This document shows positions 1 through 32,311 of a stretch of DNA of 32,311 nucleotides, piece by piece (the first letter of the stretch is position 1; the number at the start of each line of letters is the position of its first letter). This DNA comes from a virus. The stretch covers positions 1-32,311 of the IMG/VR virus record IMGVR_UViG_3300025030_000313. One strand, 5' to 3'. The notes below the pieces were generated by a model. It was not told the origin of the DNA and made no database searches. It saw only the letters and a list, made by a program, of their open reading frames with translations. A program made the translations under genes and the position numbers.

Positions 1-1
1 A

Positions 2-190
2 GCCTCTACCGTTGGCGACGCCTACGCCGGACACCCACCGATGGGAACAAGAGTGAGGTGCAAACCAACTGGCGGCGGAGCCATAAATTACGAAGGCCGC
101 TGGATACCCGCATGGAATAACATGGGCCGGGTTTTGCTGGATGACGGCCAGGTGAAGGTGTCTTCTACCTGCTATCTTGTTGTCATTTAA
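2..190 (+). CDS. C-terminal part of an unrecognised cassette protein (partial, 5' end outside window)
   Basis: The frame is open from the window edge to TAA at 188-190 and gives 62 residues. The peptide has a Gly-rich stretch (residues 23-27, around PTGGGA), a Trp-containing segment (GRWIPAWNN) and a beta-like, hydrophobic end (CYLVVI). No family is recognised. The stop codon lies inside the ATTTAAC core at 185-191, as in the neighbouring cassettes, which supports it as the real coding frame and as the last part of a cassette gene. The frame also has no internal stops and balanced composition. Function is unknown, and the start lies outside the window. Confidence 0.6.
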   Translation, partial: ASTVGDAYAGHPPMGTRVRCKPTGGGAINYEGRWIPAWNNMGRVLLDDGQVKVSSTCYLVVI

Positions 191-273
191 CGATAAAGCT
201 CAGTGGACGCCGCCACTGAAATAACAACAAAAACGGGTGCTTCCCGGCGTTCCACTGAAGCGCCTTGTTAAAT
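185..273 (+). other. attC recombination site 1
   Basis: The left inverse core ATTTAAC (185-191) and right core GTTAAAT (267-273) are exact complements and fit RYYYAAC/GTTRRRY. Inside them, AGCTCAGTGGA pairs with TCCACTGAAGC, and GGACGCCG pairs with CGGCGTTCC with one bulged base, as is normal for the folded bottom strand of attC. The unpaired centre is about 35 bases. The upstream gene's stop codon is inside the left core. Confidence 0.85.
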
Positions 274-290
274 GCGATTTTGGGTGCGAT

Positions 291-830
291 ATGACTTGCA
301 TAGTTGGCCTGGTTGAAAATGGAAAAGTTTACATTGGTGGGGACTCTGCCGGGGTTTCTGGGTTCGATTTGAGAATCCGTCAAGACGACAAGGTTTTTGC
401 TAAAAACGGAATGGTTTTTGGTTTTACCAGTTCGTTTAGAATGGGGCAAATACTGAGGTATAGTCTTTCTATCCCAGACCACGACCCAAGAACGGATGAC
501 TATGCCTATCTTTGCACTGATTTTGTTGACGCGCTGATCAAGTGTTTCAAAGAGAAAGAGTATGCCACAATAAAAAACAGCGAGGTGTCTGGAGGTATTT
601 TTCTGGTCGGCTATAAAGGGAACCTGTACCGGATAGAGAGCGACTTCCAGGTGGGCAAAGTAAGGCAAAAATATGATGCCTGCGGTTGTGGTGAGAACTA
701 CGCCCTTGGTGCATTGCGGTCGCTTGAGGAAGCAGGCAAAGAGCCGATTGAGATCGTAGAGCATGCCCTGTCTGTGGCGGAATACTTTTCTGCCGGGGTA
801 AGGGCACCCTTCACCGTAGTAAGCATTTAA
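291..830 (+). CDS. Proteasome-like Ntn hydrolase (cassette-borne)
   Basis: This 179-residue protein has the N-terminal nucleophile hydrolase fold signature. After removal of Met, Thr1 is the nucleophile; Asp17 lies in GGDSAG and Lys33 in DDKVF, exactly the spacing of the proteasome beta/HslV catalytic triad. A later GCGENYALGAL segment corresponds to the Gly-rich loop near position 129 of beta subunits, with Cys where Ser is usual. The family cleaves peptide or amide bonds; the substrate here is unknown. The open frame reaches back to a GTG at 237, but that lies in the attC1 loop and would bury the Thr, so ATG 291 is chosen although its ribosome binding site is weak. It is the sole gene of cassette 268-904. 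Similar stand-alone Ntn proteins occur in phages. It could be a self-processing enzyme rather than a protease. Confidence 0.85.
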   Translation: MTCIVGLVENGKVYIGGDSAGVSGFDLRIRQDDKVFAKNGMVFGFTSSFRMGQILRYSLSIPDHDPRTDDYAYLCTDFVDALIKCFKEKEYATIKNSEVSGGIFLVGYKGNLYRIESDFQVGKVRQKYDACGCGENYALGALRSLEEAGKEPIEIVEHALSVAEYFSAGVRAPFTVVSI

Positions 831-910
831 CAGTATTTTAACCGGGCCAGCTAAAAGCTGACCCGAAACTGACCGACGGCCCCTGGCTCCGGTTGAAAAT
901 TTGGTTATCT
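825..910 (+). other. attC recombination site 2
   Basis: The left core is ATTTAAC (825-831), overlapping the stop codon of the Ntn hydrolase gene. The right core is GTTATCT (904-910), which departs from GTTRRRY in its fifth and sixth bases. The inner stem is AACCGGGCCAG paired with CTGGCTCCGGTT (one extra base), and the outer arm AGTATTTT pairs with GAAAATTT. The variant right core is matched by the next cassette's own inverse core AGATAAC, which supports it as a genuine recombination junction. Confidence 0.8.
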
Positions 911-928
911 GGATTGGAGGAAGGAATT

Positions 929-1183
929 ATGATCGAACTAGGTCAAGAAGCACGTGACAAAGTGACAGGCTTTGAAGGCATTCTGACTGCACGTCATCAG
1001 TATATTACCGGATGTGACCAGTACTCTATTTGCCCGACTGGCATCGACAAGGAAAACAAACTAAAGGAGACCTACGCCTTTGACGAAGGCCGGATTGAGA
1101 TTACTGGCAAAGGGGTAACTGTGGCGGAGGTGCAAACTGAAAAGCGCGGCGGGCCACAACACCCCAGCACAAGTGTAAGATAA
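929..1183 (+). CDS. Small conserved phage-type protein (cassette-borne), function unknown
   Basis: This is an 84-residue protein. ATG 929 is chosen because a GGAGGAAGG ribosome binding site lies 6-10 bases upstream; the frame extends to TTG 893, which lies within attC2. The core resembles a small protein often seen in phages: a basic KVTGFEGI strand, a Cys-containing turn (GCDQYSICP), then a charged loop and FDEGRIEI. These look like short beta strands of a small SH3-like barrel, which is an inference from the pattern only. The last 25 residues are low-complexity and basic (TEKRGGPQHPS). It is the sole gene of cassette 905-1290 and its TAA sits in the next left core. No function is assigned. 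Confidence 0.75.
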   Translation: MIELGQEARDKVTGFEGILTARHQYITGCDQYSICPTGIDKENKLKETYAFDEGRIEITGKGVTVAEVQTEKRGGPQHPSTSVR

Positions 1184-1296
1184 CGCCAAGCTCACGGGAA
1201 GCAGGGGATAGAAGACATGCAACAAGCACCAGAAACACTTAACCCGCCACAAGCTCACACGCCGACCCTGCTTCCCGGTGAAGCGCCTGGTTGTGC
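1178..1296 (+). other. attC recombination site 3 (long loop)
   Basis: The left core AGATAAC (1178-1184) holds the upstream stop codon; the right core is GTTGTGC (1290-1296). The arms pair well: CCAAGCTCAC with GTGAAGCGCC (offset bases), then GGGAAGCAGGG with CCCTGCTTCCC, an 11-base perfect stem. The loop of about 55 bases is longer than in the other sites and contains an ATG (1217) with a GGGGA ahead of it, in frame with the next gene. Confidence 0.8.
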
Positions 1297-1732
1297 CGGT
1301 TTTGATGATATTGTTGCCGCCATGGACAAAATATCTGATGCCCTGGAACTGGAGTCCATCCACTGGATTCGCGGCAAGGCTGGCCCGAACTGGTGCTATG
1401 GTTGCGGGAAGGCCATGGCAAAACATTTGCGGCGTCGGGCGACACGCAAAGAGAAAAGTGAGTACATCCTGGATGGGGGGTATCCCGCCGGGGATGAGGA
1501 TGGATGCGCACACTGCGAAGGATGCGGCAAACTGCTGCACTACTCCCTGACAGATTGTGGGGTGGAAAATGAGTTGGGCCATTTTTTGGAACACTGGGAT
1601 CCGCAGGGCAACATTGAACCTGAAACAGCCTATGAACTGGCTCGTGTTTTTGAGTACGGGCAGCATGTTGACGAATTTTTCGATGCCCTTGGTAGGTTGG
1701 CCGGTATGGTCCGGCGACAGATTGAGGCATAA
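1217..1732 (+). CDS. Cys-rich zinc-ribbon-like protein (cassette-borne), function unknown
   Basis: This 171-residue protein has a probable zinc site from CxxC pairs (CYGCG near residue 58, then CAHCEGCGK near 98-106). An acidic DGGYPAGDEDG loop and a helical C-terminal half (ENELGHFLEHW, YELARVFEYG, FFDALGRLAGM) also stand out. The start is uncertain. ATG 1217 has a GGGGA 8 bases upstream but lies inside attC3, in DNA belonging to the previous cassette. The first ATG inside its own cassette (1291-1784) is 1322, which would give 136 residues and lacks a visible ribosome binding site. Using 1217 would place an attC-encoded leader on the protein. The TAA overlaps the left core of attC4. No family is assigned; the CxxC pairs suggest metal binding, not a specific activity. 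Confidence 0.65.
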   Translation: MQQAPETLNPPQAHTPTLLPGEAPGCAGFDDIVAAMDKISDALELESIHWIRGKAGPNWCYGCGKAMAKHLRRRATRKEKSEYILDGGYPAGDEDGCAHCEGCGKLLHYSLTDCGVENELGHFLEHWDPQGNIEPETAYELARVFEYGQHVDEFFDALGRLAGMVRRQIEA

Positions 1733-1790
1733 CGACCAAGCATAACCAGACCGCTGCTTTTGCGGTTCTGCGTTGATGCGCTTGTTGGGC
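1727..1790 (+). other. attC recombination site 4
   Basis: This is the cleanest and shortest site (64 bases). The left core is GCATAAC (1727-1733), with the upstream stop codon inside it, and the right core is GTTGGGC (1784-1790). The strand folds as AACGACCAAGCAT with ATGCGCTTGTT and AACCAGACCGC with GCGGTTCTGCGTT, with single unpaired bases on one side, and a short central loop. Its right half, CGTTGATGCGCTTGTT, recurs exactly at 6521-6536. Confidence 0.9.
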
Positions 1791-1827
1791 GATTTTGCCC
1801 GGAACTTAACTTTGAAAGGACGTAAAC

Positions 1828-2220
1828 ATGAAAGTATTTCTTGGTGGCACCTGCAATGAATCGAAGTGGCGCAATTTGATTATTCCACACCTTGCGGTTG
1901 ATTTCTTTAATCCGGTCGTTGCAGACTGGACTCCTGCCTGCATGGAAGAAGAGATCAGGCAGCGCGAGACATGCGATGTCGTTTTGTACACTATCACACC
2001 CAAAATGACGGGGACGTATTCTGTCGCTGAAGTCGTTGACGATAGCAACAAGCGCCCTCAGAAAACGGTTTTTATTTGTCTTAGAGAAGACGACGGGCTA
2101 CGTTTTGACGATGGGCAATGGAAATCTCTTGGCGCGGTAGCCCAGATGGTAGAACGCAACGGTGGTGCCGTGTTCTCCGATTTAAAGAGCGCAGCCCTGG
2201 ATATTAACGCCAGAGTATGA
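1828..2220 (+). CDS. Nucleoside 2-deoxyribosyltransferase-like protein (cassette-borne)
   Basis: This 130-residue protein starts with the FLGGTCNESKW strand-turn-helix typical of the nucleoside 2-deoxyribosyltransferase-like family. It continues with FNPVV, an EEEIRQRETCD segment, the strand VVLYTIT and the YSVAEVVDDSNKRP motif, whose Glu corresponds to the nucleophile region of the family. Classical members transfer deoxyribose between bases; many phage and bacterial relatives have unproven substrates and may act in NAD or nucleotide turnover. ATG 1828 follows GAAAGGA by 8 bases. The gene fills cassette 1785-2286. Length fits single-domain relatives. The fold assignment is fairly safe; the reaction is not. 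Confidence 0.8.
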   Translation: MKVFLGGTCNESKWRNLIIPHLAVDFFNPVVADWTPACMEEEIRQRETCDVVLYTITPKMTGTYSVAEVVDDSNKRPQKTVFICLREDDGLRFDDGQWKSLGAVAQMVERNGGAVFSDLKSAALDINARV

Positions 2221-2224
2221 CGCG

Positions 2225-2292
2225 GCCCAACAAGGGATTAACCAGAAAAAAAACTGGATAACTCCACTGATTGCGGATATATACGGTTAGCA
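2225..2292 (+). other. attC-like site 5 (right half weak)
   Basis: The left core GCCCAAC (2225-2231) fits RYYYAAC and is the exact complement of the cassette's left-end core GTTGGGC at 1784-1790. ATTAACCAG and CTGGATAAC form the inner stem around an A-rich loop. A right core could be GTTAGCA (2286-2292), but the arm pairing outside the inner stem is poor, so the site may be decayed or its right end misplaced. Confidence 0.55.
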
Positions 2293-2595
2293 AAATTGGT
2301 GCCGCACTGGTCGCCAAAAAATAGTCTTGCACCGCAGGACAAAATATGTTTTGTTTCGACATCCGCAATCGCGGAGGCTTTTCATCTCCTGGGCTGGTAA
2401 TCCGGCAGATGCAAAATATACAAGAAGAGGTCAAGTTGCCTAAATCTCTGTTCAAAAATCAAAGTTCTGCCCATAAAAGCAATGGTTTAAGAAACCAAAC
2501 GCCATGCCTTTTTCTCTTCTTGGGGGCTGGTGTTACCAGGTGCTTTTATGGGCAGAACTTTGGAGTTTGGGCCAGGTAAAGGATCGCAATATAAA
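2293..2595. other. Intergenic stretch between cassette array and replication genes
   Basis: About 300 bases with no convincing gene. A 77-codon frame at 2346-2579 has AGGA ahead of its ATG, but its peptide runs through the inverted repeat and does not look like a protein. A small TCCGC/GCGGA hairpin lies near 2361-2374. The 22-bp inverted repeat (2460-2562) is listed separately. No clear promoter is seen. Confidence 0.5.
2460..2562. repeat. 22-bp perfect inverted repeat enclosing two small hairpins
   Basis: The left arm (2460-2481) and right arm (2541-2562) are exact reverse complements over 22 bases and stop abruptly at both ends. The 59-base centre contains two further hairpins, GGTTT-aag-AAACC (2484-2496) and CTGGT-gtt-ACCAG (2527-2539), so the whole would fold as a three-way junction on a long stem. 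It is followed 34 bases later by the start of the replisome-organiser-like gene. It has no attC core bases at its ends. Confidence 0.85.
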
Positions 2596-2889
2596 ATGGA
2601 AATGCTAAATATCCACGATTGGGACGAATGGCAATCGTACCGGAAAGACAGAGGGCAGCCGCCGTGGATAAAAATACACAGGGAGATAATGCGAAACTAT
2701 AAGTGGGTTTCGCTATCTGACATGGAGCGGGGGCAACTCGTATCGTGTTGGTTGTTGGCTGCTGACCACAACGGAAGGATACCAGTGTGTCCAGATTTGT
2801 TACAAAAATTATGTTTCATGTCTGACAGGCCAAATGTTAATAAATTCATAGAGTTAGGTTTTTTTGACGCCAACGTGACGCCAACGTGA
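2596..2889 (+). CDS. Replisome-organiser-like protein, N-terminal domain only
   Basis: The 97 residues match the N-terminal domain of phage replication proteins: a WDEWQSYRKDRG lead, PPWIKIHREIM, then a helical segment (SLSDMERGQLVSCWLLAADHNGRIP) and a second helical pair ending in FIELGFFDANV. In relatives this winged-helix-like domain is followed by a charged linker and a C-terminal part. Here translation ends in the 11-bp repeats, which carry TGA in every frame. Downstream bases (2937-3040) still encode charged, linker-like peptides in more than one frame, consistent with a lost tail. ATG 2596 is chosen (ATG 2602 also possible) where the conserved region begins; AAAGGA is about 13 bases upstream. 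It lies ahead of the helicase and primase genes on the same strand. Confidence 0.72.
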   Translation: MEMLNIHDWDEWQSYRKDRGQPPWIKIHREIMRNYKWVSLSDMERGQLVSCWLLAADHNGRIPVCPDLLQKLCFMSDRPNVNKFIELGFFDANVTPT

Positions 2890-2936
2890 CGCCAACGTGA
2901 CGCCAACGTGACGCCAACGTGACGCCAACGTGACGC
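2866..2936 (+). repeat. Six perfect 11-bp tandem repeats (GACGCCAACGT), possible iterons
   Basis: Units start at 2866, 2877, 2888, 2899, 2910 and 2921, followed by a partial GACGC at 2932. All six are identical. Eleven bases is about one helical turn, so the units face one side of the DNA. They overlap the 3' end of the replisome-organiser-like gene, where phage origins with iterons often lie, and are followed by A-rich DNA. Eleven is not a multiple of three, so three or more copies place a TGA in every frame. Confidence 0.9.
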
Positions 2937-3038
2937 ACCAGAGTAGATAAGAGGCAGAGAAGAGAAGAATAAAAGCTATGCGAAGCGAGCGCCGGGCACG
3001 GACATTTTCCCACGACCGGAAAAGATAAAAGATTGCTT
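2937..3038 (+). other. Purine-rich segment after the 11-bp repeats; possible lost C-terminal coding or origin unwinding region
   Basis: No intact gene is seen. The + strand is purine-rich (AGATAAGAGGCAGAGAAG, GGAAAAGATAAAAG). One frame reads a charged linker-like peptide (EAEKRRIKAMRSERR) and another reads GTDIFPRPEKIKDCLPG, resembling the continuation of replisome organisers, but stops and frame shifts break both. It could equally be the easily melted part of an origin beside the iterons. Confidence 0.35.
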
Positions 3039-3199
3039 GCCAGGAAAAAGATTATAAGAGGCCAAGGTTAAAAATCCTTTCTTCTGGCGAGCAAAAGTTG
3101 TAAAGTGCGCGTTCAAAAGCAGGGGATAGGTTATCGAGACCGAACGCGAGATTGAGCCCTCGTTTCCCCTTGCTCCTTTCAGCTCAAAACCTTTTGCTC
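3039..3199 (+). ncRNA. Candidate structured RNA or folded DNA element upstream of the HNH gene
   Basis: Four helices can be drawn. Stem I runs from GCCAGGAAAAAGATT (3039-3053) to its partner ending in CTGGC (3084-3088), with small bulges. It abuts a three-way junction: outer stem GAGCAAAAG/CTTTTGCTC (3089-3097 with 3191-3199), arm CGCGTTC/GAACGCG (3108-3114 with 3142-3148) and arm TTGAGC/GCTCAA (3152-3157 with 3182-3187). The first arm's loop holds a further GATA-ggt-TATC. The outer stem ends one base before the AGGAGG of the HNH gene. No known riboswitch or group I intron core is recognised. Confidence 0.5.
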
Positions 3200-3205
3200 A
3201 GGAGG
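3200..3205 (+). promoter_or_regulatory. Strong ribosome binding site of the HNH gene (AGGAGG)
   Basis: AGGAGG lies 8 bases before ATG 3214 and fixes that start over the in-frame TTG at 3211. It touches the 3' end of the folded element (3039-3199), so folding or unfolding of that element could affect its access. Confidence 0.7.
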
Positions 3206-3213
3206 TATCTTTG

Positions 3214-3729
3214 ATGGACCAATTACCCGAAGTTTGGAAAGTAGTACCTGGATTTGAGAATTACAGCGTTTCGAATTGCGGCAGGGTACGGCGTGACGTG
3301 AAGACGTGGTCTCATGAGCCTAAAATCCTAAAGCCGTTCACTATCTCTGGCGGGTATCAGCAGATTCATTTATTTTGCGGAGGGGTCAGAAAAGCGTTTC
3401 GGGTCCATCGTCTGGTTTTGGCACTGTTTGACAGGCCGCCACAAGAGGGTGAGGAAGGGAACCACAAGGATGGGGACAAGAGCAAGAACGGAATATCGAA
3501 CCTGGAATGGGTTTTCCCTAACGGCAACATGAAGCACGCCTATGATTCTGGGCTGCATAGCAGGCAGGTGGGTGACAAAAGCCACTTTGCAAAATTGTCG
3601 TTGCAGCAGGTGCGGGAAATTAGAGATAAGATGAGCGTCGGGGTGTTGACATGCATCTCAATAGCCAACGAATACGGAGTGTGTCGGTCAACTGTTTACC
3701 GCATCCGTGACGGGAAGAGCTGGTGTTGA
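3214..3729 (+). CDS. NUMOD4/HNH homing endonuclease
   Basis: This 171-residue protein has three parts in order. An N-terminal NUMOD4 DNA-binding motif (VWKVVPGFENYSVSNCGRVR) is followed by an HNH_3 nuclease core (VHRLVLALF, then NHKDGDKSKN and NLEW, with the metal-binding His/Asn/His pattern) near residues 65-110. The C-terminal helix-turn-helix (LSLQQVREIRDKM, IANEYGVCRSTVYRI) would also bind DNA. Such enzymes cut at or near their homologous empty site and spread by repair. It appears free-standing: no gene is obviously split around it. It sits between the truncated replisome-organiser-like gene and the helicase gene, whose ATG follows its stop by one base. Its arrival could explain the disorder just upstream. 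Confidence 0.92.
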   Translation: MDQLPEVWKVVPGFENYSVSNCGRVRRDVKTWSHEPKILKPFTISGGYQQIHLFCGGVRKAFRVHRLVLALFDRPPQEGEEGNHKDGDKSKNGISNLEWVFPNGNMKHAYDSGLHSRQVGDKSHFAKLSLQQVREIRDKMSVGVLTCISIANEYGVCRSTVYRIRDGKSWC

Positions 3730-3730
3730 T

Positions 3731-5269
3731 ATGGAGCTAAGAGCGCATCAAGTTGAAATAATCGAGAAGGCCCGAAAATCTATTTCTGACGGGACCAAGC
3801 GGCCCTTGCTGTTCGCGTGTTGTTCTTTCGGAAAAACGATTGTGGCGGGCGAAATAGCGCGGTTGGCTGTGGCAAAGAACAACAAAGTTCTGTTTATCGT
3901 TCACCGCCGATTGTTGGCATATCAAACGAAAGAAAAATTTGACGCCTACGGGTTGAGCAGCTCCATAATCATGGCCGGGGAGAAAACAGACTTTGGGTGC
4001 CCGGTGATGATAACCACGGTGCAGACATACCGGAACCGGCTGAAGCTCAAGCACCCATCAGCAAATATTTTTTTCCATGATGCCTCGGTAATTTTTGTCG
4101 ATGAATGCCATTTGGCGATTGGCCCAACGTTCAAAGAGGTTTACGACTATTACCAAGGCAAGGTGATAATCGGACTCACGGGCAGCCCGGCGCGTGGTGA
4201 TCAGCGTGGGCTCGGGGAAGTGTTCGAGTCAATCATCTCATCGACCAGCATTAAAGAGTTGACCGATCAAGGATACCTGGCCCCGGTTAGATATTTTGCG
4301 GCCCCTGCCCCAGATCTTACCAAAGTCAAAATGACCGCTGGAGATTACAACAAGAAAGAACTTGAAAAGGAGATGAACAAAACGCAACTGGTCGGGGATG
4401 TGGTCGAGAACTGGCAGCGGAGCGGGGAAGGGCGGCAAACGATAGTCTTTGCTTCTGGCGTGAAACATTCAATTCATCTGCGAGATGAGTTCATAAAAAT
4501 TGGGGTGGCGGCAGAACACCTGGACGCCAACTCTCCACACGATGAGAGAATGGAAGTATTGCGGCAATTCAGGCTTGGAAATATCACCGTAGTCTGTAAC
4601 TGCCAGTTATTTACCGAAGGGTATGACGCCGACTTCGTGTCATGCATAGCGATTGCCAGGCCGACAAAGAGCCTTCCGCTATGGATTCAGATGGCCGGGA
4701 GAGGGCAAAGGATATGTGACGGAAAAGTTGATTGCATCCTGTTGGATTTCGGGGGGAACATTGAGCGCCACGGATTCCTCACTGACGATATTGAGTGGTC
4801 TTTAGATGGCAAAGAAAGGGCCTGGAAAAAGAAAGAACCCGAGCCAAAAGAGCCAAAAACGGTAAAATGTACCGTATGCCATGCCGTTTTCGAGGGTGTC
4901 GACCGGTGCCCAGATTGCAATTCACCGGTGCAAAAGTTTGGCAAAAAAATCGAAGTGGTTGCCGCGGACCTGGAAGAGGTGGGCGGCAAGAGAAAAATGG
5001 ATGCCGTAGAACGTCGGCGCTTTCTGGGGATGCTGCTCCATGTCCAGCGGGCCAAGGGGTACAAGCAGGGATGGGTTAGCTGGAAGTACAAAGAAAAAAC
5101 AGGTGTTTTTCCGAAAAGCCTTGATCTTGTGGCACCAATCCCGCCGGATGAACAGTTTTCGAAATACCTGCAACACTTGAATATCAAGGCCGCAAAGTCA
5201 AAGCAAAAGCAGAATAGCCAGTTCCAGCCCGGAATGTCGCAAATCGACAGATATAAGGCGTATTTATGA
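3731..5269 (+). CDS. SF2 DEAD/DEAH-type helicase with C-terminal zinc ribbon
   Basis: This 512-residue protein carries superfamily 2 helicase motifs. Motif I is CCSFGKT at residues 30-36, the CSFGKT variant of the Walker A loop. Motif II is DECH at 124-127, motif III GLTGSPAR at 148-155, and motif VI QMAGRGQR at 320-327. A zinc ribbon with Cys 380, 383, 393 and 396 follows, and then a basic helical tail. Such phage helicases open DNA for replication or recombination; this one would couple ATP hydrolysis to strand separation in the cytoplasm. ATG 3731 is chosen because it begins the conserved LRAHQ motif Q region; the frame extends back to 3707 inside the HNH gene. The stop overlaps the primase start by four bases, so the two are probably translated together. 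Confidence 0.92.
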   Translation: MELRAHQVEIIEKARKSISDGTKRPLLFACCSFGKTIVAGEIARLAVAKNNKVLFIVHRRLLAYQTKEKFDAYGLSSSIIMAGEKTDFGCPVMITTVQTYRNRLKLKHPSANIFFHDASVIFVDECHLAIGPTFKEVYDYYQGKVIIGLTGSPARGDQRGLGEVFESIISSTSIKELTDQGYLAPVRYFAAPAPDLTKVKMTAGDYNKKELEKEMNKTQLVGDVVENWQRSGEGRQTIVFASGVKHSIHLRDEFIKIGVAAEHLDANSPHDERMEVLRQFRLGNITVVCNCQLFTEGYDADFVSCIAIARPTKSLPLWIQMAGRGQRICDGKVDCILLDFGGNIERHGFLTDDIEWSLDGKERAWKKKEPEPKEPKTVKCTVCHAVFEGVDRCPDCNSPVQKFGKKIEVVAADLEEVGGKRKMDAVERRRFLGMLLHVQRAKGYKQGWVSWKYKEKTGVFPKSLDLVAPIPPDEQFSKYLQHLNIKAAKSKQKQNSQFQPGMSQIDRYKAYL

Positions 5270-6177
5270 GGGCTGAAGATGCGATAGGCCGGTGGCCGGG
5301 CATTTTTGAAAGTCTTGCGATCACCGTAGGAGATGGGCGGCATATCGCATGTCCGATATGCGGGAAGAAATCGTTTAGATTTGACGACAAAGACGGGCGC
5401 GGGAGTTGGATTTGTACGCACGGCAGCGGCGATGGCTGGGCGCTTGTCCAGGCGGTTCTTGGCTGCGACTTTAAAGGCTCCCTGGCACAAGTCGGCCCGA
5501 TTATTGGCACTGTAACCCCTACGGCGGTATGCAAAGAAGAATTTGCAAGCCCGGAAGTACTGCGGAAGATGTTTTTGGAATCGGTCAAGGCCAGCAAAGA
5601 TAACCTCGTCGGGGCGTACCTAAAGCACCGTGGGCTTACCGTGGTCCCCGAAATTTTGAGGTATCACAAGGGGTGCTGGGAAAGCGAGACGAAACAGAAT
5701 CACCCGGCAATGCTGGCCGTTGTCACCCTGCCAGACGGACAGGCCAGCACGATGCACCGGACGTATTTGTCCAGAAACGGGGAGAAATTGAAAGGAGTTG
5801 ATTGCCCCAAAAAGATGATGCCGGGGGTGAAGAAATCAACCGGCGGCGCTATCCGGCTTTTCCCCCCAACTGCGGACGGAGTAATCGGCCTAGCTGAAGG
5901 GATTGAGACGGCGATTGCCTGCTATGAGCACCACGGGATACCGACATGGGCGGCGGTGTCTGCCGGGATGATGGCGGCGTTTATCCCGCCGGTTGGGGTT
6001 AAAAAGGTGTGGATTTTTGGGGACAACGACTCTCATAAATCATTTGCCGGGGAAGCGGCGGCATACTCGTTGGCCAAGCGGCTGGTGGAGCAAAAAAAGA
6101 TGCCGGTTGAGGTTGCTATTCCTGGCAGGCCAGGGGACTGGCTGGATGAGTTGGAAATGCGTAAATGTTTGAGGTGA
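5266..6177 (+). CDS. Zinc-finger/Toprim primase
   Basis: This 303-residue DNA primase-like protein resembles the P4/T7 group without a fused helicase. The N-terminal zinc finger has CPIC at 29-32 and, after FRFDDKDGRGSW, CTH at 50-52, then SGDG. The fourth ligand is probably His 52 where relatives usually have Cys. A Toprim domain follows, with the catalytic Glu in AEGIETA (211-216) and the metal-binding GDND at 252-255. It would lay down RNA primers at the phage fork opened by the neighbouring helicase. The start overlaps the helicase stop (ATGA). The gene ends close to the usual length for stand-alone primases of this type. No DNA polymerase is in the window, so the phage may use the host's. 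Confidence 0.9.
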   Translation: MRAEDAIGRWPGIFESLAITVGDGRHIACPICGKKSFRFDDKDGRGSWICTHGSGDGWALVQAVLGCDFKGSLAQVGPIIGTVTPTAVCKEEFASPEVLRKMFLESVKASKDNLVGAYLKHRGLTVVPEILRYHKGCWESETKQNHPAMLAVVTLPDGQASTMHRTYLSRNGEKLKGVDCPKKMMPGVKKSTGGAIRLFPPTADGVIGLAEGIETAIACYEHHGIPTWAAVSAGMMAAFIPPVGVKKVWIFGDNDSHKSFAGEAAAYSLAKRLVEQKKMPVEVAIPGRPGDWLDELEMRKCLR

Positions 6178-6293
6178 TTGGTGGACCCGTCTCGACGAGG
6201 TACGGCAGGATGGATAGCGACCGTGATGCGCCCGTTTCGAAAATAGCTAAAGGCCTCTGGACTGCAAGGCGTTACCGTGCTGCTGGGGTTTGA
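6165..6293 (+). CDS. Possible 42-residue small protein overlapping the primase end
   Basis: The frame starts at ATG 6165, overlaps the last 13 bases of the primase gene and ends at TGA 6291-6293. The peptide is basic and contains RYGRMDSDRDAPVSK, which looks like a natural protein beginning, but no ribosome binding site of note is seen. It may be the surviving 5' end of a gene whose remainder was deleted when the PAPS-reductase-like remnant was formed; the two frames overlap at 6247-6293. Confidence 0.3.
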   Translation: MFEVIGGPVSTRYGRMDSDRDAPVSKIAKGLWTARRYRAAGV

Positions 6294-6459
6294 CGCCGGG
6301 GAACCTGGCCGGAAGTCGCGGGCGCTGAAATACGCCAGCGGATACGACAAGGTTTTCCCTTTGATCGAGTGGCAGTGGAGCCGTGAACGGTGCATTGAGG
6401 CCATTGATCGCGCTGGCCTGCCACGGCCAGGGAAGTTTCGGCAGAGGAACGCTGCCTAA
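6247..6459 (+). pseudogene. Truncated PAPS-reductase-like remnant
   Basis: The frame 6247-6459 (a GTG at 6277 could serve as start) encodes GVTVLLGFDAGEPGRK followed by FPLIEWQWSRERCIEAI and GLPRPGK. That is the C-terminal half of the phage PAPS-reductase/adenine nucleotide alpha hydrolase-like family, where relatives read FPLIEWGWSR...GLP.P.K and then a CFFCP cysteine motif. Here the N-terminal nucleotide-binding loop is missing and the sequence ends before any CFFCP. It stops right where the attC-like segment (6455-6540) begins, so the 3' end may have been lost on insertion of the minus-strand genes. Not expected to be active. Confidence 0.6.
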
Positions 6460-6540
6460 ATTAAACCGTCGCCGCCGGGGGTGATGGCTTAAAAATCCGG
6501 CGCGAAGGCCTTGATGTCCACGTTGATGCGCTTGTTAGAT
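6455..6540 (-). other. attC-like site facing left (half-site plus decayed partner)
   Basis: Read on the minus strand, ATCTAACAAGCGCATCAACG (6540-6521) has the inverse core ATCTAAC and the adjacent box typical of attC; on the plus strand the last 16 bases before the core variable part equal those of attC4. The minus-strand gene's TAA lies inside this core, as in the left-end cassettes. The partner core near 6460-6466 (GTTTAAT on the minus strand) and its arms pair poorly; only CGCCGG/CCGGCG pairs well. It may be a decayed site. Confidence 0.4.
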
Positions 6541-6723
6541 TTTACGGCACCGGCCAAGGGCAGCGGCCCGAATAAAAGAGGACACATCTTCTCCGGCCTG
6601 CTCTGCCCCGGCCTTCACCGTCTCAATTTCTGCCTCAGTCCAGCGGATTTTTATGGCTACCCGCCGGGCGTTTTCTTTTAGAGAGCCAAGGGGCTTCCCT
6701 CGGCTCTTTTTGGTTTCCGTCAT
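6535..6723 (-). CDS. Ribbon-helix-helix DNA-binding protein
   Basis: This 62-residue basic protein on the minus strand has an N-terminal Lys/Arg-rich stretch (KKSRGKPLG). The probable RHH strand is RVAIKIRWT, and the helices are EAEIETVKAGAEQAG and DVSSFIRAAALG; the spacing fits RHH antitoxins, MobC-type proteins and phage repressors. It is likely to bind an operator as a dimer of dimers. Its start overlaps the stop of the 173-residue gene (6720-7241) by four bases, so they are co-translated. Its stop codon lies in the ATCTAAC core of the attC-like site. It could be an antitoxin or an autoregulator for the pair; sequence alone does not decide. Confidence 0.7.
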   Translation of the reverse strand: MTETKKSRGKPLGSLKENARRVAIKIRWTEAEIETVKAGAEQAGEDVSSFIRAAALGRCRKI

Positions 6724-7241
6724 CGGATATCCTCACAAGTGTAAACCGCGTTGTCCCAGTTGATATTACCAAGGTCATCGCTATTAGCCTGTACCGCTAC
6801 CGTGGACACGGTAAAGTGGATGCCGTAACGCTTACCATTTTCCTTGTCCACGACAGTCTCGCTATAGGAGTTGTATGCGTCGCTATAGGAGTTGTTGTAC
6901 TCCACGTTGGCATTGTCCAGCTGGCGCAAGATGTCAGCCGGGATGTCGTCAGAGTCAATTTCGTTATCGTAAGACCCCTCTATGCAATCCGGGCCAGTAT
7001 CCCCCTCCTCTATAATTTCGTAGGAAGGCCGGCCAGCCTCGCCATGGGAACAGTAGTAAGGCCCGTCACCTTGCATTTTATCTATCTCATCTTGTGCCTC
7101 TTCTTCCGTGTCAAATACCGCTATCTCATCGCGGTACTGAGGTTCCAAGTCTTCAACCTCTGAGATTGTAGCAAGGTGCGCCTGGGGTGCATTGATGGTG
7201 CCGCCGTAGTAATTGGGGGTGATTTTGATTTGGTAGCTCAT
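6720..7241 (-). CDS. Very acidic protein of unknown function
   Basis: This 173-residue protein is rich in Asp and Glu along its length (for example DTEEEAQDEID and GSYDNEIDSDDIPAD), with few basic residues. A YYCSHGEAGRPSYEI segment resembles a motif seen in small phage and plasmid proteins of unknown function. There is no signal peptide or membrane segment. The ATG at 7241 follows an AAGGAG ribosome binding site on the minus strand, and a TATAAT lies about 50 bases upstream. It is the first gene of a two-gene minus-strand operon with the RHH protein. The charge pattern would suit a DNA mimic such as an anti-restriction protein, but that is a guess from composition only. Confidence 0.65.
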   Translation of the reverse strand: MSYQIKITPNYYGGTINAPQAHLATISEVEDLEPQYRDEIAVFDTEEEAQDEIDKMQGDGPYYCSHGEAGRPSYEIIEEGDTGPDCIEGSYDNEIDSDDIPADILRQLDNANVEYNNSYSDAYNSYSETVVDKENGKRYGIHFTVSTVAVQANSDDLGNINWDNAVYTCEDIR

Positions 7242-7288
7242 GGTCGTTTCTCCTTGTTGGGTGGTTGGGATATTTCCCCTTGCTCTTG

Positions 7289-7294
7289 ATTATA
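7289..7294 (-). promoter_or_regulatory. Probable -10 box of the minus-strand operon (TATAAT)
   Basis: The minus strand reads TATAAT here, about 48 bases before the ATG at 7241. No good -35 box is found at 17 bases (TGTGAT); TTGCAA is too far at 23. GTTGGGT and ACCCAAC (7255-7261 and 7301-7307) flank it as an inverted pair and could bind a regulator. Confidence 0.45.
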
Positions 7295-7436
7295 CTGTAC
7301 ACCCAACTTAATCACATTGCAAGCGTTTTTTTTATTTATTTTGTACCCCTTGCTAAAGCCGCTCCCCGGATGAACGCACTTACAGATGCCGAAGCTGGAG
7401 CCCGGCTGTCATGCGCGGTAAACCAAAGAAAATCAG

Positions 7437-7466
7437 TTGACACAAAAATAATTTTATGGTTGATAT
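7437..7466 (+). promoter_or_regulatory. Candidate late promoter with operator-like inverted repeat
   Basis: A consensus -35 TTGACA (7437-7442) is followed after 17-18 bases by TTGATA/TGATAT, a weak -10. AT-rich DNA lies between. Just downstream, GATATGG (7469-7475) and CCATATC (7492-7498) form an inverted repeat that could be an operator. An intrinsic terminator follows at 7502 before the terminase genes, an arrangement like a phage late promoter controlled by antitermination. Confidence 0.45.
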
Positions 7467-7501
7467 GAGATATGGTCAATATCCATACCCACCATATCCC
7501 C

Positions 7502-7540
7502 AAAAGGCCTCTAGTCCGAGCGATTAGAGGCCTTTTTTTA
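7502..7540. terminator. Intrinsic terminator (12-bp perfect stem, T-run)
   Basis: AAAAGGCCTCTA (7502-7513) pairs exactly with TAGAGGCCTTTT (7525-7536) around an 11-base loop, followed on the plus strand by more T (7537-7539). The A-run on the left would make it weakly active on the minus strand too. It separates the early and switch genes from the late operon. Confidence 0.9.
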
Positions 7541-7602
7541 TCCATGAGGGCAACAAATATGCTGAAAACTACGGTGCCTACTCCCCGGCGCAAGAGGCGG
7601 TA

Positions 7603-7917
7603 ATGGCTGGCAAAGGCAATAAAATCCTCCCCTCAACGGTGTTTAAGAAAGGGGAAAAAAGGCCAAATCAGGGCAAGCGCGGGCCATCCAAGACCCCTGC
7701 GGCCATCAAGGATATGATCCTCCAGGCCTTGGCCAACAAGGGCGGGGTGGCGTACCTGGAGCAGCAAGCCGACGACAACCCTGTTGCGTTTATGGGTCTG
7801 GTGGGCAAGGTCCTCCCGCTCCAGATCACCGGGGATCAGGCTAACCCTCTCGTGGTCGGGGTAGCTCTCACCGATGAGCAGCTGATGGCGATTGCGAGCG
7901 GAGGGCGCGTAAAATGA
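7603..7917 (+). CDS. Terminase small subunit (TerS)
   Basis: This 104-residue protein has a basic, proline-containing N-terminus (FKKGEKRPNQGKRGPSKTPAAIKD), a helical centre (MILQALANKGGVAYLEQQA) and NPVAFMGLVGKVLP. It resembles small phage proteins found directly before TerL and annotated as TerS-like. TerS recognises the packaging site on phage DNA and loads it into TerL. ATG 7603 follows a GAGGCGG sequence. It is shorter than P22 gp3 (162 residues), and no classical helix-turn-helix is obvious, so the call rests on position and the RPNQGKRGPSK signature. TerL starts 94 bases downstream, after a small AGCCGC/GCGGCT hairpin. Confidence 0.7.
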   Translation: MAGKGNKILPSTVFKKGEKRPNQGKRGPSKTPAAIKDMILQALANKGGVAYLEQQADDNPVAFMGLVGKVLPLQITGDQANPLVVGVALTDEQLMAIASGGRVK

Positions 7918-8011
7918 TTACGCCTGGCATTTTTATTGCCGTATTTTCATGTGAGGTATTGCCAAAAGCCGCATTGAGACAAAAAAAGCGGCTAAAACTG
8001 GTATTTTTTGC

Positions 8012-9553
8012 ATGAGCGCACCTCACCCCCTCACGGCACAACAGGCGGCATCCATCCTGCTGGAGCGCAAACGAGCTAGACAGGACCTGATGACGTTTGC
8101 CGCGAGGGTGCCGGTCCCCGGGTGCCCGATATCGGACGATGCTGACCCTGATGCAGTATTGCCGTTGGTCGAGTCGGCGCAGGCTGGCCACCACCAGTTG
8201 ATCCTGGAGGCTATGCAGAGGGCAATGGATACCCGGCACGGTCGGCTAATGATAATGGCCCCGCCAGGATCGGCAAAATCCACCTACGCATCGGTGGTGG
8301 CCCCGGCGTGGTACCTGGGCCGGGAACCTAATCGCCGGGTAATCCTTACCAGCTACGGCGAGGATCTGGCTCGGCGACACGGGAGGAGGACGCGGCAGTT
8401 GCTGGGTAGCGATGAGGCCCAGGGGATACTACAGGCCCGCATCAAAAATGATAGCCGGGCGGCAGACGATTTTGCGTTGACCAACGGGTCCGAGTATATC
8501 GCCGTCGGCGTGCTGGCGGGGATAACTGGTACCAGGGCGCACGGGATTGTGATTGATGATCCTGTCAAGGGGCGGCAGGATGCCGACTCGCAGACCGTTC
8601 GCGACCGAGTGTGGGCAGCTTACCAGGATGATTTACTAACTCGGCTGATCCCCGGCGGGTGGGTAGTTGTGATTATGACTCGGTGGCATGAGGATGATCT
8701 CGCCGGCCGCATCCTGCCGGCTGATTGGGGTGGAGAGTCCGGCGCTATCGAGTGCAGGGATGGCAATGTGTGGGAGGTGCTGTGTCTCCAGGCTGAGTGT
8801 CAGCATCCGGCATCTGATCCGATGAGGCGCGCCGCGGGGGAAATGCTATGGCCCGAGTGGTTTAGTGATCGGCACTGGGGACAATTTAGGAGCAACCGAC
8901 GCACATGGTCGAGCCTATACCAGCAACGGCCGGCGCCAGACGAGGGTATATTATTTCGCCGGGGCGATATGCCGATGTACTCCGCCCGGCCGCATATCCT
9001 GCGGATTATTGGGGCCTCTGATTATGCGGTTACCCCAGACGGTGGAGACTGGACAGAGCATGGTATCGCGGGGGTTGGTGAGGATGGGAGCATGTACCTG
9101 TTGGATTGGTGGCGGGGCCAAACAGGGCCGGAAATTTGGATAGAAAAAATGCTGGACATGGTCGCCGAATGGCGCCCGCTCTGCTGGTTTGGGGAGTCTG
9201 GGCCGATACGCCGATCAATTGAGGGAGCCCTGAAACGCCGGATGGCCGAGAGGCAATGCGCATGCCGGGTGGAGTGGATGGCGAGCGCCACCGACAAGGC
9301 TAGCCGGGCGCAATCAATTATCGGGCTGGCCGGCATGGGCCGGCTGTGGTGGCCCAACGGTAAGGGGTGGACGGCAGAGCTTCAGCGCCAGTGTCTGGTA
9401 TTCCCGGCCGGCAACCCAGACGATGGGGTAGATGTGCTCTCGTTGTTGGGCAGGGGTATGGATATGTTAGGGGCGGCATTTGTTGCGCCCCCCGTTAAGC
9501 GCCCGCCGGTACTCAGGCCGCACGGGGCTAGGCCAATAGGATCAAGGAGATGA
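8012..9553 (+). CDS. Terminase large subunit (TerL)
   Basis: This 513-residue packaging motor ATPase and nuclease has Walker A APPGSAKS at residues 83-90 and Walker B GIVIDDP at 178-184, preceded by the typical GVLAGITGTRAH. A MTRWHEDDLAGRI segment is the usual coupling motif of this family. The C-terminal RNase H-like nuclease begins near GASDYAVTPDGGDWTEH, with metal-binding Asp residues. It translocates DNA into the procapsid through the portal and cuts it. Length matches P22 gp2 (499). The ATG at 8012 has no clear ribosome binding site, so translation may depend on TerS. Unlike P22, the portal gene is not next: 3.7 kb of secreted-protein genes intervene. Confidence 0.95.
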   Translation: MSAPHPLTAQQAASILLERKRARQDLMTFAARVPVPGCPISDDADPDAVLPLVESAQAGHHQLILEAMQRAMDTRHGRLMIMAPPGSAKSTYASVVAPAWYLGREPNRRVILTSYGEDLARRHGRRTRQLLGSDEAQGILQARIKNDSRAADDFALTNGSEYIAVGVLAGITGTRAHGIVIDDPVKGRQDADSQTVRDRVWAAYQDDLLTRLIPGGWVVVIMTRWHEDDLAGRILPADWGGESGAIECRDGNVWEVLCLQAECQHPASDPMRRAAGEMLWPEWFSDRHWGQFRSNRRTWSSLYQQRPAPDEGILFRRGDMPMYSARPHILRIIGASDYAVTPDGGDWTEHGIAGVGEDGSMYLLDWWRGQTGPEIWIEKMLDMVAEWRPLCWFGESGPIRRSIEGALKRRMAERQCACRVEWMASATDKASRAQSIIGLAGMGRLWWPNGKGWTAELQRQCLVFPAGNPDDGVDVLSLLGRGMDMLGAAFVAPPVKRPPVLRPHGARPIGSRR

Positions 9554-9555
9554 AA

Positions 9556-10077
9556 ATGATACGAGCAATTTTGATGTTGTTGTTGATGTGCCCCTCCCTG
9601 GCACAGGCCGCGATGGTCTGCGTGGACGGCAAAGCGGACGGCACGGTCACCGCCGGGGCCTACTCCTCCAACCGGCAGGTTGTCCGCCTGTATGCGACCT
9701 GCACCCACAACACCACCCCGGGGACCGCAGTTGATACGCTGCCCACCAACATGCAGGCTGCGATTGACAATGGTTTTTATGTCTACCGTTTCTCAATCCT
9801 CCCAGGATCAACCGGCCCGACCGACAACAGCGACCTGCAAATCATGGATGGTGACGGGCTGACGATCATCGCCTCCGCCGGCAACGGCGCCAACGCCATT
9901 GACAACACGGCAAAAACCTCCGTGATTTACGGGGATGGGCCGACGCCGGGCAGTACTAATCATTATCCGTTGGGAGATGGTAGCCCGTGGACGATCACCG
10001 TAACCAACAATGCAGTAAATAACAGCTCCTGGACATTGGTCATGCAGGTGATGCGCGAGGGCGCGGCGAATCGATAA
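9556..10077 (+). CDS. Small secreted protein with Sec signal peptide, unknown function
   Basis: This 173-residue protein opens with MIRAILMLLLMCPSLAQA, a signal peptide with an AxA cleavage site. The mature part is beta-rich and rich in Thr, Asn, Gly and Asp, with two cysteines (VCVDG, ATCTH) that could form a disulfide after export. No family is recognised; it could be a small virion or decoration protein. ATG 9556 is preferred over ATG 9550 because AAGGAG (9544-9549) lies six bases before it and touches 9550. The TerL stop overlaps the ribosome binding region, suggesting coupling. It is the first of four consecutive genes with signal peptides. Confidence 0.75.
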   Translation: MIRAILMLLLMCPSLAQAAMVCVDGKADGTVTAGAYSSNRQVVRLYATCTHNTTPGTAVDTLPTNMQAAIDNGFYVYRFSILPGSTGPTDNSDLQIMDGDGLTIIASAGNGANAIDNTAKTSVIYGDGPTPGSTNHYPLGDGSPWTITVTNNAVNNSSWTLVMQVMREGAANR

Positions 10078-10089
10078 CAGGTGACGATG

Positions 10090-10950
10090 ATGAAAAAGCT
10101 ACTTATTACAATGGTTTTATTTTGGTCAACTGTCTGTTTAGCGGGGCCTCCTCCATCGCCTCCCCAGCCAGGGGTTACGGTTGACGATTCCCCGGCAAAC
10201 GGGGCTACGACTAATGCCGCGTCTTCCAATTGGGCCTATGATCACGGGGCCGCTGCCGACCCCCACGCTGGGTACATGCTGGAGAGCAACATTGGCACTG
10301 GAGCCAGCAACTATAATTCCGCTGTCTACAGCGATGCCAACTGCACAACCGTCGCCGCAAATAAAATATGCCTGAAACCAGACGGAACCCTATATGCCTA
10401 TGATGGTTCAGAGACGCATTTCATCGGTGGGCCGAATACGATTGATGCCGCTGCCGACCCAGATGCCGACCGTGGAGCGTTCTGGGATGAGTCGGCGGGG
10501 TCTGGCGGGGCATGGGGGCTATGGACACCAGGCACATATCTCGCCTTTTCAACCACTACCTTTGATCTCACCACTACCGCCGCCTCCAAGCTCAACGAAT
10601 ACCACCAGACGGCCAACGTGCTGGCTCAAGACGTTTACGCCAATGCTGCCGGGGTGCTGGTGCTTGATCCGAAAACAACCAGGGCGATCACCATCAGCGA
10701 AATATACATTGCCATGGATGCCGACCCAACGGCGGAATTGACATTTACTTGTTATCAAAAAACGGCGGGGGTTGGTTATGCTGGTCCTACGACGATAGGC
10801 TCAGGGGACACCGCGGCCGGGACACTGGCCGTCAATAGTGGTTTCACTGACGCCACGGTGCCAGCAGGGTCAAAAATCTGGTGTGTGATTGGAGACGATC
10901 CTGACGACACTTCCACCGTGGAGTTGAGCGTTACTGGGAGTTTTGACTGA
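10090..10950 (+). CDS. Secreted tail-fibre-like protein with Sec signal peptide
   Basis: This 286-residue protein starts with MKKLLITMVLFWSTVCLA, a signal peptide, then a proline-rich stretch (GPPPSPPQPG). SSNWAYDHGAAADPHAGY resembles the junction motif of phage tail fibres that reads as NWAxDHxxxxxxH. The C-terminal half is beta-rich with four cysteines in two pairs (NCTT/ICLK and FTCYQ/WCVIG). It may be a fibre or receptor-binding protein exported to the periplasm or a surface-binding decoy. Start: AGGTG at 10079-10083 favours ATG 10090 over ATG 10087 and GTG 10081. Its stop overlaps the next ATG. The combination of signal peptide and fibre motif is unusual. Confidence 0.72.
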   Translation: MKKLLITMVLFWSTVCLAGPPPSPPQPGVTVDDSPANGATTNAASSNWAYDHGAAADPHAGYMLESNIGTGASNYNSAVYSDANCTTVAANKICLKPDGTLYAYDGSETHFIGGPNTIDAAADPDADRGAFWDESAGSGGAWGLWTPGTYLAFSTTTFDLTTTAASKLNEYHQTANVLAQDVYANAAGVLVLDPKTTRAITISEIYIAMDADPTAELTFTCYQKTAGVGYAGPTTIGSGDTAAGTLAVNSGFTDATVPAGSKIWCVIGDDPDDTSTVELSVTGSFD

Positions 10951-11543
10951 TGAAGGCCTTGCCTACTGTATTTATTTGGTTGATGTTTTGTGGGCTCGCA
11001 CAGGCAGGGAATGTGATTACGGCTTTTCATGTTGCTGGCGGCACTTCGGTAGGAACAACCACCACCCCAGTTGGGGCTAGGAGCATAGACAACACGACCT
11101 GGACCTATGCCTACAAGGTAAACGGCACTCCTGGGGCCAACGGAACATTGTCTGAGCTATGCATATACGTTCAGAGCGCCAGCGGTGCGGACCAGTTTAA
11201 ATTGTCCTTGTACGCACATGATGCAGGAAACAACATGCCAGGGGCTGTTATTGCCAACGCCACGTCAGTCGAGGATACGATGACGGCGTCCATGGTGCTT
11301 CACTGCATAGCGATCGATTCGGCTACTCCGGCATCAATCGTGTCTGGGACTCAATATTGGGTAGCCTTGGAGCAATTGGCGGGCTACAACTCAGTCGGAT
11401 CGTCTGGGTATGTGGGTGCTGGGGCCTGGGACACATCAATTAAAGTGCAGGCCGGCTCATACTCTTGGCCTGATTACGCAGGAACGGAGGACGCAGGTGA
11501 CACAGATTACGAAGTTACTGCTTATTTTAAGTATCTCCCTTAG
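10950..11543 (+). CDS. Secreted beta-sandwich-like protein with Sec signal peptide
   Basis: This 197-residue protein opens with MKALPTVFIWLMFCGLAQA, a signal peptide with an AQA site. The mature protein is Gly/Thr/Ala-rich and beta-like, with YKVNGTPGANGTLSELCIYV, FKLSLYAHDAG and TQYWVALEQ. That pattern resembles jelly-roll or lectin-like domains of fibre proteins and of bacterial choice-of-anchor proteins. Two cysteines (ELCIYV, LHCIAI) could pair. ATG 10950 overlaps the previous stop. The 3' end overlaps the start of the pectate-lyase-like gene by 47 bases. No function is assigned; carbohydrate binding would fit both fold and neighbour. Confidence 0.65.
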   Translation: MKALPTVFIWLMFCGLAQAGNVITAFHVAGGTSVGTTTTPVGARSIDNTTWTYAYKVNGTPGANGTLSELCIYVQSASGADQFKLSLYAHDAGNNMPGAVIANATSVEDTMTASMVLHCIAIDSATPASIVSGTQYWVALEQLAGYNSVGSSGYVGAGAWDTSIKVQAGSYSWPDYAGTEDAGDTDYEVTAYFKYLP

Positions 11544-13290
11544 TTTCTGTTCTACGGCATACTGCTTTCCAGCTTTTCCGGGGGCTGAAGGGATGGGGGC
11601 GGCGGCGGTCGGCGGTCGAGGGGGCTCGGTCTGCATAGTGGACACCTTGTCTGATTCTGCTGGAGACGGGCAAACATTCCGCGAGTGCGTGGAATCCTCG
11701 GGGGCGCGGTACGTGACGTTTGAAGTCAGTGGGATCATCGATCTTGTAACTAATCTGACCTTCAGCGACCCTTACATCACCATTGCCGGGCAAACTTCCC
11801 CCGGCGGCGTAATGGTCACCGGCCGGCCAACTTACGTCAACACCCATGATGTGATCATCCAGCACATGAGATGGCGGACGGGCCAGCATAGATTGGTGGA
11901 TAGTAATGATGCAGATGCCTATGGAGACGCCTTTGCTGTTATTGGCGATCAGTACAATATCTCAGTCCCAGCGTATAACATCATAATCGATCATTGCTCA
12001 TTTGGATTTGGAGTTGATGAGGTTGTCAACGTCGCCTACAATGTCCAAGACACCACGTTCTCATGGTGCAAAATAACCCACGGAATTACATCTTCGATGC
12101 ACCCAGAATCTCCACATAGTATGGGGTTCTTTGTATGGGGAAGCGTCGGCGGCGGGGTAGCTGCAAATCCAGCAGCCACGGTATCTTTGCACCATTCATT
12201 CTTAGGGTTTGCGGAAAACAGAATGCCAGAGAACAGCTATAATTCGTTCTTGGACAGTGTAAACAATGTGGTTTATTACTGGAATACCAGCGTTACCCAT
12301 CAGGTGGAGCGGGTGAATGCCGACAATCATTCCTACGCCAATATCATCGGGTCCTATCGGAAAATAAATACTTCAGTTTCAACCGCCGGCACACGATCAG
12401 CTTTTGTGCTTGAGTACGCATCACTGGCCGAAGAGTCGATATATATGACCGGCGTTCTTGATGGTTACAGAGATTCACAGGTTGACCCCCAATGGTCGGC
12501 ACAAGAGTATTGGCATGTGGATCAGTCGCTGTCAACTGACTGGCAGAAAGCCACTCCATGGGCCACAACTGGATATTCAGGAGATGGTATTCCGGTTGTT
12601 GCATCAACGATGGATGCGACTTACGCCTCTTCTGTAGTAGCTGACTCCGGGGCGACAAAATGCCAAAGCGACGCGACCTGTAGTGATTCTGTAGACTCGG
12701 GGTCCGTTTCTCATTATGAGGCGGGGACCGGGGCATATGTGACAGGGGCGGAGGTGGATTCGTTGGACGATACAATATGGCCGGAATTCCTTACCCCAGC
12801 AGCTCCAGCCGATACTGATAACGACGGGATGTCTGACGCATGGGAGACGTCAACTTTTGGTGACTTAGATCAGACAGCGACCGGGGATCAAGATGTTGAT
12901 GGATATGATAACCTGGAGGAGTACATCCATTTTTTGGGGAATTATATCATCCCGGACACCACAGCACCAGTCACCACGGCCTCACCGGCAGCCGGAACCT
13001 ATCACGCAACTCAATCAGTGGCCCTATCCTGCACCGACGCCGTAGGATGCACCGAAACCCTCTACTGTGCCGGGGCCGACTGTACTCCAGACACCACTTA
13101 TACCGCGCCGGTCAGCACTGCGACCACCACGACCTATTGCTACGCCTCAACCGATGCCGCTGCCAATCCCGAAACGAAAACCTGCGGAACGTGGACGATT
13201 GAAACAGCGACGCTGAACCGGGTTCCGCAAATTGGCGGCAGATCGCTCATTATTGGCGGCCACACCGTGGCAATTGAAGCGAGTGAGTGA
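11497..13290 (+). CDS. Pectate-lyase-like secreted polysaccharide-degrading protein
   Basis: This 597-residue protein has four parts. A signal peptide (TQITKLLLILSISLSFCSTA, residues 2-21) leads into a right-handed beta-helix of the pectate lyase type. It opens FPAFPGAEGMGAAAVGGRGG and has GIIDL, PYITIAGQTSPGG, VIIQHMRWR and NIIIDHCSFGFGVDE, all hallmark PL1-like motifs. A calcium-binding-type TDNDGMSDAWE linker follows, then a C-terminal chitobiase-like domain (PAAGTYHATQSVALSC). Mature cysteines number twelve, consistent with disulfides. It would cleave or bind an acidic surface polysaccharide. GTG 11497 is chosen over the frame start at 11410: GGAGG lies six bases upstream and the signal peptide begins there. 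A bacterial-style secreted enzyme here, between TerL and portal, is unusual. Confidence 0.85.
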   Translation: MTQITKLLLILSISLSFCSTAYCFPAFPGAEGMGAAAVGGRGGSVCIVDTLSDSAGDGQTFRECVESSGARYVTFEVSGIIDLVTNLTFSDPYITIAGQTSPGGVMVTGRPTYVNTHDVIIQHMRWRTGQHRLVDSNDADAYGDAFAVIGDQYNISVPAYNIIIDHCSFGFGVDEVVNVAYNVQDTTFSWCKITHGITSSMHPESPHSMGFFVWGSVGGGVAANPAATVSLHHSFLGFAENRMPENSYNSFLDSVNNVVYYWNTSVTHQVERVNADNHSYANIIGSYRKINTSVSTAGTRSAFVLEYASLAEESIYMTGVLDGYRDSQVDPQWSAQEYWHVDQSLSTDWQKATPWATTGYSGDGIPVVASTMDATYASSVVADSGATKCQSDATCSDSVDSGSVSHYEAGTGAYVTGAEVDSLDDTIWPEFLTPAAPADTDNDGMSDAWETSTFGDLDQTATGDQDVDGYDNLEEYIHFLGNYIIPDTTAPVTTASPAAGTYHATQSVALSCTDAVGCTETLYCAGADCTPDTTYTAPVSTATTTTYCYASTDAAANPETKTCGTWTIETATLNRVPQIGGRSLIIGGHTVAIEASE

Positions 13291-13297
13291 AAACATT

Positions 13298-15424
13298 ATG
13301 GCTCTCGATTTACAAGAAATAAAAAGGTTGCACGACAAGGCTTATTCGGCTGGGCAGGTCACCAGAGAAAGGGCTGCTGATGACATGGTGTTTTATTTTA
13401 TCACTCAGTGGGACGCACAACTACTAGACGATAGCCAGTTAGCCTACCGGGGGGAGTTCAACATCCTCAAAAAAGCCGGCCGGCAGATACTGTCCGACCT
13501 CGCGGAAAATCCGGTGCAGGTAGATTTCGAGCCAATTGACGAGACGCGGGACGATGCCGCCGAACTGCTCGATGGACTATACCGCACCGATGACAATTCA
13601 AATACCTCGCTCAACGCCTACGCCAACGCCATGCAGGAAACGGTTGTCTGCGGGGTTGGATCCTGGATGCTGTTTACCCGTTACGAGAGCAACCGGAGCG
13701 GCAACAAGCGGCAGGTGATCGACCGCTGGCCGATATACGAGGCCAACAACTGTGTGTATTGGGACCCCGGCGCCCGGCTGATGGACAAATCGGACGCGGA
13801 TTACTGCTGCGTGCTGACCCCCTACACCGAGGACGGATATAAAAATCTCGTCAAGGAATTGACGGGGGAGGAGATTGACAATGTTGCCGAGTCGTTTAAA
13901 AACCCTGAGCAATCCTACACGTTCCCGTGGTACGCCAAGGGCAGGGCTGTTTATGTCGCCAAGTTCTACCACCGGGAAAAAGGAGAAGTCAAAATATTGA
14001 CGATGCAAGACCCCTTTGGCCAGACGATGGAACTGGCAGAGTCGGACCTGTCCGAGGTCATGGACGACATGATTGACGAGGGGTACAGCGTCGAGAGTGA
14101 GCGGGTCATAGAGCGGTGGGAGGTGACGGAGTACATCTGTTCCGGGCGCGAAATCCTGGAGACAAAAGTGATCGCCGGGCAGCATATCCCCATCATCCCA
14201 GTCTACGGCGAGCGGGCCTATGTCGAGGGAGAGGAGCACTACGAGGGGGTAACCCGGCTAGCCAAAGATCCGCAGATGTTGCGTAATTTCCAGATGTCCT
14301 ACCTCGCCGACATCGTGTCGCAGTCCCCGCGCGAAAAGCCAGTTTTCCTGCAAGAGCAAATCGCCGGGTTCGAGGATTATTACTCGCTCAATGGAGCTGA
14401 TAACAACTACGCCTATGCCCTGCAAAACCGGAAAGCACTTGATGGTTCCGATTTGCCCATTGGCCCAGTGGCGACACTGCCGGCACCGAATGTGCCCCCG
14501 GCCCTAGCTGCATCGTTGGAGTTGTCCCGGCAGGCGGTGGAGGATGTGGCCAATCCTGGAGTGCCGCAAGACATCGCGGACCCTGATCTATCCGGCAAAG
14601 CGGTCCTGGCTTTGCAACGCCGGCTCGACATGCAGTCGATGGTCTACCAGGAGCACTACAAGCACGCAAAGCGCCGGGATGGCCAGATCTACGCCTCCAT
14701 GGCGGCCGATGTCTACGATGTGCCGCGCAAGGTCAAGGTGACTCTCCCGGATGGCACGACAAAAGAGTCCATGGTGATGTCCACCGTGGTCGACCAGGAG
14801 ACGGGGGACCTGGTGACGCTCAACGATTTAAGCAACGCCGAGTTCGAGGTCTACAGCCAGATAGGGGCCAGCTACAGCAGCAAAAAAGAGCAGACAATCG
14901 ACCGGTTGCAAGACCTGATCCAGACCGTGCCCGAAGGTGACCCTCTACGCAAAGCATTGTACCTCAAGATGCTGACCCTGATGGATGGGGTTAATTTTGA
15001 TGACATCCGGAAATACGCCAACATGCAACTGGTGATGGAAGGATTTAAGGAGCCGGAAACCGACGAAGAAATTAAGCTGCTCGAAGACTCCCAAAAAGAG
15101 CAAGCGCCAGACGCCGCCATGGTTTTGGCCATGGCCGAGGACAAGAAAGGGCAGGCCGAACTTCTGGAGCAGCAGCGCAAAGGGATTGAGATGCAGCTCA
15201 ACGCCGCCGATGACAAATTACAACGGCTTATTGATGCGTTTGATTCGCAGACAAAGCGCATGGAGGCACAGGCCAGCATAGCACAGACCGGCGCGCTCAT
15301 CGAAAATACGCGCATGGACTCATTTGCAAAGCACATCGACAACCAAGCTAAACTAATCCCGATCCGTAATCCATACGAGATGAGCACAGAGGAATTATTT
15401 TCTGAATTACAAGCTACCGGGTGA
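13298..15424 (+). CDS. Portal protein (P22 gp1-like)
   Basis: This 708-residue protein is close in length to P22 portal (725). It forms the dodecameric ring at the capsid vertex through which DNA is packaged and ejected. Visible features include an N-terminal helical stretch, the wing/stem region with GVTRLAKDPQMLRNFQ and ADIVSQSPREKPVF (strongly P22-portal-like), and IADPDLSGKAVLALQRRLD. A long C-terminal coiled-coil-like barrel segment rich in Gln, Glu, Ala and Lys (DKKGQAELLEQQRK onward) completes it. ATG 13298 is selected since conserved sequence begins there; the frame extends back to 13232 inside the lyase gene. Scaffold and coat follow, as in P22. Confidence 0.93.
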   Translation: MALDLQEIKRLHDKAYSAGQVTRERAADDMVFYFITQWDAQLLDDSQLAYRGEFNILKKAGRQILSDLAENPVQVDFEPIDETRDDAAELLDGLYRTDDNSNTSLNAYANAMQETVVCGVGSWMLFTRYESNRSGNKRQVIDRWPIYEANNCVYWDPGARLMDKSDADYCCVLTPYTEDGYKNLVKELTGEEIDNVAESFKNPEQSYTFPWYAKGRAVYVAKFYHREKGEVKILTMQDPFGQTMELAESDLSEVMDDMIDEGYSVESERVIERWEVTEYICSGREILETKVIAGQHIPIIPVYGERAYVEGEEHYEGVTRLAKDPQMLRNFQMSYLADIVSQSPREKPVFLQEQIAGFEDYYSLNGADNNYAYALQNRKALDGSDLPIGPVATLPAPNVPPALAASLELSRQAVEDVANPGVPQDIADPDLSGKAVLALQRRLDMQSMVYQEHYKHAKRRDGQIYASMAADVYDVPRKVKVTLPDGTTKESMVMSTVVDQETGDLVTLNDLSNAEFEVYSQIGASYSSKKEQTIDRLQDLIQTVPEGDPLRKALYLKMLTLMDGVNFDDIRKYANMQLVMEGFKEPETDEEIKLLEDSQKEQAPDAAMVLAMAEDKKGQAELLEQQRKGIEMQLNAADDKLQRLIDAFDSQTKRMEAQASIAQTGALIENTRMDSFAKHIDNQAKLIPIRNPYEMSTEELFSELQATG

Positions 15425-15429
15425 CCGGA

Positions 15430-15485
15430 TACCCTAGCCGGCGGGGAGTAAGCCGGTAACCCTAACTGGTGGGGAGTATGCCAGG
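15430..15485 (+). repeat. Two imperfect tandem hairpins with a shared GGGGAGTA loop
   Basis: Copies at 15430-15456 and 15457-15485 share ACCCTA, the loop GGGGAGTA and a closing arm. The stems are CCGG...CCGG in the first and CTGG...CCAG in the second, so one base pair has changed on both sides and pairing is kept. They lie between portal and scaffold genes, 27 bases before the scaffold start. Confidence 0.65.
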
Positions 15486-15511
15486 ATGCCGAACTGTAAG
15501 GAGAAAACAGG

Positions 15512-16426
15512 ATGGAAGATCAAGAAGTAGTTGAGGAAGTGGTGGAAGAGCAAGAAGTAGTCGAAGAAGCGGTGGAAGGAGCCGATGGTCAGGGAGAGAC
15601 CGACGAGGAGGCCGAGTATTGGCAAGGCATAGACAAGGGCGAAAGCACTGACGAGCCGATACCCGCCGAGACTCATATCCGCCTAAAGGATAAGCTAAAG
15701 GGGCGAATCAAGGAGCGGGATTCAGAAATTGATCAGCTACGTCGCGAGCTGGCAGAGCTGAAGGAAGGTAACAAGGTATCCCCGGCATCCCAGGTTAAAC
15801 GCCCCCGGGAAGATGACTACAACACCACGGAAGAGTACGACGCCGCGCTTGATAGGTACGAGGAGCAACGGCTTTCCCAACTGGCCGGCAGGACAACGCA
15901 AGCCGAGCAAGCCAAGAAGACCGCAGAAGCACGAACCGCCGCCGTCGATACGCACTACAAACGAGCCGATGAGTTTGTGTCGAAATACGGCATTGCCCCG
16001 GAGAAGTACAAGGCCGCCGACGAAGCAATCCGAAAAGCGGTTGACGCCGTAATGCCCGGACAGGGGGAGGTTGTGACCGACCACCTTATCTCACTACTGG
16101 GAGAAGGATCAGAACGGGCGTTGTTCCGTGTTGGAGCCCGCCCGGAAGTGTTGCGAGAATTCCAGGCCCTGTTGGTCGAGGACAAAACCGGACTGAAAGC
16201 CGGGGTGTTCCTGGGTCGGCAACTGGAGCTCGTGACTAACCCAAAAAAAAGGACTACGAACGCCCCGCCGCCATCCCGCCAGCTAAAAGGAGATGCCGGG
16301 CCTAATGCGAACGCCGCCGCCCTGAAGAAAGTCTATCAGGAGGCCCACAAAAAAGGCGACACGCAGAAGGCCTATGCAGCCAAAAAACAAGCGAGATCGG
16401 CGGGAGTGAATGTGTCCGCATGGTAA
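15512..16426 (+). CDS. Scaffolding protein (P22 gp8-like)
   Basis: This 304-residue protein is almost the same length as P22 gp8 (303). It directs procapsid assembly and leaves before DNA packaging. The N-terminus is a duplicated acidic stretch (QEVVEEVVEEQEVVEEAVEG). A long charged helical region follows (RLKDKLKGRIKERDSEIDQLRRELAELKEG, in the coiled-coil style), then Ala/Lys/Arg-rich helices. A basic C-terminus (KKGDTQKAYAAKKQARSAG) would bind coat protein. ATG 15512 follows AAGGAG at 15498-15503. The call rests on position between portal and coat, size and composition, since scaffolds diverge quickly. Confidence 0.88.
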   Translation: MEDQEVVEEVVEEQEVVEEAVEGADGQGETDEEAEYWQGIDKGESTDEPIPAETHIRLKDKLKGRIKERDSEIDQLRRELAELKEGNKVSPASQVKRPREDDYNTTEEYDAALDRYEEQRLSQLAGRTTQAEQAKKTAEARTAAVDTHYKRADEFVSKYGIAPEKYKAADEAIRKAVDAVMPGQGEVVTDHLISLLGEGSERALFRVGARPEVLREFQALLVEDKTGLKAGVFLGRQLELVTNPKKRTTNAPPPSRQLKGDAGPNANAAALKKVYQEAHKKGDTQKAYAAKKQARSAGVNVSAW

Positions 16427-16442
16427 ATAAGGAGGTGCCACC

Positions 16443-17723
16443 ATGGCATCATTGACCACCGGCAAAGTTGCCGAAGTAATGTTTGAAAAGTTTATTGAGA
16501 CCTACGACCAGCAGACCGATTTGCTGGACAGGGTAAATTTCCACGAGCCCGACGGCGAGCAGATGCAACACAGCTCGAATGTCATCTGGACGCCAGTCCA
16601 GCAGCACGCCCCGGTTATTTCTGGATGGGACGTGAGCAACCAGGAGACTGGCATCATCCAGGAGACCTACCCGGCCGTACTGGGTACGCCATCCAATGAC
16701 TGGGTTGAGCAGCGGGCGGATGATATGCGCACCGAACGGTTTTGGGCTGACCGTGCAGCAGTGTCTGCAAGGCGGCAGGCCATGCACCTAAATGTGCAAC
16801 TGGCGACGGCGATCAAAAACCAGGGCTCGTTGTTTTACCGGTCGAATGTCGATTCCGGCTACGAGTTTATCGCCGAAGCCCAGGCCATGATGAACGAGCG
16901 CCAGCTGATGGACAACGGGCGGACCTTCATCCTTAACGACCGCGACCAGCTCCACTTTTCCAAGGACCTCGCCGCCCGGCAGACGCTCCAGGGCCGGCCC
17001 GACGAGACGTGGAAAAAGGGGCAGATCGGGGCCAATATTGCAGGATTCGACGTGTTCACCGGCTCTTATCTGCCAAACATCACCGGCGGGGCTGACCCGG
17101 CGGTGACCGTAACCGGCAACCAGACGTTTGCCCCGCAGGCCGGGACCGTCAACGCCACCACGTTGGTGGTTACCAATGTGGACTACCGTGAGGCATCGAT
17201 TGTGGTCAACGATTCGTCTTTGCTGACGGTCGGCGACAAGATCACCATCGAGAACTCTGGGACCCCTGTATATGCCCTGGGCAAGGGGGACAAGACCAAC
17301 ACCGGGCAGCCGATGGTGTTTACCGTCATCGAGCTGACCGACTCGACCCATATCAAGGTCTATCCTAAGCCGATTGCCGCCGATGATGCAAATTTGTCAG
17401 TCATCGAGGCCGCATACGCCAACATCAATACGCAGATCCTCAACGCTGCCACCATCACCCGGCTCAACACCGACGCGACGAACAAGGTCAATTTGTTCTT
17501 CGATAAAATGGCGGTAGAGGTCATTGGGGGCACCGTCCCGGCGGGGTTGTTTTCGCAGTTCAACGCCGGCAAGGTCTTGACCGACACCATGTCGAACGGG
17601 CTTGCCGTCTATTTACTGTATGACGGCAACATCGCGACGATGAACTTCCGTTTTCGGCTGTTCACTTGGTTTGGAGTGACCATTGCTGATCCCAGCAACG
17701 CGGGGTGCGCAGTAACCTATTAA
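16443..17723 (+). CDS. Major coat protein (P22 gp5-like)
   Basis: This 426-residue protein matches P22 coat (430) in length and pattern. It makes the icosahedral shell. Key segments are the N-arm (TTGKVAEVMFEKFIETYDQQ), VIWTPVQQHAPVISGW, a long spine helix around VSARRQAMHLNVQLATAI, and RTFILNDRDQLHFSKDLA. An extra beta-rich insertion near residues 235-310 (TLVVTNVDYREASIVVND to HIKVYPKPI) corresponds to the P22 I-domain. The C-terminus NFRFRLFTWFGVTIADPSNAG is typical. A strong AGGAGGTG ribosome binding site (16430-16437) precedes ATG 16443, as expected for a highly expressed gene. A GC-rich UUCG hairpin follows the stop. Confidence 0.95.
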   Translation: MASLTTGKVAEVMFEKFIETYDQQTDLLDRVNFHEPDGEQMQHSSNVIWTPVQQHAPVISGWDVSNQETGIIQETYPAVLGTPSNDWVEQRADDMRTERFWADRAAVSARRQAMHLNVQLATAIKNQGSLFYRSNVDSGYEFIAEAQAMMNERQLMDNGRTFILNDRDQLHFSKDLAARQTLQGRPDETWKKGQIGANIAGFDVFTGSYLPNITGGADPAVTVTGNQTFAPQAGTVNATTLVVTNVDYREASIVVNDSSLLTVGDKITIENSGTPVYALGKGDKTNTGQPMVFTVIELTDSTHIKVYPKPIAADDANLSVIEAAYANINTQILNAATITRLNTDATNKVNLFFDKMAVEVIGGTVPAGLFSQFNAGKVLTDTMSNGLAVYLLYDGNIATMNFRFRLFTWFGVTIADPSNAGCAVTY

Positions 17724-17730
17724 CCTTCAC

Positions 17731-17748
17731 GGGGGGCTTCGGCCCCCC
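17731..17748 (+). terminator. GC-rich stem-loop with TTCG loop after the coat gene
   Basis: GGGGGGC (17731-17737) and GCCCCCC (17742-17748) enclose TTCG, a very stable tetraloop. Only two T follow directly, so it may be a partial terminator or an mRNA-stabilising element that keeps coat expression above downstream genes. Confidence 0.75.
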
Positions 17749-17768
17749 TTACTTTAAGGAGCAAAATC

Positions 17769-18140
17769 ATGTCCAGAATTTTACGACTTGGCGAGCTGTA
17801 CCACCGCAACGACTCGGACGCCACCGATGACCTGAACACCACCAGCGCCGCCGACTCGCTGGCTATCCCGGTTACTCACGCCTATGTGGCCAAAACCACC
17901 GGAGGTGACGCCGAGGCGCTTACCTTGGCAAACGGTGTTCCTGGCCAGGTGCTGGTGATTGACCTGACCACGGACGGCGGCGGGGATGGTACCTTAACCC
18001 CAACCACGGCCACCGGTTGGGCGACCATCGTCTTTGCCGACGCGGGAGACAAGGCCATCCTGCTGTATGTCGATGATGTCATTGGGTGGATTATCTTAAG
18101 TCTTGTTGGTGTTGCCCAGCCGCCGGTATCCACCGTTTAA
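17769..18140 (+). CDS. Putative capsid decoration protein
   Basis: This 123-residue protein sits directly after coat and before a second structural gene. It is beta-rich (AYVAKTTGGDAEALTLAN, VLVIDLTTDGGGDGTL, AILLYVDDVIGWIILSL), with no signal peptide or cysteines. Small beta proteins in this slot of P22-like phages often cement the capsid. The ribosome binding site AAGGAG at 17756-17761 is strong and well spaced to ATG 17769. The flanking stable hairpins suggest high and separately tuned expression. No specific family is recognised; it could also be a head-fibre base. Confidence 0.6.
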   Translation: MSRILRLGELYHRNDSDATDDLNTTSAADSLAIPVTHAYVAKTTGGDAEALTLANGVPGQVLVIDLTTDGGGDGTLTPTTATGWATIVFADAGDKAILLYVDDVIGWIILSLVGVAQPPVSTV

Positions 18141-18153
18141 CCATCTACCTTGA

Positions 18154-18173
18154 TGCCGGGGGAAACCCCGGCA
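18154..18173 (+). terminator. Stable stem-loop with GAAA tetraloop after the decoration gene
   Basis: TGCCGGGG (18154-18161) pairs exactly with CCCCGGCA (18166-18173) around GAAA. No T-run follows, so mRNA stabilisation or processing is more likely than termination. It mirrors the TTCG hairpin after the coat gene. Confidence 0.75.
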
Positions 18174-18195
18174 CACTGAACAAAGGAGAATCACA

Positions 18196-19026
18196 ATGGG
18201 TAAATGTACCACTCTTAACATAACCTCAGCAGCGGTGGCGGCATTGCTTAGCGTGACCGCCGGCACGGCTGCCGCATCCAAGGCTCTAGTCTTGGATGCA
18301 AATTTGGATGTCGGGTCGCTTCGGACCTTAACGTTTACCGGAACCGCAACATCAGTATCCGTAACCGCTGGCACCCAGGGTTATCCGGCCGTCTATGTGC
18401 GCGACGGATCGCTGAAAATCCACAAGCACACAGCGACCACAGACACATATTGTGCCGAGTTCAAGTTCAATTATCAGGGTCTGACGGCCCAATCGTTCGG
18501 ACTGGACTGCACCTGTGAAATCGAGCCCGGCGGAGACACGCCAGCTAACCGAACGGCCGGAGGGCTTCGGGCTGTTCAAGGCGTTGCTCGTGTCGGCTCC
18601 GGTTTCACGATTACCGGCGGCGGAGATTCAGGCGTCTATGGCCAGTTCTGTAACAACGGGACAATCAACGGCACCGTTTACCCTTCAGCCGGGTACATGC
18701 TGATTGAGGACGGCGGCACTTGGACCGAAGTTGGCGTGCTTTCTGCGATGTGGCTTGACTCTCACCTGAACAAGACTATCAGTGCTGGTGCAAGCTACTT
18801 CCTGAATATTACCAATAACGGAACTAGCACACCGACAGCGTTTGACGCAGCTATTCATGTGTATGCAGGGAACGCAATCACCAACTTGCTGAAGATTGAC
18901 ACCGCTTCTGGTATGGTCTCCGCCAATACCGTGGGGGATGCCACCTTTGCCAATTGGAAGACGATCAAAATTGACCTCGACGGCACGCCACACTACTTGA
19001 TTGCGGCCCAGGCTATCACTGGTTAA
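18196..19026 (+). CDS. Capsid or head-fibre-like structural protein
   Basis: This 276-residue, Thr/Ala/Gly-rich protein contains KALVLDANLDVGSLRTLTFTGT, a phrase common in phage head-fibre and capsid decoration proteins, then a long beta-rich body (VYVRDGSLKIH, AEFKFNYQGL, GGTWTEVGVLSAMWLDSHL, FDAAIHVYAGN). The N-terminus is hydrophobic but lacks positive charges and a signal layout, so it is not called exported. A strong AAAGGAG ribosome binding site (18181-18187) precedes ATG 18196. It follows coat and decoration genes and is bounded by a terminator-like hairpin. Surface decoration is the likely role; binding partner unknown. Confidence 0.6.
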   Translation: MGKCTTLNITSAAVAALLSVTAGTAAASKALVLDANLDVGSLRTLTFTGTATSVSVTAGTQGYPAVYVRDGSLKIHKHTATTDTYCAEFKFNYQGLTAQSFGLDCTCEIEPGGDTPANRTAGGLRAVQGVARVGSGFTITGGGDSGVYGQFCNNGTINGTVYPSAGYMLIEDGGTWTEVGVLSAMWLDSHLNKTISAGASYFLNITNNGTSTPTAFDAAIHVYAGNAITNLLKIDTASGMVSANTVGDATFANWKTIKIDLDGTPHYLIAAQAITG

Positions 19027-19035
19027 AAATCACTT

Positions 19036-19091
19036 TGGCGGATAGGGCCTATAGCCCGAAAAGTCGCACCCGGCGACCTTCCGCCATTTTT
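19036..19091 (+). terminator. Probable intrinsic terminator with branched stem
   Basis: TGGCGGA (19036-19042) pairs with TCCGCCA (19080-19086), followed by TTTTT (19087-19091). The enclosed bases hold a GGGC-ctata-GCCC hairpin. It separates the capsid block from the neck genes and would reduce, not necessarily stop, transcription into them. Confidence 0.6.
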
Positions 19092-19112
19092 GCCGGGAAT
19101 AACGGGTAAAAA

Positions 19113-19427
19113 ATGAAATTGGATGTGGCAGAGAGATTAGCAGTGTTGGAATTGCTCCCCGTTACGGGGTCTTTTCTTAACCTAAAATTGGTCAGGGAAA
19201 CGCGGGAAGAGCTTTCGTTCACCGAAGAAGAGGTTAAAAAACTTGGGTTCGTTACCGACCCCGCAACCAATACCGTGCGGTGGACCGGCGAACTGGAACG
19301 GGAATTTACCTTCGGCCCGTCAATAGTCGGGATGGTTGCCGACTCCCTCGCTGCTCGCGACAAAAAAGAATCACTGGAATTACGGCACCTGAGCATCTAC
19401 CCAAAATTCATCCCGGGGGAAAAATAA
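19113..19427 (+). CDS. Hypothetical phage protein (104 residues)
   Basis: No family is recognised with confidence. The protein is mostly helical at the start (VAERLAVLELLPVTGSF, VRETREELSFTEEEVKKLGF), with a beta hairpin (NTVRWTGELEREFTF) and a second helical part (IVGMVADSLAARDKKESL). There are no cysteines, signal peptide or membrane span. The small-subunit look and the position between capsid and neck genes resemble many phages. ATG 19113 follows TAACGGGTAAAA, a weak ribosome binding site. Its stop overlaps the next start by one base. It could be a minor structural protein or an assembly aid. Confidence 0.7.
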   Translation: MKLDVAERLAVLELLPVTGSFLNLKLVRETREELSFTEEEVKKLGFVTDPATNTVRWTGELEREFTFGPSIVGMVADSLAARDKKESLELRHLSIYPKFIPGEK

Positions 19428-19681
19428 TGGCTATCGTTCTTTTCAAGAAAGGCACCGGGCAGCCGGTGAAAGTCAGCGAGTACGGATTCGAACACAGCGT
19501 GGAATCGGGCAACTATTTCCTGACCAAGGACGCCGCGGTCAACTATGGAAAACCGCCCGAGGTCGAGGTGGAGGTATCCAGCGACGAACCGCCCGAGGTC
19601 GAGGCCCATCACGCTACGTTCGGGCATCAGACGTCAAACTTTCCCCGCCCTGGCCGGCCCAGAAAGGACCATAGCAAGTGA
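19427..19681 (+). CDS. Small protein with acidic duplicated tail, unknown function
   Basis: This 84-residue protein has a compact N-terminal half (IVLFKKGTGQPVKVSEYGFEH, YFLTKDAAVNYG), then a repeated PPEVEVEV/PPEVEAH motif and a basic end (RPGRPRKDHSK). The ATG 19427 overlaps the previous stop (TAATG), which is favoured over the longer open frame reaching back to 19280 in the preceding gene. Its TGA overlaps the GTG start of the gp4-like gene. Position suggests a minor head or neck protein. No homology is claimed. Confidence 0.65.
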   Translation: MAIVLFKKGTGQPVKVSEYGFEHSVESGNYFLTKDAAVNYGKPPEVEVEVSSDEPPEVEAHHATFGHQTSNFPRPGRPRKDHSK

Positions 19682-20403
19682 CCACCAAAGTCGATATCAT
19701 CAACGGGGCCTATTCTGAGTTGCGGATATCCGGGCTTACCTCTTCGCCGACACCGGAAGACTTGGAGCTCGCCCTTGGTGCCCTGGAGAACATGGCCGCC
19801 GAGTTCGAGGCTAACAGTGTCGGCGTCGGGTATGCTTTCGAGCAAAATCCAGACCTCAACACGCCGCACAACATCGAGCGGCGCTACTGGTCCAGTTTCC
19901 AATTATGTTTGGCCGCCCGGCTGCTGGACAGTTTCGGGAAACAGCCATCCGCCACGTTGCTTGCCCGGGCGCAATCGGCATTTGCATTCCTGTCCACGCG
20001 GTCCGCGCCGCTTAAGCGAACTCTTCGCCCGTCCCGGCATCCAGTAGGGTCTAAGAATAGATTTGCCGGCGGCCAGCGCTTTTATGAAACGATGAACGAG
20101 GCCCCGCTTAGCAGCTACACCAATACGATGTACATCGGGGATATTGACGACTTCACCGAAGACTTCACCGCCTGGCTAAAGGACGGGGAGACCATCAGCT
20201 CTTACACGATCACGGCCAACACCGGGTTGACGATTGTCTCCGACTCGAACACCGACACAGCAGTAGCCTACCAAGTGAGCGCGGTTGGGACCAATGGTGA
20301 AGATTCTGACGCCCTGCTCCAGGTAAAAATCATTGTGACCTCTTCAGCGGCAAGGAAGATCACCAGGATCATAAACTTCAAGCTGAACACTGCCGAGATA
20401 TGA
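19678..20403 (+). CDS. Head completion/tail accessory protein (P22 gp4-like) with extra C-terminal domain
   Basis: The first 140 of 241 residues match the gp4 pattern: KVDIINGAYSELRISGL, PEDLELALGALENMAAEF, then FEQNPDLNTPHNIERRYW and FQLCLAARLLDSFGKQP. P22 gp4 binds below the portal and closes the filled head. P22 gp4 is 166 residues. The extra C-terminal part (AWLKDGETISSYTITANTGL, VAYQVSAVGTNG, DALLQVKIIVT) looks like an Ig/fibronectin-style beta domain often seen on phage neck and tail proteins. GTG 19678 overlaps the previous TGA, and the stop overlaps the next ATG, so translation is probably coupled. Confidence 0.85.
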   Translation: MTTKVDIINGAYSELRISGLTSSPTPEDLELALGALENMAAEFEANSVGVGYAFEQNPDLNTPHNIERRYWSSFQLCLAARLLDSFGKQPSATLLARAQSAFAFLSTRSAPLKRTLRPSRHPVGSKNRFAGGQRFYETMNEAPLSSYTNTMYIGDIDDFTEDFTAWLKDGETISSYTITANTGLTIVSDSNTDTAVAYQVSAVGTNGEDSDALLQVKIIVTSSAARKITRIINFKLNTAEI

Positions 20404-21800
20404 AGATCAACCTCATCAGAGGGGATAAGGTAGACCCCAACGTGGATTACCTGGACGCGCTGCCGGTGAATATGTACGCCGTCAAGAAAGATATCCTGGG
20501 CGGCAACGGGTACATGATTTCCTACCCAGGGATCACGAGCTTTGGCACTGGTATCGGGGCGGATCGGGGCGGGGTATACAATGACCGGCAGAATAGACAC
20601 CTTCGGATCTCCGGGGAAAAACTGATCAGTGTAAGAGCCGACGGAGTTGTCGTTGAGCTGGGAGACATCCCCGGTACGCGCCAAGCCGCATTGCCTTACA
20701 GCTTCAACACGCAGGCCATTATTGTTGACGGGAGCATGTACCTATACAGTGCCTCCACTGGCCTGGATAAAGTCACGGCGGCAGGGATCGGCACACCGAT
20801 TGACGGCACCTGGATTGACGGATATTACTTTTTGACCGATGGTGAATACCTGTACCACACCGAACTCACCAACGAGGCAGCAATTAACGCCTTGAGCTTT
20901 GCGACGGCCGAGTTTATGCCTGATGTCTCTCTTGGTGTCGGGAAGACTCAGGACAATAAGGGCATTGTCTTTGGCCGATACACCACCGAGTATTTTGTCA
21001 ATGTGGCCACCGAGAATTTTGCTTTTCAGCGAGTCGAAGAACGGGCCATAAAAATCGGTATTGTTGCAACTAACGCAAAGTGCGAAGTCGGGGGCGATTG
21101 GTATATCACCGGGGGCAGAAAAGAGGAAGCGGTTGGCGTTCATGTCATCGGGACTGGATCCGCGGAAAAGATATCAACGAGGGAAATTGACAAGATATTA
21201 TCCGCATACCCTGAATCTGAGTTAAGTGACATGCGGATGGAGGGCAGGAAGGAAGACGGCACCACCTTTATAATTGTCCATCTACCGAATGAAACCCTGT
21301 GCTTTAACAGGGAGATAGCCAACACTTTTGGCGTAGACTTTGCCTGGTCCATCCTTCAATCTGGGGCTCAAGTCGCTATGGTTTACGGGGGGATAAATTG
21401 CGTCCACGATCCAAGAACCGGCAAGGAAATTGTTGGCGATCGGACCGGCGGGAATCTTGGCTATCTCGACAACACCACTTTCGCTCAATACGATGAAATA
21501 CAGGAGTTTATCCTCTATTCGCCATTTGTAAGCCTTGAAGCCATGTCCGTCGATGAATTGAAAATTGAGACGATCCCCGGTAGAAATACGATTGATGACG
21601 CGAAGGTATTCATATCGGTCTCAAAGAACGGGGATATTTTCGGCAAAGAGTATTCAATGGCCTACGGGGACCCGCTGGACTACCAGGCTAAGTTTATACT
21701 CCGTCGTCTAGGGTATTTCAATTCGTTTGCCGGGTTCAAGTTCAGGGGCGCCACAAAATCCCGGATGGCGTTTGCCAATCTGGAAATAACAGCCACATGA
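20400..21800 (+). CDS. Tail hub/packaged-DNA stabilisation protein (P22 gp10-like)
   Basis: The 466 residues compare with 472 in P22 gp10, which forms the hexameric hub beneath gp4 and holds the needle and tailspikes. N-terminal features are INLIRGDKVDPNVDYLDALPVNMY and a YPGITSFGTG turn, typical of the family; the rest is a beta-propeller-like run of repeats (VYNDRQNRHLRISGEKLISV, ADGVVVELGDI, GSMYLYSASTGLDKV, DGEYLYHTELTN). The middle KTQDNKGIVFGRYTTEYFVN also fits. Start and stop overlap neighbouring genes by four bases. Position after the gp4-like gene and before needle-position genes agrees with P22. Confidence 0.88.
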   Translation: MKINLIRGDKVDPNVDYLDALPVNMYAVKKDILGGNGYMISYPGITSFGTGIGADRGGVYNDRQNRHLRISGEKLISVRADGVVVELGDIPGTRQAALPYSFNTQAIIVDGSMYLYSASTGLDKVTAAGIGTPIDGTWIDGYYFLTDGEYLYHTELTNEAAINALSFATAEFMPDVSLGVGKTQDNKGIVFGRYTTEYFVNVATENFAFQRVEERAIKIGIVATNAKCEVGGDWYITGGRKEEAVGVHVIGTGSAEKISTREIDKILSAYPESELSDMRMEGRKEDGTTFIIVHLPNETLCFNREIANTFGVDFAWSILQSGAQVAMVYGGINCVHDPRTGKEIVGDRTGGNLGYLDNTTFAQYDEIQEFILYSPFVSLEAMSVDELKIETIPGRNTIDDAKVFISVSKNGDIFGKEYSMAYGDPLDYQAKFILRRLGYFNSFAGFKFRGATKSRMAFANLEITAT

Positions 21801-22219
21801 CAACCCAAACCGTTAAAGAGCAGCTGAAAGGCCTGCACCTTGGAATGGCTGAACTTGCGAAGCTGTCAGGGTGGCCGGCCGCTTTGTTATCCGACTACCT
21901 AAGTATTTCCTACAACTTTAAGTTTTTATCGGAAACGATTGACCGCCAAAGCCAAAACACCGTCCTAATTACAGCGGCCGACTCACCGTATTCAGTTACC
22001 GCCCTTGACAGGGTTATCTTTTGTGACACGGACGGTGGGGCCATTACGGTTTTGCTGCCGGCCGGCGCGGAAGGAAGGGAGTTGATCCTTAAAAATGTAG
22101 GAACGGCCTTGAACTATGTTACCCTTACCCCATCGGAGGCAGAAACGGTTCCGCTGACCACGTTATTCGATGGCGAAACCCTTGAAACCGTCTGGAATGC
22201 AACGGAGTTTTGGAAATGA
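21797..22219 (+). CDS. Small tail protein in the needle position (gp26 position)
   Basis: This 140-residue protein has a helical N-terminus (KEQLKGLHLGMAELAKLSGW, LLSDYLSISYNFKFLSETIDRQS). The C-terminal beta domain (SPYSVTALDRVIFCDTDGGAITVLLP, ELILKNVG) resembles knob domains of phage fibres. P22 gp26, which follows gp10, is a 233-residue trimeric needle; this protein is shorter and lacks a long heptad run. A compact needle or plug is possible, but homology is not established. ATG 21797 overlaps the gp10-like stop. Its stop overlaps the next gene's ATG 22216 (ATGA). Confidence 0.6.
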   Translation: MTTQTVKEQLKGLHLGMAELAKLSGWPAALLSDYLSISYNFKFLSETIDRQSQNTVLITAADSPYSVTALDRVIFCDTDGGAITVLLPAGAEGRELILKNVGTALNYVTLTPSEAETVPLTTLFDGETLETVWNATEFWK

Positions 22220-23409
22220 GCCTGCTTAGACGGATATTCTTGCTGGATGTCATCGGCAACATCATCAACCCAGCGACTGAGGACAAGCAGGACACGATAA
22301 TCTCCACCCTTCAAGCACGAAAATTTGCCGACACTGGCAACTCTACTACTACTCCCCTTGCCGCCGGGGCGACATTTACGGGGGACTGGATTGATACAGA
22401 TGGATATGTCCAGGCCATTGCCGTGGTGATTACAAGCCACAATGCTGCCGCTGATGGATTAAGATTTGAACTCAGTGACGACGGGGTGAATGTCCTCCAC
22501 GCCCATGTGTTTACACCCACGGCCAACGCTCCGAATGGGCATCATTACCCGTCCACGTTGGAATCCCAATATTTTCGGGTAAAATATACCAATGGAGGGA
22601 CTCTCCAAACGACATTCGTGGTCTCTACGCACCTGCTGAAGTCTATGGCCGAGGAGGGCCATGTCCACCCCGTAAACTATGTCATTGATGATGACCACCC
22701 GGTGGCTATTACAAGGGCAATCCTCACAGGTAAAACCGCCGCCGGGGCTTATTCAAATGTGGCATTGACAAACGGCTCAAACCTGAAAGTTTCGCTAGAG
22801 GAATTAGAAGCCGCGATCAGCGTCAACAGTAATACTCAACTCAGGACGACGTTATTTGACACCACCGGAAATGAGCCGGCGATGATCGAACAAGGTGGAG
22901 CCTATGCGGTAGCCGTAAGCCAACGCCCGGTGGCAACATTTTCAGTGCAACTGAGCATAGAAAATCTTGGCGCATCAGCGGACTATATTTTGGTTGATCT
23001 ATCCGACACGGTGAATTTTCCCCACACCTTGACCGGCCTTATCCAAGTGTCAAGCATCCACCTGGACCTCAACCCCGACACCGCCTTTCGCGGCGATATC
23101 CAATTAGGATACCTGAAAAACGTGGACGCCACGGACGGCGATTTTGTCCTCTTGAAAGAGTGGCACCAGGACCTTGCGGCTGACCCAACCCACAGCGGAG
23201 AGCATTTTTTCCCAAATGAGTTGATCTGCTCTGATGCTTATCACCTGGGGGCGGTGACGGCAAACGATGTAGCATTTCAGACTGACGTTGCCCTGACAAG
23301 TCCGGCCGGCACGTCGGTGTCAGGAACTGGAGATTTGGCATTGCGGGTAATCCGCATCGCTGGCAATATTGACATAGGTATAACCCTCCAATATAGGACC
23401 GAGACATGA
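22216..23409 (+). CDS. Phage structural protein in the gp14 position, unknown function
   Basis: This 397-residue protein starts MSLLRRIFLLDVIGN and then has INPATEDKQDTIISTL, a phrase common near the N-terminus of phage fibre and head-neck structural proteins. The body is beta-rich and alternates strands with Gly/Asp turns (DGYVQAIAVVITSHNA, SQYFRVKYTNGGTLQTTFVVS, TFSVQLSIENLGASADYILVDL). There is no signal peptide. ATG 22216 is chosen over TTG 22210: GGAG lies eight bases upstream and the ATGA overlap is used here. Its stop overlaps the radical SAM start. If it is that enzyme's substrate or partner, this adjacency would explain it, but nothing proves it. Confidence 0.65.
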   Translation: MSLLRRIFLLDVIGNIINPATEDKQDTIISTLQARKFADTGNSTTTPLAAGATFTGDWIDTDGYVQAIAVVITSHNAAADGLRFELSDDGVNVLHAHVFTPTANAPNGHHYPSTLESQYFRVKYTNGGTLQTTFVVSTHLLKSMAEEGHVHPVNYVIDDDHPVAITRAILTGKTAAGAYSNVALTNGSNLKVSLEELEAAISVNSNTQLRTTLFDTTGNEPAMIEQGGAYAVAVSQRPVATFSVQLSIENLGASADYILVDLSDTVNFPHTLTGLIQVSSIHLDLNPDTAFRGDIQLGYLKNVDATDGDFVLLKEWHQDLAADPTHSGEHFFPNELICSDAYHLGAVTANDVAFQTDVALTSPAGTSVSGTGDLALRVIRIAGNIDIGITLQYRTET

Positions 23410-24449
23410 TACACACGATTTCTTTGTGCCCGACATGCTACCGTAAGATCGGAGCTTTTATCTTCAAGCGCGGGAAAGAGGCATGGATGAAAAAGACCTG
23501 CCCGGAACACGGCGATTTTGAATCGATGGTTGAGCGGTCGTGGAATCACTTTTCGGCTTTCTACCGATACGGGTCGAACGGACGGAACAACTCCATCATT
23601 GTGCACATCGAGAACAAGTGCAACATGAAGTGCTCGTGGTGCTATTACGGAGGAGACAAGATCCATGGCCTGCCCTTCCTGAACCAGCTTCTATATGAGC
23701 CATACCGAAAGATGCAGGCACAACCATTTGGCCTTATGTTTTCCGGCGGCGAGCCGACCAAAAACCCAGATTATCACGAAATAGTCGAAACGGCATTCTT
23801 GACCGGCTGGCGTCCGTCGACCATCACCAACATGATCAACCTTGCAGATGATGAGTTCTTCCAGAAGACTCTAAACCCGGCATGGGTGGACAATGCCGGA
23901 AATTATGCCTTTGCCTGCTCCATGCAACATCCCAAAAACTATTCTCCCGAGATCCTCGCCCAGAAGCTCCAAGCCCTGGAAAACATCAAGAGCAAGAATC
24001 TCATTGCCGGCTGCGCGATGTTCTCAATTCAAAGCCTTGATGAGTTGGGTTGGATTCATGATTTCTATGATGAATACAAGAAGCATTTCTCCATGCTCAG
24101 AATCCGCACCATGTTTAATAATTGGCGTCATGAAGGAGAGCAGGCCCTCTTTCAATCTGACCTCTACGAGGCCTTCATGGACGAATTCGGTGAGCAATAC
24201 AGCCCGGTGCAGTGCTCGGAAATTGAGCAGTCTACCAGCTACGGGATGTACCTCCAGACCTGCGAAAGTCGGCATATTTCATTGATGAGTGCGCCGACTG
24301 TGGGGAATATCGATTACCACCTGGCTAGCAGGCCCGTTCTTATGCTCGGAAAAGACCTGCGGTGCTACCCGGTGCCAATCTGCCAGATAATCAACGAAGG
24401 GATCGAAAAAGGCTGGAAAGATGGTTTCCAGATAAGGGAGGTGGCGTAA
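23406..24449 (+). CDS. Radical SAM protein with N-terminal Cys motif (MJ0619/Tes-like arrangement)
   Basis: The 347 residues show a CxxxCxxC cluster motif at Cys72, 76 and 79 (NKCNMKCSWCYYGG), which binds the 4Fe-4S cluster that cleaves S-adenosylmethionine, and an FSGGEPT motif near 110-116. The N-terminus has CPTC (8-11) and CPEHG (32-36), as in the MJ0619-like group that includes archaeal lipid cross-linking enzymes. Five later cysteines, two in DLRCYPVPIC, may bind an auxiliary cluster. It could modify a virion protein, a peptide, a lipid or tRNA; the substrate cannot be read from sequence. ATG 23406 overlaps the previous stop and the next gene starts on its stop (TAATG), so it is co-translated with structural genes. 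This location is unusual. Confidence 0.88.
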   Translation: MIHTISLCPTCYRKIGAFIFKRGKEAWMKKTCPEHGDFESMVERSWNHFSAFYRYGSNGRNNSIIVHIENKCNMKCSWCYYGGDKIHGLPFLNQLLYEPYRKMQAQPFGLMFSGGEPTKNPDYHEIVETAFLTGWRPSTITNMINLADDEFFQKTLNPAWVDNAGNYAFACSMQHPKNYSPEILAQKLQALENIKSKNLIAGCAMFSIQSLDELGWIHDFYDEYKKHFSMLRIRTMFNNWRHEGEQALFQSDLYEAFMDEFGEQYSPVQCSEIEQSTSYGMYLQTCESRHISLMSAPTVGNIDYHLASRPVLMLGKDLRCYPVPICQIINEGIEKGWKDGFQIREVA

Positions 24450-25093
24450 TGTGGGTAGCAGCGGCAGCAGTAGGCGGGGCTTTGGTAGGGGGGTATTTTT
24501 CAAGTAAAGCATCGGATAAAGCGGCAGATGCTTCCCGAGACGCGGCACAAACGGCGGCCGGGTCGCAGACTGAAGCATTGAACTACCTGAAAGAGGTTGA
24601 AGCAATTCCCCAGCAGTTCCGGCAAGAAGCTCTCACTAAACTTGGGGGTCTGGTAGGCCTCAAGGGGGGAGAAGGAAGCCAAGCCGAACTGATCAAGAGG
24701 GCGAAAGCATCCCCGTTGTATGCTGCCATCATGAGCGGCAAAAATGAGGGAGAAAACGCACTTTTGCGAACCGCTTCGGCAACCGGCGGCCTACGATCTG
24801 GGAATGTTCAGGGTGCCATGTATGAGTATAATTCAGACCTGCGAGCACAGGCTTTGCTTGAATCGTACAATCAGCAGCTTTCCGGGCTGCAAGGGCTTGC
24901 CCAGCTGCCCAGCAACGCAAACCAGATAGCCTCTACTATGACGGGGATAGGCGAGACTCAGGCCCAGGGAATCATTGCCGGTGGACAGATTCAACAGCAA
25001 AATTTACAGAACCAGGGAAATCGATGGGGTTCCGCACTGTCCACGGTAGTATCGCAGCTCGGCAAACAAGACGCGGCAGGGGGTGAAATATAA
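24449..25093 (+). CDS. DNA ejection protein (P22 gp7-like)
   Basis: This 214-residue protein sits in the gp7 position (P22 gp7 is 229). The N-terminus WVAAAAVGGALVGGYFSSKASDKAAD is a hydrophobic glycine/alanine helix followed by a helical Ala/Gln-rich run, typical of phage proteins that leave the virion and line a channel through the envelope. A conserved middle reads LLRTASATGGLRSGNVQGAMYEY, found in phage DNA-transfer proteins. ATG 24449 (TAATG overlap) follows GGGAGGTGG and is preferred over the longer open frame from 24362 inside the radical SAM gene. Two further ejection candidates follow. Confidence 0.8.
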   Translation: MWVAAAAVGGALVGGYFSSKASDKAADASRDAAQTAAGSQTEALNYLKEVEAIPQQFRQEALTKLGGLVGLKGGEGSQAELIKRAKASPLYAAIMSGKNEGENALLRTASATGGLRSGNVQGAMYEYNSDLRAQALLESYNQQLSGLQGLAQLPSNANQIASTMTGIGETQAQGIIAGGQIQQQNLQNQGNRWGSALSTVVSQLGKQDAAGGEI

Positions 25094-26688
25094 TGGCAAA
25101 TCCTTTTTACATCGAACCGGCTTCAGGGCTCCCAGGCTTCACGTCCCTGATGGAAGGAGTCGAATCGAGGGCCGAATACGAGCGCGGCAAATCAGTCGAG
25201 AAGGGCAAAATTAAGATTCGTCAAAAAGCGGCCGAGATGGCGAAAGCCGGGGACCATGACGGACTTTACGATCTTGCCATCAAAAACCCATGGTTTACCG
25301 ATGAGATCAAAAAAGTTTCATCTTTCCACAATGAGGAACTAGAGGCCGACGCCATCGAAGCGGCCACCCGGGTCTTGTTTGGGGAATCACCCGGACAAGT
25401 GGGGATTGAGCACGCGGAAAAGGTGGCGCAAGCCGGCGGCGATCCAACAAACCAAATTGAACAGGTCAAAAAGGATCAGCTGGACCCTGAAGCGGCAAAA
25501 AAGCGAGCAGAACTTTTTCTGGCCATCCACGCCCCAGACAAATACAAGGCGCTGAAGGAAGCCCAGAAGATCGAGCAGCCAAAGACACAGGTGGTTGACG
25601 GGCAGCTGGTCACGATTACCCCAGAAGGTACGGCATCAGCATCTCCGATTGAAGGTTTGCTAGCCAAAGGGCCAACGTCTGATTACGAGCGGTGGAAGGA
25701 AAACCCGGAAGAGTTTGCACGTTTCAAGGCTGTTGACGATCAACCACAAAAAACAGAATACGCGCCAAGTGACCTTAAAAAAGCGATAGGCGAGAGGCAG
25801 GCGTATCTTGACCGAGGCCTTTCTCCGGATGACCCAATTATTAAGGCCTATGACAATAAGATTTCAGGCTCCGATGTTGACATTGAAAGCATGACTCAAG
25901 AAGAGGTTGACACCTGGGGCCAAATTGTCAATCTGACCGGAAAAATGCCTGCGCTTGGCCACGGAAAACAGGCCTCTAAAATCCGGATGCAAATTGCCAA
26001 AAGCGCCGCCAGAAATGCGCTTGACGCCGCGACTTTGATTCCTGGTGCTGACCCAAATAAAAGGCCGTCTGATGCAGCTTTGGAGGTTGTCGGGACGCAG
26101 ACCGACACCAAGGCTATCGGCGGCGCTATCACCTTGTTGCAAAAGCAGGCCAGTTCTATGGGTAGCTTTGTCAGTAACATCGAGCAGCAGATTGATAAAG
26201 TCCACGCTCTGTCATCAGACCTCAAAACGTATGATACGCGACTGATGAACGTGCCTTTGCGGGCGATGCGAGGCAAAATACAGGGGAGCCCGTTGCAAGC
26301 AAAGTATGACATGTATCTGGCCGAAATTGAATCCGAGATAGGCAAGCTGGCTACCGGGTCAACGGCGTCAATTGCGGAGCTCTCTGCCACCGCGCAAAAC
26401 AAGTGGGAAAAGATCCACGACAAGAATCTGAGCGTCAAGGACATGCTCTCCTTGTTAGATGAGACAAAAGCCGCCGCACGGATGAGGATGAAGAGCGTGG
26501 ACGATGAATTGGAAAAGACGCGCCGGAAGATGAGATCAAGAGGGGTTGATCCATATTTGGGTGGAAACCCGGCTGCCGGAGCATCCCCCAAACTTTCTCC
26601 ATCCGACAAGCAGGCCTTAGATTGGGCCAACAGCAACCCAGGTGATCCGAGGTCAGCAAAGATCAAAGCAAAACTTGGTGTGCAATAA
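25093..26688 (+). CDS. DNA ejection protein (P22 gp20 position)
   Basis: This 531-residue, mostly helical protein (P22 gp20 is 471) is rich in Lys, Glu, Ala and Gln, with predicted coiled regions (EKGKIKIRQKAAEMAKAGD; EQQIDKVHALSSDLKTYDTR; LDETKAAARMRMKSVDDELEKTRRKMRS). There is no signal peptide and no cysteine. Such proteins are packaged in the head and form part of the ejection conduit or pilot assembly. Homology to gp20 itself is not visible; the call rests on order, size and composition. ATG 25093 overlaps the upstream stop (TAATG), and the downstream gene again starts at TAATG. Confidence 0.68.
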   Translation: MANPFYIEPASGLPGFTSLMEGVESRAEYERGKSVEKGKIKIRQKAAEMAKAGDHDGLYDLAIKNPWFTDEIKKVSSFHNEELEADAIEAATRVLFGESPGQVGIEHAEKVAQAGGDPTNQIEQVKKDQLDPEAAKKRAELFLAIHAPDKYKALKEAQKIEQPKTQVVDGQLVTITPEGTASASPIEGLLAKGPTSDYERWKENPEEFARFKAVDDQPQKTEYAPSDLKKAIGERQAYLDRGLSPDDPIIKAYDNKISGSDVDIESMTQEEVDTWGQIVNLTGKMPALGHGKQASKIRMQIAKSAARNALDAATLIPGADPNKRPSDAALEVVGTQTDTKAIGGAITLLQKQASSMGSFVSNIEQQIDKVHALSSDLKTYDTRLMNVPLRAMRGKIQGSPLQAKYDMYLAEIESEIGKLATGSTASIAELSATAQNKWEKIHDKNLSVKDMLSLLDETKAAARMRMKSVDDELEKTRRKMRSRGVDPYLGGNPAAGASPKLSPSDKQALDWANSNPGDPRSAKIKAKLGVQ

Positions 26689-28907
26689 TGGCAGAATTTG
26701 ACCCGGACGCATACTTGAGCGATCAGTCGCCTACTGCGGCTCCCCCTGAGTCGGGTGATTTTGACCCTGGTGCATATCTGGGGGAAGCTGTTAGCGAACA
26801 GCCCCCGGTTCCGACCCCAGTTCCGGCTGACTATTCCGGCCTCGTCGCCCAATATCACGCCGGCACTCTTGGGGATCGGCAGAAAGCCATTGTAGAAGAG
26901 CTGGCCAAGCGAGGGGAGTTATCCCTTGGGAAGCGATCAACGAGAGGCCAAACTCGACAGGAAGCAATGGCGGAACTTGCCGGTGACATCGGCCCGCTAC
27001 AAGCCTTTATGATAGGGGCCGGGAGTGGGTTTTATAATGTCGGCCGGGGCCTCGGCATTGTCGACCAAGCCGACGAAACAGAAAAGGCCGCTATGGGTGC
27101 GCTCAAAGACGCCCGGCCTTACACCACAACCGCAGGAGAAATAACGGGTGAAGCTGCTCCTTTCTTGGTCCCTGGTGCTGCCGCGAGCAATATTGCATCT
27201 CTACCTTTGCGGGTACTTGCCTCTGGGGCTGTTGGGGCCACGGAAGGCGGAGTGTTGGAACGTGGGCAAGGCGGGCCGGGGGTGGCCGGCGCGGGCATGG
27301 GCGCGGGCATTTCCATGGGTGCTGAGGTTTTGTTCCCTGTGCTTGGTAAGCTGGGCCGTAAAATATTCCAGAAAGTGACCGGGGCCGCACCAAAAGGGCC
27401 CATGCTTAACGCGTCCGGCCGTCCGACAATCGAACTACAACAAGCTCTTGACCAGGCCGGAATGTCCTTTGATGACTTGTCAGATGATGCCGTCGAGTTG
27501 TTGTCGAGACAATCAGGGGCAAAGCCGGACCAGGCGGCAAGGGCCGCTCTTTTTGAATCTGAGGGGGTTCCGGCAACCAAAGGAGAAGTGTCAAAAAACT
27601 TTGAGCAACTTGCTACTGAAAATAGACTTTTGGAATCAGGGGCCGATACTTCCGCCGAACCGTTCAGGCAATTCAAGCTACGACAAAGCGAAGCCATTAA
27701 GAAAAAATTGCGGGACAACCTCGGGATCGACCCCGATATTGAGGAAACCGGGGGCTTGATCAAGGACTCTTTAACCGGGCAAAAGAAATTACTCAGGACA
27801 CAAAAAAACGAGCTTTACCGGACAGCTTCGGAGAACGCGAAGGATATTGGCGGATTACCTTTGTTCACCGATGATTTGGCGGAATCTATACCTGATGCCG
27901 ATCTTTTTGAGGACTTGGCTATCACGGCGCCGGGGGCCATGGAGTCGCTGGACAAGATCCTGACAAAGTACGGGCTTAAAGAACCAACTGAAGACGCGGT
28001 AAAAAAAGGCTTCACCCCTACGCAGTTATCTATCGACAATTTCGAGCGCTTCCGGAAAACCCTGAACGCTATCAGCAGGGGGGACCAGACTGGGGCTTCA
28101 GATGTTGCGATTGGCCCCATTAAGGAGGCACTCGACAGAGAAGTTCTTGAGCTGGGAGAAACGCTTCAGGAGCAAGGGGTGTCTGAAAATATTGTCAAAC
28201 CACTGCTTCAAGCGAGAGATACCGTCCGCAAAATAAAGACAGAATTCAGCCCACAATCTTTCATCGGCAAAATTGTTGATGTGAAAAAAGATGGGGTGAC
28301 GCCAATCATAGAGGCGAGCAAGGTTTACAGTAAACTGGTCGGGAAGGCTTCACCTATCGAAGATACCAGAAAGTTGATGAGATCTTTGACGAGTTCTCCG
28401 GATGGGGGAAAGGCGGTTGCCTCCCTCCAGGCAACAACATTAATGGATCTAATAGACTCTGGTTTCGGCACAGAATCACGGCAGATAAGCGGGGTGAAGA
28501 TTTTCAACCCGACAGCATTTAAACGGCGAATTAAAAATATTGGAGAACCGAAATTGAAAGAGATCTTTGCCGGCAATCCAGAGGCATTGAAAAGCATAAA
28601 AAATATTGATAAAATTTCTTCGGCGCTTATCCCTCCATCTGGCGCAGTCCCAAAAGGGTCTGCCAGTGTTATTCTTGATTTGGCCAACAAATTGGGCCTT
28701 GCCACCATATCGTCAAAGGTCCCAGGGGGGGCAATATTGATGGGAGCTCTTACTAAGATGGCCGAACCGGTAAAAACCGGGGCCGCAATAAGGACCGCTC
28801 TTAAGTCAGAACCTGAGCAAGTCATGATTGAACAGCTTCGCAGTCAGTTTCCCGGAATAGCATCGTCAATAGGCATTGCATCAATCACCAACGAGGAAAA
28901 TCAATGA
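26688..28907 (+). CDS. Large DNA ejection protein (P22 gp16 position)
   Basis: This 739-residue protein (P22 gp16 is 609) starts with a duplicated FDPDAYLSD/FDPGAYLGE motif at about residues 4-12 and 24-32, common in large phage inner proteins. A Gly/Ala-rich hydrophobic stretch (AGEITGEAAPFLVPGAAASNIASLPLRVLASGAVGAT, then AGAGMGAGISMGAEVLFPVLG) could insert in the membrane, as expected of gp16, which helps DNA cross the cytoplasmic membrane. Long helices follow. The end is a LDLANKLGLATISSKVPGGAILMGAL segment. Start and stop overlap neighbouring genes. No lytic transglycosylase motif is seen. Confidence 0.7.
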   Translation: MAEFDPDAYLSDQSPTAAPPESGDFDPGAYLGEAVSEQPPVPTPVPADYSGLVAQYHAGTLGDRQKAIVEELAKRGELSLGKRSTRGQTRQEAMAELAGDIGPLQAFMIGAGSGFYNVGRGLGIVDQADETEKAAMGALKDARPYTTTAGEITGEAAPFLVPGAAASNIASLPLRVLASGAVGATEGGVLERGQGGPGVAGAGMGAGISMGAEVLFPVLGKLGRKIFQKVTGAAPKGPMLNASGRPTIELQQALDQAGMSFDDLSDDAVELLSRQSGAKPDQAARAALFESEGVPATKGEVSKNFEQLATENRLLESGADTSAEPFRQFKLRQSEAIKKKLRDNLGIDPDIEETGGLIKDSLTGQKKLLRTQKNELYRTASENAKDIGGLPLFTDDLAESIPDADLFEDLAITAPGAMESLDKILTKYGLKEPTEDAVKKGFTPTQLSIDNFERFRKTLNAISRGDQTGASDVAIGPIKEALDREVLELGETLQEQGVSENIVKPLLQARDTVRKIKTEFSPQSFIGKIVDVKKDGVTPIIEASKVYSKLVGKASPIEDTRKLMRSLTSSPDGGKAVASLQATTLMDLIDSGFGTESRQISGVKIFNPTAFKRRIKNIGEPKLKEIFAGNPEALKSIKNIDKISSALIPPSGAVPKGSASVILDLANKLGLATISSKVPGGAILMGALTKMAEPVKTGAAIRTALKSEPEQVMIEQLRSQFPGIASSIGIASITNEENQ

Positions 28908-31216
28908 AACGAATCATCGCCCTACTATTTTGCATCATTTTTGCCACGCAGGCCCAGGCCTACAACGTCGTCAAGAACAACGCCTTATACTTTCCAAATC
29001 CGAGCAAAAGCGGGGCTCTTGGCTCTGGCACCATGTATGTCGGCAACCCAGACACGGACCCGACAGTGGTAGCCAACCGGAAAACGATCTATGTCAAGGA
29101 CGAAACCGGAACGGTGACGGCAGTATCTCAGCCCCTTACTTTGGGAGCTGGGGGGGTCCCCCTTTACAACGGCGACCCGGTAACGGTTTTGACCGATGGG
29201 GATTATTCACTGATGATTTTGAACTCCCTGGGGGCGCAGGTCTATTATGTGCCGTCTGATCTTAGCGGCCCTGGGGAAGTCCTCAACGTTAAAACTATTG
29301 CCGACCTGCGAGGGCATACGCCACTAAGTGGACAGGTTGCCCAGGTCCAAGGGTATTACACGTTTGGCGACAACAACGGCGGTCCATTGCGGACCGGGGT
29401 TACAGGCGCGGCACCAGGCACTTATGTGGACAATGGCGGATCAATCATCGTGCCTACTGGCGGAGATGGGTCCGAGGCGTGGGTCTGGGATTACAAGGGG
29501 CCGGTCAACGTCAAGTGGTATGGGGTCAAAAGCGATGGCGTTACCGATGCCTACGCCACCCTGGTCGCCATGGAGGTGCTGCACCGCAATATCTATTTCC
29601 CGGCCGGCGCGTACCGCCTCGAAACCTTGTGGACCACCAGCGCCGCCGAGGCATATTCTGTAACTATCGAAGGCGACGGGCCAGTTGCCACAACGATTTT
29701 CACCTATGGAAACTCAGGCATCAAGCTCCAGTCGGCCGGATCGGTTGTCAAAAACCTGTCCGTGGTGGATGCGAAATCCTACGCAGTTTTGCCCACGGCG
29801 CATCCTACGGCAGCCGTACCGGTATCTGGCTCTATTACCGCGAGTACGGTGGGGATATCGGCCGCTGGCAACTTCGAGAAATTTGAGAATGTGTTCGTCT
29901 ACGGCTTCGACATCGGGGCAGAGCACGCGGACAACTCGAAATACTACAGCACGTTCGACCGTATTAGGTCTATGTTCAACAACATCGATTTTAGAGGGTC
30001 TGATAACTTTTCGCGTAGTTACAATTGCTGGTACTCAAACGCCTTCCAGAAAAATGTCGATATCACTGCTGGGAGTCATACCTTCTACTCATGTAATACC
30101 GAGACCAATACCCTGTTTGATGGGGACTTGGCCAACTACCCCAACGGGGGCGTATTTGTCGCGGCCACTGCCGGCGAGGTCACATTTAATGACCACTATA
30201 CCGAGGATGTAAACTGGTATATCCTTGGCTCAAAGTTTAAGTATTTGAACCCCCACCAGACAACGGTGATGGTGGGGGCTGCGCCATTTTACGCGGAAAC
30301 TCATTTCGGCCAGCAATCCGCCAACCTGGTAATGCCTCCCCATAAGTCTTATTGGACAAGGGGGTCTGGGGTGACATCTGTGCAGACGGAAAAATCACGA
30401 CTCGACGGTCGGCGTTATACTACCGTGACGGTCGGGGGAGCGGGCGGGACCTCGAAGACGTTCGCATCTCCCTTTGACGGTCGAATCAGGGGTTGGAATC
30501 CTGAACATGACGCGAACAACTCATATCAGACTTACGTGAGCTGCTGGATAAAATTCACCTCTGCCGGATGGGATGATGCAAATTTTTATATGATCCCGCA
30601 GGCGCAAGAGTACGACGGGGGCCTGTTCTTCACCGAGACGGCGGGCAGAACAAACTTGCCGATCGATACGACCAACACGAGCACCTGGCAGCATGTTTCT
30701 TTTCTCGCTCCTGTACGATATACCTTTACCTCCAACCCTGCCGAAAACCTCCAATCGATCCGGCTGTATATGAACTTGGGGGACACGGCCGCTGATTGGT
30801 CGGCAAGTCCTAGGGAGATATTGATCTCTGAGCCTGAAATCAGGGTCTATACCTCTGGTGGTGGCGAACTGATGGAACCAAACGATGCTTCAGAATGGCG
30901 GATGAACATTGCCGACGATGCGGCAATCTCATTTTTCCCATATCAGGAACAAGGGTTAATGTCCTTGGTCGTGGATGGAGCGCCGACCAACAGCGGCCTG
31001 TTCTACTATCGGGTGGCGGCGGCCGGGGCCAACGTCACGCTGTATAGTGCCACCTCGAACCTCAACGCGACCACCGGCGTCCTCGCTGGCACAACCGGGA
31101 CCGACGCCAAGGTTACGGTCAGCGCCCACACCAACGGCGCCATCTACGTGGAAAACCGGTCTGGTGGGCTCAAGGCCTTCTTGCTCAAGGAAGTAACCGG
31201 CATGTTGCCAAATTAG
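28904..31216 (+). CDS. Tailspike with P22-type head-binding domain and an N-terminal signal peptide
   Basis: This 770-residue protein (P22 gp9 is 667) begins with MKRIIALLFCIIFATQAQA, which reads as a Sec signal peptide cleaved before YNVV. The next roughly 110 residues match the P22 tailspike head-binding domain: FPNPSKSGALGSGTMYVGNPDTDP, NRKTIYVKDETG, QPLTLGAGGVPLYNGDPVTVL, DYSLMILNSLG and VYYVPS. A right-handed beta-helix follows (VNVKWYGVKSDGVTDAY, FPAGAYRL, TIEGDG and VKNLSVVDAK), then a beta-rich C-terminus. Tailspikes bind and cut surface polysaccharide. Phage tailspikes normally stay in the cytoplasm until lysis, so an export signal is odd. ATG 28904 overlaps the upstream stop. Mature cysteines number three. 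Confidence 0.88.
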   Translation: MKRIIALLFCIIFATQAQAYNVVKNNALYFPNPSKSGALGSGTMYVGNPDTDPTVVANRKTIYVKDETGTVTAVSQPLTLGAGGVPLYNGDPVTVLTDGDYSLMILNSLGAQVYYVPSDLSGPGEVLNVKTIADLRGHTPLSGQVAQVQGYYTFGDNNGGPLRTGVTGAAPGTYVDNGGSIIVPTGGDGSEAWVWDYKGPVNVKWYGVKSDGVTDAYATLVAMEVLHRNIYFPAGAYRLETLWTTSAAEAYSVTIEGDGPVATTIFTYGNSGIKLQSAGSVVKNLSVVDAKSYAVLPTAHPTAAVPVSGSITASTVGISAAGNFEKFENVFVYGFDIGAEHADNSKYYSTFDRIRSMFNNIDFRGSDNFSRSYNCWYSNAFQKNVDITAGSHTFYSCNTETNTLFDGDLANYPNGGVFVAATAGEVTFNDHYTEDVNWYILGSKFKYLNPHQTTVMVGAAPFYAETHFGQQSANLVMPPHKSYWTRGSGVTSVQTEKSRLDGRRYTTVTVGGAGGTSKTFASPFDGRIRGWNPEHDANNSYQTYVSCWIKFTSAGWDDANFYMIPQAQEYDGGLFFTETAGRTNLPIDTTNTSTWQHVSFLAPVRYTFTSNPAENLQSIRLYMNLGDTAADWSASPREILISEPEIRVYTSGGGELMEPNDASEWRMNIADDAAISFFPYQEQGLMSLVVDGAPTNSGLFYYRVAAAGANVTLYSATSNLNATTGVLAGTTGTDAKVTVSAHTNGAIYVENRSGGLKAFLLKEVTGMLPN

Positions 31217-31244
31217 CCCCGGCCTGAACCGGAAAGGAACTTTT

Positions 31245-31541
31245 ATGGCACCTTACACCCTCACCGGCGCTCAAGACTGGCCCATGCTGGTCGGAATGCT
31301 CAAAACTATGTCCTGGATTTTTGGAGCCCTGCTTGCAACCATTATGGCCCTGATCGTGGCACAATGGACCGACCTAAGGCGGCAATACTCCACACACAAG
31401 TCGGAAGAAGATGACAACTGTTCAGGGTGCCATGAGACGATAAACCGCGAACTTGATGCCGTGTGGGATACTTTAGAGTCCTGCTGTCCAAGAGGATCAG
31501 CGAGGCCGGTACGGTGCAGACGGAAAGCGGACAAGACATAG
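31245..31541 (+). CDS. Single-membrane-span protein in the lysis block (holin candidate)
   Basis: This 98-residue protein has one hydrophobic stretch (about residues 18-40, MLKTMSWIFGALLATIMALIV) then a charged, cysteine-rich tail (NCSGCHETINRELDAV, ESCCPR). Position before the endolysin suggests a holin or other lysis membrane protein. The last 22 residues are Arg/Cys-rich and unlike the rest, while the overlapping frame (31463-31642) looks more protein-like there, so a frameshift or an overlapping gene is possible. CSGCH fits the CXXCH heme pattern but probably by chance. AAGGAA precedes ATG 31245 with good spacing. Confidence 0.6.
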   Translation: MAPYTLTGAQDWPMLVGMLKTMSWIFGALLATIMALIVAQWTDLRRQYSTHKSEEDDNCSGCHETINRELDAVWDTLESCCPRGSARPVRCRRKADKT

Positions 31542-31642
31542 AATACAAGTGCTCGACTTGCGTGAGGGCTAAGGGGTGCTGGATGACCGGGGCTCTTTAC
31601 CGGTGGTGCCTTGGCCACTACTATTTGGAGAAGAAGAAATGA
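31463..31642 (+). CDS. Overlapping small cysteine-rich ORF in the lysis block
   Basis: The frame from GTG 31463 to TGA 31640-31642 gives 59 residues and overlaps the last 79 bases of the 98-residue gene in another frame. It contains LLSKRISEAGTVQTESGQD, then CSTCVRAKGCW and WCLGHYYLEKKK, and has more normal composition than the tail of the other frame. Its stop overlaps the SleB-type start. It may be a separate gene with an internal start, or the true continuation of the 98-residue protein if the assembly has an indel or if ribosomes shift to -1 near 31470. No ribosome binding site is seen. Confidence 0.4.
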   Translation: MGYFRVLLSKRISEAGTVQTESGQDIEYKCSTCVRAKGCWMTGALYRWCLGHYYLEKKK

Positions 31643-32022
31643 ACGATGATCTGTTGTGGCTGGTGGTCAATGCATACCACGAGTCACAGGGGGAAACCAG
31701 GGAAGGGCGGATAGCCGTATGCCATGTCGTGCTGAATCGATGCCGGCAAACTGGCAAAAGCGCCAAGGAGGTCATTTTAAAGCCTAAGCAGTTCTCGTGG
31801 GCCAACGGAGGGGCAAGGCCTGCAATAAAGGATTATGACGCCCTGGAGGCCTGTTTTGGTGCCGCGCAAGAGTGCTTGTTGCAAAGGGCGGCGGGGGATG
31901 ACTTCGGCGGGGCAAATCACTACTTTGCGACGTCAGGACCTAACAAAATCACACCCCCGTCTTGGTCTAAGAAAATGGAAGTGGTCGCCACGATTGGCCA
32001 CCATACTTTTTACAAGGGGTGA
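31639..32022 (+). CDS. SleB/CwlJ-type cell wall hydrolase (phage endolysin)
   Basis: The 127 residues match the Hydrolase_2 (SleB) family: LVVNAYHESQGETREGRIAVCHVVLNR, then KQFSWAN and ANHYFA. The Glu in AYHESQGE corresponds to the catalytic acid. These enzymes cut peptidoglycan glycan strands. There is no signal peptide, so export would depend on a holin, supporting a membrane protein upstream. ATG 31639 is chosen over the frame start 31576: GGAG is eight bases upstream and it overlaps the small ORF's stop. It is followed eight bases later by a DUF1353 gene. Confidence 0.88.
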   Translation: MNDDLLWLVVNAYHESQGETREGRIAVCHVVLNRCRQTGKSAKEVILKPKQFSWANGGARPAIKDYDALEACFGAAQECLLQRAAGDDFGGANHYFATSGPNKITPPSWSKKMEVVATIGHHTFYKG

Positions 32023-32029
32023 CCCAAGG

Positions 32030-32311
32030 ATGGAACGAATATTCTACCAAAAAGGGTACAAGTACCTACTGACCAGGAGATACACGGTAAAACTCGGCTT
32101 TAAGTCGCCCTATCCGTTCTCGACAAGGTGGTTCTCTTTTGCCTCAGACGGGACACTGACCATCAACAGCGGGTATGCTTGGGATGGACCAAGCGGCCCT
32201 TGCCCTGATTTCCGGTGGCTGATGCGCCCGTCCTTGGTTCATGACACGTTGTACCAGGCAATCAGGATGGGACTACTGCCGCCGTCGTTTCGCCGGCTTG
32301 CCGATGCAAAA
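32030..32311 (+). CDS. DUF1353 family protein (partial, 3' end outside window)
   Basis: This 94-residue open fragment matches DUF1353: SGYAWDGPSGP, then PSLVHDTLYQAIRMG with the conserved HD pair. The family occurs widely in phages beside lysis or tail genes, and its role is unknown. ATG 32030 starts eight bases after the endolysin stop; CAAGG immediately precedes it, which is closer than ideal. The sequence runs off the window at 32311 without a stop. Confidence 0.88.
   Translation, partial: MERIFYQKGYKYLLTRRYTVKLGFKSPYPFSTRWFSFASDGTLTINSGYAWDGPSGPCPDFRWLMRPSLVHDTLYQAIRMGLLPPSFRRLADAK

Follow-up and report, generated by a model that had tools for sequence, protein, structure and literature searches.

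The left 2.2 kb of the window is probably a CALIN, an integrase-less cluster of at least two attC sites in one orientation, placed in the early operon of a P22-like phage, with cassette genes inverted relative to their attC sites and an integron integrase (IntI) acting in trans. The window is the whole stretch of DNA analysed and represents the full IMG/VR record IMGVR_UViG_3300025030_000313 (32,311 bases, linear). The window phage is best read from its sequence as an integrase-less member of a cassette-exchange pool among phages of integron-rich Desulfobulbales, an order of sulfur-cycling bacteria. In the proposed mechanism, each cassette would consist of one small phage-useful gene and one attC, and IntI would insert the cassettes in a fixed attC direction, here leftwards. 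The inverted genes would then be read rightwards with the phage operon. The most likely suppliers of IntI would be phages with the integrase by the terminase, either co-infecting or already resident in the cell, or an integron-rich Desulfobulbales host.

Phage backbone and organization of the array

The features of the window are listed in Table 1. PHROG matches revealed the P22-type order of portal (phrog_156), coat (phrog_283) and gp10-type head closure (phrog_578), and these proteins, along with the terminase, bear out the assignment to a P22-like phage made in the earlier note. A tailspike-like protein is also encoded. The portal, coat, gp10-type head closure and the N-terminal part of the tailspike are shared with phage P22 and its relatives, from which the window differs in the cassette array of its early region and in a portal with at most 56% identity to that of a named phage. 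The best named-phage portals are those of Vibrio phage 1.275.O and Pseudomonas phage AH02 (54-56% identity), while identity to the P22 portal is 38%.

Table 1. Coordinates of the cassette array, the decayed integron piece and the phage genes in the window
Feature	Position	Strand	Evidence
Cassette gene 1, partial (contig end), 62 aa	2-190	+	ORF, stop within attC A; no Pfam/PHROG match
attC A, 89 nt	185-273	-	score 21.0; R2 37.8 bits; hairpin z -2.7; near-identical attC on contig L062 (phage)
Cassette gene 2, Ntn hydrolase, HslV-like phage type	291-830	+	phrog_1040 E 1e-22
attC B, 86 nt	825-910	-	score 18.5; R2 14.3 bits
Cassette gene 3, small phage protein	929-1183	+	phrog_16275 E 2e-27
attC C, 119 nt	1178-1296	-	score 18.5
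Cassette gene 4, cysteine-rich protein	1321-1732	+	ORF; no family; strand supported by neighbours only
attC D, 64 nt	1727-1790	-	score 13.5; R2 13.4 bits
Cassette gene 5, nucleoside 2-deoxyribosyltransferase-like	1828-2220	+	PF15891 E 7e-11; phage homologs
Single core box GTTGGGC (minus strand), likely right array boundary	2225-2231	-	sequence
Phage early genes beside array: replication protein, HNH endonuclease, helicase, primase	2596-6177	+	PHROG/Pfam
PAPS-reductase-like cassette gene fragment with stop, remnant	6226-6435	+	90-92% aa identity to integrase-proximal gene of L059/L091
Single core box (GTTAGAT, plus strand) after CGCTT, second attC remnant	6534-6540	-	sequence
Small gene, 62 aa, likely former cassette gene	6535-6723	-	88% identical to IntI-adjacent gene of prophage L144
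P22-like structural block	8012-31216	+	PHROGs
Gene positions in the block: terminase, portal, scaffold, coat, gp10, tailspike	8012, 13301, 15512, 16443, 20400, 28904		

The recognised cassette genes are of phage types as had been claimed; three of them match phrog_1040, phrog_16275 and PF15891. Homologs of cassette gene 3 are found in Rhodobacter, Pseudomonas and Shewanella phages. The ORF of cassette gene 4 opens at 1217 inside attC C, and 1321 is the likelier start. A homolog of the Ntn hydrolase with 87% identity was found in the AT-rich phage contig L173 with no attC around it; judged by these surroundings, the gene is an ordinary phage gene in that contig and a cassette in the window.

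The Rfam scan of the window gave no match, and distant BLAST searches, run on named phages with the array and on plasmids with sites A and D, gave no informative match. A scan of viral contigs with the helicase found no relative. Immediately to the right of the array, a perfect inverted repeat of 22 bases is present (2460-2481 and 2541-2562), and GACGCCAACGT units are repeated in tandem at 2873-2935, at the end of the replication-protein ORF. A large ORF with the look of a secreted pectate-lyase-like repeat protein occupies an unusual place in the gap between terminase and portal (11410-13290). The tail/ejection block contains a protein of 347 aa (23406-24449) with a CxxxCxxC motif and a radical SAM-like look, which had no PHROG match.

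Structure and scoring of the attC sites

Reference attCs from class 1 cassettes, V. anguillarum, Shewanella M16-3 and phage TJE1 were aligned and their arms compared. Sites A-D show the attC hallmarks, namely R'' and R' boxes, an imperfect L''/L' stem and an unpaired base on one arm. Read on the minus strand, they are composed of an AAC-containing R'' box, a spacer of 6-7 bases, a stem and a GTT-containing R' box. The unpaired base is at position 16 of the first arm in all four, mostly with a second one at 20-24. The four sites lie within 1.6 kb and all are on the minus strand, which is the clustering in one orientation expected of a CALIN. attC D and phage contig L062 share CTTGTTGGGCGATTTTGCCC, located at the right end of the former and the left end of the latter.

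The sites were scored by an orientation-aware structural scorer which requires the attC plan in one direction. A-D obtained their scores (Table 1) on the minus strand only, and those of A, B and C were the highest anywhere in the 32 kb. Known attCs scored 14.5-20.5 with the same scorer. Among 100 versions of the window shuffled by dinucleotides, sites scoring at least 15 arose at a rate of 0.01 per 32 kb, and none reached 17. The score of D taken alone is within chance (about 0.1-0.5 per window), and this site is called from its position and the covariance model. A naive arm-pairing score did not separate D from chance, and results improved once the unpaired base was fixed.

The covariance-model check proposed in the earlier note gave a graded outcome. 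The first model (R1), trained on class 1, Vibrio, Shewanella and TJE1 sites, found none of A-D in the window, and it did find sites in the phage contigs L004 and G003 described below. As R1 missed the window sites, a second model (R2) was built from 30 sites of other loci, with the near-identical L062 site excluded; part of this training set was chosen by the structural scorer and it contained no window sites. Over the whole 32 kb, R2 matched only A clearly (37.8 bits, E 3e-6) and B and D weakly (14.3 bits, E 0.42; 13.4 bits, E 0.65), all on the minus strand. Site C was reached by neither model. Four of the five attC-like sites first noticed are retained. The fifth, at about 2225-2290, was rejected as a full attC; it has one box, GCCCAAC (2225-2231), and a short hairpin, and its score of 9.0 is inside the noise.

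Direction of cassette genes relative to attC

The window genes which match families (HslV-like Ntn hydrolase, phrog_16275 and PF15891) are on the plus strand and the attCs on the minus strand, and the cassette genes are therefore inverted relative to attC. In a usual CALIN the gene runs along its attC, and such a layout had been implied for this array; every supported window gene runs against it. In known arrays, the gene was found along attC in 20 of 23 intervals and against it in 3. Among phage and prophage contigs, all 15 cassette genes supported by a family or homolog, from 8 contigs, run against attC (Fisher p 5e-8 versus the known arrays, indicative only as the genes are non-independent events). 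The 15 genes were picked for this support, the direction of smaller ORFs being ambiguous, and the list replaced direction calls from the longest ORF, which were misled by antisense ORFs in L004 and L165. L144, first counted as chromosomal, turned out to lie in a prophage in which the genes run against attC. The small gene at 6535-6723 departs from the inverted direction, as it shares the strand with its residual box.

Integrase insertion carries the gene and its attC together. From this feature of integron biology, the relative direction of the two would be set when the cassette is born and not when it is inserted. We propose that genes opposite to attC would be read with the phage operon, so that an integron promoter would be unneeded. 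In several inverted cassettes, the attC supplies both GGAGG and the ATG with which the following gene starts (GGAGGGATTTGTTATG), a fit, as far as the sequence tells, to expression from a phage transcript.

Turnover of the array in P22-like relatives

A portal scan found 34 viral contigs, the closest being L004 and the 41.5 kb record G003, whose portals are 85-86% identical to that of the window. If the genome is as long as G003, the window is short of about 8-9 kb. The attCs of L004 and G003 are also opposite in strand to the phage genes, and R1, which is independent of the window, gave them 29.4, 24.5 and 22.4 bits. Their arrays share their flanking ORFs, MDACMSQEEK... and an HNH-like protein, and differ in the genes in between, one of which encodes a phage YunG-like protein. 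As the content differs between conserved flanks in close relatives, the array is a site where genes turn over. The relatives also have, on the minus strand close to their HNH gene, long repeat ORFs rich in alanine (AAARAAA/AAWAAA; L040 11208-11519 and L004 2648-3172).

Integron integrases in phage operons

The earlier note proposed to look to the left of the array for an attI and an integrase, which would complete an integron. None was seen within the 32 kb window when the ORF list was inspected by eye; the contig is cut at base 1 and the left flank of the array lies off it. TIGR02249 likewise found no integrase in G003 or in the other P22-like relatives. A search with an 18-base attC motif led to the phage contigs L062 and L059. 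Matches in L060 and L064 were dropped as they lie inside coding genes. L062 has a single attC, nearly identical to site A, and L059 has seven attCs together with an integron integrase ORF (TIGR02249 381.9 bits, cut-off 265). The attC type of L062, L004 and G003 is also carried by this integrase-encoding phage and, at 89% over 83 nt, by prophages of Desulfobulbales.

Four viral records, G023, G025, G026 and G028, were above the TIGR02249 cut-off, and in two of them IntI adjoins phage genes (G025, contig L066; G026, contig L067). Close relatives of the L059 integrase occur in varied gene contexts in other viral contigs; in L067 the gene overlaps a NinB-like ORF (named by eye). A second group of six contigs (L176-L181) has the integrase before the terminase, with upstream attCs on the opposite strand in five of them. 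In L066 and L179 there is an overlap of 4 nt between IntI and the terminase, and in L177, L178 and L180 the two genes are directly adjacent. From these positions, the integrase is a phage gene in line with the phage operon. This position beside shared cassettes suggests that phages run gene-swapping integrons of their own.

The phage contigs G026 and G027 (left ends L082 and L086, right ends L067 and L068) share an attC at their start (40-127) and stop within the integrase, which looks like an assembly break at a variable array. Genes for DUF5131 proteins (phage Gp37/Gp68-like) in L067, L059 and L180 were found both as cassettes and as ordinary genes.

A further link to the pool is found behind the early genes of the window. 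The segment 6226-6723 can be recognised by its sequence as a second, decayed integron piece inside the window phage (Table 1). No full attC was found at the box of 6534-6540. The PAPS-reductase-like gene of this piece is also a cassette in L177 (94%).

Related prophages in Desulfobulbales

The closest integrase in the genome collection (76%) is encoded by prophage L091 of a Desulfobulbaceae MAG, where the gene order is DnaB, recombinase, PAPS-reductase-like, IntI, HNH, terminase, portal and coat. Relatives of the phage integrase were found in 109 of 194 Desulfobulbales genomes (E 1e-50), and attCs resembling the phage ones also occur in Desulfobulbales genomes. For the L062-type attC, both of the best-matching sites are prophage-borne. 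L164 has a terminase, IntI, four attCs, a DNA methyltransferase and Lar, while L165 has IntI and an array between terminase and portal. L091, L164, L165 and L144 are all prophages in Desulfobulbales genomes with the same layout, and in L164, L165 and L144 the genes again run against attC. The window portal had no match in the 194 genomes, so that the shared Desulfobulbales host is an inferred one. The uptake of cassettes by host integrase action, as put forward in the earlier note, is possible given these 109 genomes, but the phages which share attCs and cassettes encode their own IntI.

Comparison with known systems and alternative explanations

The novelty first supposed for cassette clusters in phages does not hold. 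Seventeen attC clusters and a few integrons have been reported in phages, including integrase-less clusters in virulent phages, with attC activity demonstrated with IntI1 in E. coli (Qi et al. 2023, PMC9892861). As phage attC clusters were already published, the window array is not a new kind; the earlier claim that integron-type cassettes are joined to a P22-like phage is itself supported. The array resembles the CALINs of TJE1, PH101 and P12002L in being an integrase-less attC cluster in a phage genome with phage-useful cassettes, which are methyltransferases there (PMC9892861). In those phages attC proved active with IntI1; genes run along attC in TJE1 and against it in the window. The window phage differs from the CALIN phages of Qi et al. 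in being P22-like and in having attC families and cassette genes common to IntI-encoding phages. The integrons of the temperate phages V. anguillarum p16 and Shewanella M16-3 likewise combine IntI and attC in a phage genome (PMC9892861). They are captured host-type integron pieces with genes along attC in most intervals, unlike the phages found here with IntI in line with the terminase and inverted cassette genes. Sedentary chromosomal integrons are alike in attC structure, in one gene per cassette and in attCs pointing away from intI, and they differ in gene direction versus attC, in the phage operon setting and in the integron promoter, which would be unneeded here.

Three points are new here. 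First, the cassettes of close relatives differ while the flanks are conserved. Second, attC families and cassette genes are common to phage contigs and Desulfobulbales prophages with a phage-encoded IntI by the terminase. Third, the supported cassette genes are opposite to attC throughout and follow the direction of the phage operon. In the open-access journal literature, no publication was found on integron integrases within phage operons or on cassettes with inverted genes.

The best-surviving alternative is a passive pick-up, in which illegitimate recombination linked part of a host chromosomal integron to the phage, a route suggested by Qi et al. 2023 (PMC9892861), and no active exchange takes place. 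Desulfobulbales are rich in integrons with similar attCs and no integrase was seen in the window, and both would suit this origin. It is nevertheless unlikely, as ordinary arrays have genes along attC and the phage arrays reverse this direction, the payloads are phage genes, close relatives differ in content at one place and phages themselves carry IntI. An assembly chimera, in which the cassette array of a bacterium or of another phage is misjoined to the window phage, is considerably less probable. The array does sit at the contig end, and integrons also coincide with breaks in further contigs from these phages (G026 and G027), but L004, G003, L062, L059, L177 and L180 independently join the same attC families to phage genes, and integron remnants are also present inside the phage at 6226-6723.

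It is very improbable that the hairpins represent intergenic terminators of an ordinary kind or repeats due to chance. In single-strand folding against shuffles, A and B stand out (z -2.7 and -2.2), while C and D are not clearly better; the folding of C and the low covariance-model scores of B and D would fit this reading, and the paired core boxes, the unpaired base at position 16, scores not reached in any of 100 shuffles and the 37.8 bits of A argue against it. Least credible of all is that the minus-strand frames are the true genes of ordinary cassettes and the plus-strand ORFs their shadows, as the long antisense ORFs that exist in the array (193 and 201 aa) have no family match, while the plus-strand ORFs match Pfam/PHROG and their reading is conserved in homologs from other phages.

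Phage mosaicism is usually ascribed to homologous or illegitimate recombination. Taking the array of the window as an inverted-cassette CALIN served by an IntI in trans, we lean slightly towards a wider interpretation, in which Desulfobulbales phages run their own integrons, cassettes are born with the gene pointing away from attC, and unrelated phages, the window phage included, trade genes through this pool. If true, site-specific swapping of single-gene cassettes by an integrase placed in the phage operon would be a dedicated route of exchange. Its cargo would be counter-defence and accessory genes, such as methyltransferases, Lar-type restriction alleviation, PAPS-reductase-like proteins and Ntn hydrolases. 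The inverted gene direction would provide a testable prediction of expression and a handle for finding such cassettes in viral catalogues. The pool would also form a route between bacterial integrons and virulent phages, open in both ways.
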